Source: Armatimonadota bacterium
GTDB lineage: Bacteria > Armatimonadota > Armatimonadia > Armatimonadales > Capsulimonadaceae
Assembly (NCBI GenBank): GCA_025354405.1
Contig: JANXMY010000021.1
Location: 1 to 64,000 of the forward strand
DNA length: 64,000 nucleotides
Reading direction: 5' to 3'
Below are positions 1 through 64,000 of this stretch, piece by piece. A program made the translations under genes and the position numbers. How positions within the stretch are numbered: position 1 is the first letter of the stretch; each line of letters begins with the position of its first letter. The notes under the pieces were generated by a model, which was not told the DNA's origin, searched no databases, and saw only the letters and a program-made list of their open reading frames with translations.

Positions 1-435
1 ATCGACGCAGATCGCTTCCTTGCGGAAAGCGTAGATCCGGACACAATTTGCCGTCTTGCGCCCCACCCCAGGCAGGCTCAGGAGCGCGTCCAAATCCTCC
101 GGGACCTGCCCTTCATATTTTTCCACGAGAATGCCGGCAAGAGCAACAAGGCGCGGGGCTTTCTCTTCACGGCACTCACTGCCACTGAGAAGATCAAAGA
201 GCTCTCGCTTGTTAGCTGCCGCCAATGCGGGTGCGTTGGGAGACTCCGCAAGGACGCGCCCGGAAACGGCTGTGGTCTGTTCTTCGCGGGTGCGCTGCGA
301 AATGATGATTGCGATCAGCACTTGGTAGGGATCGCCCAGTTCGATAGCGCCGCGCCCGTGTTAGGTCGCAGCCAGCGTATCCATGACAGGGCGGATGTTG
401 AGAGTATTCGGGAGAGATATCAGTTGAGTTTGCAT
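1..435 (-). pseudogene. nth: Endonuclease III (HhH-GPD) family, partial at window edge, in-frame TAA at 361-363
   Basis: Minus-strand translation ...LGDPYQVLIAIIISQRTREEQTTAV...LLSLPGVGRKTANCVRIYAFRKEAICVD; HhH motif LPGVGRKTAN. Upstream MQTQLISLPNTLNIRPVMDTLAAT-TAA-HGRGAIELG is in the same frame. Confidence 0.8.
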
Positions 436-443
436 GGTTTAAA

Positions 444-479
444 ATACTGACACAGGAGCGCTGGCTCCTGCGTCAGTAT
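444..479. terminator. Inverted repeat between rhaT 3' end and nth-like 5' end
   Basis: ATACTGACacaGGAGCgctGGCTCCtgcGTCAGTAT; no clear T-run. Confidence 0.4.
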
Positions 480-560
480 AGACCATTTATTCCAGGGCGA
501 AACATCAGAGAATTCTTTGAAGAATACTCCTAGGCCCGGAAGATGCTTGCAAGCGAAAAA

Positions 561-1727
561 TTACACAGGCAGTTTTTGATGTGCAGTAAGAAAGTTTGCA
601 TAGCCGATAATCAGTGTTGAGCCGATTAGGAGTGCCAGGCCCAGCGCGATCAGCCCATGCGTCCGCCGGCTCGTTCCTGTCCATTCTTTCAGAGCAACGC
701 CCCACAGCATACTGAAGATCATGATACTTGCCATGTGCAGTGTCCAGTTGGAAAACTCAAAGGCCTTGCCCATTTTTGTCTGGCCCATGGTGTAGAAGAA
801 GAACTGCAAGTACCAGATGATCCCTGCCAGTGCCGCAAATCCATAGTTAGCGACGAGAGGCACACTGACGGTCCGAGCCGGACTGGCAGTGAGAACCGCC
901 GTGCCACCAGTTTCAGAATTAAACCTCTGCTCCGGCTCCGATACCTGCATGGCGGACCGGCCCAGATATTCCCCGCCTGACTTGTTTCGTACGTTCAGAG
1001 AAACGCACCAAAGGAAGTTTGTCGTGAAGCCGCCCAACAGAATGATGATGAGCACTGGAAGACCAGACCAGATGTCCGAAAGACCTAGCCCCAGCAAGTG
1101 CGACTTGACAGCATCGGTAATCGGAGTGCCGGCGTCCAGACCAAAGGCGAAACAGGAGCTCATGATGCCTGAAAAAGTCGCGATCAGCATCCCTTTTCCA
1201 AAGTGGAACTCCGTGATCGCTGACTTCTTCTGTTCAGAGGTCAGCTCGCGCTCTTTGGACATTCCTGCCATACCGCTGATAATAATTCCCAGCACACTGG
1301 CGGCAATACCGAGCAGGATATACTTACCGGAAGTGCTGGCGAAGGTCTGGCCCAAAGTGCCGTGGAAAAGAGGTGGAACCAGTGTTCCAAAGACGGCAGT
1401 GTAGCCTAACGCGACCGCCATTCCCAGGGCGATCCCCAGATAGCGCATGGTCAAGCCGAACGTCAGACCCCCGATACCCCACAAAGCTCCGAACATATAG
1501 GCCCAGAAACGTGTAGATTCAGGCGCAGCTCGCAGCAGATCAAGCGCGTTAGGGACCAGCAGTGTCGCCATGAGGATTGGCATGATCAGCCAGCTGAATA
1601 CGCCACCTACTAGCCAGTAGGTCTCCCAGGACCAGCGCTGGACCTGACGATAGGGAATGTAAAAGGAAGCAGCCGCAAGGCCGCCGATCCAGTGGAACAC
1701 GATACCGAGAACAGGATTAGGATTCAT
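561..1727 (-). CDS. rhaT: L-rhamnose/proton symporter RhaT family
   Basis: 388 aa, multi-TM; N-terminus GIVFHWIGGLAAASFYIPYRQVQRWSWETYWLVGGVFSWLIMP typical of RhaT. Confidence 0.9.
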   Translation of the reverse strand: MNPNPVLGIVFHWIGGLAAASFYIPYRQVQRWSWETYWLVGGVFSWLIMPILMATLLVPNALDLLRAAPESTRFWAYMFGALWGIGGLTFGLTMRYLGIALGMAVALGYTAVFGTLVPPLFHGTLGQTFASTSGKYILLGIAASVLGIIISGMAGMSKERELTSEQKKSAITEFHFGKGMLIATFSGIMSSCFAFGLDAGTPITDAVKSHLLGLGLSDIWSGLPVLIIILLGGFTTNFLWCVSLNVRNKSGGEYLGRSAMQVSEPEQRFNSETGGTAVLTASPARTVSVPLVANYGFAALAGIIWYLQFFFYTMGQTKMGKAFEFSNWTLHMASIMIFSMLWGVALKEWTGTSRRTHGLIALGLALLIGSTLIIGYANFLTAHQKLPV

Positions 1728-1920
1728 CTGTCATTTTCTCTCTACCGCTTCCCAATCATAGGAAACGATTAGTTGCCGCTATATAATCGCCGCTAACTGG
1801 AAGGAAGCTTGACACCTGGGCCGTAGCAATTTACTTAATGGCTTCAGTCCACGCATTTCTGTGAAAGTACTGAGAAGTTGCTTTTAGCATGGCGGTGAAT
1901 TGGTATGATCAAGATAGTAC

Positions 1921-1954
1921 CTCAGCCTTTAACCTTTTCTGGTCAAAGGCTGAG
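1921..1954. terminator. Stem-loop CTCAGCCTTT...AAAGGCTGAG
   Basis: 10-bp perfect stem downstream of the GH78 transcription direction. Confidence 0.5.
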
Positions 1955-1966
1955 TTTCGGCGTTAA

Positions 1967-2080
1967 CTACTGGGTGCTGAAGGTCGCAGCGAATTTGCTG
2001 CCGCCTGTGCCCTCGGCCATGCCGGCATCCACCGGGCTGCCATCGGACGTTTTGCAGTCTGCCGGATCAGAACTCATCTT
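1967..2080 (-). pseudogene. Detached C-terminal tail of a DUF1559-type prepilin-like protein
   Basis: SSDPADCKTSDGSPVDAGMAEGTGGSKFAATFSTQ-stop resembles the tail of the 5209-6057 protein ([30 protein letters not shown]-stop). Confidence 0.6.
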
Positions 2081-2096
2081 GCACCGGCATATGCAC

Positions 2097-5000
2097 TTAT
2101 CTCTCTGCAAAAGAATTGCCAGTAGGCGAAGTGAAATGATACGTGCCGGACCCAAGTTCGTAGACCGCCGCACCTGATTCTAAACGCACTGGCGTGATGC
2201 CCTGCACGGCACTGATCTTCAAGCCATCCTCCCGGATAGCCTCAGAATTTGACGTTGGCACAAACGCCGTCGCAGTCGTATTCGCCGGGATGGTGATGTC
2301 CCAGGTAAACTGTCCGCCTGCGGTCTTCCACGCACTGGAAATCGGGCCGCGAATACTGTTATAGGACGCATGCACCTCGGTCAAGCGAGCGGCAGGGTGA
2401 GGATGCAGTAGAATATGCTTGTAACCAGGCTGGTCTGGGTCGGTGTCAATACCAGCGACATCCTGGAACAGCCACTGGCCGACCGAACCGAGTGAATAGT
2501 GGTTGAACGAGTTCATGCCGGGGTTCTGGAAGCCTTTTTCTTTGGTGTAGCCATCCCAGCGCTCCCAGATAGTCGTCGCTCCCTGCTTGATCGAATAGCC
2601 CCAGCTTGGGAACGTATCGTTCAGAAGCAGCTGATAGGCAACATCGTTATGGCCGTTCTCAGTGAGTACCGGGCAGAGATACCCCACACCGACGAACCCG
2701 GTGGAAAGATGGTTATCCTTCAGGGCAATGTTGTCCGCCAGATGCTGTGCTGCAGATGATCGCAGATCTTCCGGCAGAAGCCCAAATCGCAGGGCAATGA
2801 CATAATCGGTCTGCGTGTCGCCTTTGATATGACCATCGGGAGTAACGTAGGCTGTATTAAAAGCTTCCTTAATATGCGCGAATAAAGCCTCGTACTTTGT
2901 CGCTTCCTCAGTTTTGCCGAGCGCGTGGGCCATATGTGCCATGAGCCGTGCATCATAGGCGTAGTAGGCCGTCGCGAGGACCTCTTTGGGCGTATTGGCA
3001 GCGATGGAGAGCCAGTCGCCAAAGTCGTTATTCCGACGCTCCAGCCAGAGACCGTTCGGGTTCACGGACGTGATATAGTTCAGCCATCCGGTCATCGACT
3101 TCCAGTGCCGCTGCAAAATCCCCGTATCTCCGTAGGCCTGGTAGACTGTCCAGGGAACGATGACGCCGGCATCGCCCCAAGCGGGTGCTCCGTCGGCCCG
3201 ATCCACGATACGTGGAGAAATATCGGAAAATGCTCCTTGCGAGGACTGCCCGTCTGTGACCGTATCCATCCAGCTTTCGTAAAAAGCCGCGACGTCCCGG
3301 TTATAAGTCGCCGTTCGAGCAAATATCTGTGCATCGCCCATCCAGCCGAGACGCTCATCGCGCTGCGGACAGTCGGTGGGGACGCTGATGAAGTTGCCTC
3401 GCTGTCCCCAAACGATGTTGCGCTGAAGCTGGTTGACCATCGGGTTCGAGCAGGTGAATGTTCCTGCCACTGGCGTGTCCGAACCAATGACGCAGCCAGT
3501 CAGAGCTCCTTCCCCTGGCCTTCCCGGGTAGCCGGTCACTTCGACGTAGCGAAAGCCGTGAAAGGTAAAGTGCGGCTCCCAAACCTCAACATGTCCCCCG
3601 CCGCGGCAGATGTAGGTATCCGTCGCGCGGGCTGAGCGCAGGTTTGCGGTGTACATCGTGCCATCGGTATTCAGCACCTCGCCGAAGCGCATCCGTATCT
3701 TAGTACCTGCCGCACCCTGGACTTTGAGCCGGGCCCAGCCAACCATGTTCTGGCCCATGTCGAACAGATAGGTGCCAGGCGCAGGCTGCGTGATCGCTCG
3801 GGTCGGCATCAGCTGAGTCACGCGGACAGGCGGACCGTGAGTCCCGACCATCGCGACCGGGATATTCAAAGTATTCAGCGCTCCGTAGACCGCAGTGCGT
3901 ATGACCAGGACACCGGGCGCTTCACCCGGCCCAGGGATTTGCAGCGTCTCTTTTTCATCGATAATGCGGGTATGGGTAAGTCCACCAAGCGTGTACTCAA
4001 CACGCAGCTTTTTCACGGTATTGTAAGCTGGATCGCCCGCGAGATCATTGCCAGAGACGACAGACAGGGTATTGTTTCGTACCATCGCTCTCAGCGGACC
4101 AAGCACTGAAACCTGGGTCAAGGGATATGCGGATGTGGCTATCAGGACGGGCTTCCAGCCGGTGCTCGCAGCCCCAGCAACGTCCCATCCGGTCAGCACG
4201 GCCCGGGCATCATAGGCTTCGCCCTGCAGCATGTCCGAGTAGATGATCGGACCAGTTCGACCGCGCCATGTCTCATCAGTTCCGACGACCTGGTGTGTGC
4301 CATCCGAGAAGTCAATATTAATTTGAAGTCGGAGCGCTGTGCGGGAACCATACAGGTTACGGCGGCGTCCAGGCCCGACATAGCCGCTGTACCAGCCATC
4401 CCCAATGATCGCTCCCACCGTATTCGCACCCTGATGCAGTCCAGACGTGATATCATACGCTTGATACTGTATCCGCTTGCTGTAATCGGTCCAGCCCGGC
4501 GCGAGCACGGCGCTTCCTACCTTCGCGCCATTGAGATGCAGCTCATACAGCCCGCGTGCGGTGACGAAGACCGTCGCCCGCTTAACAGTTTTGCCAACCT
4601 GAAACGTCCGGCGCACATAAGGACTAGGCGGCAGAATATTGTCGTCGATTTTTGTGTCGCGCGGTGTCTGTGCAGAGATCCACTGCGCTTTCCAATCGGT
4701 GGGTTTGAGCAGGCCCATTTGCCAGGTACCGACAGGGCTGATTGGCGCAGCATGCCCATCCTTGTCCCAGACACGCACTCGCCACCAACAGGGCTGACCT
4801 GATGCTAAAGACGCGCCGTGATACGCAACTGCCGTTGAATTGGCGGAAGCGACTTTACCGCTGTCCCAGAGATCGCCCCGGTTCTGCAGCAGGCCTGCCT
4901 GTGTTCGTGCCACAATGACTCGATAAGCGGTTTGTCGCTGCCCCCGTGCATCGGACTGAAGCTGCCAGCTTAATCGAGGGCTGGCGGCATCGATGCCAAG

Positions 5001-5114
5001 CGGATTCCCCTGATACTCACAGCTCAAATGGTTGATCTGCAAGGCAGGGGTGTCAGCAAGCACCGGGAAGACAGGGAAAGCGGCGAGGAGCGCCAGTGGC
5101 AAAAGAATGTTCAT
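2097..5114 (-). CDS. Alpha-L-rhamnosidase, GH78 family, secreted
   Basis: 1005 aa; signal peptide, LSCEYQGNPLGIDAASPRLSWQL, CPQRDERLGWMGDAQIF catalytic-region motif. Confidence 0.95.
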   Translation of the reverse strand: MNILLPLALLAAFPVFPVLADTPALQINHLSCEYQGNPLGIDAASPRLSWQLQSDARGQRQTAYRVIVARTQAGLLQNRGDLWDSGKVASANSTAVAYHGASLASGQPCWWRVRVWDKDGHAAPISPVGTWQMGLLKPTDWKAQWISAQTPRDTKIDDNILPPSPYVRRTFQVGKTVKRATVFVTARGLYELHLNGAKVGSAVLAPGWTDYSKRIQYQAYDITSGLHQGANTVGAIIGDGWYSGYVGPGRRRNLYGSRTALRLQINIDFSDGTHQVVGTDETWRGRTGPIIYSDMLQGEAYDARAVLTGWDVAGAASTGWKPVLIATSAYPLTQVSVLGPLRAMVRNNTLSVVSGNDLAGDPAYNTVKKLRVEYTLGGLTHTRIIDEKETLQIPGPGEAPGVLVIRTAVYGALNTLNIPVAMVGTHGPPVRVTQLMPTRAITQPAPGTYLFDMGQNMVGWARLKVQGAAGTKIRMRFGEVLNTDGTMYTANLRSARATDTYICRGGGHVEVWEPHFTFHGFRYVEVTGYPGRPGEGALTGCVIGSDTPVAGTFTCSNPMVNQLQRNIVWGQRGNFISVPTDCPQRDERLGWMGDAQIFARTATYNRDVAAFYESWMDTVTDGQSSQGAFSDISPRIVDRADGAPAWGDAGVIVPWTVYQAYGDTGILQRHWKSMTGWLNYITSVNPNGLWLERRNNDFGDWLSIAANTPKEVLATAYYAYDARLMAHMAHALGKTEEATKYEALFAHIKEAFNTAYVTPDGHIKGDTQTDYVIALRFGLLPEDLRSSAAQHLADNIALKDNHLSTGFVGVGYLCPVLTENGHNDVAYQLLLNDTFPSWGYSIKQGATTIWERWDGYTKEKGFQNPGMNSFNHYSLGSVGQWLFQDVAGIDTDPDQPGYKHILLHPHPAARLTEVHASYNSIRGPISSAWKTAGGQFTWDITIPANTTATAFVPTSNSEAIREDGLKISAVQGITPVRLESGAAVYELGSGTYHFTSPTGNSFAER

Positions 5115-5208
5115 AGGGCTTTAAGTACGTGTGAGAAGGATTTCCGAGTAAAAAGGAGGCACGTTTGACTGCCCCCTCTCTCCCGGCTTAGCGTCGTGAA
5201 ATCCGGAA

Positions 5209-6057
5209 CTACCGGGTGCTGTACGTAATGGCGAATTGGCTGTTACCAGTGCCAGCCGACATACCGCCGGGATCAGCGCTGCAGTCTGCCGGCTGGCTGC
5301 CAGCTCCCGATTGAAGGCAATCCTCGGCGAGAGCGACTGAGCCTGGTGAAACGGCGATCGGCCGGTACCACTTCACATGACCATCAAGCAGAAGGTAGTT
5401 CGATCCTTCGCTGTGACGTCCAGGCTTTGCATTAGGAGTAACGCCACCCATGTTACCGGTCACAAGGTCGCCGCCATTGCCGTTTCCAGTATTGAAAGGG
5501 TAGACCGCTCCGGCTCCGCCATTCGACACGCTGGAGACAACGCTGTCGCCGCCAGTTTCCTGCGTGTCGGTTAAAGGCCCACGGATCCCCTGAACTTCCA
5601 TAAGAAGGACAGTCTTCGCAGGTGAGACATCTACAGAGATCGATTGGCCCATGTGCGGGTCAGTGGCTGTCCCCCCATCAGTTCGTGTCAAGTTCAAATT
5701 GGCCGCGTAAGAGTTAGGGTACGAGGTCACGCCTCCGGTGACATTTCCCGTACTGGAATCATCCGGGCACTTGTAAACACCGGTACTTTTTACGTAAGTA
5801 TAAACTCTGCCCCCCCAGCCCTGACCCAAGTTGCCTTGAGAGCCACTTGGAAACATCTCAGCAAAGTCCTGGCTGTACTGCATAAATGCTAGGCCGAGCT
5901 GCTTCTGGTTGGATTGGCAGCTGGCGCGACGTGCGTTCTCACGCACTTTTTGAAACACGGGAAACAAAATAGCGGCAAGGATCGCAATAATTGCGATAAC
6001 AACGAGTAATTCGATCAGCGTGAAGCCGAGCCGGCGTCGTTTGGTAAAATCGGACAT
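5209..6057 (-). CDS. Prepilin-type N-terminal cleavage/methylation protein (DUF1559 / H-X9-DG type)
   Basis: [65 protein letters not shown]; internal start preferred over 6165. Confidence 0.9.
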
Positions 6058-6234
6058 GGTATCTCCCAGTTGGCCCCTGGTGAACGGGGACTGTATGGAA
6101 AGTACTGCTGCGAATGAAGAATATGGGTTTGGGTAAAAATCCAACTGCCTTTTAAACAATAGCACATATCCCTTGCCCTGTCAAGTAAATTTAACCAGAA
6201 CGCCAAAAATAAAATCCAGGAGAAATCCAACACT

Positions 6235-7401
6235 TTAATGATTTGTATGATAGGGGGAGCAGGACGAGCGGAGGACGAGGTGGGTTGGCAGCAAGACATG
6301 CTGAAAAACAAGTGGAGCGTCCGCCGGTGCAGCGAGGCGGGCGAGCAGAAGCTCCATGGCCCTACGGCCCATCCGCTCGAATGGCTGATGCACTGTTGTG
6401 AGCGGCGACGGACGGGGCGCAAATTCATCGACATCATCGAAGCCAATCACACTGATCTGTTCAGGCACTCGCACTCCCCGCGCATGGAGCTCAGCGAGAA
6501 AAGCGTGCGCCAGCAAATCATTCATTGCAAACATGGCGGTAGGCGGCTCCGCGAGCGAAAGGAAATGATCCACTGCGGCGATAACCGAGGGCTGCAGCCG
6601 GGTCGAATCAGACATCCGAAATATCCACTCTTCGGCAGGATATCCCCCCTGTAGCTGCATCGCCTCACGGTATCCCTGCTCACGGTCACGCACAGTCAAA
6701 GTGGGGTCGTCCATCGTAAGATGCCCGATCCGCCGGTGTCCGAGGCTCAGCAGATAACTAACCGCTTCCCGCGCGGCTTCGACGTTGTCAATTCCGACAA
6801 AGTCACAACTGAGTGCTTCGCTGTGGCGATCGACCATGATGATAGGCACACCAGTTTCCTGCAGATGGCGAACGTCTGGAAGCGTTTCAGCATTTCCCTG
6901 ATGCCAGAGGATCACGCCCCGAATGGCTTCGTTGTGAATTACCTCCAAAGCCTGCCGCTCCCGACGGAAAGTCTCAGATCTTGTCTCCGCTTCATTGTCC
7001 AGAACGAGGAGGTGATACGGAGCTTCCATCTGCCGCAGGGCATCCAGAGCCCCCCGTTGAATCGCCGAGGAGGCATGATACATTGGGGTCTGCGGGGTCA
7101 AGACAGCCAGCATCTGAAGACTGTTCGGCGGTGCGTCACTCCCCGGTGAAGGAGGGGGACTTGCGGAATGGACACTTACACGAGAACGCCGCCCGCGCTC
7201 GCGTAAAATCAGATTTTTCTGAGCCAGAGCAGCGAACGCGGCACGGACAGTCGAGCGATCTGCGCGGAACTCAATGGCAAGGTCTCGCTCAGTCGGCAGC
7301 CATTCGCCTGATGCATATTCCCCACGCTCGATACGGTCAGTCAAAGCAGCAGTCAGCCGATTCACAGCCGACAGGCGCGATCGGTTCTGCGGGTCACTCA
7401 T
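6235..7401 (-). CDS. GntR-type HTH plus LacI/periplasmic-binding-protein-like regulator (AraR-like architecture)
   Basis: MSDPQNRSRLSAVNRLTAALTDRIERGEYASGEWLPTERDLAIEF...STVRAAFAAL then LacI-like ligand domain (GFDDVDEFAPRPSPLTTVHQPFERMGRRAMELL); start overlaps glyS stop by 8 nt. Confidence 0.9.
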   Translation of the reverse strand: MSDPQNRSRLSAVNRLTAALTDRIERGEYASGEWLPTERDLAIEFRADRSTVRAAFAALAQKNLILRERGRRSRVSVHSASPPPSPGSDAPPNSLQMLAVLTPQTPMYHASSAIQRGALDALRQMEAPYHLLVLDNEAETRSETFRRERQALEVIHNEAIRGVILWHQGNAETLPDVRHLQETGVPIIMVDRHSEALSCDFVGIDNVEAAREAVSYLLSLGHRRIGHLTMDDPTLTVRDREQGYREAMQLQGGYPAEEWIFRMSDSTRLQPSVIAAVDHFLSLAEPPTAMFAMNDLLAHAFLAELHARGVRVPEQISVIGFDDVDEFAPRPSPLTTVHQPFERMGRRAMELLLARLAAPADAPLVFQHVLLPTHLVLRSSCSPYHTNH

Positions 7402-9520
7402 GTAACGTACTGTTTCCAGACTCTCCCGCGACGATGCGGTCAAAGTCGGCAAATTGCTGAAACAGTTCACGTAGGCATCCGAGCAGCGACAAACGGTTGT
7501 CGCGCCGATCCACATCCTCGCCCATCACCATCACCGCCTCGAAAAACGCATCGACCGCAGGCCGGATCGCCGCAAGCGTCTTAAGGGCAGCAGGATACTC
7601 ACGCCGTGCCATCTCCGCAGCAAAAGCCGATTCAGCAGCACTGTAGCGGTCCAGCAGTGCCTGTTCAGCAGCGTCATCAAAGAGGGCAGGATTGGGAGCC
7701 TGACATGGGACGACAATCCCCTCTTTTTGAGCGAAGCGCAGGATGTTCGATATACGTGTCGACGCCGCCTGCGCCTCCTTCGCCTCATTACCCCCAACCA
7801 AACCACCAAAGGCCAGGGCTCGAGCCTGTGTCTCCTGTATGCTATGCATCGGGGTCGATAGCACTGCCTCTCGGACATCGTAGCGCACGGATTTTTCTTC
7901 CAGGGCCGCATCCAGGCGCTGGGTCAGCAGAAGCATATAGCTCGCAAAAGCGTCTTGGTGTGTCGCCGTTTGCTTGATAGCCTGGTCAGAATACGCAGAC
8001 CATGCCGCTTCAAAAAGCGACCGCGGAGAGGGCAAAGAATCAGAGGTCGCCAGCAGCGCGACAAGGCCGGCGGCGGCGCGGCGCAGGGCATACGGATCAC
8101 TCGTGCCGGTCGGGGCAACCCCGATCCCCGCATATCCTACCAGGGTGTCCACACGGTCAGCGATTGCCAGGCGGCGACCAGCCTCCGTCCCCGGCAGAGG
8201 GTCTCCGGCTCCTTTAGGCTTGTAATGGCCAGAGATAGCCAGCGCAACTTCTTCGGGTTCCCCTTCTCGGCGGGCATACTCTTCGCCGACGATCCCCTGA
8301 AGTGCAGGCAGCTCTTTGACCATTTCACTGGCAAGGTCAGCTTTGCAAAGAAGACCAGCCCTCAGCAGCGCAATGATCTCGGGCGGCTCCAGAACATCTA
8401 ACAGTCCGCCATTTTCGAGTATCAGTGGCAGGCGCAGGGACTTCTGATAGACTGTCCCCAGCTTTTCCTGAAAAACGATAGTCTTCGTTCCGTTGATTTT
8501 ATCTGTGAGCGTTGTCTGGCTATCCAGTTCATGGAAGAAGCGTGCGTCATTGAAGCGGGCGGACAATACATTCTCAAAGCCAGCCCGTACCGTATCCAAA
8601 TACTCACCGCCACCGTTGCGAATGGCGACAAAGTTTGGCATCAAAGTGCCAGAGGAGTCTACCAGGGGGAAATAGCGCTGATGCTTTCGCATCGCCGTCA
8701 CCAGAACCGGCTGCGGCAGCGAGAGAAATTCCGAACTAAATGCGCCCAGAACCGCGGTGGGATATTCGGTCAAAAAAACGTTTTCATCCAGCAGTTCTTC
8801 CGCGATCTGCACCGTGCCGCCGATTTCGGCTGCCAGGGCTTTCGCCTGTGACACGATCATCTCACGCCGTTCTGACGGCTCAATAATGACGAATTTCTCC
8901 CGCATGATCTCTGAATACGCCAAAGGATTTGGCACATCAGCCTCTCCTGGGGACAAAAACCGATGCCCGCGTGTTGAGCGTCCCGCGGCGACGTGTTCGA
9001 CCGCGCACGAAATGATCTCTTCGTCAAGCAGTGCCACCAGCCAGCGAATCGGACGGGCAAAACGCAGCTTTCCTGCACCCCAGCGCATCGCCTTCGGGAA
9101 AGTCAGCTCCCGCACGATTTGAGGCAACAGCTCCCCGGCGATCTCGAGAGTAGTTCGACCTATCCGCTGAACCGTCGCCTGCACATAGCCGTCGACAATG
9201 CTAAGTGCATCGACGGAAATGCCATTCTTACGCGCGAACCCGAGTGCTGCCCCGGTTGGGCTGCCCTGCGGATCGAATGCAACTGCCGCACTTGGCCCCT
9301 TGAGCTGAAGCGTTTCATCCAACTGCCGATTAGCCAGACCGGTCGCGTAGATGACCAGGCGACGCGGCGTCCCAGTGACTTTGACTGTGCCGCTCTCAGC
9401 ACCCCATAGCTTTGCCGCCGTAAATTTCTCGCGAAAGCCCGTTTCGAGCTGCGCCATCGTCGGCGCGACAAATGTGGCGGGCAGCTCTTCCGTTCCGATT
9501 TCAAATAGCAGTTCCGGCAT
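7394..9520 (-). CDS. glyS: Glycyl-tRNA synthetase beta subunit
   Basis: MPELLFEIGTEELPATFV start; GlyS-typical sequence throughout. Confidence 0.95.
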   Translation of the reverse strand: MPELLFEIGTEELPATFVAPTMAQLETGFREKFTAAKLWGAESGTVKVTGTPRRLVIYATGLANRQLDETLQLKGPSAAVAFDPQGSPTGAALGFARKNGISVDALSIVDGYVQATVQRIGRTTLEIAGELLPQIVRELTFPKAMRWGAGKLRFARPIRWLVALLDEEIISCAVEHVAAGRSTRGHRFLSPGEADVPNPLAYSEIMREKFVIIEPSERREMIVSQAKALAAEIGGTVQIAEELLDENVFLTEYPTAVLGAFSSEFLSLPQPVLVTAMRKHQRYFPLVDSSGTLMPNFVAIRNGGGEYLDTVRAGFENVLSARFNDARFFHELDSQTTLTDKINGTKTIVFQEKLGTVYQKSLRLPLILENGGLLDVLEPPEIIALLRAGLLCKADLASEMVKELPALQGIVGEEYARREGEPEEVALAISGHYKPKGAGDPLPGTEAGRRLAIADRVDTLVGYAGIGVAPTGTSDPYALRRAAAGLVALLATSDSLPSPRSLFEAAWSAYSDQAIKQTATHQDAFASYMLLLTQRLDAALEEKSVRYDVREAVLSTPMHSIQETQARALAFGGLVGGNEAKEAQAASTRISNILRFAQKEGIVVPCQAPNPALFDDAAEQALLDRYSAAESAFAAEMARREYPAALKTLAAIRPAVDAFFEAVMVMGEDVDRRDNRLSLLGCLRELFQQFADFDRIVAGESGNSTLHE

Positions 9521-9709
9521 GGGGTCTCCTGGCAATCAACGAATTATTTTAGATTTTGAGCGGCAACCTCGCCGCAAGGAATGAGGGCAAATGGCTTTGT
9601 TGCATAAATAGTGCCATCCTGGAACCATGCCGTGAACGGCACCGCATGGTTTCCTATAGCATGGTTTCTTGTGGCATGGTCTCAAATTACGCAGCAACGC
9701 CAGTGTAAA

Positions 9710-11317
9710 CTACTCCCATTCAATTGTTGCAGGCGGCTTGCTGGTGATATCCAGGACGACGCGGTTGACGCCGGGGACTTCATTGACAATGCGGTTTGAG
9801 ATGCGGTCCAGGACTTCGTAAGGCAGGCGCGCCCAGTCGGCGGTCATGGCGTCCTCACTGGTGACGGCCCGTAGGACGATCGGATAGGCATACGTGCGCT
9901 GATCACCCATGACTCCAACACTTTTCGTGGGGATCAGCACGGCGAACGACTGCCACACTTTGCGGTAAAGCCCAGCCCGCTTGATTTCGTCAATGATTAT
10001 CCAGTCAGCGGAGCGCAGGAGGTCCAGGCGCTCTTTGTTGACCTCTCCGGTGATACGAATCGCCAGGCCGGGGCCGGGAAATGGCTGCCGCCAGACCATA
10101 TCCGTCGGAAGGCCCAGCTCTTCGGCAACTGCGCGGACTTCGTCTTTGAACAGGAAACGCAGCGGCTCGACCAGCTTGAAGTTCATGTCTTCAGGCAAGG
10201 CGACATTATGATGCGTCTTGATCTTGGCCGCTTTCCCCATGCCTGACTCAATGACATCCGGGTACAGCGTTCCCTGTGCCAGAAAAGTCGCATTTTTCAG
10301 CTTGCAGGATTCCTCTTCGAATACCCGTACAAACTCTTCGCCGATAATCGATCGTTTCTGCTCCGGGTCGATCACCCCGGCGAGACGGCGTAGGAAGCGC
10401 TCTTCGGCATCTACCGTAATCAAATTGATGTTGAACGCCGCCGCAAACTTGCGCTGAACATCCTCGGCTTCCCCTTTACGCAAGAGGCCATGGTTGACAA
10501 AGATGCAGACGAGCTGATCCCCAATCGCTTTATGCACCAGGGCTGCGACCGTGCAGCTGTCGATACCGCCCGAAAGGCCGCAGACGACTTGATGTTCGCC
10601 CACTTGCTCCCGAATCAGGCGAACCTGCTGGTCGATAAAACTTTCCATTTTCCAAAGGCCGCGAGTCCCGCAGACCTTTTCGACGAACCCGCGAATGACC
10701 TCCGTACCCCAGGGCGTATGGACGACTTCCGGGTGAAACTGAACGGCGTAAAAACGACGATTAGTGTCGATCATTGCCGCGACCGGGCAGCTTTCCGTGG
10801 AAGCAGAAACGGTGAAACCGGGAGGAGCCTCTTCAACCGTGTCACCGTGGCTCATCCAGCAGACCAGGTCCGTGTTTAAGCCCTCAAAGAGCACTGTAGG
10901 ATCTTGTACGGAAAGCTGGGTCTTGCCAAACTCTTTAAGCGTAGCAGCCGACACTTTGCCGCCAAGGTCATGCGCCATCGCCTGCATCCCGTAGCAGATG
11001 CCGAGAATCGGCAGGCCCAGATCGTAGATCGCTTTGTCAATCTGCGGCGCATCGTCATCATAGACTGACGACGGTCCACCGGACAGGATCAGACCGACCG
11101 CACCACGGGTTTTAATGACATCGAGTGAGGTGTCGAAGGGGAGGATTTCGCAGTACACATGGCACTCGCGAATACGGCGGGCAATCAGCTGGGTGTACTG
11201 CGCTCCGAAATCCAGCACCAGCACCAGCTCGGGCGGCGTGACACCTTCCCCGGCGGCATCGCCGGGCTTGTAATTGGTCAGCACGGGCTGATCTTGATGC
11301 TGCGGCGTCAGTGACAT
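9710..11317 (-). CDS. guaA: GMP synthase (glutamine-hydrolysing)
   Basis: 535 aa; [38 protein letters not shown]-terminal PPATIEWE. Confidence 0.97.
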
Positions 11318-11459
11318 AGTATCTCCCGCCCCGTGAGAGTTTCACTCAGGTTCGTTATCGCAAATTTGCGTAGTGTTTTTTTCATATCTTGTAATTTTGT
11401 TACCGAAGCAACGGATACCCCTGCTTGGAAGAATACTCGCCCTTGCCCCAGGGCAGAGT

Positions 11460-12626
11460 TTACCGTCCCTGCCCGACGTGCTGGGCGCGCTGCATAGACT
11501 TGCCTTCGGTGCCAATCTGCGGAGCGACCACCATTTCCGCCTGCTGCATCTCGGCGATGGTTCGAGCTCCGCAGGTCGCCATGGAAAGGCGCAAAGCCCC
11601 GACGAGGTTCATCGTACCGTCATCTTTATGCGCCGGCCCCAGGAGGATCTCGCGCAGCGTGCCCAAAATGCTGACTTTGATGCGGGTTCCGCGCGGCAGA
11701 TCAGCATTCGCCATCGCCATACCCCAGGAATAGCCGGGGGCAGGGGCTTCGGAAGCCGACGCCACGGAGGAGCCGAGCATGACGGCGTCCGCTCCAGCGG
11801 CGATCGCTTTCGCAAAATCACCGCCGTTTTTAATGCCGCCGTCGGCAAGAATAGGGACGTAGCGGCCCGTGCTGGTCTGAAATGCATCACGAGCCGCAGC
11901 GCAGTCGGCGACCGCGGTCACCTGCGAAACACCAACCCCCAGCACCGTTCGGGTCGTGCAGATCGCGCCGGGGCCGACTCCGATGAGCAGGGCAGAGGCC
12001 CCCGCCTCCATCAGTTCCATCGCCGCCCCGAAGGAGACGCAGTTTCCCACCACCACCGGAATAGGTGAGTTCCGGCAGAACTGCGCCAAGTCTACAGTCT
12101 CACAATGGGTCGAAAAATGTCGGGCCGTCGCGACTTGCGAGGCGACCACAAAGAGATCGGCCCCCGCCTCCGCAGCGATGGCCGCAATACGCGGGGCGGT
12201 GGGTGGAATGGCGGCGAGGGCGCAGAAACCGCCGCCAGCCTTGATCTCCTGTACGCGTCGTGCCACAAGATCATCACGCACCGGGGCTGAGTAGAGCTTC
12301 TGCATCATCTCAATGATGCCTTCGGCAGGTGAGTGAGCGATCTCTTCCAGAATTCCTTCTGCGTCCTCATACCGGGTCTGAATACCCTCCGCATTCAGGA
12401 CAGCGAAGCCGCCGAGACGGGTCATCTCGACGGCAACGCGGGGATTCACGGCCGCATCCATGGCACTGGCAACGATGGGAATGGCGAAACGGTGTCGTCC
12501 CAGGGACCACCCTGTGTCCACATCGCGCGGGTCAACGGAAAGCGCGGACGGAACCAGGGCTACCTCATCGAAGCCGTAAACCCGGCGTGCTTTTTTGTTG
12601 CCTCCCAGCGAAATGGTCTGTTCCAA
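11460..12626 (-). CDS. IMP dehydrogenase-related protein, GuaB3-like (no CBS domains)
   Basis: 388 aa, TTG start with upstream SD; VYGFDEVALVPSALSVDPRDVDTGW; catalytic-Cys motif GVGPGAICTTRTVLGVGVSQ. Confidence 0.85.
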   Translation of the reverse strand: MEQTISLGGNKKARRVYGFDEVALVPSALSVDPRDVDTGWSLGRHRFAIPIVASAMDAAVNPRVAVEMTRLGGFAVLNAEGIQTRYEDAEGILEEIAHSPAEGIIEMMQKLYSAPVRDDLVARRVQEIKAGGGFCALAAIPPTAPRIAAIAAEAGADLFVVASQVATARHFSTHCETVDLAQFCRNSPIPVVVGNCVSFGAAMELMEAGASALLIGVGPGAICTTRTVLGVGVSQVTAVADCAAARDAFQTSTGRYVPILADGGIKNGGDFAKAIAAGADAVMLGSSVASASEAPAPGYSWGMAMANADLPRGTRIKVSILGTLREILLGPAHKDDGTMNLVGALRLSMATCGARTIAEMQQAEMVVAPQIGTEGKSMQRAQHVGQGR

Positions 12627-12746
12627 GCGTAGATACCTCTTAAACTTTTCCGTTCAGTATACCCTATGGACAGCCGAAGCTGTCAACAATGAGGCTGCCG
12701 CTCCAATGCGCGGTTTCTAAACCACGACCAAGGCTTAGACAAGAAA

Positions 12747-12784
12747 AGCCCCCAGCCTGTCAGCATAGAAACAGGTCGGGGGCT
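12747..12784. terminator. Strong stem-loop terminator
   Basis: AGCCCCCagCCTGT...ACAGGtcGGGGGCT. Confidence 0.75.
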
Positions 12785-12801
12785 ATTTATTTGACCGGAA
12801 A

Positions 12802-13302
12802 CTATTCCAAAGTGACATGTGCCTGGCCGTCAGCTTTGTTTAACATAGCCGCGGCTGCTGCCGCGTGTTCAGAGCGGTAGTGCAACTTTTTCTCAGCGCA
12901 CACGGTGGTTCCATGCGGGTCCGTACGGTGAAACGCCAGATGATCTGACAGGCCGCAGATAAGCTGCATTCCGAAGCCGCCCAGGCGCTCTCCACCGCCA
13001 AAATCCGCACGGGCACTTCCCGCAGGCGGGACGTCCTGGAATGAAAAGCCTTCTCCCTGATCTTTCACCATGATGATTACTACATCACTATGGTATTCCA
13101 GCGCGACTTGAAAACGTCCGGCATTAGACTGGGCATGGCGTAGGACGTTTGAGCAAAGCTCACCGATAAGTGTCTCCACATCGTCGATATCACGAGTTTC
13201 CGCCTGGAGATGTTCCAGCAGCGCACGCCCGAGCACACGCGTGATTCGTATATACGCCAGATCTTCTGGCAATTCCAGCATCAAACGTAGTATCATGGTC
13301 AT
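12802..13302 (-). CDS. ATP-binding anti-sigma regulatory factor-like protein (HATPase_c, RsbW-like)
   Basis: 166 aa; LIGELCSNVLRHAQ, VKDQGEGFSF, GFGMQLICGLSD motifs. Confidence 0.85.
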   Translation of the reverse strand: MTMILRLMLELPEDLAYIRITRVLGRALLEHLQAETRDIDDVETLIGELCSNVLRHAQSNAGRFQVALEYHSDVVIIMVKDQGEGFSFQDVPPAGSARADFGGGERLGGFGMQLICGLSDHLAFHRTDPHGTTVCAEKKLHYRSEHAAAAAAMLNKADGQAHVTLE

Positions 13303-13340
13303 TTTTTACCCGCAAGATCGGCCTTTCAAGCGGCTGGCGG

Positions 13341-15157
13341 TCAGGGCTGAGGCGGCACGATCACGTACTCACGACTGTTTCCACTTTCGGTCATCAGAAA
13401 CGTGTTACCGAGCGGATCGGTCATCGCTCTGGAGACGCGGTGACCGTCGAGAAACGGCGTCGGCAGGCCGGCTTCTTGCGCCGGTTTGCACTTGCCGTCC
13501 TTGACCGAATAGAGAACATCGTCCGAAGTCAGCCAGAAAGTGCCTTTGTTGTCTTTGACAAGCGAGAGGAAATCGGGCTTTGGACACCCGGCGGACGGCT
13601 CGAGCTGTAACTGCCGGATGCCGACGATCCAGTCATTCGAGCCTTCCTCGTAAGGCACCTGATGCCAGATATGGCCGTCAAAGAAGTTCAATTCCCAGTT
13701 GCCGCCGGACAGAGCGATGCGTCTCTCCGAACCATATACTGAAGTTGAATTTCTCAAATCCAGCAGCGCAAACCCCGACAGGTCCAGTTGACCCAGCAGT
13801 GCGCGTTTGTAGGTCGGGTGACTGAGCCAGCTTCCGGCAGCTGGATCGTAGAGATAAGTCGCATGCTCATCGTTCCAAAAGCGCAGCCAGAGTCGGCTTT
13901 TGCTGTCGGCGAATAGCCCGCTGTGTCCCCGGCTGCGGTGTGATCAGATTCCAAAGATGCCCCACGTCGTCCTGCACCAGAGAATAATTGGTGGCGAAGG
14001 TCCGTATGATCGCGGTCTGCGGATGCATGACCTGCGTTTCCATATGCACCTGTATAGGATTGACGCTGGCACCATTGACATTATTCGAGCGAAAAGCCAG
14101 AACGCCGCCGAGGGCGGGCTTCACGGCAAACAAATGGTCTATATTGGGCAGAGAATAACCTGAGTGCCAGTCCAAACGAACCGGAGAACCACCCCCAGCG
14201 GGAGGCAGCCAGGCCCCGCTACGCAGCCACCACAGAGTACTGATCGGCGATCCTGAACGCATATTGGTCGGATATCCCATCACCACATACCAATCTGTTC
14301 CCGAGGCGAACATTGTCTGGATATATTAGACCTCTTGCATAGGTCGCCTTGCCCTGCCCGGATTAGAAATCCGGGTCTTCTACAAAGCGATTATTTGCCT
14401 TCGCAGACAATCGCACCTCAAAAGCCCTGCACTTCCAGTGCAGGGTACTTATGCAAGAGGTCGACTGAAAGGTGTGCGGCTTCGGCACGGGAGTTCCGGA
14501 CAGCGTGCCGGCATCCAACTCATAGAGGCCGGTATTTTTCACAGCGATCCACATACGCTTCCCGCGCGGGGCAATCCAAGTCAGCGGCTTATCCGGCAAT
14601 CCAGCCAGTAACGTGTAATGATCCATTTTCCTGCCCTCATAGCGCAGGATGCCGTGCAGGGCCGCGTAGTTGTCGGCCCCGGCCAGACTGTCAGTCCAGA
14701 ACCACATTCGGCCTTTGCTATCGGGCGCGGCGAAGAGTGGGTCGTGATAAGTCAAACCCGCCCCTCATCCCTAATCCGGCCCATCATTACTTTTCTGATA
14801 GCCAGGGTGGCAGTCGCTCTCAGAAATCGTCTCAACGAATTCCACCGGGGATTTGTCGCCCAGGCGGATCGAAACTCGGTAGATATCGCCGCCTAGTCTC
14901 ATCACCCACACGTTCCCAACACCGTCTCCGAGCAGATACGGTGACTGGAGAAAACCGGTCCAGTGCCCCGCCAGCCGGGAGAAATTGCCGCGGTACACGG
15001 TCAGCCAGTGCCCTGAATCGCCCTTGCTCGAGAGGCAGACAACGGCCCCGGAGGGTAGCCGGGTCATCACCCCAGGAGAGCCTTCCACCGTTGAGGGCGT
15101 GGGTATGTTCTCCCGTTTCCCGGGTTCTGCCCGGCGGCAGACACTTCCCACCCCCAC
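13341..15157 (-). pseudogene. Decayed beta-propeller/sensor-like protein gene
   Basis: Minus-strand pieces 13341-13757, 13867-14313, 14363-14755, 14771-15157 share propeller-like repeats (DDVGHLWNLIT, DSKGRMWFWTD, DGVGNVWVMRL). Breaks: frameshift near 13920, element at 14329-14463, in-frame TAG and TGA near 14765-14773. Confidence 0.7.
14329..14463 (+). mobile_element. MITE-like element, copy 1
   Basis: Terminal inverted repeats GACCTCTTGCATAgGT / ACTTATGCAAGAGGTC; internal palindromes CCCGGATTAGAAATCCGGG, GCGATTattTGC..GCAgACAATCGC, CCCTGCACTTCCAGTGCAGGG. Confidence 0.8.
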
Positions 15158-15280
15158 CTTCGCACCATAACACGAGGTAAGGATGGAGGGCCATACCTGC
15201 CCCCGACATCCTGGGCGATATCCACGGGAGGAGTTCGCACCGATTGTTTTACGAGTAGACCTTTGGCGATGGATTTACCT

Positions 15281-16450
15281 TCAGCGTACCCCGAGCAGCA
15301 GATCAAACACAAGTTGATCTAGCTTTTCGTAGGGCAGTTCCCGTGCGGCCAGTGCCTCAGCATCGAAAGAGTGGTTTTTCAATATCTGCGCGTTCTGCGG
15401 GCTATACTTTCCGTCGAGAATGGGATCAAACGTCGTATCCGCCGTGTTAATCTGTCGCCAGATCGCCTGAATTTCGGGGTCTGCATTAAACTGGGCTGCC
15501 TTCTCCTTGAAGATCAAGTAAGTGCGCATACAGCCTTTGGCGAACTCCCAGACATCGTTCGGGTCAGAGGTACGAAGTGGATGGGCATCAAAGTGCTTTG
15601 GACCGTCGTAGCCGTAGTCTTCCAGCAGCTTGACTAAGAAGAAGTTCTGCTTGTAATCTTCCTGGCCGAAACGGTAGTCCTGGTCATAGCGGCCCGGCTT
15701 CTGGCCGTTGAGGTCGATATGGAACAGCTTGCCCGCTTCGAGTGCCTGAGCGACGGCGTGGTAGAACGACAGGCCAGCCATGGTCTCGTGCGCGAACTCG
15801 GGATTAACACCAACCATCTCCGGATGGGCGAGGGTTGAGATGAAGCCGAGCATGGCTCCAGTGGTCGGCAGATAGATATCCCCACGCGGCTCATTCGGCT
15901 TGGCTTCCAGTGCAAACTTCAGGTTATAACCCTGGTCTAACACGTACTCGGAGAGAAAGTTCAGTGCGTCCCGAAAACGTTTCGTCGCCGTCACGGGGTC
16001 TTTGGAAGCTTCAATCTCCACACCCTCACGCCCGCCCCAGAAGACATAGATCGGAGCACCCAGCTCCACGCCCAGATCAATGGAGCGCATGACTTTCTGC
16101 CGCGCGAAAGCACGGACTTTGGGGTCATTGGAAGTAAATGCGCCGTCTTTGAAAACAGGATGCGAAAACAGGTTAGTGGTCGCCATCGCGCAGACAACGC
16201 CGCTCTCTGTGAGTGCCGTTTGAAACTCTTTGACGATGGCATCCTGTTCGGAAGCCGAAGCACCGAAGGGGATGAGGTCATTGTCATGCAGGTTAACGCC
16301 GTAGGCACCCAGCTCTCCCAGCTTGCGGACACGCTCGACGGGTGTCACGGGGGTGCGAACGGCTCCACCGAAAGGGTCGACTCCCGGGTTGCCGACGGTC
16401 CAAAGCCCGAATGTAAACTTGTCGGATTTCTGAGGGATGTAGTTGGTCAT
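15281..16450 (-). CDS. xylA: Xylose isomerase
   Basis: 389 aa; [50 protein letters not shown]. Confidence 0.95.
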
Positions 16451-16504
16451 TAATTGAATTGCTCCTTTGCTTCTTTCATATCGCTTTGGTTAAAATATCG
16501 TGTC

Positions 16505-16520
16505 ACGCGAAAGTTCGCGT
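16505..16520. promoter_or_regulatory. Candidate operator upstream of xylA
   Basis: Perfect inverted repeat ACGCGAA-AG-TTCGCGT, 54 bp upstream of the xylA start. Confidence 0.45.
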
Positions 16521-16620
16521 TAATGGGGATGATTTCCTCTAAATAATTGCAAAAAATGCCAATAGATAAATTGACTCACCGGCAGACTTCAGCTGTCATG
16601 GGTGTCTTGAAAGTAAACTC

Positions 16621-17511
16621 ATGAACACTACAATTGATCAAAGCCGAACCGTTTGTGCCGCCTCGGAAGGCGGCTGCCGCAAATGTGAGATGCCGGCACA
16701 GAATCACAGCAGTGGGCAGACCCAGGAATTGCACGGTGATATTCAATGGCTGCGGAAGGCACTGGCCGACGATTGGCTGTTTAGCCTGTTCCATTCTATC
16801 GTACACGCCGACACGGGACAAGTTTTTGGCCACGAGGCGTTGATTCGGGCCCGGCATCCGCATACCGGCGAAGTGTACGGGGCAGGCGCGATTATTGATG
16901 CCGCCAACCGACTTGAGCTGCATCATATTCTAGATCAGCTGGCCCGTAAGACGGCCCTGCGGCAGACTGCTGCGCATTCAGCGATGCAGGGCCGGCTTTT
17001 TATCAATTTCATGCCGAACACAATCTATGATCCCGAGATCTGCCTTCGAACGACGATGGAAGCCGCACAAGAAAACGCGGTGCCGCTGTCGCGGCTGGTA
17101 TTTGAGGTCGTTGAAACCGAGCAAATTCCCAGTATGAAGAAGCTGAAGCGGATTTTGGAGTATTACCGAACGCATGGTGTCGGAACCGCGGTTGACGATA
17201 TGGGCGCGGGCTATTCGAGCCTGAAGTATCTCACGGCACTCCAGCCGGATTTCGTGAAAATCGACCGCGATTTAGTGGTGCGTGCGGAATTGGAGAAAGA
17301 GGCACGCAAGCAGATGGATTTGATCGTATCCCAGGCTAAGTCACTCGGAATTGCCGTGATTGCAGAGGGCATTGAAACTTTGGGTCAGCTCCATTTATGC
17401 CGAGAGGCGGGAACGGACTTCGTGCAAGGCTATTTGTTTGGTCTTCCCGCCAACTCGCCGGCCTTGTCCCTGGATGAACTTGGCATATTTCCGGGAGTGG
17501 CCTGTGGGTGA
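16621..17511 (+). CDS. EAL-domain c-di-GMP phosphodiesterase
   Basis: EALIR, VFEVVETEQ, VDDMGAGYSSLKYL, VKIDRDLV, AEGIET, VQGYLFG. Confidence 0.93.
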   Translation: MNTTIDQSRTVCAASEGGCRKCEMPAQNHSSGQTQELHGDIQWLRKALADDWLFSLFHSIVHADTGQVFGHEALIRARHPHTGEVYGAGAIIDAANRLELHHILDQLARKTALRQTAAHSAMQGRLFINFMPNTIYDPEICLRTTMEAAQENAVPLSRLVFEVVETEQIPSMKKLKRILEYYRTHGVGTAVDDMGAGYSSLKYLTALQPDFVKIDRDLVVRAELEKEARKQMDLIVSQAKSLGIAVIAEGIETLGQLHLCREAGTDFVQGYLFGLPANSPALSLDELGIFPGVACG

Positions 17512-18608
17512 GATCGGCGGAGAAAAGGCCGTTCACACGCGAGAAAGAATAGGTACGCGAGTCCGAACACGAGGGGCAGGGCCGCTCCCGTCAGCCCCAG
17601 GTGCTCCAGTGAGGGCATTTTCGCTGGGATCCAGAGCGCAAGGGTGTGCCGGACAAGGGTGAGCAGGGGCATGTGAGTCAGATACAATGAGTACGCAAAT
17701 GTCCCCAGTTGTACTAGAGGCCTCCAGGAAATGAGCGGCACAGGGCGTCGGCAGCGCCCGATCCAGAGGAGGCAGGAGGCGGTCAGTAGACCGGCAGCGG
17801 TGTCGATCAGCGGCATGTGCAGCCCAAAGTCCGCGCCGCCCTTCTCGGTCACCGGATGCTGCCATAAGAGCCAGCCTAATGCTGCTGCCGACACACCTGC
17901 CAGCGCGATCCAGCCGCGCGGCAAAGCAGCAGTCTTCGCCGCGCCGCGTTCGGAATGAAATCCAGCCCATGCCCCCACGGTAAATAAGAGCAAATACCAG
18001 GGACAGGCGAGAATCATCTCGGGATGCCAGCGAAACAGCGCGGCTGTTAAGCCCATGCTAAGAAGAGATGCCCCGAGCAACACGCATACCCAGCCCCAGT
18101 GCCTCGCCGCCAGCACAATAAGTGGAAACAAGAAGTAAATGCGCCACTCAACCGCGATGCTCCAGAAGGGGCCATTGAAAACGTTCAGCGGCAGGAGCAC
18201 ATCCTGAAGCAGAAATATGTTTGCCGCCAAAGCGAGCATCGGAATATGCGGAGGCTTGCTCGCTATCACTTGAACCAGTATGAATACAACAATGCTCAGT
18301 GCGAGTGCCGCGTAGTACGGCGGCAGGATGCGCCTCGCCCTGCGTCCGAAAAATGCCAGTGCCCCACCTTTTAGGAAGCCGTCAGCTTGAGTGATAGGAA
18401 GTATCAAGCAGAAGCCGGAGAGCACGATAAAAATGTCCACGGCCAGATGGCTGTAAAGTGTCCAGTTGGTGAGGACGCCGAGGAGGCCCAGGTGCGCCGA
18501 GATTCCGAATTCTCCGATCCACAGATGCGATAGGACAACCCAGAGGGCGGCCAGGGCGCGGAAGCCGTCAAGATACGCCCGGTGCGATTTAGCGGAAGGA
18601 GTGTTCAT
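17430..18608 (-). CDS. Acyltransferase 3 family (OafA/YrhL-like)
   Basis: 392 aa, multi-TM; RAYLDGFRALAALWVVLSHLW, NGPFWSIAVEWRIYFLFPL. Confidence 0.92.
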   Translation of the reverse strand: MNTPSAKSHRAYLDGFRALAALWVVLSHLWIGEFGISAHLGLLGVLTNWTLYSHLAVDIFIVLSGFCLILPITQADGFLKGGALAFFGRRARRILPPYYAALALSIVVFILVQVIASKPPHIPMLALAANIFLLQDVLLPLNVFNGPFWSIAVEWRIYFLFPLIVLAARHWGWVCVLLGASLLSMGLTAALFRWHPEMILACPWYLLLFTVGAWAGFHSERGAAKTAALPRGWIALAGVSAAALGWLLWQHPVTEKGGADFGLHMPLIDTAAGLLTASCLLWIGRCRRPVPLISWRPLVQLGTFAYSLYLTHMPLLTLVRHTLALWIPAKMPSLEHLGLTGAALPLVFGLAYLFFLACERPFLRRSHPQATPGNMPSSSRDKAGELAGRPNK

Positions 18609-19687
18609 AGTTCGCCCGGCCTGGTCTCGCCCAGCTCCCGCCCGTCGGCAGTCAGGCGCAGGCTGCCGAAGCGGATCTGGGTGACGGCACGCGGCTTGCG
18701 GCAGGGAGATTGGATAGTTAAGATTCTGCGGTCAAAATCTATGCGTTCGATCCGGCCCAGGCCCAGCAGCGCGCCGGTTGGGGCCAGAAGGCCGACCAAA
18801 AGCTGAGCGAACTTTTGTGCGGCGACAACCGTCACACTCCGGGTAGAGAAGAAAGATTCGACCGCCGCCAGGCCCGACGAATCCCATCCTTCTCCGTGGA
18901 TAACCACATAGAGACCTTCACCGGGTATTTGCTCGGAGTGCAGAACGGGCCGCTGGAGCGATTGACTGAGAAACTGCTGCAAATGGTGCGGCAGCGGCGT
19001 TCCCAGACCCAGCCCGGTGCCCAGCAGAGTGACTTCGTCCAGAGAAAACTGCAATGGCTGAGAGCCGTCGAGTGCGCTCAAAAAGCGAGCGGTGCGGCGG
19101 GTGGCCCGGACGGCAGTGGACTTGCGGCGGGCCAGATCGCTGACAGGAATGCGCCAGAGGGTCGGTGTCGACCGTCGAGTAAATGAACTCAGCATTGGAT
19201 CCAGCTCGCTCTCACGGGCGATTGCGACAATGGCCTGTGGGAGCAAAAGCTCAGCAAGATGATATTTGTAGGCACGCCCATTAGGGCCAGTGATCAGACC
19301 ATCCGTATCCACGAGAAGGATATCTGGACGATGCTTTCTGGCGACGCGAGCCATCTGCACGGCACCGGTACAGACCTCCAGAAAGTGCCGAACCGGGGAG
19401 GTGGAGCCGACGAAGTATTCCGCAAGAGGAACAGGGTCACGCAGGGAGCGCAGCGGGCTGCCGGGGATCGCCAGTGCCGTGCCGAGGGTGCCGGGTGGGC
19501 CGATTTCACTCTGGCCGAGATCGCAATCGAGCAGGCCGACGGTTTTACCTTCGGCAATCAGAGCCTGGGCTGTTTCGAGGATCCAGGTCGTCTTACCCGT
19601 GTCACAGCCGCCAAGCACAAGAACAGTTGCTCCGCGCGGCAGAGTATTGAATTGGGAGACATCTAAAGTAGGAGAATTGAGTGACAT
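18605..19687 (-). CDS. Clp1/Grc3-like polynucleotide 5'-hydroxyl kinase
   Basis: MSLNSPTLDVSQFNTLPRGATVLVLGGCDTGKTTWILETAQALIAEGKTVGLLDCDLGQSEIGPPGTLG: Walker A plus DxDxGQSExGPPGT motif; ATGA overlap with the acyltransferase. Confidence 0.82.
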   Translation of the reverse strand: MSLNSPTLDVSQFNTLPRGATVLVLGGCDTGKTTWILETAQALIAEGKTVGLLDCDLGQSEIGPPGTLGTALAIPGSPLRSLRDPVPLAEYFVGSTSPVRHFLEVCTGAVQMARVARKHRPDILLVDTDGLITGPNGRAYKYHLAELLLPQAIVAIARESELDPMLSSFTRRSTPTLWRIPVSDLARRKSTAVRATRRTARFLSALDGSQPLQFSLDEVTLLGTGLGLGTPLPHHLQQFLSQSLQRPVLHSEQIPGEGLYVVIHGEGWDSSGLAAVESFFSTRSVTVVAAQKFAQLLVGLLAPTGALLGLGRIERIDFDRRILTIQSPCRKPRAVTQIRFGSLRLTADGRELGETRPGEL

Positions 19688-19843
19688 AAAAAAGGGCTGG
19701 TGCTGAGGCAATTAATTGCCGATATTGAAAATAACCATGAAATGTGGAAAAATTAGTTTGGAAAAGTGTACAATACAGAAGAAACAGGCAGCGTTGCCAA
19801 TTCTTATTGTTTCTCTCTGGCTCCCAGACGACGAGGAGGTCGT

Positions 19844-20050
19844 ATGAAACAGCCGCTTATGTTAATTCCGCCAGCGCAGTCGGAAGTCTTATCGGATATT
19901 TTTCGGATTGATATCACAGCAGATGGCTCATTATCTGAAGACCGTTTAGCTTCTACTTGCTGGCTCGATGACGACCTGCCAGAGGAGGTGACACTCACTT
20001 CGGGTGATTCAAGGCGCGTGCTGGCGCAAACCATGATGCGGGCCGCTTAG
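19844..20050 (+). CDS. Small hypothetical protein
   Basis: 68 aa MKQPLMLIPPAQSEVLSDIFRIDITADG...; SD-like GAGGAGG upstream. Confidence 0.5.
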   Translation: MKQPLMLIPPAQSEVLSDIFRIDITADGSLSEDRLASTCWLDDDLPEEVTLTSGDSRRVLAQTMMRAA

Positions 20051-20059
20051 ACTGCGGAT

Positions 20060-20743
20060 TTACGCCAGTGCCCAGCACTGGCCCAGCTCATCAAACAGCT
20101 CGCGATGAAAATCCTGCGACACATCCCAGAGCCGCAAGTACCACTCTTCTAAAGCCGCGACGCTCTCCCGATCCGTGACTACAACGTTTAACTCCGTCGG
20201 GTGTGCTTCGCCGCCCAAAGTCAGATTGCTCGATCCTACCACTGCCAGTCCCGGCGAAAAAGAGTTTCCTTCAGGATAATTGATGAGTGCAAGCTTGGCA
20301 TGGATTCGCCCCTGCGTGTACACACGCACTTTGAGCCGCCCCTGGGCCACCGCCCGTGCGAGACAGAGCAAAAGGGCCTGATTTTCGGAGGTATGTGGGA
20401 GTGCCGCCAAAGTATTCCGCAGGTTGAGTGCCGTTTCGACGGCAGCTCGGTCATGGGTATTACGCAGGGTCGCCGCGACATCCTCCTGCGGACGTACCCA
20501 CTCCTCCCCACCCCGCTGCCTTGTGGCGGCTTCTTCGCGCACCTGTTCCTCGGTCAGCCGATTGACCACATTTCCAATGAGGATTTCCACCGATTCCAGC
20601 CGTTCAATCTCCGATTGCAGAGGCACAAGGCCCTCCAGAAAGAGATAGCCGACCGCAAACCGAGCACGTACAGCCCCGGCCTGAAGGTACTCCCGAACAC
20701 GCAGAGCAAGCCGCTGTTTTTGATTGTCAATAATCGCTGTCAA
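20060..20743 (-). CDS. PLD-like nuclease domain protein (resembles N-terminal domain of PLD-helicases), apparently truncated
   Basis: 227 aa, TTG start; HAKLALINYPEGN...AVVGSSNLTLGGEAHPTELNVVVTD...LEEWYLRLW; stops at ELGQCWALA. Confidence 0.75.
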   Translation of the reverse strand: MTAIIDNQKQRLALRVREYLQAGAVRARFAVGYLFLEGLVPLQSEIERLESVEILIGNVVNRLTEEQVREEAATRQRGGEEWVRPQEDVAATLRNTHDRAAVETALNLRNTLAALPHTSENQALLLCLARAVAQGRLKVRVYTQGRIHAKLALINYPEGNSFSPGLAVVGSSNLTLGGEAHPTELNVVVTDRESVAALEEWYLRLWDVSQDFHRELFDELGQCWALA

Positions 20744-20839
20744 AGTTACGAAAGAGTATACCGGAAAATTGGAAGAATGGGAACATCATGCGAGTTTTTC
20801 AAAAACCGATTGCCCCCAGATTTACGCTAAAACGCAGCT

Positions 20840-23506
20840 TTAACAAAGTGGGCTTAGCTCTTGGCGCGTTTCCATTTCTTGGCCGTCACCGTGTGCCGAG
20901 TGGCTTCGAGCAACTTGGTTTCTCCCGTTTGCCTTTGCGATATAAAGCAGCTCATCCGCACTGGCGAGCAGATCTTCGCTGCGAACAATCTCATTTTCGG
21001 ACACGGAAAGCGACACCACGCCGAAGCTAGCTGTGACCGGACGCAAATTCCAGGCAAACTGCTCGATGGCGGCTCGGCACCGCTCGCCGATAGCAAGGGC
21101 TCCATCGCTGTCGGTCTGGGGGAGAATAAGGACGAATTCCTCGCCGCCATAGCGGGCTGCAAAGTCACAGTCCCGAACGCAAGACTCGATAATCCGGGCG
21201 ACACGCCTCAGGACTTCGTCGCCGGAGGGGTGCCCGTAAGTATCGTTGTAGTCTTTGAACTTATCAACATCGACCATGATCAATGAAAGAGGCAGTAGAT
21301 ACCGTCGGGCGCGGTCAAATTCTTCACGGAGTCTTTCCTGAAATACGCGGTGGTTTTTAAGTCCGGTCAGCCCATCGAGGGTCGCGAGAGTTTCCAACTG
21401 GCTGTTGACACGCGCCAGCTCGATATTGGTCTTTTCGAGTTCTTTTTTCTGAAACTCCAGCACGATGTTGTAATCGATCAGCCTCTGCTCGTCGACCCGC
21501 CGTTCAGTAATGTCTTGTATCGTGCCTTCGAGAAATTCCACTTCGCCCTTGTGGGTGCGATGCAGGCGGGCGTTGAGGGATACCCACAGACTGCTTCCAT
21601 CACGGCGCTTAAACTCGACCTCAAAACCCGTGATTTTTTCTTCTGAAAACAAGTGTTCTAAAAGGCGTTCGCGCCCTTCCGGTGTTGAATAGAGTTGTGT
21701 GGCAACATCTGTCATTTCTTCTATGACTGCGCGCGGCGAACTGTAGCCGAGCATGCGTGCCAGCGCGGGGTTGACGTTACGGATACGTCCATCCAAGGTG
21801 GTCTGAAAAATACCTTCCATGGAATTCTCAAAAAGGCTGCGATAACTTTCTTCCGCCGCGCGCAGAGCTTCCTCCGCGCGGCGTCGGTCCGTGATATCAC
21901 TGAATGTCGTCACGGCGGCGTACGGTGCATCTTCGCCGGGATGCCAGAGCGGCGCGGCACTCACTGACAGCCATGTGATGCGGCCATAACTCCACCGAAG
22001 ACCCAGAAGTATGGCGGATTGAACCTGTCCCGTCTTAAGGGCCAAAGAACTGGGGAGCTTCTCAGCGGAGAAATCCGTGCCATCTTCCTGGATAATCTGC
22101 CAGTCGGGCTGAAGTGCTCCTGAGCCGACGAGTGTTCCCGAGGCAACCCCTAAAATTCTTTCCGCCGAGCCGTTGCAGAGAAGCACCAGCCGGTCCTGAT
22201 TTTGGACCAGTAACCCGGCCTGCATTGCTTCGATGGCGGCTCGGAACTGTGTTTCACTTTCAAGAATCTGGTCACGTGCAAGCTGAAGATCGGTGGTTCT
22301 CGCACTCACTCGCTCTTCCAGAACCTGGTGCGATTGATTCAAGGCTTCGGTGACCCGTTTGTAATCGTCAATATCAGTTACGGTACCGACCCAGAGCGTG
22401 ATCTCCCCAGTCTCATCGCGGCTCGGGGTAACACGGCCTAGGTGCCATCGATAGGAGCCATCTTTACCCAATAGCCGGTACTCCATCGTGTAAGGCACAC
22501 CCGCCGATATCCCGGCCGACATTCGAGCGGTAATCTCTGGGAGATCTTCCGCATGTACGGCCCGGGAAATGCCGCCGTTGAGCGTTTCTTTCAAGGTCAG
22601 CCCGGTGTATAGGTGCCAGCGCTCATTCGTAAAGTCAACGATGCCGTCCGGCCGTGCGGTCCAGACGATTTGCGGCATGGCATTTGCAAGGAATCGGAAA
22701 CGCTGTTCACGTTCGACCAGCGAAAGCCCGGCTTCCTCCAGGTCGCGGGTACGCTCACTGACACGTTGTTCCAGCTCGTCTTTTGAGATTCTCAGCGCGT
22801 CATCAATCTTTTTTTGTTCCCAGAGAAACTGTCCGCCCATGGTTCCGACTAAAATCAAGAGTGCAGTGACCAGACCTAGACCAAGTAAAACCAGTCGCTT
22901 AGCTGCCTCCCCTGCTTCCTCGGCGGCGGGAATTCGTTGTCGAAGCAAACGGTTTTCTTCTTGGACCATCGCATCAAGCAGGAGACGTCCCGGGTCGTTT
23001 GCCTTGTCGGCTTTTAAATTCCTTTGAGTGTCGCCCCGCCGCATCCTGGTAAGCTTCGCAAGTGTGATGAGATTCTGCTGCTGCCGGGGATTATCAGCGG
23101 TCAGTATTCTCAAATGACGCTGATCGTCTCCGACTATGATCGCCGAAGAGTGAAAAAGTTCACGCGACTGCGCATCATTTATAAGGAGGGAATTATGCTG
23201 CGCAGTTTCCTCATCTTGAGTATCGGAGCGTGTCGCTGCTAGAACTGCCAGCACCTCATGCGTATGTGCGACCCAGCGGCTGTCTTCCGTAAAGCGTCCG
23301 AACGAGTGAAATGTGACAAGGGTGACCAGAGCAAGCAGAAAAATCGCCAGCAGAGCAGGCAATAAAAGGTGGCCGAGACCCACACGTCTCCAGGACGAGC
23401 GGTCTCCATCCGAACTTTTCCTCGTGAATGGCGGCAAATTTGCGGGCATACTAGTTTTTACCATAATGTCGCACTTTTTTGCCAAAGTTTTCTTCTCAAC
23501 TCGCAT
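20840..23506 (-). CDS. Membrane sensor diguanylate cyclase (CHASE3-like, multiple PAS, GGDEF)
   Basis: PAS/PAC repeats; LATLDGLTGLKNHRVFQERL, ARYGGEEFVLILP; ORF opens at 23572 but a start near 23506 or 23464 avoids the rlmN promoter. Confidence 0.9.
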   Translation of the reverse strand: MRVEKKTLAKKCDIMVKTSMPANLPPFTRKSSDGDRSSWRRVGLGHLLLPALLAIFLLALVTLVTFHSFGRFTEDSRWVAHTHEVLAVLAATRSDTQDEETAQHNSLLINDAQSRELFHSSAIIVGDDQRHLRILTADNPRQQQNLITLAKLTRMRRGDTQRNLKADKANDPGRLLLDAMVQEENRLLRQRIPAAEEAGEAAKRLVLLGLGLVTALLILVGTMGGQFLWEQKKIDDALRISKDELEQRVSERTRDLEEAGLSLVEREQRFRFLANAMPQIVWTARPDGIVDFTNERWHLYTGLTLKETLNGGISRAVHAEDLPEITARMSAGISAGVPYTMEYRLLGKDGSYRWHLGRVTPSRDETGEITLWVGTVTDIDDYKRVTEALNQSHQVLEERVSARTTDLQLARDQILESETQFRAAIEAMQAGLLVQNQDRLVLLCNGSAERILGVASGTLVGSGALQPDWQIIQEDGTDFSAEKLPSSLALKTGQVQSAILLGLRWSYGRITWLSVSAAPLWHPGEDAPYAAVTTFSDITDRRRAEEALRAAEESYRSLFENSMEGIFQTTLDGRIRNVNPALARMLGYSSPRAVIEEMTDVATQLYSTPEGRERLLEHLFSEEKITGFEVEFKRRDGSSLWVSLNARLHRTHKGEVEFLEGTIQDITERRVDEQRLIDYNIVLEFQKKELEKTNIELARVNSQLETLATLDGLTGLKNHRVFQERLREEFDRARRYLLPLSLIMVDVDKFKDYNDTYGHPSGDEVLRRVARIIESCVRDCDFAARYGGEEFVLILPQTDSDGALAIGERCRAAIEQFAWNLRPVTASFGVVSLSVSENEIVRSEDLLASADELLYIAKANGRNQVARSHSAHGDGQEMETRQELSPLC

Positions 23507-23522
23507 TCGGGTATAATGTTGA

Positions 23523-24671
23523 GTGATTGAAATATTAACAGAAACATTGACTGAAACATTGACTGACAGCATTCGCGAGAGTTTAGTCGGGCGAAATACG
23601 GAAGAGATACGGGAAGCGGCTGTCGAGGCGGGCCTGCCAGCCTACCGTGGATCGCAGGTAGCCGAGTGGCTATACCGAAAACTTCAGCCTGAGATGGGCG
23701 GCGGTTTCGGTGCCGACTTTGCCACTATGACCGATCTTCCCCAAAGTGTGCGTCAGCTCTTCGGTGAGAAGTTTGACCTGCCGACACTGGCTCTGACCCG
23801 CGCTCAGACCGATCCACATGACGGCACAATCAAAGCTCTGGCAACGCTTATTGACGGCGGACACCCAATCGAGTGCGTCCTCCTGCCGGATGACAAGCGA
23901 GTTTCCGTTTGCCTGTCCACGCAGGCGGGGTGCCCGATGGGCTGTACATTCTGCGCTACGGGAACGCAGGGCCTGACCCGTAACCTCAGCACCGGGGAGA
24001 TCGTCGCCCAGTATCTCCTGCTGCAGTCTCTCACGACGCGCCGGATTAGCCATATCGTGCTCATGGGAATGGGCGAGCCACTCCTGAACTACGATGCAGT
24101 GCTGAAAGCCATTCGGATATTGAATGTGGAGTGCGGGATAGCCATGCGGCATATCACCCTGTCGACCGTCGGAATCGTCCCTAATATCGATAAACTGGCA
24201 GAAGAAAATCTTCAGCTCACCCTGGCCGTTTCCCTACATGCTCCAAACGACACGCTGCGAACACGATTGGTGCCAGTCAACAAGACCTATCCACTCAGCC
24301 GCCTGATGAATTCCTGTCGAAACTATGCCCGCCACACGGGCCGCCGTCTGACGTTTGAATACGTACTGCTTAAAGGCGTCAATGATGAGCCGGAGCACGC
24401 TCGTGAGCTGGCTTTGCTCATCCGGGGCATGGGAGCGGCGGTAAATGTGATCCCGTATAACCCGACCACAGTCGCGGAAGCATTTGGCCGCCCAGATCAG
24501 GGCCGGATCGTCGCTTTCCGGCAGGTGCTCGAGCATGCGGGAATTGTCGTCACCCAGCGAAAGGAACGGGGCCGCCAGATCGCCGCCGCCTGTGGCCAGC
24601 TTGTGACTGAAGCCGCCCGCAGCCGCCCGATGGCCCGCGACCTGCCGATGGTAACTGCGGAAGCCGTGTAA
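23523..24671 (+). CDS. rlmN: 23S rRNA/tRNA adenine-C2 methyltransferase
   Basis: Radical SAM motif CPMGCTFCATG; GMGEPLLNYD; GTG start. Confidence 0.96.
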   Translation: MIEILTETLTETLTDSIRESLVGRNTEEIREAAVEAGLPAYRGSQVAEWLYRKLQPEMGGGFGADFATMTDLPQSVRQLFGEKFDLPTLALTRAQTDPHDGTIKALATLIDGGHPIECVLLPDDKRVSVCLSTQAGCPMGCTFCATGTQGLTRNLSTGEIVAQYLLLQSLTTRRISHIVLMGMGEPLLNYDAVLKAIRILNVECGIAMRHITLSTVGIVPNIDKLAEENLQLTLAVSLHAPNDTLRTRLVPVNKTYPLSRLMNSCRNYARHTGRRLTFEYVLLKGVNDEPEHARELALLIRGMGAAVNVIPYNPTTVAEAFGRPDQGRIVAFRQVLEHAGIVVTQRKERGRQIAAACGQLVTEAARSRPMARDLPMVTAEAV

Positions 24672-24672
24672 G

Positions 24673-26412
24673 ATGGAGGATATCATTCTTGACGAGACGG
24701 TCTCCGCAGTAACTTCAGAAGAAGCCTGGGTTTGGATTGAACGACTGAAGCCGGCGGCGGTCCTCTCTCTGCTCAAGGACCCTGACCATGCCATGAACGT
24801 CAGTCGCGCGTTCTTCGGCTACCGCCCGGATGCCAAAAGCTATGGCAATACGCTTGTCAAAAGCCGTTTGGTCCAGGCGGCTGTCAAAGACTCCCTTTTT
24901 GCCAAAAAGCTGCGGGAACTCACCGAAGCCGCTTCCCCCCCGCCTGTGCAGAAAGCCCTGCCTGAGCATTCCCCTGCCCCCTCGGCCTCTCTCAGCGCCT
25001 TAAAGCCAGACAAATCTGAATCGCTTCGAATCGAGCGCGATCAACGCCGGCGCGAACGCGACGAAGCGCGCTTAGCCCTAAGCCTTGCGGAAGCTGAACG
25101 GGATGAGTCGGTCAGAGTGCGTTTGAAAGCCGAGACTGAGCGCGACGACGCACAGCGGCAATTGAAAAAGCTGGGGGAGCGCGTCGCGCGGCTCGAGCGA
25201 CAGACACAAAAGCAGCAGCAGGTCGAAGCCCAGTTGTTCCGGGCTCTGAATCAGGGTAAAGTCTCCCTGCCGCCCACAAATCTCGCCCGTACGGCTGGCA
25301 AGGAACCCAGCGAGCCCCTGAGGCGAATTTCTCCCTGGCTGATCGCGGTTCACCATCTGCTGGACAAGAGTAAATTCGATCTTGCCATGGTTCTGGCCTC
25401 TGATGTCCTCAAAGCCGATGCGGAGGACCCCGACGCTCTGGACATTACTATTCGCGCCTGGGAAGGACGCGGGGACTTGATTCAGGCTGCGCCCGCTATC
25501 CGACGCCTTCTCGGTGTCCAGCTCATTAGGCAGGATATGGCAGTCGCAGCTGACACGCTGGGCCGTCTGCTGAAATCTGTCAGCAGCCCACATCGGGCAG
25601 AAGCCGACGCGCGGCGTTTCCTGTCCGCACTTTCCCCGGAAAACGCCACCGCAGTTGAAGCGGGACGCCGCCTGTTAACACGCCTGAAGGGGAGTGACCC
25701 GGCAGCGTATACCTGGCTGACGACACTCATCAGCACGCACACGAAACTCGGCCCGGTACTCATGCCGCCACCCGGTGCCCTCGGCCCAGACGACCCTCTG
25801 CCGCTGAAGCTGAGCAAAGGCCATCCACAGGGTCAGCCGCTGACCGCCCGATTGCTCACAGATGCGGTTGACAAAGGCATGACAGCACTGGTCGAGGCCA
25901 CTCGAACGGCCCTCACAAATCTCGAAACGGCAGATCCCAAGACATACACCCGTTTCTGGGCCGCACTGGAACAGGCTGCCAGCTCTGACAGCACCCGACT
26001 TTTGCCGCTGAAGCGAAAGCCGCGCGGCCCAATAGTCGTCGACGGCAGCAACGTCGCCTGGTTCGATCAAGAGTCTTTAACCTATGGTAAGCCGCGTCTG
26101 CGAAATCTCCAGGAGATACGTCGTTTGCTGCGCAGCCGCGGGTTTTTCCCGGTCGTCCTGTACGCTGACGCGAATTTGCCTTATTTTATCGATGAGGCAG
26201 ATGCCCTGCGGCAAATGATCGGCCGACACGAACTCCTGCTGGTTGACGGGGGAACCGACGCGGACGAAGTTCTGCTGCGACTTGCCAAGCAGCTGACGGC
26301 ACCCATTCTAACCAACGACAAGATGGAGGATTGGGATCCCGAAGGGGAAGTCCCGAAAGTACGCTACTCAATTTCGTCGGGCGGTGAAGCCCATCTGCTG
26401 ACCGATATCTAG
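24673..26412 (+). CDS. Coiled-coil protein with C-terminal NYN/PIN-like RNase domain
   Basis: 579 aa; charged coiled coil ~110-200; C-terminal GPIVVDGSNVAWFDQE, DGGTDADEVLLRLA, ILTNDKMEDWDPEG. Confidence 0.8.
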   Translation: MEDIILDETVSAVTSEEAWVWIERLKPAAVLSLLKDPDHAMNVSRAFFGYRPDAKSYGNTLVKSRLVQAAVKDSLFAKKLRELTEAASPPPVQKALPEHSPAPSASLSALKPDKSESLRIERDQRRRERDEARLALSLAEAERDESVRVRLKAETERDDAQRQLKKLGERVARLERQTQKQQQVEAQLFRALNQGKVSLPPTNLARTAGKEPSEPLRRISPWLIAVHHLLDKSKFDLAMVLASDVLKADAEDPDALDITIRAWEGRGDLIQAAPAIRRLLGVQLIRQDMAVAADTLGRLLKSVSSPHRAEADARRFLSALSPENATAVEAGRRLLTRLKGSDPAAYTWLTTLISTHTKLGPVLMPPPGALGPDDPLPLKLSKGHPQGQPLTARLLTDAVDKGMTALVEATRTALTNLETADPKTYTRFWAALEQAASSDSTRLLPLKRKPRGPIVVDGSNVAWFDQESLTYGKPRLRNLQEIRRLLRSRGFFPVVLYADANLPYFIDEADALRQMIGRHELLLVDGGTDADEVLLRLAKQLTAPILTNDKMEDWDPEGEVPKVRYSISSGGEAHLLTDI

Positions 26413-26420
26413 TAGTTCCT

Positions 26421-27380
26421 ATGACACTGGAAGAACAATTTTCGCGACTGATACAGATACTGCAGCTTTTGGAGCGTGAACCGTATACCTGGGACGCTGC
26501 CGGGCTGGAAGAGCGATTCGCTGTCTCGCGCGCCACGATCGAGCGCGATATCGCGGTGCTGCGTCAGTGGGGACAGGTCAAGCGCAAAGGCGGCAAGTTC
26601 GGCCTGGCCGAGATGCAGTTCCTGCCGACATCGTTCACGCCTCCGGAAGCTCTGGCTCTGCGTCTCGCCGGAACCGCTTTCGCCGCGCAGGCCGGCGGGG
26701 CATACAAAGGGGCGCTGACGTCCGCTCTTAAAAAGATCGACCTGGTGCTGCCCCGGCAGATCGCCGCGGAGATACGCCGGGCCGGGGAGCGCGTGTCGGT
26801 CAGCCTCCCGGTAATCCGTGACTTCTCCGTAGAGACCTACCAGAGCCTGCAGGCGGCAATCGTCAGCCACTACCCCGTAGATATTACCTACTTCTCCCGC
26901 TCCCAGTCCGAGCCGACGAAGCGGCGCGTCGATCCCTATGGCCTGACCTACAAGATCGGGGCCTGGTATCTGGTCGGCTACTGTCACCTCCGAGAGGGAA
27001 TACGAACCTTCGGATTAGACCGAATCAAATGGATGCGCGTGGTAGAAGAAACACGGTTCGTCTATCCCGCTGATTTCGATTTGTCTGAGTGGCTGAGTAA
27101 AGGCTGGCAATTGCAGGCCGGTGGGGAGCCTACCGAGGTGGTGGTGCGCTTTGAGCGCGAAGTGGCGGCCTGGGTCGCCGGTGGGCACTGGCACCCCACT
27201 CAGAAGATCGAAAAGCTGCCCGACGGCACCCTCATCTTCCGGGTGACCGTGCATGGTTACGAGGAAATGATCTACTGGATACTCTCGTTTGGTGCCCAGG
27301 CCGAAGCTTTAGAGCCTGCCCCACTCCGTGCAGCGGTAGCGGAAGCTTCCCAAAAGATGGCCGCGCGATATGGCATCTGA
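26421..27380 (+). CDS. WYL-domain transcriptional regulator (YafY-like, N-terminal HTH)
   Basis: LEERFAVSRATIERDIAVLRQWGQV; RVDPYGLTYKIGAWYLVGYCHLREGIRTFGLDRI. Confidence 0.92.
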   Translation: MTLEEQFSRLIQILQLLEREPYTWDAAGLEERFAVSRATIERDIAVLRQWGQVKRKGGKFGLAEMQFLPTSFTPPEALALRLAGTAFAAQAGGAYKGALTSALKKIDLVLPRQIAAEIRRAGERVSVSLPVIRDFSVETYQSLQAAIVSHYPVDITYFSRSQSEPTKRRVDPYGLTYKIGAWYLVGYCHLREGIRTFGLDRIKWMRVVEETRFVYPADFDLSEWLSKGWQLQAGGEPTEVVVRFEREVAAWVAGGHWHPTQKIEKLPDGTLIFRVTVHGYEEMIYWILSFGAQAEALEPAPLRAAVAEASQKMAARYGI

Positions 27381-27390
27381 GCGAGAAAAA

Positions 27391-27413
27391 AGGGCGGGGG
27401 CATGCCCCGCCCC
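27391..27413. terminator. GC-rich palindrome between convergent genes
   Basis: GGGCGGGGGCATGCCCCGCCC with flanking A-run. Confidence 0.6.
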
Positions 27414-27422
27414 TACAGCATA

Positions 27423-27839
27423 CTAAGCTGGGATTTCTTTACCGACCAGCTTGTTCCAAATCTCGTAGTCCACAGCCTTCTTCGGGACCAGAAGCTCGTC
27501 ATGGACTTCTTCTTCGCCACTCGCGACCAGTTCCCCACGATCGGGCGTGCGCAAGTCGCAGAAGGCTTCCCCCTGAATGAGCCGCGTCCCCCGCGAAACG
27601 ACCAATAGTCGGCGCAGTTCATCCTTGTGCCATTCCGGCAGCAAGCCGTAGACTTCTTTAATTTCCGTCGCCTCAATCAAATCGCCGCCAACGGGCCGCA
27701 TATTTTCCTGACCGGTATGGTTATCCGCTTTCAATGCAGCGGCATTAGTTGCATCTTCGGCCAGCCCATCTTCGCGGGCTTCCTTTTCAATCTTCGCGGC
27801 ATGTTCGTAAGCGTGCTTTGTTTGTGTATCCTGAGACAT
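27423..27839 (-). CDS. Hypothetical protein, acidic, 138 aa
   Basis: Open frame with upstream SD-like GGAGGTAA; no family recognised. Confidence 0.6.
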   Translation of the reverse strand: MSQDTQTKHAYEHAAKIEKEAREDGLAEDATNAAALKADNHTGQENMRPVGGDLIEATEIKEVYGLLPEWHKDELRRLLVVSRGTRLIQGEAFCDLRTPDRGELVASGEEEVHDELLVPKKAVDYEIWNKLVGKEIPA

Positions 27840-27899
27840 AGATTACCTCCGTTTGTTAAGGAAGTAATACCCGAACGAGCAAAGCGGCAAACGACAAGG

Positions 27900-28433
27900 C
27901 TATTTCTCTTTCAGCACGGCATCCAGTACCTTCGGCAGATTTTGCTCCACATTTTCGTCATAACCCATAGAGACGGCGCGGACTTTGCCGTGGGTGTCGA
28001 TGACGATCAGCAGGGGAATCGCTTCCACCCCGTACTGCGCCGCAACTTTGTGCTGGGCATCGCTGAGCGTAGGGAAAGCGAGCCCTTCCTGGCGGCTGAA
28101 TGTCGCAATGTCGGCGGGGGTATCACTGGAATTGATGCCGTAAAAAGCCACACGTCCAGTATACTTCTTGGAGAGCGTTACGAGATGCGGAAGCTCTTCG
28201 CGGCAGGGACCGCACCAGGTCGCCCAGAAGTCAATCACCACGGGCTGCTTGGCGCTTTCGGTGCGAAGATTGAAGCTCTGCAGCGTAAAATCCGGGGCCA
28301 TTTTAGCCTGAGTAGTTGGTATCAAGCCACCTGTGGAGGCATCGGCGACAGTAGGCTTACGGACACTAACGAAAACGAGCGCAAAAGCGGCGACGATAAA
28401 CAAGATGACGAGTAAAAATTTGGTTCGTTTCAT
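27900..28433 (-). CDS. TlpA/ResA-like thiol-disulfide oxidoreductase
   Basis: Membrane anchor then VIDFWATWCGPCREELPHL (CGPC); AIPLLIVIDTHGKVR. Confidence 0.93.
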   Translation of the reverse strand: MKRTKFLLVILFIVAAFALVFVSVRKPTVADASTGGLIPTTQAKMAPDFTLQSFNLRTESAKQPVVIDFWATWCGPCREELPHLVTLSKKYTGRVAFYGINSSDTPADIATFSRQEGLAFPTLSDAQHKVAAQYGVEAIPLLIVIDTHGKVRAVSMGYDENVEQNLPKVLDAVLKEK

Positions 28434-28440
28434 AGCGAGT

Positions 28441-29220
28441 TTAAGAGAACATTTTCCGTACACGGTAAGAGAAGTAATCCACGATATTAACCAGCACGAT
28501 CACCAGCGCGATGATCACCCCGGCATCGAGCCACTCAAAAAGATTGACGGCGTTCGACAGCTTCTGGCCTAGGCCGCCTGCGCCGACGATGCCGACGACG
28601 AACGAGTCGCGCAGGTTGTACTCCAGCGAGTAGAGTGTTGTAGAAAGATACAGCGGAAAGACCTGCGGCAGCATCGCGTAGACGAATACCTGCGGGGCAT
28701 TGCCGCCTGCCGAGCGCACAGCTTCAATCGGACCGACGGAAACGGACTCCAGGGCTTCCGCATAGAGCTTTGCCAGCGTAATAAATGTGGCGATCCCAAT
28801 CGCAATCGCCCCCGTTTGTGCTCCAAGTCCTGCCAGTGGAATGACTAACAGGGCGTAAATTAGCGTCGGCACGGCACGGGCCATATTCAGGAACGATTTG
28901 ACCACTGCGATCACCGGGCCGGGAATGGATCCGGTGCGAGCTGCGATAAACGACACTGGAAACGCCAGCAGCATTCCCCCGACGGTCCCGACCACCGCCA
29001 TCTGGATGGTCTCTATCAGCGGCTGCCAGAGATCCGGCCCAAGCCGAAGAGCATAGCGCCAGTCGGCCTGAGATCGTGGAAACAGCCGAGCAAAGTAGTC
29101 CCCGCCGTGATGCAGCCCGTACTCAGTCACATGTATCTGACGGCCAATCGCGACGAAGCACCAGACGACGAACACGAGCAAAGCGGCTCCGAAGAGGAAA
29201 GAAAAGATACGGTTCAGCAC
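28441..29220 (-). CDS. phnE: Phosphonate-type ABC transporter permease
   Basis: 259 aa; GALLLAF...ARAVPTLIYALLVIPLAGLGAQTGAIAIGIATFITLAKLYAEALESV. Confidence 0.92.
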   Translation of the reverse strand: MLNRIFSFLFGAALLVFVVWCFVAIGRQIHVTEYGLHHGGDYFARLFPRSQADWRYALRLGPDLWQPLIETIQMAVVGTVGGMLLAFPVSFIAARTGSIPGPVIAVVKSFLNMARAVPTLIYALLVIPLAGLGAQTGAIAIGIATFITLAKLYAEALESVSVGPIEAVRSAGGNAPQVFVYAMLPQVFPLYLSTTLYSLEYNLRDSFVVGIVGAGGLGQKLSNAVNLFEWLDAGVIIALVIVLVNIVDYFSYRVRKMFS

Positions 29221-29223
29221 AGA

Positions 29224-29988
29224 TTATCCCATCCCCGAAGGCGGCAGACGGTCCAGCACATCCGCGATTGCGTGATCATCTAAAGCATCCGGAGCGGCAT
29301 CGAACGTGATACGGCCCTGCTTCAGCCCGATAATCCGGGTGCAGTAGCGTTTGGCGAGTGGCAGATCGTGCATAGAGAGCAGAAGTGTCACTTTCTTCTC
29401 ACGGGACAAATTTTGCAGCAACCCCATAATATCATCTTTGGTGAGAACGTCAAGATTGGCCGTGGCTTCGTCTGCCAGCACGATCTCAGCCCCCTGGGCC
29501 ATTGTCCGGGCAATGGCAACCCGCTGCTTCTGGCCCCCGGAGAGGTCACGCACCCGGCGCATCTCCAGCCCAGCCAGCCCGACCTGTGCCAGGCAGTCTT
29601 CGGCCAGCCTCACGTCAGCCGCAGAAAAACGGTGCAGACACGAGGGAATGGTAGCGGTGTAGCCAAGCCGCCCGATCAATACGTTCTTGCGTACCGTGAG
29701 TCTCTCCATCAAGTTAAATTCCTGAAAGATCATCCCTATCCGCCGTCGAAGAAGCCTCTTTCTGCCCTCCGGCAGTGTTTCGACCGCCTCCCCCAGAACG
29801 GTGCAGGTGCCGCCGGTCTGTTTGACGAGGCCATTGACGCAGCGCAGCAGAGTGCTCTTTCCCGCTCCGGACAGGCCGATCAGCCCGACGATTTCTCCGG
29901 GCTCGATGTGCAGGTTGACCCCACGCAGCACGGGGACTCCGGGCTTATACGCATGGGTCAGATTTTCAATCGCAATTGCATTGGGCAT
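29224..29988 (-). CDS. phnC: Phosphonate-type ABC transporter ATPase
   Basis: GLSGAGKSTLLRCVNGL, LSGGQKQRVAIARTMAQ, ILADEATANLD. Confidence 0.94.
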   Translation of the reverse strand: MPNAIAIENLTHAYKPGVPVLRGVNLHIEPGEIVGLIGLSGAGKSTLLRCVNGLVKQTGGTCTVLGEAVETLPEGRKRLLRRRIGMIFQEFNLMERLTVRKNVLIGRLGYTATIPSCLHRFSAADVRLAEDCLAQVGLAGLEMRRVRDLSGGQKQRVAIARTMAQGAEIVLADEATANLDVLTKDDIMGLLQNLSREKKVTLLLSMHDLPLAKRYCTRIIGLKQGRITFDAAPDALDDHAIADVLDRLPPSGMG

Positions 29989-30029
29989 TATTGATCGTTT
30001 AAGAAAGGAGCAGAGAAGCTGTGCGGTTG

Positions 30030-30983
30030 TTACTTTGCATCCAGCGACTTCAAATTCAGCTTCAGCAGCGTCGCTTTCTTGCGGACGGGGTCGAAGATAT
30101 GGTCGTCGGCGGGCACCATCTTGTCCCAGCCGCCTTGCGGAATCGACTTCAAAGCCGCTTTGCCCTGAGGATTAGTGCTGATCTCGGCGAGGGCTTTGGT
30201 CAGCTTGTCGAGAGTTGGTTTGTCTAAGTCGGCGCGTGCGACGAACATGCCATTGGGGATAGCGTCGGTGGTGGCGATGATGCGGAAAGCCGCAACCTTA
30301 GCCCGGTCGGTTTGATTGGTCACTTTGTCGGTGAACGCCGTTTCGATGCCGGTTTCATAGGTCGCCCCGCCGTCTGCCTGCTGATTGTAGACTGCAAGTA
30401 CCCCTTTGTTGCCCGAAATGTTCACGGCTTTGATGTCTTTCTCGGGATCGATACCAATCGCTTTCAGCATTCCTGCGGGGTACAAATAGCCCGATGTAGA
30501 GGATTGATCCCCGAAGGCGAATGTCTTGCCCCTCAAATCCGCAAGTGTCTTGATCCCGGAATCTGCGCGAACATAAATGATGCCTTTGTAGGTCAGGCTG
30601 CCGTGGAAGTAGGGCATGGCGAGCGGAATGGGGTGCTGGGCAGTATCACGAAACTCCTGCACGGCGATGACATACGACAGCGGATTAAGATAAGCACAAT
30701 CGATCTGATCGGACTGCAATGCCGAAAGAATGCCAACGTAGGTAGGTGTCACAAAGACTTTGCCACCTGGGCGTCCCGACTGCGTGCCTAGGTAATCCGA
30801 GAAAGGCTGAAACCCAGCCTGGAGTGCATCCACTTTGTCAAAGGGAATGATACCAACTCGAAGCGGCTCTGGGGCCGCGCCGCTCTTGCCGGAGGGCGTA
30901 TTGCCTGCGTCGTGCTTGCTGCAGCCGCTGAGAAGAATCAGGGCGGCAGCGGCGGCCAGGAGGGGAGAGTGTTTGGAGCGCAT
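30030..30983 (-). CDS. phnD: Phosphate/phosphite/phosphonate-binding lipoprotein
   Basis: Lipobox LLSGC; GIIPFDKVDALQAGFQPFSDYLG; FGDQSSTSGYLYP. Confidence 0.92.
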   Translation of the reverse strand: MRSKHSPLLAAAAALILLSGCSKHDAGNTPSGKSGAAPEPLRVGIIPFDKVDALQAGFQPFSDYLGTQSGRPGGKVFVTPTYVGILSALQSDQIDCAYLNPLSYVIAVQEFRDTAQHPIPLAMPYFHGSLTYKGIIYVRADSGIKTLADLRGKTFAFGDQSSTSGYLYPAGMLKAIGIDPEKDIKAVNISGNKGVLAVYNQQADGGATYETGIETAFTDKVTNQTDRAKVAAFRIIATTDAIPNGMFVARADLDKPTLDKLTKALAEISTNPQGKAALKSIPQGGWDKMVPADDHIFDPVRKKATLLKLNLKSLDAK

Positions 30984-31132
30984 AGAATGTCCTTCAGAGC
31001 TGAATATATTCCATTATAGCACGTCTGCCTATCGCTCAAGCATTTTGACAGGTCGGTGGGGTATAATTTAGGCGACATTTTTGACCGAAACCAATCTTTC
31101 GAATAACACCCACCTGAGGAGCATCCCCGACA

Positions 31133-32089
31133 ATGATCGTGACGACCAAGACGCTGTTTGAACATGCCTACGGCAAATATGCCGTCGGCGCCTATAACAT
31201 CAACAATGCTGAGCAGGCAATGGGCCTGTTTCAGGGCAGCATCGATTCGCAGTCCCCGTTTATCATCCAGATTTCCAAAGGGGCACGCTCCTACACCGAT
31301 AAGCGGATGCTGGAAGCAATCATTCGCGCCTGCGACGAGATCTTTCCCGAATCCGTTTTCGCCGTCCATCTGGACCACGGTGATGAAAAGACCGCACACG
31401 ACTGTATCGACAGTGGCTTTTACTCATCAGTCATGATCGACGCGTCGCATGATCCCTTTGACGAGAACATCGCCATCACGCGCCGGGTGGTTGACCATGC
31501 CCACTCCAAGGGTGTCAGCGTCGAAGCCGAGCTGGGAATGCTTGGCGGAGTGGAAGAAGATATCGCAGTCGACGAGAAGAATGCTCTTCTGACTGACCCG
31601 AACGAAGCAAAAGAATTCATCGAGCGCTCCGGTGCGGACAGCCTGGCGTGTGCGATTGGGACTTCCCACGGAGCATACAAGTTCTCTGGCGGTCAGGGCC
31701 TGCATTTTGAGCGGATCGAAGCGATCCAAAAAGCGATCCCTGGTGTTCCTTTGGTCATGCACGGCTCGTCGTCGGTGCCGCAGGATGAAGTCCAGCGCAT
31801 CAACGGTGCTGGTGGCAAGCTCAAAGAGGGTGCGAAGGGCGTCGATGAGAACCAGTACCTGCCCGCAGCCAAGCTGGGCGTCTGCAAGGTCAACATCGAC
31901 ACAGATGGCCGTCTGGTGTGGACCCGTGTTCACCGCGAGTTTTTCCAGAGCAAGCCGGAAGATTTCGACCTGCGTTCGCCAGGGAAGGTCTTCATGGCCG
32001 AATACGCCAAGTTCATCGCCAGCCGATCGATCCTGCTCGGCTCAGCCGGACAGCTAGACTCGGTCCGTGAGTTGGCAAAGACCAAGTAA
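31133..32089 (+). CDS. fba: Class II fructose-bisphosphate aldolase
   Basis: GAYNINNAEQ, VHLDHGDEKTAHDCIDSGFYSSVMIDASHDPF, GTSHGAYKF, NIDTDGR. Confidence 0.96.
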   Translation: MIVTTKTLFEHAYGKYAVGAYNINNAEQAMGLFQGSIDSQSPFIIQISKGARSYTDKRMLEAIIRACDEIFPESVFAVHLDHGDEKTAHDCIDSGFYSSVMIDASHDPFDENIAITRRVVDHAHSKGVSVEAELGMLGGVEEDIAVDEKNALLTDPNEAKEFIERSGADSLACAIGTSHGAYKFSGGQGLHFERIEAIQKAIPGVPLVMHGSSSVPQDEVQRINGAGGKLKEGAKGVDENQYLPAAKLGVCKVNIDTDGRLVWTRVHREFFQSKPEDFDLRSPGKVFMAEYAKFIASRSILLGSAGQLDSVRELAKTK

Positions 32090-32136
32090 GAGATTCTCTC
32101 CCCCTCTCCCCCTGAAAGGAGAGGGTGAGGATCAAA

Positions 32137-32940
32137 ATGCCTCCCAGCAATCAGGAGATCACTTTGTCCCTACACCCCCGCCTCGGCGTCTCCACCTGGA
32201 GCCTGCATCAAACTCTTTCCGGCGGCACACCTCTGCTGGATATTCCCGCACAGGTCGCTGCGCACGGGCTCAGCAAGCTCGAAGTCTGTCACTTTCATTT
32301 CCCGTCGACTGAAACCGAATATCTCACGCGCTTTCGCACCGCGATCGCCGACTCCGGGGTCGAGTTCTACACCCTGCTTATCGACGAAGGCGATCTCACC
32401 CATCCTGACCCTGCTGAGCGTCAGAAGGCGATTGTTTCCCTGTGCCACTGGATCGATGTCGCGCGCGAGTGCGGCGCAGCCCGGGTCCGGGTCAGTGCCG
32501 GCAATGAAGCCCCCACCCCGGAAACTCTTCAGCGGAGCGTCATCGGCCTCGAAGAAGTCTGCCGGTACGCGAAAAATGCTGGGGTCGGCATTGTCACAGA
32601 AAACTGGCATGCACAATTAGACCGTCCAGCAGAAGTCCTCTCTCTTCTGGAATCGCTGCACGGCGAGCTCGGCCTCAAGATGGATTTCGGCAACTGGGGG
32701 GGAGCTCGCAAATATGATGATCTGGCGAAAATCGCTCCGCTGGCCGTCTGCACCCACGCGAAAGCCGCGTTTGCAGATTCGGGAGAAATGGACGAAGCCG
32801 ACTTCGCCCGATGCCTCGCGATTTGCCAGAATGCAGAGTTCACGGGGCCTCACATCTTGATCTTCAGCGATCCCGGCGATGAATGGGCCTCCCTCGACTT
32901 ACTGCGCGACTTCATACTGCCCACGCTTGCGACAAATTGA
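32137..32940 (+). CDS. Sugar phosphate isomerase/epimerase-like TIM barrel protein
   Basis: PRLGVSTWSLHQTLSGG; VGIVTENWHA; LKMDFGNW. Confidence 0.82.
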   Translation: MPPSNQEITLSLHPRLGVSTWSLHQTLSGGTPLLDIPAQVAAHGLSKLEVCHFHFPSTETEYLTRFRTAIADSGVEFYTLLIDEGDLTHPDPAERQKAIVSLCHWIDVARECGAARVRVSAGNEAPTPETLQRSVIGLEEVCRYAKNAGVGIVTENWHAQLDRPAEVLSLLESLHGELGLKMDFGNWGGARKYDDLAKIAPLAVCTHAKAAFADSGEMDEADFARCLAICQNAEFTGPHILIFSDPGDEWASLDLLRDFILPTLATN

Positions 32941-33644
32941 TCTATGCCATTGGGGACATTCATGGCGAGGCGGAGGCGCTTCGGGAGATGCTGGTGAAGC
33001 TGCCGGTGCAGCCAGAAGACCTTCTGATCTTTCTGGGGGATGTCATCGACCGGGGTGCATCTTCCTATGACTGCGTAGAGCAGATCCTGGCATTTGATCG
33101 CTGCCGCAAAGTATTTGTCCAGGGCAACCACGAAGAAGCATTTCTGATGTATCTTGAGGACGGTCTTGCAGAGTACGCCGAAGGCATGGGGGGTCAGTCA
33201 ACTCTCGACAGTTACGCTGCCGCGGGGTATCATATACTCCCGGGCGACCCAGGCAGCTTGCCCTCTTGCCATGCACGTTTTTATGCTCAGATGGAACCCT
33301 GGACACTGCCGTTTTATATCACCGACCACTACATCTTCACGCACGCCGGATGGGACCTCTCCCTGCCGCTCCATCAGCAGTCGGCAGGGGCACTGCGCTG
33401 GGGCACGGTCAAAGGCTTCGAGAACCCGATCTGGACTCAGACCGTCGTGCGCGGCCATGTACCGTTTCCAAAAGTCACATTTGCGCATCGCAAACAATAT
33501 ATCGCCGCCGACACCGGATGCGGGCATGGCGGACTTTTATCCGCCGTCGCTCTGCCATCCGGAGATACGTTTACAGCACGCCCAGTGTCGTACCGCCCAC
33601 AATGGGCGCCGTCCTGGACCAACAACCCGCGGCGCGGTTGTTAG
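32937..33644 (+). CDS. Ser/Thr protein phosphatase-like metallophosphoesterase
   Basis: LIYAIGDIHGEAEALREML, IFLGDVIDRGASS, VQGNHEE, THAGW; TTGA overlap with preceding gene. Confidence 0.9.
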   Translation: MIYAIGDIHGEAEALREMLVKLPVQPEDLLIFLGDVIDRGASSYDCVEQILAFDRCRKVFVQGNHEEAFLMYLEDGLAEYAEGMGGQSTLDSYAAAGYHILPGDPGSLPSCHARFYAQMEPWTLPFYITDHYIFTHAGWDLSLPLHQQSAGALRWGTVKGFENPIWTQTVVRGHVPFPKVTFAHRKQYIAADTGCGHGGLLSAVALPSGDTFTARPVSYRPQWAPSWTNNPRRGC

Positions 33645-33662
33645 ATTGTCATACCGCAGCCC

Positions 33663-34703
33663 ATGATGTCTTCAGCTGAACTTCTTTCACCAATGCGGCT
33701 CGCCAAAGCCGACGCCCTTCTCGCCGGCGGCGTGTCTGACCATCTCTACACGCATGCGGCCTACGCTCTGATGCGTCAGGGCGAACCGGTGGCAAGCGGC
33801 GAATTCGGAGCAGCGACGCCCGAGACAATTTTCGACCTGGCATCGCTGACCAAGCCGATGGCCACTGCCACTGTTCTGCTGCAGCTGGTGGAAGACGGAA
33901 AGCTGCACCTGCGGCAGTCCGTGCATCGCTTCTTCGAGGAAGAATATGGTGCCCTGCCCCATTTGAGCGGAGTGGAGGTGCGTCACCTGCTGACACATAC
34001 ATCCGGGCTGCCGCCGATCCCCCGCTGGCCGAAGATTGGGGCGGGCGCGACACGCCGGGAGATGATTCATGGCGTGCTGACGACACCAACACTGCGCCCG
34101 CCAGGAACGGGCTACACCTATTCGGATGCTGGATATATTTTGCTGGGTGAGATCGTGTCCCGCGCGGCTGACTTGCCCCTGGACACAGTTTTTGCCGACC
34201 GGGTGGCCTCTCCCCTGGGGCTGTCATCACTGGGATTTGTGCCACGAGGTCGCCCGGGCATCGCCCCGACCGGGCCAGAACCACCGGGAATCGTCCATGA
34301 TCCTCGGGCCATAGATCTGAGCGGGGTTGCAGGCCATGCGGGGCTGTTTGGCAAGGCGTCGGACGTTCTCGCTTACGCGGAGACGATCCGCACCGGCGGC
34401 GGGCCGCTGCTGTCCCGTGCGGCTGCCGCGAGAATGGCTCAGAGCCAGATTGCGGCCTCCATCGGAGCGCAGTCGTATGGGTGGTTTTGTGCGGGGAATG
34501 ACTATTTGCCGCAGGGGGATCTATTTTCCGATCAGGCATTCGGCCATTCCGGCTTTACCGGCGCGGCGATTCTGATCGACCCAACTTTCGAAGTCTCGCT
34601 TGTGCTGCTGACAAACCGTGTCGTCAATCAGAGCGAAGATGGCAGCCGGTTCCTGAGATTGCGCCGCCTCTGGCTAAATGCTGTGGCCGCCTCTCTGTTG
34701 TAG
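33663..34703 (+). CDS. Serine hydrolase (class C beta-lactamase-related)
   Basis: FDLASLTKPMATATVLLQLVE (SxxK), YTYSDAGYILLGEI (YxN-like), GHSGFTGA. Confidence 0.92.
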   Translation: MMSSAELLSPMRLAKADALLAGGVSDHLYTHAAYALMRQGEPVASGEFGAATPETIFDLASLTKPMATATVLLQLVEDGKLHLRQSVHRFFEEEYGALPHLSGVEVRHLLTHTSGLPPIPRWPKIGAGATRREMIHGVLTTPTLRPPGTGYTYSDAGYILLGEIVSRAADLPLDTVFADRVASPLGLSSLGFVPRGRPGIAPTGPEPPGIVHDPRAIDLSGVAGHAGLFGKASDVLAYAETIRTGGGPLLSRAAAARMAQSQIAASIGAQSYGWFCAGNDYLPQGDLFSDQAFGHSGFTGAAILIDPTFEVSLVLLTNRVVNQSEDGSRFLRLRRLWLNAVAASLL

Positions 34704-34711
34704 GGCGATTT

Positions 34712-35842
34712 TCAGGCATTCGGTCGCAGCGCATCCAGAAGCCGCTCTTCGCCGGTCGCGCGGTCGGTATACAGCCACGCAGTCCAGCCGTTCGAGGTAG
34801 GCAGGTTCAGAACAACAGCAGAGACTTTGTGGATTGAGCCGCGATGGCCGCCTGCCGTAATGGTTCCGTCGGCATGAATGCAGGCGAAGATGTTCGTGCC
34901 TTTGAGGCGCAGAGTGGTCCCGACCGGCAGGACGCCGCTTTCCACAAAGCTGACAAAGGGAATGCGTGGCTTGGGACCGCCGAGCAGAACACCACTTTCG
35001 TCGGGGCTTGTCAGGAGCGCGGGTGAGATGTTTGCGAGCCGTTTTTCGGCGACTTCGATGTAATCACCCTCACGGTCGATCGTGATGTAGTTTCGGCCCA
35101 GACGCTTTGCGACCGCCGCCGTCGTTCCCGTGCCGCAGAAGGGGTCGAGCACAAGATCGCCTGGGTTCGTAGTGGCAGCGATGACCCGGTGCATCAGTGC
35201 TTCTGGCTTCTGGGTCGTGTGAGCTTTCTTGCCGTTTCGCAGCTCACGCTCCCCGCCGGAGCAAATCGGGACATACCAGTCTGAGCGCATCTGCTTATCG
35301 TCGTTGCCTGCTTTGAGCTCCCGGTAGTGGAACGTGTACTTCTTCTGATCGGCCGATTTCTTCGCCCAGAGCAGCGTTTCGTGGGCATTACAAAAGCGAG
35401 TGCCCTTCATCTGAGGGGTTGGGTTCGCTTTGACCCAGCAGATGTCGTTAAGCATCCAGTAGCCGACATCCATCATGACAGAGCCGACCCGATAAATGTT
35501 GTGGTAGCTGCCAATGACCCAGAGAGTGCCGTTGTCTTTGAGCACTCGGCGGGCGGCGGTCAGCCACGCACGGGTAAAAGAGTCATACTCCGCGAAGGAG
35601 TTAAATTTGTCCCAGGGATCGGTGACGGCATCGACTTTGGTCATATTCGGTCGCCAGAGTTCTCCGCCAAGCTGCATATTGTATGGCGGGTCGGCGAAAA
35701 CCAGGTCAGCGCACTTGGCCGGCAGGGAATTCATTACCGACACACAGTCGCCGCGCAGGATCTGGTTGACGGGGACATCCGGGTGAATCTTTTTGACAGC
35801 GGGACGCCGCACGGTCGTTTTTTGGGGAAGCTGGGTGGTCAT
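34712..35842 (-). CDS. CcrM-like solitary DNA adenine methyltransferase (predicted GANTC)
   Basis: LVFADPPYNMQLGGELWRPNMTKVDAVTDPWDKF, FTRAWLTAARRVLKDNGTLWVIGSYHNIYRVG, KGTRFCNAHETLLWAKKS, HTTQKPEAL, DPFCGTGTTAAVAKRLGRNYI; CcrM-like C-terminal domain. ATG at 35842 (GTG at 35848 alternative). Confidence 0.9.
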   Translation of the reverse strand: MTTQLPQKTTVRRPAVKKIHPDVPVNQILRGDCVSVMNSLPAKCADLVFADPPYNMQLGGELWRPNMTKVDAVTDPWDKFNSFAEYDSFTRAWLTAARRVLKDNGTLWVIGSYHNIYRVGSVMMDVGYWMLNDICWVKANPTPQMKGTRFCNAHETLLWAKKSADQKKYTFHYRELKAGNDDKQMRSDWYVPICSGGERELRNGKKAHTTQKPEALMHRVIAATTNPGDLVLDPFCGTGTTAAVAKRLGRNYITIDREGDYIEVAEKRLANISPALLTSPDESGVLLGGPKPRIPFVSFVESGVLPVGTTLRLKGTNIFACIHADGTITAGGHRGSIHKVSAVVLNLPTSNGWTAWLYTDRATGEERLLDALRPNA

Positions 35843-35851
35843 AGGCACGTT

Positions 35852-35893
35852 ATTGTACCACGGCGGACTCAGGAAAACAATGGATAGGGACTC
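35852..35893 (-). promoter_or_regulatory. Predicted promoter of CcrM-like gene containing GANTC sites
   Basis: -35 TTGTTT (35880-35875), 17-bp spacer, -10 TACAAT (35857-35852); GANTC at 35866-35870 and 35889-35893. Confidence 0.6.
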
Positions 35894-36002
35894 AGGGAGC
35901 TGTAAAGACTGAATTTATTTTCGTACTATCCACCGAGCTTAGTCCGTAAAAGTGACAAGCTAGTGCTGCTTAAATTGCAGCGTCTCGCCGAAAGGATTTT
36001 GT

Positions 36003-37925
36003 ATGCCTCGTTATTACTCTTTAAGCACAATGATTGCTTTATGCTGCCTTTCGGCATCCCACATGGCAAACGCCGCCGTTCCCGTTTTTGATGTCACACC
36101 AACGGCATTGCTCCGGGCAGCTCCGACGGCAGCCCAGTTTCCGGATTCTGGGGCGATCGTCCTGCGCGACGAGAGTGTGGTGCATCTCAATATCGACGGT
36201 TCCAACACGGAGGTGACGCACCGAACTATCAAAATCTTCAATCAGCGCGGGCGTGGCCGGGCAGAGATTTCAATCCCCTTCAATGCCACCACACAGAGAA
36301 TCAGCGCGGTATCAGCGCGTACGATCAAGCCAGATGGGACGACACTCATTGCAGGTGCTGGGGATCTCCATGTCAGTGCACCCTATTCGAGCTTTTCCAT
36401 GTATGATGACGCCAAAATCACGGCAATCTCTATGCCGGGTGTCGAGGACGGTGTCATTATTGACTACGTCTACACGCAGACTACTTTCAAGTCGTATCTG
36501 CCAAACCAGTACTGGGAGAATTGGAGTTTTCGAGATGGCTCTGACCCTGTCCTCCTCAGCCGATTGACGCTGATTGCACCGGCGACAATCAAAGTGCAGA
36601 CGCAGGCACACAATGCGAGTGGCATGACAGAGACCATCGTATCGAAGGGCACGCAGAAAACCTATGTCTGGCAGATGGGTAAACTGCCGACACTCCTGCC
36701 GGAGCCCGCGATGCCCCCGGCATCGACATTTCTGCCCTGGCTAGAAGTCACCACGGTGCCTTCCTGGCAAACTATTGCTCACTGGTATCATGGGCTTTCT
36801 TCAAGCCAGATGGCGGTCAGCCCAGAAGTCCGCGAAACAGTCAAAACACTGATCGCCGGTAAAACGACCGATACCGATAAAGCCCGCGCCATTTTCTACT
36901 GGGTGGAAGGCCGGACGCGCTATGTGGCGTTAGAGCTAGGGCTCTCAGCATTCCAGCCTCACCCCGCCGCCGAAGTCTGCCGCAACCGCTACGGCGATTG
37001 CAAGGACATGGCGACGCTGCTGGTCACCATGCTGCATGAGGCGGGGATCAAGACGGCCTGGCCCGTTCTGCTGGGGGCAGGGAATACCCAGCCAGTTCAC
37101 GATAACCTCGCTGCGCCTCTCTTCTTTAACCATGCCATCGTTCGCGCGGACATCGACGGCAAGCCGTACTGGTTCGACTCCACTGCTTCCCTCTGTTCAT
37201 TCGGCCAGATTCCAGGGAGCGATCGGGGCGTCGATGCCTTCGTGGTTCGAGACGGGACGGGGACTTTCGAGACGATTCCTCTGGGGACTCCGGAAGAGAA
37301 CCGGGAGACATCGATCACCAGTGTCGCTTTGCACGCCGATGGCGGGGCAGACTGTATCACGACTGTTCAGCTGGCTGGCGACGCCGCACTGGCAGCACGG
37401 CTTGCCTTCCGCAGTGTCCAGCCTGCACAGGCACTCCCAGCCCTGCAGGGAATGGTCAATCGCTTCAGCTCCAATGCCGTGCTTACCAGTTATGCGCTGT
37501 CACATTTTGAGGATCTGGACCAGCCGGTGGTCTTCACACTCAAATATCACGCACCGCTCTGGGCCACGAAAACCGCGCATCTCTTGATCTTCAACGGTCA
37601 TGATATGAGTGCCGCACCGTTTGACCGTGAACGCCGCTTCTTCCCGATTTATGAAGCCAAGCAAGCGTCATCCGTGGAGCAGGTCGCGATCACCCTGCCG
37701 TCAGGGTACGTTTTGGAAGACAAGCCCGACGATATTCATCAGGTCACCGCTTTGGGTGATATCGACCAAGTAGTGACACTTGACCATTCGACATTGAATA
37801 TGAACTTGGCCATATCCTCGCGGCCAGGCCAGGTCACTCCTGCAGAGTACACTGCCGCCAAAAGGCAGCACGAAAAGCTGGTCACTTTACGTAAACAGCC
37901 GATCGTCCTGCGCGTCTCGGGATAG
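36003..37925 (+). CDS. Secreted DUF3857/transglutaminase-like protein
   Basis: 640 aa; signal peptide; KARAIFYWVEGRTRYVALELGLSAFQPHPAAEVCRNRYGDCKDMATLLVTMLHEAGI. Confidence 0.9.
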   Translation: MPRYYSLSTMIALCCLSASHMANAAVPVFDVTPTALLRAAPTAAQFPDSGAIVLRDESVVHLNIDGSNTEVTHRTIKIFNQRGRGRAEISIPFNATTQRISAVSARTIKPDGTTLIAGAGDLHVSAPYSSFSMYDDAKITAISMPGVEDGVIIDYVYTQTTFKSYLPNQYWENWSFRDGSDPVLLSRLTLIAPATIKVQTQAHNASGMTETIVSKGTQKTYVWQMGKLPTLLPEPAMPPASTFLPWLEVTTVPSWQTIAHWYHGLSSSQMAVSPEVRETVKTLIAGKTTDTDKARAIFYWVEGRTRYVALELGLSAFQPHPAAEVCRNRYGDCKDMATLLVTMLHEAGIKTAWPVLLGAGNTQPVHDNLAAPLFFNHAIVRADIDGKPYWFDSTASLCSFGQIPGSDRGVDAFVVRDGTGTFETIPLGTPEENRETSITSVALHADGGADCITTVQLAGDAALAARLAFRSVQPAQALPALQGMVNRFSSNAVLTSYALSHFEDLDQPVVFTLKYHAPLWATKTAHLLIFNGHDMSAAPFDRERRFFPIYEAKQASSVEQVAITLPSGYVLEDKPDDIHQVTALGDIDQVVTLDHSTLNMNLAISSRPGQVTPAEYTAAKRQHEKLVTLRKQPIVLRVSG

Positions 37926-37927
37926 TC

Positions 37928-38416
37928 TTACTTCTTCAGTGATTCCGCCCGGTCGGAAAGCCGGATCGTAACGGCGGCAAGGGCATCGGAAAATTCGGCG
38001 GCAGTGACATTGCCCTTGCCGCTGCGGGTAACTAAGGAGGAGTTTGGGTCGAGGAAGCCATTGGAGGTGAGGTGCTGAAGCGCCTGCCGCGCGGCCAGGG
38101 GAGCCTGCGCGGTGACTTTCGCAGGGGAGAGGACTTCGGCATGAAGGGGCTTATGAGCAGCTTCGATATAGCGAACGAAACGGTCTAAAGTGACCGCAAG
38201 CTCATAACGAGTGACGGGCAGGTCGCCCCGAAAGCGGCCATCAGGATCGCGGCCCATGATCTTCTCCTGAGAAAGCCGGTGAACCGACCCTGCAGCCCAG
38301 TGCCGCGCGGGGACGTCCCGAGGCAGGGAAGGAGCCACAGCCGGCGCAGCCAATACGGAGAGTGGGGAGAGCAGCGATGCGCCCAAAAGCACGAGTAACA
38401 AGTAGGGTGAATTCAT
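37928..38416 (-). CDS. S-layer-homology-like secreted protein
   Basis: Signal peptide MNSPYLLLVLLGASLL; DVPARHWAAGSVHRLSQEKIMGRDPDGRFRGDLPVTRYELAVTLDRFV. Confidence 0.7.
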   Translation of the reverse strand: MNSPYLLLVLLGASLLSPLSVLAAPAVAPSLPRDVPARHWAAGSVHRLSQEKIMGRDPDGRFRGDLPVTRYELAVTLDRFVRYIEAAHKPLHAEVLSPAKVTAQAPLAARQALQHLTSNGFLDPNSSLVTRSGKGNVTAAEFSDALAAVTIRLSDRAESLKK

Positions 38417-38423
38417 GAATGCC

Positions 38424-39434
38424 TCAATTGGAAAGTAAGTCCTCGGTGATGCCACGCCGCTGCTCCAGCGCTTTGCCGGTGCCCAGCGCGACACAGGAAA
38501 GCGGATCATCGGCGACATAGGTGGGAACTTGGGTTGTTTCTGCGATCAACACATCCAGACCTCGCAGAAGAGCCGTGCCGCCAGTGAGAAAGATGCCTCG
38601 CTCGATGATATCCGAGGCCAGCTCCGGAGGCGTTTTTTCCAGCACGCTTTTCACGCGTGAAACGATCTGAAAGATCGGCTCGGCCATACACTCGCGTATT
38701 TCCGACGAGCTGACTACAACAGTTTGAGGCAGCCCGCTCAGCAGGTCGCGCCCGCGAACTTCCATCTGTGTCTCCTCGCGCTGCGCGACCGCGCTGCCGA
38801 TTGTAATCTTGATCTCCTCGGCGGTGCGATCGCCAATCAGAAGGTTGTAAGTTGTACGGATGTGCCGGATAATCACGTCATCGAGTTTCATGCCGCCGAC
38901 CCGCAGACTTCGAGAAATAACGATCCCATCCAGCGAAAGCACGGCGATATCGGTCGTTCCGCCGCCGATATCCACGACCATGTTCCCGCCGGGGGCGCTG
39001 ATCGGCAGCCCAGCCCCAATCGCGGCTGCCATCGGCTCCTCAATGGTCAGAGCCTCGCCAGCCCCTGCCGCCAGAGCCGCCTGCTTGACGGCCCGCAGCT
39101 CTACACTGGTGACGCCTGAAGGGACAGCCAGCAAAACGCGTGGCCTGAACAGACGTTTGACCCCGCAAACTTTCTGGAAGATATGCTCCAGCATCCGCTG
39201 AGTCGTCGTGTAGTCAGCAATGACCCCCTCGGTCATCGGACGCACAGCGATAATGTTCACCGGGGTGCGCCCGAGCATTTCGCGGGCTTTTTCGCCCACT
39301 GCCATCACCTTTCGCGTGTTGACATTGAGCGCGACCACCGATGGCTCGCGCATGATGATGCCTTTGCCATGCACGTACACGAGCACATTTGCCGTGCCGA
39401 GGTCTATGCCAATATCCTGGCTAAAACGGATCAC
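38424..39434 (-). CDS. mreB: Rod shape-determining protein MreB
   Basis: DIGIDLGTANVLVYVHGKGIIMREPSVVALN; VDIGGGTTDIAVLSL. Confidence 0.96.
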   Translation of the reverse strand: MIRFSQDIGIDLGTANVLVYVHGKGIIMREPSVVALNVNTRKVMAVGEKAREMLGRTPVNIIAVRPMTEGVIADYTTTQRMLEHIFQKVCGVKRLFRPRVLLAVPSGVTSVELRAVKQAALAAGAGEALTIEEPMAAAIGAGLPISAPGGNMVVDIGGGTTDIAVLSLDGIVISRSLRVGGMKLDDVIIRHIRTTYNLLIGDRTAEEIKITIGSAVAQREETQMEVRGRDLLSGLPQTVVVSSSEIRECMAEPIFQIVSRVKSVLEKTPPELASDIIERGIFLTGGTALLRGLDVLIAETTQVPTYVADDPLSCVALGTGKALEQRRGITEDLLSN

Positions 39435-40771
39435 GCAGACACTCCCGCTGCCCGTATTGGAAGTATCTCGGAGATGAGAGGCAGCTCAGCAGAGATTTCC
39501 TCTATGAGTTCGACTCGCTGTATTTCGGCGCCGACAGCGCGCAGCTTGGTCTCGAAGCCCTCGTAGCCGCGGTCCAGGAACTGCACACCCGTGATATCGG
39601 TCTGGCCTTCTGCAGCCAGGCCCGCCAGCACCAGTGCCGCCGTCGCCCGCAGATCAGAGCCGGCTACCGGGGCGCCGGTCAGGCGCGGGACGCCGCAGAT
39701 GATCGCCGCACTGGCTTCCGCTTTGATATCAGCCCCCATCCGCGAAAGCTCATCAATATACCGAAAACGCCGCTCGTAGACCGTCTCGGTGATGACCGAT
39801 GTGCCTTGAGCCAGCGTCATAAGTGCCGCAAACGGCGGCTGCATATCGGTTGGGAAGCCGGGATGCGGGCTGGCACTGATGTTGACTGCTTTAAGAGTGA
39901 CGCCACGCGGGACGCGCACCCGCACACCGTCATCGTCGAAACGCACTTCTGCGCCCGCCTCGGCCAGCTTGCGCGTGACCGGCTGGACATGCTCTTTGAC
40001 CGCATCGCGAATATACAGATCGCCGCCGGTGATCGCAGCGGCGACGGCGAATGTCCCCGCCTCAATTCGGTCCGCATCCACTCGGAATTCCGTGCCGTGC
40101 AGGGAAGCAACCCCTTCAATCACGATTTCTTTTGTTCCCGCCCCGCGAATCTTCGCGCCCATGCGGTTCAAAATGTTCGCCGCCGCAACCACATCCGGCT
40201 CCTCGGCGGCATTCGAGATTGTCGTAATCCCGTCGGCCAGCGCCGCCGCCGACATCAGATGCGTGGTCGCGCCCACGCTGGGAAAGTCCAGATAGATTCC
40301 CGCTCCGCGCAAACCGTTCGGCGCAATCGCGTGCACAAAGCCATGCTCGACCGTCGTAATTGCCCCCAGCCGCTCCAGTCCCTTCAAGTGATAGTCGACA
40401 GGGCGTGCGCCAATATCGCAGCCACCGGGGAGTGCGACACGTGCCTGTCCGAACCGGGCCAGTAAGGGTCCGAGCACGGAAAACGATGCACGCATCATTT
40501 TGATCAGTTCGTAGGGAGCTTCGAACGAGGTAGGAGAGGTAGAATCGATGCTGACGACACCCGGCTCGGTAAAATCGGCAGGGATGCCCAGGTGGCGCAG
40601 CAGGGCCAGCAGGGTCAAAACATCACTGATACGGGGGACATTGGTCAGGACGGTTCGTCCTTTTTGGGGAAGTACGGTAGCGGCGAGAATCGCCAGACAG
40701 GCGTTCTTGCTGCCGCTAAGGCGGACGTCACCCTCAAGGCGTCGTCCACCGACGGTCTGTATTTTTTGCAA
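39431..40771 (-). CDS. murA: UDP-N-acetylglucosamine 1-carboxyvinyltransferase
   Basis: 446 aa; RLEGDVRLSGSKNACLAILAATVL; GTP-like GTE..VDADRIEAGTF; GTGA overlap with mreB. Confidence 0.95.
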   Translation of the reverse strand: MQKIQTVGGRRLEGDVRLSGSKNACLAILAATVLPQKGRTVLTNVPRISDVLTLLALLRHLGIPADFTEPGVVSIDSTSPTSFEAPYELIKMMRASFSVLGPLLARFGQARVALPGGCDIGARPVDYHLKGLERLGAITTVEHGFVHAIAPNGLRGAGIYLDFPSVGATTHLMSAAALADGITTISNAAEEPDVVAAANILNRMGAKIRGAGTKEIVIEGVASLHGTEFRVDADRIEAGTFAVAAAITGGDLYIRDAVKEHVQPVTRKLAEAGAEVRFDDDGVRVRVPRGVTLKAVNISASPHPGFPTDMQPPFAALMTLAQGTSVITETVYERRFRYIDELSRMGADIKAEASAAIICGVPRLTGAPVAGSDLRATAALVLAGLAAEGQTDITGVQFLDRGYEGFETKLRAVGAEIQRVELIEEISAELPLISEILPIRAAGVSA

Positions 40772-40866
40772 ATGCGGGATCCTCCTACTTGGGGCGCGTG
40801 TCGCCGGCGGGTCTTGCGAGGTTTCGTTCTTAAAATGCCCGCCGGTTTTTGTATAAGTTCTAAATC

Positions 40867-40895
40867 AGTATACAAGACTTAGGGCGGATTGTCAA
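40867..40895 (-). promoter_or_regulatory. Consensus promoter of murA-mreB
   Basis: TTGACA-17 bp-TATACT on the minus strand. Confidence 0.85.
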
Positions 40896-40922
40896 GCACG
40901 GCACAAGGGGTTGAATCGGCAC

Positions 40923-42029
40923 TTAGAAGGGAGGCTCAGTGACATACCAGGCCGCCGGAAAGAAATGCTGCTTGAATTTCATCGCGGCATAACGGTCGGT
41001 CATCCCGGCTATAAAATCTGTGACACGCCGGGCGCGATCTTCTGCTGTTAGCCCCTCATATTCGTGCGCGGCCAGGCCCTCCATCTGAAGTGGGATTTGC
41101 GAGGAACCCATGTACAGCCGAAACAGCTCTTTGAGCATAAACTGGGCCTTATGCAGCTCGATGTTTCCGCGCGTATCGATTGTATAGACATGAGCATACA
41201 TGTAGTCTTTAAGCTTGTTGGTGGCAGCCAGTACTTCCCCGGTCATTTTGACTTCGGGCAGCCCCATGCTGCTTTTCAGCACATTCATCACCATCGTCGC
41301 AATACGCTGTGAATGGCTGTGGCCCAGAACGTCAAGCGTATCCTGGGGAAGGTCTTCAGTTTTCAGCACACCGGCCCGCACGCTGTCGTCGATATCGTGA
41401 TTGATGTAGGCGATCCGGTCGGCGACCCGTACACACATCCCTTCCAGGGAAGTCGGCAAGTTGGTCCCTTCGACGATCCCCAGGTCTTTGCTGCCTTTGG
41501 AATGGCCTAAAATGCCGTCACGCACTTCCCAGGTCAGATTAAGTCCCAAGCCATGCTTTTCCAAAACGTCAACAATCCGAAGGCTCTGATCGTAATGCTT
41601 AAACCCTGAATTCGGGACATACTCGCGCAGAACTTCGTCGAGCGCTTCCTCTCCGCCATGCCCAAACGGCGTATGACCAAGATCATGAGCGAGCGCAATC
41701 GCTTCGGTAAGATCTTCGTTCAGCCGCAGAGCACGGGCCAGCGTCCGCGCGATCTGGGCGACTTCCAGTGTGTGCGTCAGCCGCGTTCGATAATGATCCT
41801 CTTCGGGATCGATAAAGACCTGTGTTTTGTGTTTCAGCCGGCGAAACGCTTTGGAGTGCAGGATACGGTCCCGATCCCGCTGAAATTCCGTGCGAATGGG
41901 GTCTCGCTCCTCCAACTTTGCTCGCCCCTGGGTGTTCGCTGATTGGACCGCGTAGGGGGAGAGAATTTGGGCTTCAAGAGCCTCCTGGTACTCGCGAAAC
42001 TGGGTCGGGGCAAGTTCAACTGGTTTCAT
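40923..42029 (-). CDS. dGTP triphosphohydrolase-like HD protein
   Basis: RDRDRILHSKAFRRLKHKTQVF, TRLTHTLEVAQIARTLARAL, AHDLGHTPFGHGGE. Confidence 0.93.
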   Translation of the reverse strand: MKPVELAPTQFREYQEALEAQILSPYAVQSANTQGRAKLEERDPIRTEFQRDRDRILHSKAFRRLKHKTQVFIDPEEDHYRTRLTHTLEVAQIARTLARALRLNEDLTEAIALAHDLGHTPFGHGGEEALDEVLREYVPNSGFKHYDQSLRIVDVLEKHGLGLNLTWEVRDGILGHSKGSKDLGIVEGTNLPTSLEGMCVRVADRIAYINHDIDDSVRAGVLKTEDLPQDTLDVLGHSHSQRIATMVMNVLKSSMGLPEVKMTGEVLAATNKLKDYMYAHVYTIDTRGNIELHKAQFMLKELFRLYMGSSQIPLQMEGLAAHEYEGLTAEDRARRVTDFIAGMTDRYAAMKFKQHFFPAAWYVTEPPF

Positions 42030-42073
42030 GGCTGAATTATACCCGTTCCGCCGTTTCCGGGTACAATGATAGT

Positions 42074-43228
42074 ATGAGTACTCTGGCTTTATCCACTCCG
42101 TCCCACACTCCCGCCGACGTATCCGATTCGATCAATGCGGCAATCTTAGCTGTCTCAGAAGATACGATTCAGGGCTTTTCTGCCGACCCGCTGGGAGAAA
42201 TTGCCGACCGGTCCGGGGTTCCGATAGATACGGTTATCTCCCGGATTCAGGCCATGCTCCGAGCCGGGACCATACGCCGAGTGCGGCAGACTTTGATGGC
42301 GACCAATTTGGCACAGGGGTCCCTGATCGCCTGGCAGGTTCCGGCGGAGAAGCTGGACAGCGCGTTTAATTACTTGTTTGAGACCGATCCGTTTTCCGGC
42401 CATGTCGTGCTGCGCTCCACCGACTCTGCTACTCCCGGCTCGCAGTACAAGCTCTGGACGACCCTGAAAGTGCCGCAGGGTTACTCGATCACCAAATACG
42501 CTGACTTTCTGGCTGAGAAGATTGGGGCGGAGCATTACCGGCTTATGCCCGCGAACTGCCTGTTCGTCTTGGGGGTCGGCCACATCCGCCGCCGCGGCCT
42601 GGAGATTGGCAGCAAGGCCGATTCGCCCGCCGAGGTTCAGGACATGAATATCGTCGAGCTGAGCGAGCTGGACTGGCAGGTCTTGATGAGCCTGAAGCGT
42701 GAGTTCGAGCCGGACGAGATCACGCGGGACATTTGGGACGCCCGCGCCATGGAGGCCAAAGTCAGCCTGGAAACCTTCCTCAGCGTCGCCAGCTCACTGC
42801 ATGATCGGGGCGTCATCGGGCGATTCTCAACGTTCCTGGAACACGTCAAGGCCACCGCCGGGGAAGAGCGCGTCACCCGCTACAACGCGCTGTTTCACTG
42901 GGCAGTCCCTACAGGCCGGGAACTGGAGGCAGGACGTGAAGTCGGCCGGTTCCACATCATGACACACGCTTACTGGCGCGAAGGTGGCCCAGAGTTCCGC
43001 AATGTCAACATCATGGGAGTAGCGCACGGCCTGGACAAGTCTGTTCTTCTGGCGCATAAAGCCGCGATGGATGTCCACCTGGAGAGTATCGGCATCCCCG
43101 TCAGTTACACTAACGTTTTCTGGGGTGGTCGCAGCGAGATCAAGCCGTCGGAGATTGCGCCCGCCGCTTTCCGCGATTTCTGCCGTCAGAATGACATTGA
43201 TCCGGAGTCGCTGCGCGAAGCGTCTTAA
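42074..43228 (+). CDS. Tandem winged-helix Lrp/AsnC-like protein resembling fused AhbA/AhbB (NirDLGH) siroheme decarboxylase subunits
   Basis: 384 aa; two HTH+effector-like halves; second half THAYWREGGPEFRNVNIMGVAHG...RSEIKPSEI parallels AhbB SHCY..NLFAMIHG..EFKK. Confidence 0.55.
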   Translation: MSTLALSTPSHTPADVSDSINAAILAVSEDTIQGFSADPLGEIADRSGVPIDTVISRIQAMLRAGTIRRVRQTLMATNLAQGSLIAWQVPAEKLDSAFNYLFETDPFSGHVVLRSTDSATPGSQYKLWTTLKVPQGYSITKYADFLAEKIGAEHYRLMPANCLFVLGVGHIRRRGLEIGSKADSPAEVQDMNIVELSELDWQVLMSLKREFEPDEITRDIWDARAMEAKVSLETFLSVASSLHDRGVIGRFSTFLEHVKATAGEERVTRYNALFHWAVPTGRELEAGREVGRFHIMTHAYWREGGPEFRNVNIMGVAHGLDKSVLLAHKAAMDVHLESIGIPVSYTNVFWGGRSEIKPSEIAPAAFRDFCRQNDIDPESLREAS

Positions 43229-43313
43229 TTTGGTTTCTTCTCTAGCTCAATCCCATAATGGGTGGGCCCGCACGGCTATTATGGGGACGGCAAAGGACCG
43301 AGTAGGCAGTGCT

Positions 43314-44468
43314 CTACCGGCGTCGTCCCCCGCCAAATGAAGACCGTCCGCCGCCAAACGAACCACCGCCAAACGATCCCCCGCCACCCGAGGAACGGCT
43401 GCCGCCGAACGAACCACCACCTCCGAATGATCCACCGCCAAAAGATCCCCCCGAGGGACGGCTGGCCGGTGCACTGCCGCCACCAAAAGAACCGCTGCCG
43501 AAGGAACCGCCACTGCCGCTGGATGGAAAGCTGCGCCGGCCGCTTCCGAATGACCCGCCATAGCCCGATGGCGCATTGCCGAAGGACCCACCAGAAGAAC
43601 GGGGAGCGGTCGTGCCGAAACCGGAACGACCACTGCCGAAGGAACCACTACCACTTGGGCGACTGCTGCCAAACGAACTGCTTCCGCCAAACGAACGATT
43701 TCCGCCGAAAGTACTGCCTGAACTGCCGAAGGCTCGTTTGCCACCGGCTGCACCGCCATTAAAGGACGTGCGCGCGGCCTGGTTGTACACAGTCCGGTTG
43801 ACGACACGCATCGGAGTGAAGCTGGAACGATTCGCAGAGTAGTAATTGTGGTAGGAGTTCCAGCCGTAGTAGGGCGATCCGCCGATGAGAAAGTGCAGCC
43901 CAATCATCGGCCCGATTATGCTGTAAGGGCTGTAGCCATAATAACCGCCATAATAGGACATTCCGGGGGACCAGCCCATGCCGCTGAATGCGGACCAGCT
44001 TGGAGCAAGGCCGACGTAGACCGGCTGCGTGTAAGCGTAGTTTTGTGGAAACGGATACCATCGAGTTCCGGGCTGGGCCGCATTTTCCAGTGATGCTCCG
44101 GCGGGAATATACAGCGTAGGAAACTGACCATTGTTGACAAAATACATGCCGCCGGTGGCTGACCGACCGAATTTCATCACATATAGATTCTGGTTGGCAA
44201 AGGGCACGACGATCGTTCCCTGCTGGGAGTACATCTGGTAGCCGCCCTGGTCGAACACCGCACGCTGAATCGGGACCTGCTGACCGGTAGGGACTTCCGT
44301 CCAGTTGTAAGCTTGTCCACCCTGTTGTCCTGGCTGGCCCTGACCGCCTTGCTGATTGATCGTAACCGGAGTGGTTGGCGGAGCCATCATGACCGGTGCG
44401 CTATTGTGCGAGCAGCCGGCAAGTAGTGGCAGCGCAGCAGCCAAAATAGTTGAATGGAGTAGCTTCAC
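43314..44468 (-). CDS. Lipoprotein with Gly/Ser/Phe-rich repetitive C-terminus
   Basis: GTG start KLLHSTILAAALPLLAGCSHN lipobox; C-terminus of repeated SFG/GGSFG units ending FGGGRRR. Confidence 0.75.
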   Translation of the reverse strand: MKLLHSTILAAALPLLAGCSHNSAPVMMAPPTTPVTINQQGGQGQPGQQGGQAYNWTEVPTGQQVPIQRAVFDQGGYQMYSQQGTIVVPFANQNLYVMKFGRSATGGMYFVNNGQFPTLYIPAGASLENAAQPGTRWYPFPQNYAYTQPVYVGLAPSWSAFSGMGWSPGMSYYGGYYGYSPYSIIGPMIGLHFLIGGSPYYGWNSYHNYYSANRSSFTPMRVVNRTVYNQAARTSFNGGAAGGKRAFGSSGSTFGGNRSFGGSSSFGSSRPSGSGSFGSGRSGFGTTAPRSSGGSFGNAPSGYGGSFGSGRRSFPSSGSGGSFGSGSFGGGSAPASRPSGGSFGGGSFGGGGSFGGSRSSGGGGSFGGGSFGGGRSSFGGGRRR

Positions 44469-44478
44469 AGGTATTTCC

Positions 44479-45606
44479 TCAAGACGTTTCAATAATCTCG
44501 ACATTGGCACGCGGTACGATGACGACGCTGCCATCATCGAGGGCGGCTTCCAGCACGCGCACGGAGGCTCCTGAGCCAACGATGGTCAGCTGCGGGGGCA
44601 GCGCGGCAACGGTCGCCAGCTTGCCGAAGTAAGGCTCTCGGATCAGGCGGATCGGTGTGCCGATCGCCAGGCTTCCTTCGTCGCCGGCTTCTGCTTTCGA
44701 GGACTCCGCGGAGGGAGGCAGCGGCACGATCACCTCCGGGCGGATCACACCGGCGCGTATCTGCGTCGCGCCATTAATCGAAGCTGATTTCCCTTCAAGT
44801 GACTTGAGTAGCTCGAACGTTCGCCGAGCCATCGCGATCGTCCCAAAGCCTTCCGTGATCACGAGCGTGAGCGTAATATTTTCATGGCCGGTAATTGCGA
44901 CCCCAATATCATACCCTAGGAATGCGATGAGGTCTTTGTCAATAATACCGCCTACGACAATACCGATGACTCCGACATCAGAAGCCTTGCGCAGAGCGGC
45001 CCCGGAGATATTTGCTCCGCCGATGATGATCTTTCCGGCCAGCACGGGGGTAATTTCCGCTTCGGTCAGATCGCTTTCCGGAGACTTCGAGACAACGGTG
45101 ATTTCCCCCACCCGTTCACCGCCGATCCCGAAGATGCCCTGGATTAAAGCTCCCTCGGTTTGAACGATCACGCCCTCACCCGGCATTGTCTCTGCGATCG
45201 TGCCGGAAAGGTACGCCGTCAGATCAATTGGCAGAGGGGGCTGGCGAACGCCGACATTCCCGGAGACAGCACTGATGGTTTCAATCACGCCAGCGATCGG
45301 CGATTTGGCTTCCGACTTGAACATCCCGAAAAAGGCTTTGGTCGCCGCCAGTATCTGGCCCTTCTCGACCGTATCCCCCTCTTTGACCAGCAGAGCACCT
45401 GGCATCTCATCAGCGTCGATCCCAAGCTGGGCGGCGACTTTTACCGACTGCATCAGACCCGGCAGTGAGGCGCGAGCGACCACGGTGTCCGGCGTGACCG
45501 TCTGCCCGACCTGCACTAAAACCTGGCCCTTAAGTGGCAGGCGGCGCGTTCGCTGGATAAGTGTATGGGCACTGACTTTCAGCCCTGGCGTATATGCTGT
45601 TCCCAA
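44479..45606 (-). CDS. Conserved hypothetical with barrel-sandwich-hybrid-like segments
   Basis: 375 aa; GQVLVQVGQTVTPDTVVARA, LLVKEGDTVEKGQILAATK, KSPIAGVIETISAVSGNV. Confidence 0.65.
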   Translation of the reverse strand: MGTAYTPGLKVSAHTLIQRTRRLPLKGQVLVQVGQTVTPDTVVARASLPGLMQSVKVAAQLGIDADEMPGALLVKEGDTVEKGQILAATKAFFGMFKSEAKSPIAGVIETISAVSGNVGVRQPPLPIDLTAYLSGTIAETMPGEGVIVQTEGALIQGIFGIGGERVGEITVVSKSPESDLTEAEITPVLAGKIIIGGANISGAALRKASDVGVIGIVVGGIIDKDLIAFLGYDIGVAITGHENITLTLVITEGFGTIAMARRTFELLKSLEGKSASINGATQIRAGVIRPEVIVPLPPSAESSKAEAGDEGSLAIGTPIRLIREPYFGKLATVAALPPQLTIVGSGASVRVLEAALDDGSVVIVPRANVEIIETS

Positions 45607-45650
45607 ATTTGCTCCTGATAAAAGAGGTTCTCAGATTGACTCTCGAAAAG

Positions 45651-47096
45651 TTATGAATCGTGCTTTGCGTGCAATGTAATTACTGTGACCGAAACCGCCG
45701 GACATGTTAACCCGGTCAGATGCTTTCCCTGTAGGGATGGCTTGACTGCCTTACCCCAATTGGGACTAGCATCCTCCGGCCCCGTTCCCGACAAACAGTA
45801 CGTCCCGGCAACCGAAAAATCGCGGGGCGAATCTATCTCGACCTGAAGGGAATTCACTGACTGATAACTTCGGTTGACGATCCAGATCGCTAGAGATTTC
45901 CCATCTTCCGAGCAGCTGGCATATCCGGAGATTTGGGCATTGCCGCCAGTCATGCCGACCATTTTTTTCTGAACGAATTGACCCCAGAGGGCAACGGCCC
46001 GACCCGTCGGCAGCAGCGCGTTCGTCGGCCCCAGGCTGTACCACTGACTGTGCGCCGCTTCGGCATCGCTGACCCAGCGTGTCGTCCAGACCATCGCGGA
46101 CAAGACATTCGGACGGGCCATCATCTGTCCCAAAGTGTCGAACGTCACGAGCGTATGGCCCAGGGTGTTGGTACCAGGCCATCCGTTTTCGGAATAGTCT
46201 TTAGAATTGGTCTCCGCTACGATCACCTGCAGCCGAGCACGGTCGGCTGCAGGTGCATTGCGGCCAATCGCGGCTAGGGCCACATCAACATCTCGCACCG
46301 TGTTTTCGTTAGGATGCGAAACAAAGTGCTCGTAGCCTTTCCAGTCCCAGCAATTATAAACGCTCAGGGTCAGAAAATCCAGGGACGAGGCTGCACCGGG
46401 CAGAAACCGCTTCCACCAGCTTTCTGAGTTACCGCTGGCTCCGATTTTTATAGTCGGGTCGACAGCTTTCATTGCGCGTGAGAACGCCATCACTATGCGG
46501 GCCATTTCTTCAGGCGTCCCTTTGTCGCTGTTCCAGTTTTCGTTGCCGATCTCCCAGTATCTTACTCCGTACTTTTTCACTTTGTTGGCGTACTGCACCC
46601 AGGCAGCGGCGGACTCCAACCACTGGGTCTCTGTCAGGCCAGACGCTTTCTCCGTGCTGTAACCGACGACGATATAAGCCTCCGCCCCGACTTTGCGAGT
46701 GCAGGCCACATACTGATCAAAGTCCATGCGCTGGCCTTTGACCCCACCATACCAGCCCAGTGAAACAGGAAGCGGGCGGGAATAAGGTGGCTCCGACCAG
46801 CGATAAAAATCAGATTTCGCGCCGCCGGGATAGCGCAGCCACCGAGCACCCATATCAGCTAAAGCGGCATCGAGCGGACGCGCCACAGGCCGATTGGCAT
46901 CGTGATCACGGAGGTAATTGAGATTAATTCCGACAAAGCGGTCCGCCCCCTCCCGGACGATATGGCGTGTATTTACTGTCAGCGTCACAAGATCTGGCTG
47001 TGCCCCTAACCTTGCAGTCGTGAACAAAATCGCGGTCAGCATCACCGCTAGACCAGACATCAACAAACGATTAATGCGCTGCCTCCTCGCCGTCAT
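45651..47096 (-). CDS. Secreted glycoside hydrolase, alpha-L-arabinofuranosidase-like
   Basis: Signal/anchor; WLRYPGGAKSDFYRW, YWEIGNENW, IVAETNSKDYSENGWPG; start may be 47060. Confidence 0.78.
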   Translation of the reverse strand: MTARRQRINRLLMSGLAVMLTAILFTTARLGAQPDLVTLTVNTRHIVREGADRFVGINLNYLRDHDANRPVARPLDAALADMGARWLRYPGGAKSDFYRWSEPPYSRPLPVSLGWYGGVKGQRMDFDQYVACTRKVGAEAYIVVGYSTEKASGLTETQWLESAAAWVQYANKVKKYGVRYWEIGNENWNSDKGTPEEMARIVMAFSRAMKAVDPTIKIGASGNSESWWKRFLPGAASSLDFLTLSVYNCWDWKGYEHFVSHPNENTVRDVDVALAAIGRNAPAADRARLQVIVAETNSKDYSENGWPGTNTLGHTLVTFDTLGQMMARPNVLSAMVWTTRWVSDAEAAHSQWYSLGPTNALLPTGRAVALWGQFVQKKMVGMTGGNAQISGYASCSEDGKSLAIWIVNRSYQSVNSLQVEIDSPRDFSVAGTYCLSGTGPEDASPNWGKAVKPSLQGKHLTGLTCPAVSVTVITLHAKHDS

Positions 47097-47601
47097 GTGG
47101 CAGGCGGAACTTCTGAATCACGGCGTGGGCGGTCGCAACATCCTGCCAGCCCAGCACGGTCGTCTCTTTGTCTTCCAGGTCCTTATAGATGTCGAAAAAG
47201 TGTACGATCTCTTTCAAGATATGCGCGGGCAAATCGGAGAGATGTTCGATTCCCTCGAAGCGCGGGTCGGCAGCGGCGACCGATAGAATCTTCTCGTCCG
47301 GCCCTTTTTCATCGCGCATCATCAGGACCCCCAGAGGCCGGGCGGCAATCAGGCAGCCGGGAAAAGTCGGCTGGGTCGTGATGACGAGAATATCGAGCGG
47401 GTCGCCGTCCTCTGCCAAAGTATCGCAGATCCAGCCGTAATCAAAGGGGTAAAACAGTGGCGAGTAGAGGGTCCGATCCAGCTTGAAAATACCTAACTCA
47501 TGGTCGTACTCATATTTGTTCGAGGATCCCTGCGGGATTTCTACGATCATATTGACGATCACGGGTGCCTGATCGCCAAGCGGGACTTCAAGATATGACA
47601 T
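47071..47601 (-). CDS. ppa: Inorganic pyrophosphatase
   Basis: VIVNMIVEIPQGSSNKYEYDHELGIFKLDR; EDGDPLDILV. Confidence 0.96.
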   Translation of the reverse strand: MSYLEVPLGDQAPVIVNMIVEIPQGSSNKYEYDHELGIFKLDRTLYSPLFYPFDYGWICDTLAEDGDPLDILVITTQPTFPGCLIAARPLGVLMMRDEKGPDEKILSVAAADPRFEGIEHLSDLPAHILKEIVHFFDIYKDLEDKETTVLGWQDVATAHAVIQKFRLPHDGEEAAH

Positions 47602-47646
47602 TTATTTTCCAGTCGGTGAGTTGGAGCTAAGTTCGCGAAAGGATAC

Positions 47647-49068
47647 TCATTTTCCTTCTCGTGCCAGTGCGTCTGTGAGCGTCGCGATGGAACCTGCAGA
47701 ATAGAGCTGCAAAAGAAAGCCGCCAATCTCAGCTGCCAGCACTTCCGACTCGCCTAAGTCTCCAAATATCTGTGTCTGACCCAGGAGTGGGCGCGGGTCG
47801 GCTTTGGACTCACGAGCCAGCGGCTGCAGCCGATCTGCAAGCGGATCGTTGAGGACATAGGGCACGTTTTTCTCATCTAGCCCCGCCAGGTAGCGCATCC
47901 ATCCTGCGACCGCAAGAGACAGCAGCCGGGTGGAGCGTCCAGCCGCAAGTGCCTCCTGAAGTGAGGGCAAAAGAAACTTGGGTACTTTCGAGGAACCGTC
48001 CAGACAAATACGGGTGACCTGATCTTTGATCGCGGGATTGGCAAAGCGGGTTAGCAGCGTCCTTTGATAGTCAGCCAGATCGATGCCGGGAACAGGGGCG
48101 AGCAGCGGTGTGATCTCTTCGTCCATTAGTCGGCGGATAAAATCGAAAAAGAGTGGGGCGGCAATTATTTCGTGGATATACTCGAAGCCCGCCAGAAAAC
48201 CGAGATAGCCCATCGCCGAGTGGCTGGCGTTCAGCAGACGAATTTTCATCATCTCGTAAGGGTGAACGTCTGAAGTAAACTGCGCTCCGGCCAGCTCCAG
48301 GGGAGGCCGTCCATTTGCAAAGTTATCTTCAATAATCCACTGCAGGAATGGTTCACAGACCACCGGCCAGGCATCTTCGACACCGAATTCCTGACGGACG
48401 AGAAGGCGATCGGCATCCGTCGTCTGCGGCGTGATCCGGTCTACCATGCAATTTGGGAAGGTGACGTTCGCCTCGATCCATGCTCGCAGCTGCGAATCAC
48501 CCTTGCGGAGATGTCCCAGCAGCGCCGCACGTGCCGTATCGCCATTACTTTGCAGGTTGTCGCAGGAAAGCACTGTGAAAGGCGGCAAACCGCGTTTTCG
48601 GCGCCGCCTCAGAGCTTCCACAAGAATTCCGAACACATTCTGTGGGCTGGTGTCTACCCCATAGCCGCCCTCGGTGATCGTCAGTGAGACAATACGCGTC
48701 TCCAGCGCTGCCAGCGTCTCCAATACCGATTCCGGGTCGTCGGGCCCGAACAGATATTGCGTCATTGCTCCGATGACCCGTGCCGTATCCCCGGCCGCAT
48801 CACGGGTGACTACCGTATAGAGGCAGTCCTGCGGCACGAGTGCGTCACGCATGGCAGAATCTGCAGGACGAATGCCCACGCCGCAAATCCCCCACCCTTC
48901 GCCTTTGCCCAGGTTCAGCAGGTCGTCAATATACACGGCTTCATGCGCCCGGTGAAAGCCGCCGACTCCGATGTGTACGATGCCATGAGTGACGGCGTGA
49001 CGGTCGTAGCGAGGAACGGCGAGTGTGGAGCTGAGGGAAAAGAGCGACAAGTTATTCAGAGTACTCAA
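47647..49068 (-). CDS. Mannitol dehydrogenase family protein (mannitol/fructuronate-type)
   Basis: HIGVGGFHRAHEAVYIDDLL; SLTITEGGYGVD; FPNCMVDRITPQTT; KIRLLNASHSAMGYLG. Confidence 0.93.
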   Translation of the reverse strand: MSTLNNLSLFSLSSTLAVPRYDRHAVTHGIVHIGVGGFHRAHEAVYIDDLLNLGKGEGWGICGVGIRPADSAMRDALVPQDCLYTVVTRDAAGDTARVIGAMTQYLFGPDDPESVLETLAALETRIVSLTITEGGYGVDTSPQNVFGILVEALRRRRKRGLPPFTVLSCDNLQSNGDTARAALLGHLRKGDSQLRAWIEANVTFPNCMVDRITPQTTDADRLLVRQEFGVEDAWPVVCEPFLQWIIEDNFANGRPPLELAGAQFTSDVHPYEMMKIRLLNASHSAMGYLGFLAGFEYIHEIIAAPLFFDFIRRLMDEEITPLLAPVPGIDLADYQRTLLTRFANPAIKDQVTRICLDGSSKVPKFLLPSLQEALAAGRSTRLLSLAVAGWMRYLAGLDEKNVPYVLNDPLADRLQPLARESKADPRPLLGQTQIFGDLGESEVLAAEIGGFLLQLYSAGSIATLTDALAREGK

Positions 49069-49104
49069 TGACTATCTCATCCCTATCTCATCCCTATCTC
49101 ATAG

Positions 49105-49265
49105 TGCCCGAAAGTACTGCCTGCTCCGGGTTTTCTTCTAGGCGCTCCTGAGTACTTGTGAACAAGTAACCTGGGGTTTTCCTCAGCCCCGAAGGGGCTT
49201 TCTCCGAATAGCCCGGCCTTTCAAGGCTGGGTCTAGTCTTGGTGTAACGGCGAAGTGTATGGTAT
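49105..49265. repeat. Array of several short palindromes (REP/BIME-like)
   Basis: ACTTGTgaACAAGT, AGCCCCgaaGGGGCT, GCCcgGCCtttcaaGGCtgGGT, GTGTATggtattcagccggcaaATACAC. Confidence 0.55.
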
Positions 49266-49298
49266 TCAGCCGGCAAATACACTACGAAGCGGCGAAAA

Positions 49299-52200
49299 TC
49301 ACTCAGGATCGTAGTTCAGTACCGGTGAGAGCCACCGCTCCATGACTGGCAGGTCGAAGCCTTTACGCGCGGCGTAATCCTCTGCCTGGTCCCGCTCGAT
49401 TTTGCCGACCGAAAAGTACTTCGCCTCGGGATGCGATAGGTACAGGCCGGAAACGGAGGCTGCCGGATACATCGCCATGCTTTCTGTGAGTGTGATACCG
49501 GCATTGTCTTCAGCATGAAGCAGTCCAAACAGCGTCAGCTTCTCCGTATGGTCCGGGCACGCCGGGTACCCCGGCGCGGGACGGATACCCCGGTAACGCT
49601 CCCTAATCAAGTCTTCCGAGGTCAGATCCTCGTCCAGTCCAAAACCGCTTTCATCCCGGACCTGCTTGTGGAGATACTCGGCGAAGGCTTCCGCCAGACG
49701 GTCCGCAAGCGCACTCACCATGATGGCATTGTAATCGTCGAGGTCAGCCCGGTATTTCCCGGCGAGTTCGTCGACCCCCACCCCGGCCGTGACTGCGAAT
49801 GCGCCTAAATAATCGGCCAGGCCCGTCTCGCGGGGCGCGATATAGTCCGAGAGAGCTTTGTTCGCGTTCTCCCCAGTCTTCTCGCCCTGCTGGCGGAGCG
49901 TGTGGAAGCGGGTCAAGACTTGCTCCCGGGTCTCATCCGAGTACAGCTCGATATCATCCCCGACCGAGTTAGCGGGGAAGACGCCGTAAACGCCACTTGC
50001 CGAAATCGATTTGTCGCTAATTATCTGCTGCAGAAGAGACTGCGCTTCTTCGTACAGTTTACAGGCGCTTTCGCCGATAAGCGGATCATCGAAAATCTCC
50101 GGATAGCGGCCATGCAGCTCCCAGGCCCGGAAAAATGGCGACCAGTCGATAAAAGGCACCAGTTTCTCAAGCGGCAAGTTCTGGACGGTGCGGACCCCGA
50201 CAAAAGATGGCCTGGCAATGTCTTCGCTCTTCCAGACAATCGGCGTTTTATTCAGACGTGCTTCGACCAGTGTCCGCGACTTCTTCTCGGAGCGCTTCCC
50301 GGCATGAACCTCTCGTGCCACCTGCTGCTCCTGGGCGATTTCAGCGATATAGGCCGCTTTATTGTCAGTGCTCAGCAGATTGCTGACGACCCCGACCGCA
50401 CGGGATGCATCCAGCACATGGATCACAGAATGCTTGTAGTGCGGTGCGATTTTCACTGCCGTATGCACCCGGCTGGTGGTCGCTCCACCAATCAGCAGCG
50501 GGATTTCAAATCCCTGCCGCTGCATCTCGCGGGCGACATGTGCCATCTCGTCGAGCGATGGTGTAATCAAACCGCTCAGGCCGATCACATCCACATTTTC
50601 CTCGCGGGCTCGGGTCAGAATCTTCTCGGCGGAAACCATCACCCCCATGTCAATAATCTCATAATTGTTGCAGCCTAGCACCACGCCGACGATATTCTTA
50701 CCGATATCGTGGACATCGCCTTTGACTGTCGCCATCAGCACTTTGCCCTGCGCCTGCGAGTCGCCGGAGAGCCGCTTTTCTTCTTCCATATAGGGCAGAA
50801 GAACCGCGACAGCCCGCTTCATCACCCGCGCACTTTTCACCACCTGCGGCAAAAACATCTTACCTGCTCCAAAGAGGTCCCCGACGATGTTCATTCCCGT
50901 CATGAGCGGCCCTTCGATGACTTCCAGGGGCTTCGGGTACTTCTGCCGGGCTTCCTCCGTGTCAGCTTCGATATGGTCCGTCAGGCCTTTGACCAGAGCA
51001 TGGGACAGACGCTCTTCGACCGTTCCCTGTCGCCAGAGCTCTTCAGTCTTCTCGGTGGCCACTGCCCCTTTGACCGAATCCGCAAAGATAAGGAGCCTGT
51101 CAGTCGAGTCGGAGCGGCGATTGAACAGTGCATCTTCGACTAGTGCCAGCAGGCCAGGTTCGATTTCGGCGTAGACACCCAGCTGCCCGGCATTAACAAT
51201 ACCCATATCCAGACCTGCCTGGATGGCATGATACAGGAACGCCGTGTGCATGGCCTCGCGCACAACGTTATTGCCCCGGAATGAAAACGACAGGTTACTG
51301 ACGCCGCCGGATACATGGCAGCCAGGCAAAGTGGCCTTGATTGTCCGAGTCGCCTCAATGAAGTCGACAGCATAGTTGTTATGCTCTTCGATACCTGTGG
51401 CAATCGTCAAAATATTCGGATCGAAGATGATGTCTTCGGGCGGGAAACCGACCTCGCGTGTCAGGATATTGTATGCGCGGGTGCAGATTTCAACTTTACG
51501 GTCTTTGCTGTCTGCTTGCCCGAGTTCGTCGAAGGCCATTACCACCACTGCTGCGCCGTAGCGGCGAACTTTGTGGGCCTGTTCACGAAACTTGTCTTCG
51601 CCCTCTTTGAGGCTGATCGAGTTGACGATTCCCTTCCCTGGCAGACATTTTAGGCCCGCTTCAATCACGGTCCATTTCGAGCTGTCCACCATGATAGGCA
51701 CGGGGTTGATGTTTGGCTCGCCCTGGATCAGGTTCAGAAACGTCGCCATGGCCGTCTCGCCGTCGAGCATGCCTTCGTCCATGTTGACATCCACGATCTG
51801 CGCCCCGTTGTCCACCTGCTGCTGGGCGACTGTCAGTGCGGCCTCGTAGTTGCCCTCTAAAATCAGCTTCTTGAATTTTGGCGACCCGGTAACATTCGTG
51901 CGCTCTCCGACATTGACGAAATTTGTCTCAGGCCGCCACTGAAACATCTGTGTTCCATTGAGACGTGTCAGAGTAGCTGTGTCTGGGACACAGCGCGGGG
52001 GACAGTTATGGACCGCTTCCGCGATGGCGCGGATATGGGCATCCGTCGTGCCGCAGCAGCCGCCAACGATATTCAGCCAGCCGTTCTGCGCCCATTCCAG
52101 AAGCTGCGGAGCCAGACTTTCCGGCGACTCCGGAAAACCCGTTTCGAGCATTGGGTCCGGCAGACCGGCATTGGGGTACGCACTCACATAGACCGGCGCG

Positions 52201-52973
52201 ATCTGTGAAAGCTCCTCGATAAACGGCCGCATTTCCTTTGGCCCGAGCGCGCAGTTCAGACCGACAGAGAGCAGCGGAACATGGGAGATCGAGTTCCACA
52301 TGGCCGCGACATTCTGCCCCGAAAGGTTGCCTCCAGCCAGGTCGGTAATCGTCAGCGACGCCATAATTGGCACAACGCGCCCGCCGTCGTCAAAGAGCTG
52401 CTGGATCGCAAAGAGCGCAGCCTTCAGGTTCAGCGTATCGAAAGTCGTCTCGCACAGCAGAAGATCCACGCCGCCGTCGAGCAGCGCTTTAGCCTGCTCG
52501 TAGTAAGCATCGCGGAGCTGATCAAAGTTGACATTGCGCTTTTCCGGATGGTTGGAGTCTACCATGACCGTCGCGCTGCGTGTCTGCGGCCCGAGCGCAC
52601 CTGCTACAAAACGCGGCTTCTCCGGGGTGCTGAACGCATCGGCGGCACGGCGGGCGATCTGGGCCGCAACTTGATTCATCTCGACCACCAGGTCTTCCAT
52701 GCCGAAGTCTGCCATCGAGATGGAGCAGGCATTAAAGGTATTGGTTTCGAGAATGTCCGCCCCGGCGGCAAGATAGGCCCGGTGAATGTCTTCGATCACA
52801 TCAGGCCGGACCAGCATCAGCGCTTCATTGTTGTTCTTCAAATCAAAGGGATGATTTAGGAACCGCTCACCGCGATAGTCTGATTCCTCAAACTTATGAC
52901 GCTGGATCATCGTACCCATCGCACCGTCGAGAATAAGTATCCGCTCTTTAAGAATGTCTTTTATTTCAGCCAT
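49299..52973 (-). CDS. metH: Cobalamin-dependent methionine synthase
   Basis: 1224 aa; [49 protein letters not shown]-terminal AdoMet-binding domain. Confidence 0.97.
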
Positions 52974-53226
52974 GAAGTTGTATTTCTAAACAGTTCGATA
53001 TCATCCGCCCCGCTTGATATTTCAACTGGGGAACACGCTTGAAACCACACCAATTCCACCTTCTTCTCAGGCGTCATCACTGGAAAGTCCAAAGCGTGCT
53101 CGACGATTTTTCTCTTAGTCTCTATTATAGCACATCGGGCCGCTCCTGAACCTTGACTTCCCTCGTCCGCTCCGCTATACTGAAAGGAGATTTATTTCGT
53201 GATTTCGTTGAGGAGAGAAGCAAAGC

Positions 53227-54219
53227 ATGGCGCAATTTGAGAAGCCGTATGTCGTAGGAGTGGATCTGGGCGGAACCAATGTTCGCGCCGCTGTGATTGA
53301 TCGGGCCAGTGAGCAGATCGTTGCACGTGGGGAGAACATCTCCTCACGCGGTATGGAAGGCCCGGAGCTGACGGCAATGCAGATCGCACTGGCCACAAAG
53401 ACGGCGTTAGATCAGGCCGGGGCTACTGCCGGGCAAGTCCTGGGAATCGGAGTTGCCGTGCCTGGACATGTCAAAGCCAAAGAAGGCCTGGTCAAATGGG
53501 CACCTAATTTCAAAGACCAGTGGAAAGATGTTCCGATTGCCGCACTGATTGAAAAGCATCTGGGACTGCCGGTACTAATCGGCAACGACGCCAATGTCGC
53601 CGCCCTCGGTGAGTTCCGCTTCGGGGCGGGGCGGGCAGTTCGTCACATGATCATGATGACCCTGGGCACAGGAGTTGGCGGCGGCATCATCATCGATGGC
53701 CGCCTCCTTGATGGTCATGACGGCGGCGCAGGCGAGATTGGCCACATGGTCATCAACCCCGGCGGACGCGGCGGCAACAGCGCGTTTGGGTCGGTGGAGG
53801 GGGAAGCGCAGCGAGATGCGATTATCGAACGGGCCGCTCGCAAGATTCAAGAAGGTTTCCCAACTTCGTTAGGTGAGCGGGTCGATTTCGACCGATTCGC
53901 GCTTACCCCTGCAATCATCGCCGAAGAAGCGATGAAAGGCGATGCCGTCGCGCTGGAAGTGTTTGAGGAAACGGGCTATTTTCTAGGTCTGTGCGCGACT
54001 AATTTGATTAATCTGTTTAACCCGGAGATGATTGTCATTGGCGGAGGGATCGCCCAGGCCGGAGAAATTATTCTCGGGCCGATCCGCCGTACCGCAACCG
54101 CAACGGCGATTCGCTCCATGTCCCGCACCTGCCGGATCGTTCCTGCGGAGCTTGGCGATAACGCCGGCATTTTCGGCGGCGCGACAATTGTGCTGATGGA
54201 GGTTGCAGGAGAGGTTTAG
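53227..54219 (+). CDS. ROK family sugar kinase (glucokinase-like)
   Basis: VVGVDLGGTNVRAAVID, IGNDANVAALGEFRFGAGR, GTGVGGGIIIDGRLLDG. Confidence 0.92.
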   Translation: MAQFEKPYVVGVDLGGTNVRAAVIDRASEQIVARGENISSRGMEGPELTAMQIALATKTALDQAGATAGQVLGIGVAVPGHVKAKEGLVKWAPNFKDQWKDVPIAALIEKHLGLPVLIGNDANVAALGEFRFGAGRAVRHMIMMTLGTGVGGGIIIDGRLLDGHDGGAGEIGHMVINPGGRGGNSAFGSVEGEAQRDAIIERAARKIQEGFPTSLGERVDFDRFALTPAIIAEEAMKGDAVALEVFEETGYFLGLCATNLINLFNPEMIVIGGGIAQAGEIILGPIRRTATATAIRSMSRTCRIVPAELGDNAGIFGGATIVLMEVAGEV

Positions 54220-54272
54220 AGTCAAGCCGCTTCGGGCAAAAGCCATCACTATACCATGATGAGGAGGCAGCG

Positions 54273-54422
54273 ATGGCCAGCGAGACTACTGAGATTCACG
54301 CGACGACTGACGGCGGCACGGAAACGACGAAAATTAGCCAAAGTGAGAGCGGCGACGAGACGACTGAAACAAATATGACGGTGGAAAAGAAGACGGCGAC
54401 GGCGGAAGCCAACGAGATATAG
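54273..54422 (+). CDS. Small Thr/Glu-rich hypothetical peptide (49 aa)
   Basis: MASETTEIHATTDGGTETTKISQSESGDETTETNMTVEKKTATAEANEI; SD GAGGAGG and terminator immediately downstream. Confidence 0.55.
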   Translation: MASETTEIHATTDGGTETTKISQSESGDETTETNMTVEKKTATAEANEI

Positions 54423-54428
54423 AAAGAA

Positions 54429-54460
54429 ATCACCCTGGTCGCTGACCAGGGTGATTTTTT
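54429..54460. terminator. Perfect 12-bp stem terminator between convergent genes
   Basis: ATCACCCTGGTC-GCT-GACCAGGGTGATTTTTT. Confidence 0.9.
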
Positions 54461-54461
54461 G

Positions 54462-55208
54462 TTACAGGTTCACGCCATTGATCCGCAAATGAAATTTGCA
54501 GCTGAGAAAATCGGCGGCCCGGCGGCACAGGACCATGCGCAGGACAAATATCTCGAAGTACTCTGTGACACTGGCATGGGTCGTGTCAATTTCAAGCTCC
54601 AGCGTGATGGATTTCGCCTCGGCATCCACCCGTAAATAGGATTTCTGGACAGCGTAATTCACACGGTCATGGATGTCGTATTTCACCGGGTCTTTTTCCT
54701 GGACACGCGAAAAGTGAACATCGGACTTGTCGGCAATGATCACGGCGGCGGACACATGGGAAATCGGCAGACCATTCGGCTCCTCATGGTTGCCGATTGC
54801 CCCGATCACGGTCGCAATTTCCCCCGCAGGCATTTTCATGTCAGTCAAAATGGTGTAGGCCATCAATGCCCCGGCCTCGACATGGCCAATGCGGTTGACG
54901 ACGCAGCCCATATCGTGCGTATATCCCGCAATTGCGGCAAGTTCCGCCTCCCGCTCAGAATGGCCTAGCTGGGTCAGGATTGTCCGGGCAATCGTCGAAA
55001 CGATTCCCGCATGTCGATGCCCGTGCTCCGTGTACCCAATCGCCTGCATCTGCTCATTGGCTCGGGTGATGTACGTGCGGAAGCGTGTGTCGTGGCGAAT
55101 ATCTTTGAGTGTCAGTGGCGCGGGCGCGACAGGCACAGGAAGAATGGGCGCAGAAGTGGCGGGCACAGAGGCCGTAATTAGCAATTCTTGTAATTCTTCT
55201 TGGATCAT
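54462..55208 (-). CDS. HD-domain phosphohydrolase
   Basis: HGHRHAGIVSTIARTILTQLG, AAIAGYTHDMGCVVNRIGHVEAG. Confidence 0.88.
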   Translation of the reverse strand: MIQEELQELLITASVPATSAPILPVPVAPAPLTLKDIRHDTRFRTYITRANEQMQAIGYTEHGHRHAGIVSTIARTILTQLGHSEREAELAAIAGYTHDMGCVVNRIGHVEAGALMAYTILTDMKMPAGEIATVIGAIGNHEEPNGLPISHVSAAVIIADKSDVHFSRVQEKDPVKYDIHDRVNYAVQKSYLRVDAEAKSITLELEIDTTHASVTEYFEIFVLRMVLCRRAADFLSCKFHLRINGVNL

Positions 55209-57076
55209 GGCTGTGGTAATTCATTCGGTTCCAGCGTTCCCGAGAGAACGCGCACCGCTCCGCCTCCTTCGGCGGCCCAGTTGAGATCAAACGTCGCAGA
55301 GCCGTCAAAGTCGGTTTTCTGGGCAGGAGTGATAGTGCTTCCTCCAGTGACGACAATTGCAATCGTGGCATTGGCTTTTGGCTTGCCGGCGCTGTCAATG
55401 ATTCGGACGATGAGCTGGCTGTGTTTAGTATTTTGCCCGGATATGTCCGGGGCGAAACGGCTTTGCAAAGTGTAAACCGGCGCGGCGGGTGCTTTCCCGA
55501 GAACGGTGATGACTGCGGTGAGTAAATGCCCCTGATAGAGTGCCGACACAGTACCATTTCCCGGGGTGAGTGCGATCAAATAGCCCTTCTGATTGACAAA
55601 TCCGATGCCGCCTGTCACCGGACCCTGCCACAGGATTTTGGACGATGAGCCGGGCACGATTTTGTCGCCACCCTGCACACGGAGCGGAACCGCAGATCCG
55701 ACGAAAATAGGCAGGGCAGGAGGAACGATATGTGCCGAAGCAGTCCCCTCTTGCCCTTCTTCATTCTCACTTTTCAGGAGCGGCACGGCGGGAACGCCGT
55801 GCTGATACGCTTGGTCGCTGTAAACTAGCAGCATATCCGCCACCGGCCGCTCCCCCCCGCCCCCCTGGGGACTGCTGACTGCGAGACCACCAACCACCAT
55901 CGTCGTCGACCCGCCGCCGTCCAGATTGATCGCGTTCCAGGCCCCATAACGCTTCAGTATCCCTGCCATGTCCGTCAGTGTGACGCCGCGAGAGATCGTC
56001 TGCCGGCCATCCACCGTGACCAGCAGCAGATGCGTCCCGTCACGCGTGGTGCCAACTGCGGTGCGTGGGTTCAAGCTGCTCGCAAACCCCGGGTCAAAAC
56101 CTTCGGCTGCCCAGTCCACGCTTACCTGTCCATTGACCAGAAGGCGCGGTCCACCGCCGACCGCCGACGGTACCTGCGCCCACTCCCAGGCTGTGCGGCT
56201 GATGCCCAGCCCCGAGCGGGAGGGCAGATCATGCCCAGTACGCGGCAGGGCGGCGATCTGGTACGCACCGGTCATCTGCCCTGCAGGAGCGATGCCGAGG
56301 ACGAAGCTCACCGGGTCGCCGGAGTGCAGGGTCCGAGCCAAAAAATCCGCGCCCACTCCCGGCCCCGCTGAGAGAACCACTCCGTCATCAGGAATCGCTT
56401 CGGTTGCAGATTCGACGACCCGGACGCTCTGTACGTGCCCCGTCAGAAGTTTATTGGCACGTACCGGCAGATTAACACCGCTGACGACGACCTCAACCCC
56501 GCCCGGCTTGTTCTCCGTAAGCGGACCGTAAAGCCGGGAAAAGACGACGACTTCGTTCTTGCCGACAGGCCGGTTGATACCATTGATGGCGATCCGCTCG
56601 CCGCGAGGCGTCTGCAAGTCACCAAGAAAGCTCAGCGTGTCGAAAAGTATCCGTCGTCCGTCCGGCGATACACCTAGTGTCACACGCGGCCCGCCACCCC
56701 GGATGCCGGTGAACGGTTCTGAGAACAGTTCACCATCCCGGACGCCGACTCCGAGCGGATCACCGGTATATGGAAAGAAGTCGGCATTGATCGCCACTAG
56801 TGCGTCGTGACGACGAGCCAGGCGGCTGACATCTTCTCGTCCATGTGTCGCATCCGTCCCGCTGATCCTATCCTGACCGATACCGACCCCAAGCCGAACC
56901 CCTGGCGCACTGAGATCTACAGAAACGACGGAGATCACCAGCGGCGTCGCTTGGTCGATTTCCTGGGTCAGCATCACACCGGGTGCCAGGCGCTTTACAA
57001 TCGTATCCGCCGAGACGGGGCAAGCCGTGAACAGCAAAGCGACGAGGGCGAGAGCTAACTTCAAGGGATTTTGCAT
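55205..57076 (-). CDS. Secreted phosphodiester glycosidase (NAGPA) family protein
   Basis: HDALVAINADFFPYTGDPLGVGVRDGEL; AINLDGGGSTTMVVGGL. Confidence 0.9.
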   Translation of the reverse strand: MQNPLKLALALVALLFTACPVSADTIVKRLAPGVMLTQEIDQATPLVISVVSVDLSAPGVRLGVGIGQDRISGTDATHGREDVSRLARRHDALVAINADFFPYTGDPLGVGVRDGELFSEPFTGIRGGGPRVTLGVSPDGRRILFDTLSFLGDLQTPRGERIAINGINRPVGKNEVVVFSRLYGPLTENKPGGVEVVVSGVNLPVRANKLLTGHVQSVRVVESATEAIPDDGVVLSAGPGVGADFLARTLHSGDPVSFVLGIAPAGQMTGAYQIAALPRTGHDLPSRSGLGISRTAWEWAQVPSAVGGGPRLLVNGQVSVDWAAEGFDPGFASSLNPRTAVGTTRDGTHLLLVTVDGRQTISRGVTLTDMAGILKRYGAWNAINLDGGGSTTMVVGGLAVSSPQGGGGERPVADMLLVYSDQAYQHGVPAVPLLKSENEEGQEGTASAHIVPPALPIFVGSAVPLRVQGGDKIVPGSSSKILWQGPVTGGIGFVNQKGYLIALTPGNGTVSALYQGHLLTAVITVLGKAPAAPVYTLQSRFAPDISGQNTKHSQLIVRIIDSAGKPKANATIAIVVTGGSTITPAQKTDFDGSATFDLNWAAEGGGAVRVLSGTLEPNELPQP

Positions 57077-57089
57077 ACGCCGCTGATAT

Positions 57090-58142
57090 TCAGTGCTTCG
57101 CGGTCATCCGCCGGGCTGGGTCCATGATATTGGCATCGAATATAGCGACATTCGATGACACGACAGCGTTTTTACCGACTACGCATCGCTCCAGTTGTGT
57201 GTGGGCACTGACACGTGCCCCTTCCCACAAGATCGTCTCGCGCAGGGTGCAGCCGGCTTCGATGATGCTGCCATCGCCGATGATAGTATTCTCACCGATC
57301 TTCGCCCCGGCCCCAATAGTAACATGGCTGCCGATGGCGACCGGTGTTCCGATCTCAGCCGACGGATCAATTTTCGTTCCTTCACCGATCCAGACACCGG
57401 GGCGCACTTCAGGCATCGGGAACTCCAAAGCGACTTTTCCGGCCAGTGCCTCGAAGTTCGTCTGCCGGTAGACCTGCAGATTGCCGACGTCTTTCCAGAA
57501 AGCATCGGACAGAAAGCCATACAGAGGCTTGCCCGCCGCCAGCAGCTGCGGGAAAACATCGTTGCCGAATCCGTAGAACGTGTCAGCAGGAATTAAGTCA
57601 AACACTTCTGGCTCGAAAAGATAGACACCCGTATTGGCCGTATTCGAGAAGACATCTTCACCTTTAGGTTTTTCCAAAAAGCGCGAAATACGTCCGTCTT
57701 CCTCTGTGATGACAATGCCGAACTGGGACGGATCCTCTACAGCGGTCAGCGTGATAGTCGAGGCTGCTTTTTTGCTCTTATGGAATGCCACCACTTCTGA
57801 CAGATTGATGTCAGAGATATCGTCGCCGCCAACGACCATGAAGGTTTCCGACCCAAAAAAGTCCTGGGACCGTTTGACACTGCCCGCATCACCCCAGAGC
57901 TTGTCTTCCTGTGAATAGGAAATTTGGACACCGAACTTCGAGCCGTCGCCCAGATATTCTTGTATCACATCGCCCAGATAGTGCAGGTTAATCCGTATTT
58001 CGGTAAACCCGTGCTTCTTAAGATCGTGAACGATGTGCTCGATCACGGGGCGGTTCACGATAGGTACCATCGGCTTGGGGATCGCGCGGGTTAAAGGGTC
58101 CAGACGGGAGCCGACCCCCGCCGCCAGTATCATTGCCTTCAC
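57090..58142 (-). CDS. NDP-sugar pyrophosphorylase (mannose-1-P guanylyltransferase-like, hexapeptide C-terminus)
   Basis: MKAMILAAGVGSRLDPLTRAIPKPMVPIVNRPVIEHIV; C-terminal hexapeptide repeats. Confidence 0.93.
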   Translation of the reverse strand: MKAMILAAGVGSRLDPLTRAIPKPMVPIVNRPVIEHIVHDLKKHGFTEIRINLHYLGDVIQEYLGDGSKFGVQISYSQEDKLWGDAGSVKRSQDFFGSETFMVVGGDDISDINLSEVVAFHKSKKAASTITLTAVEDPSQFGIVITEEDGRISRFLEKPKGEDVFSNTANTGVYLFEPEVFDLIPADTFYGFGNDVFPQLLAAGKPLYGFLSDAFWKDVGNLQVYRQTNFEALAGKVALEFPMPEVRPGVWIGEGTKIDPSAEIGTPVAIGSHVTIGAGAKIGENTIIGDGSIIEAGCTLRETILWEGARVSAHTQLERCVVGKNAVVSSNVAIFDANIMDPARRMTAKH

Positions 58143-58199
58143 TAGGGTATGTCTCCTCGGATTGTTGAAAGTAATGACTCTTGAAAGAGATGTCTATTA

Positions 58200-58333
58200 G
58201 ACCACTTGCGTAAGTGCCCTGCACTGGAAGTGCAGGGCTTTTGAAGTGCGATTGTCTGCGAAGGCAGACAATCGCTTTGCAGAAGACCCGGATTTCTAAT
58301 CCGGCCAGGGCAAAGCGACTTATGCCAGAGGTC
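58200..58333 (-). mobile_element. MITE-like element, copy 2 (inverted relative to copy 1)
   Basis: GACCACTTGCGTAAGT...ACTTATGCCAGAGGTC; same three palindromes, perfect 12-bp stem GCGATTGTCTGC-gaag-GCAGACAATCGC. Confidence 0.8.
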
Positions 58334-59463
58334 TATTGAAAAAAGGTCGTGACAGCATCTGCCGCATACTCGACCTGCTCACGGGAAAGCTCAGGATGTA
58401 CAGGCAGCGAGAGGACTTCCAGCGACGCCCGCTCACTCTCCGGCAAATCGCCATTTTTGCAGCCGAGAAACGCGTAGGCTTCCTGCAAGTGGATCGGCAG
58501 CGGGTAATAGATCGCCGATTGCACTCCGCGTGACTTCAGATGCGCCTGCAGCGCTTCGCGACGCCCTTCGGCGACACGTACGGTGTATTGGTGGTAAACA
58601 TGATGGTTTCCACGCTCCGCACAGGGAAGCACCAGTCCGTCCAGTCCTTGCAGCGCTTCATCATACACAGCGGCGTTCGCACGGCGTGCATTGTTCCAAG
58701 CCGTCAGCCGCCGCGCTTTAACGCGCAGCAGGGCGGCCTGCATTCCATCAAGACGGGAGCAATAACCGATCTCCTTATGAAAATAGCCTTTGCCGCCGGA
58801 GCCGTGAAACCGCAGCAGCTTGATCTGCTCCGCCAGATCTTCGCGGTCGGTCAGCACCATGCCGCCGTCACCGCAGGCACCCAAATTCTTCGTCGGATAG
58901 AACGACAGTGTGTTTGCATCGCCCCAGGATCCTAAAGGCTTCCCTTGATGGGCAGCACCGATCGCCTGTGCGGCGTCGCTCAGCAGCCCCAGGTCATGCG
59001 TGGCAGCAATCTGACTGAAGCGAGTCATATCTGCCAGTTGCCCAAATAAATGGACCGGCAAGATCACTTTCGTGCGCGGTGTGATTGCCGCCTCTGCCGC
59101 TTCGGGGTTAAGATTGTACGTAAACGGATCGATATCCGCAAACACTGGGGTTGCTCCGGCCAGGCAGATAGTCTCACCCGTCGCAATAAACGTAAACGAC
59201 GACGTAATCACTTCATCGCCCGGTCCCACACCCATCGCCAGCAGCGCTAGCAGCAGCGCATCCGTGCCGGAGTTGACACCAAGGGCGTGTTTAGACCCGC
59301 AGACCGCCGCCACTTCCTGCTCCAGGGCAACCGTATTTTCGCCCAGCCCGCCAAAATCGCAGGCTGCCATCACCTGGTCAAACGCCGCACGAAGCTCCTC
59401 TTTCAATTCGCCGTGCTGCGCCTGGAGGTCCGCCATCGGAACATTCATTTCCGTTTCCTTCAT
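58333..59463 (-). CDS. DegT/DnrJ/EryC1/StrS family PLP aminotransferase
   Basis: NVPMADLQAQH, LGVNSGTDALLLALLAMGVGPGDEVI, SFYPTKNLGACGDGGMV. Confidence 0.95.
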   Translation of the reverse strand: MKETEMNVPMADLQAQHGELKEELRAAFDQVMAACDFGGLGENTVALEQEVAAVCGSKHALGVNSGTDALLLALLAMGVGPGDEVITSSFTFIATGETICLAGATPVFADIDPFTYNLNPEAAEAAITPRTKVILPVHLFGQLADMTRFSQIAATHDLGLLSDAAQAIGAAHQGKPLGSWGDANTLSFYPTKNLGACGDGGMVLTDREDLAEQIKLLRFHGSGGKGYFHKEIGYCSRLDGMQAALLRVKARRLTAWNNARRANAAVYDEALQGLDGLVLPCAERGNHHVYHQYTVRVAEGRREALQAHLKSRGVQSAIYYPLPIHLQEAYAFLGCKNGDLPESERASLEVLSLPVHPELSREQVEYAADAVTTFFQ

Positions 59464-59487
59464 AAATTACTGTTCTTCATCGGCTGC

Positions 59488-60591
59488 CTAGAGCAAGTCC
59501 TGCCGATTTCGCGCCTTCAGTTCATCTACCACCCGCTTGACTTCCTCCGAGCGCGAACGCGGGCAGATCAATGTTGCGTCGGGCGTGTCGATCACGATGA
59601 TATCGTCCAGCCCGATCGTCGCGATCAGGCGGTTTGGGCTGTAGATTAAAGCCCCGTGAGTGTCTACACCGACATGGTGCCCAATGACGATATTTTCGTC
59701 ACCCTGTCCAGCCTCGGCAAGCACTTCGGCCAGACGCTGCCACGAGCCGACATCATTCCAGCCAATATCCGCCGGGATGACCGCGACTTTATCCGCCTTC
59801 TCGGCGATCCCATAGTCTACAGAAATCTTTTCCAGAGTCGGGAAAACTTCACCCAGAACACTTTCGAATTTTTCCGTGCCATAGGCAACGACGATTTGTG
59901 CGAAGCCCGCTTCCATCTGCGGCAGATGGGTCTTATACAGCTCGCGCAACGTTCGCACTGAGGCGATGAACATACCCGCGTTCCAGAAATAGCCGCCGTC
60001 TCGCAGGTACTCTTCAGCCACTTCGCGGGTCGGCTTCTCCCGGAACTGACGAACGGCATAGACCGGTACCCCAGCATCGGTCTGTTCCCGCACAGCGTCG
60101 CCGCTCTGGATGTATCCGAAGCCGACGTCTGGCCCGGTCGGTGGGATGCCCAGTGTGACCAGATATCCGTCCGCCGCGACCTCCGCTGCGGCCCGCAGGA
60201 TCGACCGAAACTGCTCCGGATTCAGGATCACATGGTCGGCAGGAAGGGTCGCCATCACCGCATCCGGCCCCAGTGTTTTCTCTAATATCGCCGCCATCAG
60301 CCCGATCGCCGGGGCCGAATCCCGCCCCTCTGGCTCGCCGACGATATTCTGCGGCGGTACGTCTGAAAGTTGCCTTCGCACGGCATCGGCATGACGGCCA
60401 TTGGTGATCACATACAGCCGCTCCGGGGGAACCAGACCCTCCACTCGATCAGTGGTCTCCTGGAGCATAGTCCGCTCACTGACGATATCGAGAAACTGCT
60501 TGGGTGTCGCCTGCCGGCTGCGCGGCCATAGGCGAGTTCCGCCGCCCCCCGCGGGAATAACGACGGCGATAGTTGGAGTAGACAAATCCAT
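59488..60591 (-). CDS. manC: Mannose-1-phosphate guanylyltransferase
   Basis: VIPAGGGGTRLWPRSRQATPKQFLDIVSERTMLQET; DIGWNDVGSW. Confidence 0.94.
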   Translation of the reverse strand: MDLSTPTIAVVIPAGGGGTRLWPRSRQATPKQFLDIVSERTMLQETTDRVEGLVPPERLYVITNGRHADAVRRQLSDVPPQNIVGEPEGRDSAPAIGLMAAILEKTLGPDAVMATLPADHVILNPEQFRSILRAAAEVAADGYLVTLGIPPTGPDVGFGYIQSGDAVREQTDAGVPVYAVRQFREKPTREVAEEYLRDGGYFWNAGMFIASVRTLRELYKTHLPQMEAGFAQIVVAYGTEKFESVLGEVFPTLEKISVDYGIAEKADKVAVIPADIGWNDVGSWQRLAEVLAEAGQGDENIVIGHHVGVDTHGALIYSPNRLIATIGLDDIIVIDTPDATLICPRSRSEEVKRVVDELKARNRQDLL

Positions 60592-60788
60592 ACATCTCTG
60601 ACTTCTGAAAAGTGCTTTCTAGGTAATATTCGATCAGATATCCGATAAAACGTTCGGGTCTTCAGTGTACCAAATCGCCCCGGCTGCTGTCAAGGCAAAT
60701 GCCTACACAGCCTGTGCCGGATCGCATCGGAGACCTTTCTGCGGCGAATCTTAGTTTAGCGTCGCAGGGTCTAAGATACGAGTTATGT

Positions 60789-60960
60789 CTTCCCTGCAAG
60801 CATTTTACCTCGAAAGTACATAGCATATCGTCAGACAGGGATTGACATCGCCCGTCACTATAATCCAGGCAGTGCGAATGCTCACCAATCCTTTAGGGCT
60901 AACTACCACGTAATCCAATTGGTACCGCTGCCCAGGCACGTTTGCCGAATAGTATCCTAC
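60789..60960 (-). pseudogene. 3' remnant of a small protein, possibly DUF6883-like
   Basis: Minus strand YYSANVPGQRYQLDYVVVSPKGLVSIRTAWIIVTGDVNPCLTICYVLSR-stop without an intact 5' end. Confidence 0.35.
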
Positions 60961-61014
60961 CCTCTTAGTGTTACATCCAATGAATGAAGGAGCGTTTGGA
61001 TGTCGAGTAACTTG

Positions 61015-61240
61015 AATGGAACGCAGGGCTTCTGGAACCCAGCCCGCAGCAAGCTGCGACCCTGCCCGAAACGGGAGGGTGAGCGGGAAAATATTTGTTA
61101 AGTTTGGTCTTCTGGAAATAGCCTTCTGGAAGAGCTTCCCATGCTATAAATAAACACTTTGTCCCCTTCCCGCCGCTCCTCCCGTTTCGGGAGGGGCGCA
61201 GCTTGCTGCGGGGTGGGTTCCAGAAGCCCTGCGTTCCATT
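61015..61240. repeat. 226-bp long-armed inverted repeat element
   Basis: Arms AATGGAACGCAGGGCTTCTGGAACCCA(G/C)CCCGCAGCAAGCTGCG...CCCGAAACGGGAGG reappear reverse-complemented at the right end. Confidence 0.85.
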
Positions 61241-61333
61241 GAGGTCACCAAGCACAGATTTGGACTTCTCCACCCGGAGGGTGCCTCACCTAGCGAGCGG
61301 TTTTCATCCACTCGCCCCTATCTTCTATCTCTT

Positions 61334-63577
61334 TCACAGAAGCCCCTGCAAACGCTCTTTCAGCCGCGTATGCCGCCCAATATCGCTCTGCTTCTTCACG
61401 GCCATCGCGATCGCACGCTGCGGGCCAATCAGCACTGCCAGCTTTTTGGCACGGGTGAGGGCAGTGTAGAGCAGGTTACGCTGCAGAAGCATATAATGCT
61501 GCGTATGCAGGGCCAGCACGACGACCGGGTATTCGCTGCCCTGGGATTTGTGTATGGAGCAGGCATATGCCAGCGTCAGCTCGTCTAGCTCACTGAACTC
61601 GTAGAAAACTTCCGTGGTGCCCTGGACATCTTGGAACGCGATGGCCAGCGTCTCTTCCGCCATATCAATCGCTACTATCATACCGATATCGCCGTTGTAG
61701 ACGGCTTTGTCGTAGTTGTTGACGATCTGCATCACACGGTCGCCCACCCGAAAGAGGCGGCCGGCCCGCTGGACTTCCTCGGTGCCGGGACGGGCGGGGT
61801 TCAGGACTTCCTGCAGGCGGATATTCAGGTGAGCGGCCCCGGCACTCCCGCGCTGCATGGGGGTCAGCACCTGAATATCTGCGGGGGCGTAGCCGCGTTT
61901 GGGCAGACTGCGGGCGACGACGGCCACGACCATTTCAGCGACGTCTTCGGCTTCCTCCGCCTTAAGATACGCACAATCTTTGTTTTCCGAAGGCGGTGGG
62001 AGCGACGGCATTCGGCCCGCATTGATCGCATGGGCATTGGTGATAATCAGGCTCTCCGCAGCCTGCCGGAACACCTGGGTCAGGCGGGCAACGGGGACTG
62101 AACCGCTGTCGATCAGGTCTCGCAGGACATTCCCCGGCCCCACCGAAGGCAGCTGGTCCACATCGCCGACAAAGACGACCTGGGCCTCGTCGGGGACGGC
62201 TTTGAGCAGAGAATAGGTCAACACCATGTCCAGCATGGAGCTTTCGTCCACGATCAAAACGTCGCATTCCAGCGGCAGATCCGCATTACGCTTAAATCCG
62301 CGCTGCTCCGGATCGAACTCCAGCAGGCGATGGACCGTTTTCGCCTCCCGCCCGGTGACCTCCGCCAGGCGCTTCGCCGCCCGGCCCGTCGGCGACGCCA
62401 GCAGGACGTCTTTCTTCAGAGCCTCAAACGCTGCCACGAGGGCATTCGTCGTGGTCGTTTTACCGGTTCCCGGGCCGCCCGTGAGCACCGAGAAGCGGGA
62501 CAGCAGAGCTGTTTTGACCGACTCCCGCTGCTGCTCGGAGAGCGGAAAGCCATGCTTGTCGAGGAAGGCCGAAAGCCAGGAGTCGAACTTCACGGCATCG
62601 GGGGGCTGCTTCATCGGCGCGGTCAGCAGCTTTTGTATACGTTCCGCTAAACCCGTTTCGGTTTTATGCAGGGCGGGAGTATAAATCGCCGTCTCCGTCT
62701 CGCCTAAAAAAGCTGCCTCTTCCAGCACCAGCCGCCCCGTAATTGCGAGATTAAGGATCGCGCCGCCGACATCTTCTACGGCCAGTATCTCAATGGATTT
62801 AGCCGTCAGCTCTTTCTCAGTCAAAAACGCGTTTCCGCCCGACTCGACGGCTTCGTTCAGCACATACACTACCCCCGATTCGATGCGGCGGGGATCATCT
62901 TCAGCGATTCCGAGGGCGCGGGCAATCTTGTCGGCACTCTTGAAGCCGACGCCCCAGATATCCGATGCCAGCTGATAGGGATTGCGCTCGACGATCTCGA
63001 TGGCCTGCCCGCCATAGGCTTTGTAAATCTTAACGGCATAGGCAGGCGAGACACCATGGGACTGCAAAAATAGCATGATATTGCGGACTTCACGCTGGTC
63101 CGCCCAGGCTTTGGTGATCTTCGCCAGTGTTTTTTCGCCAATACCCTGCACGTTCAGCAGCTTCTGCGGGTGCAGCTCGATAATATCCAGGGACTCGGCC
63201 CCGTACTTTTTGACGATCCGCTTGGCTGTGACCGGACCAACACCCTTGACCATGCCGCTGCCAAGATACTTTTCAATGGCAAACGCCGTCGCAGGCCGGA
63301 CGACCTCGTAGCGCGAGACCTGCATCTGCTTTCCCCACTGGGCATGGCGGATCCAGGTACCATAGCAGATCAAGCTTTCGCCGACGACGGGATTGGTAAA
63401 GTTGCCCAGGATTGTAATGACGTCCCGGGCATCCGGCGGCAGAAGGCGGGCGACGGTGTAGCCATTTTCGTCGTTATGGAACGTTACCCGCTCAATCACG
63501 CCTTCCAGCGAATCGAGCGGCGTACCCTCGCCGGGCGGCGGGGTCAGGGGATTGGAAGTTTTAAACGCGGCACACAC
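61334..63577 (-). CDS. recD2: SF1B helicase RecD2
   Basis: 747 aa; VLTGGPGTGKTTTTNALVAAF, DVLIVDESSMLDMVL, YACSIHKSQGSEYPVVV; N-terminal HhH region. Confidence 0.95.
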   Translation of the reverse strand: MCAAFKTSNPLTPPPGEGTPLDSLEGVIERVTFHNDENGYTVARLLPPDARDVITILGNFTNPVVGESLICYGTWIRHAQWGKQMQVSRYEVVRPATAFAIEKYLGSGMVKGVGPVTAKRIVKKYGAESLDIIELHPQKLLNVQGIGEKTLAKITKAWADQREVRNIMLFLQSHGVSPAYAVKIYKAYGGQAIEIVERNPYQLASDIWGVGFKSADKIARALGIAEDDPRRIESGVVYVLNEAVESGGNAFLTEKELTAKSIEILAVEDVGGAILNLAITGRLVLEEAAFLGETETAIYTPALHKTETGLAERIQKLLTAPMKQPPDAVKFDSWLSAFLDKHGFPLSEQQRESVKTALLSRFSVLTGGPGTGKTTTTNALVAAFEALKKDVLLASPTGRAAKRLAEVTGREAKTVHRLLEFDPEQRGFKRNADLPLECDVLIVDESSMLDMVLTYSLLKAVPDEAQVVFVGDVDQLPSVGPGNVLRDLIDSGSVPVARLTQVFRQAAESLIITNAHAINAGRMPSLPPPSENKDCAYLKAEEAEDVAEMVVAVVARSLPKRGYAPADIQVLTPMQRGSAGAAHLNIRLQEVLNPARPGTEEVQRAGRLFRVGDRVMQIVNNYDKAVYNGDIGMIVAIDMAEETLAIAFQDVQGTTEVFYEFSELDELTLAYACSIHKSQGSEYPVVVLALHTQHYMLLQRNLLYTALTRAKKLAVLIGPQRAIAMAVKKQSDIGRHTRLKERLQGLL

Positions 63578-63608
63578 ACTACAGTATACCCGGCTTCACT
63601 TGCCTGAG

Positions 63609-63645
63609 GGACGCCTCCCCCGCGACTCGCTAGGGGGAGGCGTCC
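63609..63645. terminator. Stem-loop between hflX and recD2
   Basis: GGACGCCTCCCCC...GGGGGAGGCGTCC. Confidence 0.6.
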
Positions 63646-63702
63646 TGCGGACGTCGGAACAAAGGGGACGGTCGATAACCTGATATGTCGCTTTCGCCTG
63701 TC

Positions 63703-64000
63703 TTAAATATCCGGCGACAGATATCCCGGCGTGAATGGTGCCAGCCGCCCGGCCAGGTCCTTGGCGATGTCAGCCTTGACGGTGATTGTTTCCGAGCCGT
63801 ACTCGACGGAATGAACTTTTCCCATCTCGTAGCACTGGGCCACAATATCGCTGCGCCCATACGGCAGGATCAGTGTGACAGTTGCCAGCAGCGTCCGCAA
63901 AGTCACTTCCAGCCGGTCCATCAGCAGGGGGATACCCTCGCGACGAAGCGCGGAGAGATAACAAGCATTGGGCGTATCGGCCACCAGTTCGCGCAGGATA
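63703..64000 (-). CDS. hflX: GTPase HflX, C-terminal part (continues beyond window)
   Basis: RELVADTPNACYLSALRREGIPLLMDRLEVTLRTLLATVTLILPYGRSDIVAQCYEMGKV. Confidence 0.8.
   Translation of the reverse strand, partial: ILRELVADTPNACYLSALRREGIPLLMDRLEVTLRTLLATVTLILPYGRSDIVAQCYEMGKVHSVEYGSETITVKADIAKDLAGRLAPFTPGYLSPDI

Follow-up and report, generated by a model that had tools for sequence, protein, structure and literature searches.

A CcrM-type orphan adenine methyltransferase of Armatimonadota and a possible link of GANTC methylation to replication

CcrM is taught as a cell-cycle device of Alphaproteobacteria, coupled to GcrA and CtrA. In this CcrM/GcrA module the expression of the methylase is limited by the cell cycle and the enzyme is degraded by Lon. 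The Caulobacter ccrM promoter carries two GANTC sites (PMC10073500), the Caulobacter origin carries several (PMC3973325), and the repABC origins are rich in GANTC (PMC6090056). Another orphan adenine methylase, Dam of Escherichia coli, works with SeqA, and its target is densest around the replication origin and at dnaA (PMC10073500). Helicobacter and some Chloroflexi were noted earlier to have CcrM homologues with the C-terminal domain (PMC3973325). In the Chloroflexi metagenome-assembled genomes BS3/BD1 from Lake Biwa 92.8-98.7% of GANTC sites were methylated, with no role proposed (PMC6329791). A literature search, covering few subscription papers, found nothing linking CcrM with Armatimonadetes.

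The window analysed here, a stretch of 64,000 nucleotides, is part of contig C229 (74,830 bp) in an Armatimonadota genome of 3.6 Mb that is 96% complete (G000). We denote the family of this genome f1; L114 is a locus from the same genus. Among named relatives, homologues of the window methylase were 94% and 74% identical in records named 'Armatimonadetes bacterium' and 61% identical in 'Chthonomonadaceae bacterium', in agreement with the phylum that the first-pass annotation had read from the gene content. The same annotation had suggested that the gene may lie outside the classical range of CcrM. This is right insofar as the host is not alphaproteobacterial, but the range had already included Helicobacter and some Chloroflexi. 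The features of the gene are as follows.

34712..35842, minus strand: ccrM-like gene for an orphan adenine methyltransferase; the ATG at 35842 gives 376 aa
35848, minus strand: alternative GTG start of the same reading frame, giving 34712..35848 and 378 aa
35042..35707, minus strand: N6_N4_Mtase catalytic domain with DPPY and loops 2B, 45 and 6E (Pfam residues 48-269; comparison with structure 6PBD)
34724..34975, minus strand: RAMA / SAND-like C-terminal DNA-binding domain, with GSIHK and NGWTAW kept (Pfam residues 292-375)

The ATG lies two codons inside the frame opened by GTG and is the likelier start because it fits the conserved promoter better. Pfam recovered the catalytic domain with an E-value of 1.2e-61 and the RAMA domain, over residues 292-375, with 1.3e-8 and 35.1 bits (cut-off 35.2). 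The top NCBIfam model was that of CcrM, NF050803, at 509 bits, under the equivalog cut-off of 830 bits. This cut-off is narrow, since even the Caulobacter vibrioides control fails it; it was passed by no armatimonad and by none of the sampled Chloroflexota. The PADLOC models of type II and orphan methyltransferases matched at about 1e-145, while the closest solved structure was Caulobacter CcrM, 6PBD (E-value 3.4e-131 over 335 residues).

In the comparison with 6PBD, the catalytic residues and the target-strand contacts D31, Y34, R44, P45, W57, Y93, H94, W109, K118, P123, K126, R129, F130, H134, R179, K187, T191 and K193 were all retained, as were S315, I316, H317, N330, G331 and W332 of the C-terminal domain. 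The roles of these residues are described in PMC6787082; for example, R44 reads G1 and R129 reads T4. The features of a beta-class methylase (DPPY and the contacts of loop-2B, loop-45 and loop-6E) were present with three exceptions, M122T, N124Q and F125M, by which loop-45 reads TPQMK versus MPNFK in Caulobacter CcrM, where strand separation of the DNA is stabilised by F125 and N124 (PMC13092597). The Q-M pair is common to most f1 relatives and to some sequences of families f7 and f8, so we take it for an inherited variant rather than damage. Judged by sequence, the gene is confirmed as a full-length CcrM-type adenine methylase with catalytic and C-terminal DNA-binding domains intact, as the first reading had claimed from its motifs, all of which are there. 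Activity of the enzyme on GANTC is highly likely, and the more so because activity was measured in Chloroflexi.

Comparison with the L114 orthologue gave a dN of 0.038 and a dS of 0.98, and the gene is under strong purifying selection. Pfam identifies its neighbours as a serine beta-lactamase-like hydrolase and a DUF3857/transglutaminase protein, with no nuclease adjacent, just as first described. Synteny, proposed as a further check, held within the genus only; elsewhere in f1 the position of the gene shifts.

Full-length CcrM homologues were found by the CcrM model search in about 70 of the 291 Armatimonadota genomes, across many families. Five of the six other f1 genomes had one, and the lone exception is 69% complete. 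The same search of the 291 genomes found no homologue in the sister family f2 or in family f15. Among the sampled Chloroflexota genomes, 28 of 151 carried a homologue.

A genome-wide search of G000, at its 96% completeness, found no nuclease of the HinfI family, and none of the HpyAIV family was found there or elsewhere in f1. The window methylase is thus, as far as sequence searches tell, an orphan, and the suspicion that a cognate nuclease might sit just outside the window is answered as well. Intact HinfI nuclease was present in the phylum in one case only, genome G237 (308.9 bits), beside a divergent methylase, which stands apart in the tree on a very long branch (2.86) and has other residues in place of Y93, H94, F130 and S315; this HinfI-type restriction-modification pair occupies 7976-9909 of locus L184. 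In G177 a HinfI-like fragment, decayed and interrupted by a stop, adjoins the full-length methylase (L150, G177:C26:9975-10157). G158 has HpyAIV-like fragments, and one of these lies next to a full-length methylase where a contig ends (L160, G158:C287:2-172). These fragments are possible stages on the way from a restriction pair to an orphan. Nucleases of HpyAIV type scored above the cut-off in four genomes of the phylum; that of G205, the one examined, adjoins a short methylase without the C-terminal domain. A scan of 139 proteins flanking the ccrM homologues gave few nucleases, and the commonest neighbour was a housekeeping protein, peptidyl-tRNA hydrolase. Separately, contig C173 of the window's own genome (L002, 2-784) holds another methylase, truncated where the contig stops, whose C-terminal part is unlike CcrM.

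The distribution of GANTC had been proposed as a check, and it carries an imprint of the kind expected from the enzyme. In the window's own genome the motif occurs at 0.74 of expectation (z -12.8; maximal-order Markov model, 324 kb) and is the most depleted of eight motifs of the same composition. The ratio was 0.79 in the same-family genome G021 and 0.70 in alphaproteobacterial loci, versus 1.08 and 1.00 in the CcrM-lacking armatimonads G008 and G079. Across the phylum the difference between CcrM-carrying loci and CcrM-lacking genomes had a p-value of 1.5e-5 by locus and 0.0014 by family, and no other motif of the same composition differed; these tests carry no species-tree correction and the CcrM-lacking set is small, while the family-level test removes most of the pseudo-replication. 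Since the depletion is specific and tied to possession of ccrM, GANTC is very probably methylated in this genome and in the CcrM-carrying armatimonads. With a crude gene finder, no intergenic enrichment of GANTC was found in the window's own genome (density ratio 0.86), while the same procedure gave 1.93 in Alphaproteobacteria and 1.35 in G021. In G021 (L261-L280), whose genome is complete in one contig of 7,645,051 bp, another motif, TGNCA, was at 0.61 of expectation (z -15.7), which hints at a further methylase or restriction specificity there.

The region upstream of ccrM contains three more features.

35889..35893, minus strand: GANTC site 1 (GAGTC), upstream of the -35-like hexamer, conserved in L114
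35866..35870, minus strand: GANTC site 2 (GAGTC), within the promoter spacer, conserved in L114
35852..35880, minus strand: putative ccrM promoter read from the sequence, with TTGTTT, a 17-nt spacer and the extended -10 element TGGTACAAT

The extended -10 element spans 35860-35852. As it ends 10 nt ahead of the ATG at 35842, the transcript is probably leaderless. An automatic consensus scan did not call this promoter, its -35 element being weak. The 57 nt ahead of the ATG were identical to L114 at 55 positions, while farther upstream the identity fell to 13 of 33 and then to 7 of 35. No neighbouring gene in the comparison reached the identity of the ccrM promoter, which is conserved to this degree although the dS of the gene is about 1. 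The number of GANTC sites in this promoter is not significant on its own, as 11% of the genes in the genome carry two or more in the 200 bp upstream. On the other hand, four sites are packed into about 45 bp of the ccrM promoter of L114, and five into about 90 bp of that of L117. Many ccrM promoters of family f8 carry phased arrays of about six GANTC at a 10-bp pitch. A four-site array of this type was present in only 7 of the 291 genomes, six of them CcrM-carrying members of f8 with the array at the ccrM promoter. In Alphaproteobacteria the mean number of GANTC upstream of ccrM was 4.2, compared to 0.7 for other genes. The 21 Chloroflexota sequences examined had no such cluster at their ccrM promoters (mean 0.8 site).

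The motif is also concentrated beside dnaA. In the window's own genome, contig C89 holds four of the 14 distinct tight GANTC triplet clusters led by GACTC within some 2.5 kb around dnaA, as known from cluster positions and matched strings, and the rest are scattered across 3.6 Mb. G021 has 21 overlapping GANTC triplets in 400 bp beside dnaA. Dense clusters beside dnaA were also seen in G023 and G024, so that at least three other members of f1 have them, while G020 was weaker, with two triplets on the dnaA contig. In three f8 genomes an array of four GANTC-N5 units lies outside the ccrM promoter, and both arrays that were read are in the dnaA-recF intergenic region: 783-1408 of L306 (G041) with 22 GANTC in 625 bp, and 794-1544 of L307 (G046) with 25 GANTC in 750 bp. 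Both regions hold DnaA boxes of the TGTTGATAA type, and these clusters adjacent to dnaA may mark the replication origin. The same two regions contain repeated palindromes, ACTATGGGGATAGT / ACTATCCCCATAGT, which may be the binding sites of some origin protein.

Such clusters are not general. The two-gap pattern search found none beside dnaA in two control genomes without CcrM, G008 and G003, and also none in G030, G053, G045, G183 and G253, which carry CcrM and belong neither to f1 nor to the f8 subgroup with arrays. No cluster beside dnaA was seen in three f7 loci (L180, L181 and L182 of G029, G028 and G027), although only about 3 kb separate ccrM and dnaA there. The f15 genomes, which are without CcrM, are GANTC-rich and were left out of these controls. 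Two alphaproteobacterial genomes searched in this way had scattered triplets only. The cluster beside dnaA therefore marks f1 and a part of f8, not every CcrM carrier.

We rather favour the reading that the window gene is a functional orphan CcrM-type GANTC N6-adenine methyltransferase working as an epigenetic timer tied to replication. GANTC sites would be hemimethylated once the fork has passed, and the cluster beside dnaA (a putative origin) together with the two ccrM promoter sites would report that state. The methylase would then remethylate them, resetting the cluster and the promoter, and through the promoter sites ccrM expression would come to depend on its own product. Methylation state would in this way affect initiation or ccrM transcription. 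Origin coupling together with autoregulation of ccrM seems to us a reasonable, if far from certain, proposition, and the coupling is made plausible by the precedents of Dam/SeqA at oriC, the repABC origins and the Caulobacter origin.

GcrA (PF07750) was absent from the window's own genome and from 12 of 13 other Armatimonadota genomes tested, with a weak match below the cut-off in G021, while the same search found it in two CcrM-carrying Alphaproteobacteria and in Caulobacter. Since GcrA is absent, the protein that reads the GANTC mark here is not GcrA. The idea of a cell-cycle role, raised in the first-pass annotation, is thus carried over in part: there are signs of a link to replication, in the GANTC clusters beside dnaA, and to the gene's own promoter, but the alphaproteobacterial circuit is not there, given the absence of GcrA and of intergenic enrichment. 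Such a role we infer for the window methylase. Several observations count against the favoured reading. Caulobacter without CcrM has a wild-type-like DNA-content profile in minimal medium (PMC3973325); to this may be added the loop-45 changes, the lack of intergenic enrichment, the unremarkable number of GANTC sites in the window's ccrM promoter and the several CcrM-carrying relatives without a cluster beside dnaA.

The gene could instead be one half of a HinfI-type restriction-modification system, retained after the other half was lost, with the GANTC depletion as the scar of past restriction and the methylase persisting through inertia or by protecting from incoming or neighbouring GANTC nucleases. 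A true HinfI pair does exist in the phylum, the remnants beside the methylases of G177 and G158 fit such a course, and restriction also leads to depletion of a motif. We nevertheless hold this explanation to be unlikely, if worth keeping in view: the gene is under strong purifying selection and has a conserved promoter footprint, five of six other f1 genomes keep it while the nucleases are absent, and a local concentration of GANTC beside dnaA is the opposite of avoidance. That concentration might in turn be due to binding sites (iterons, or boxes of DnaA or another protein, e.g., TGTGACTC) in which GACTC is coincidental, with a real methylase unconnected to replication. The f1 cluster is indeed largely a repeated (T)GTGACTC, as a fixed repeat would be. 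In the clusters of G021 and f8, however, the middle base takes all four letters (GAATC, GACTC, GAGTC, GATTC), and this variation argues that GANTC itself is kept rather than a fixed repeat. The clusters occur in two separate methylase-carrying families and not beside dnaA of the CcrM-lacking G008 and G003, and GANTC clusters mark ccrM promoters too. Coincidence of this sort is therefore quite improbable in our estimate, more so than the retained half.

Recent horizontal transfer from an alphaproteobacterium, one of the two possibilities first raised, has in its favour an identity of about 55% to alphaproteobacterial CcrM. In a tree of 120 rows, however, the alphaproteobacterial CcrMs form one clade (SH-aLRT 100) and the window methylase falls inside a clade of 25 rows from Armatimonadota only (support 95), apart from the HinfI-paired methylase of G237 on its long branch; this tree does not separate the deep branches of Armatimonadota, Chloroflexota and Alphaproteobacteria. 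Forcing the window sequence and L114 together with Alphaproteobacteria was rejected by the AU test (delta lnL 89.9, p-AU 0.007). The G+C content of the gene, 0.585, is close to that of the window, 0.571. The tree and the AU test refute the transfer, to which we give hardly any weight, and indicate that ccrM was inherited within Armatimonadota and is not a recent gift. An origin from a phage or plasmid was likewise dropped: the phages searched had no close full-length homologue and the plasmids had few, the plasmid matches being mostly of the unrelated YhdJ type, with one good full-length match on a 1.9-Mb Azospirillum replicon.

Set against the described systems, the replication-linked reading gives a mixed picture. 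The window enzyme is like Caulobacter CcrM in domain layout, order of DPPY, target-strand contacts, C-terminal domain and orphan status, and its genome shares the GANTC depletion, the two promoter sites and, at a putative origin, the GANTC sites known from the Caulobacter origin. It differs in the lack of GcrA and of intergenic enrichment, in its separate clade and in loop-45 (T-Q-M versus M-N-F); the dense cluster beside dnaA also differs from the scattered triplets of the two alphaproteobacterial genomes. The Chloroflexi methylases are likewise orphan CcrM-like enzymes outside Alphaproteobacteria, in another phylum and with ccrM promoters that lack the GANTC cluster. M.HinfI has the same C-terminal extension and the target motif predicted for the window enzyme, while the HinfI system differs in its adjacent nuclease (NF045831). 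With Dam the likeness is the concentration of the target at dnaA and the origin, here suggested by the clusters, while the enzyme family and the motif are different. The best reading is a logic like that of Dam with an enzyme like CcrM, that is, an origin-linked and probably autoregulated GANTC system.

The enzyme is of the known CcrM type, and the circuit has its target concentrated beside dnaA and is without the alphaproteobacterial reader. Inheritance of the same enzyme type in a distant phylum without GcrA means that the enzyme is separable from the alphaproteobacterial circuit, and it suggests that GANTC methylation may have been coupled to replication earlier, or more than once. More tentatively, and with slightly more doubt than belief, we propose that Armatimonadota have a GcrA-independent, origin-centred GANTC timer, in which CcrM, the arrays beside dnaA and the GANTC-bearing ccrM promoters would form a feedback loop through a hemimethylation-sensing protein. 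It would have arisen or been rewired in at least two families, as a third arrangement besides Dam/SeqA and CcrM/GcrA. Since a single phylum contains HinfI pairs, their decayed remnants and orphan genes, it also makes the origin of orphan methylases traceable.

Some further occurrences of the gene were recorded. G174 has two full-length ccrM copies (L122 and L144), and in G258 a second, truncated copy adjoins the full-length one (L176, 9100-9714). The predicted viral contig IMGVR_UViG_3300001335_000237 carries a full-length CcrM-like gene (L194, 2335-3420) that is 50% identical and groups with a sequence from a Campylobacterota metagenome-assembled genome.
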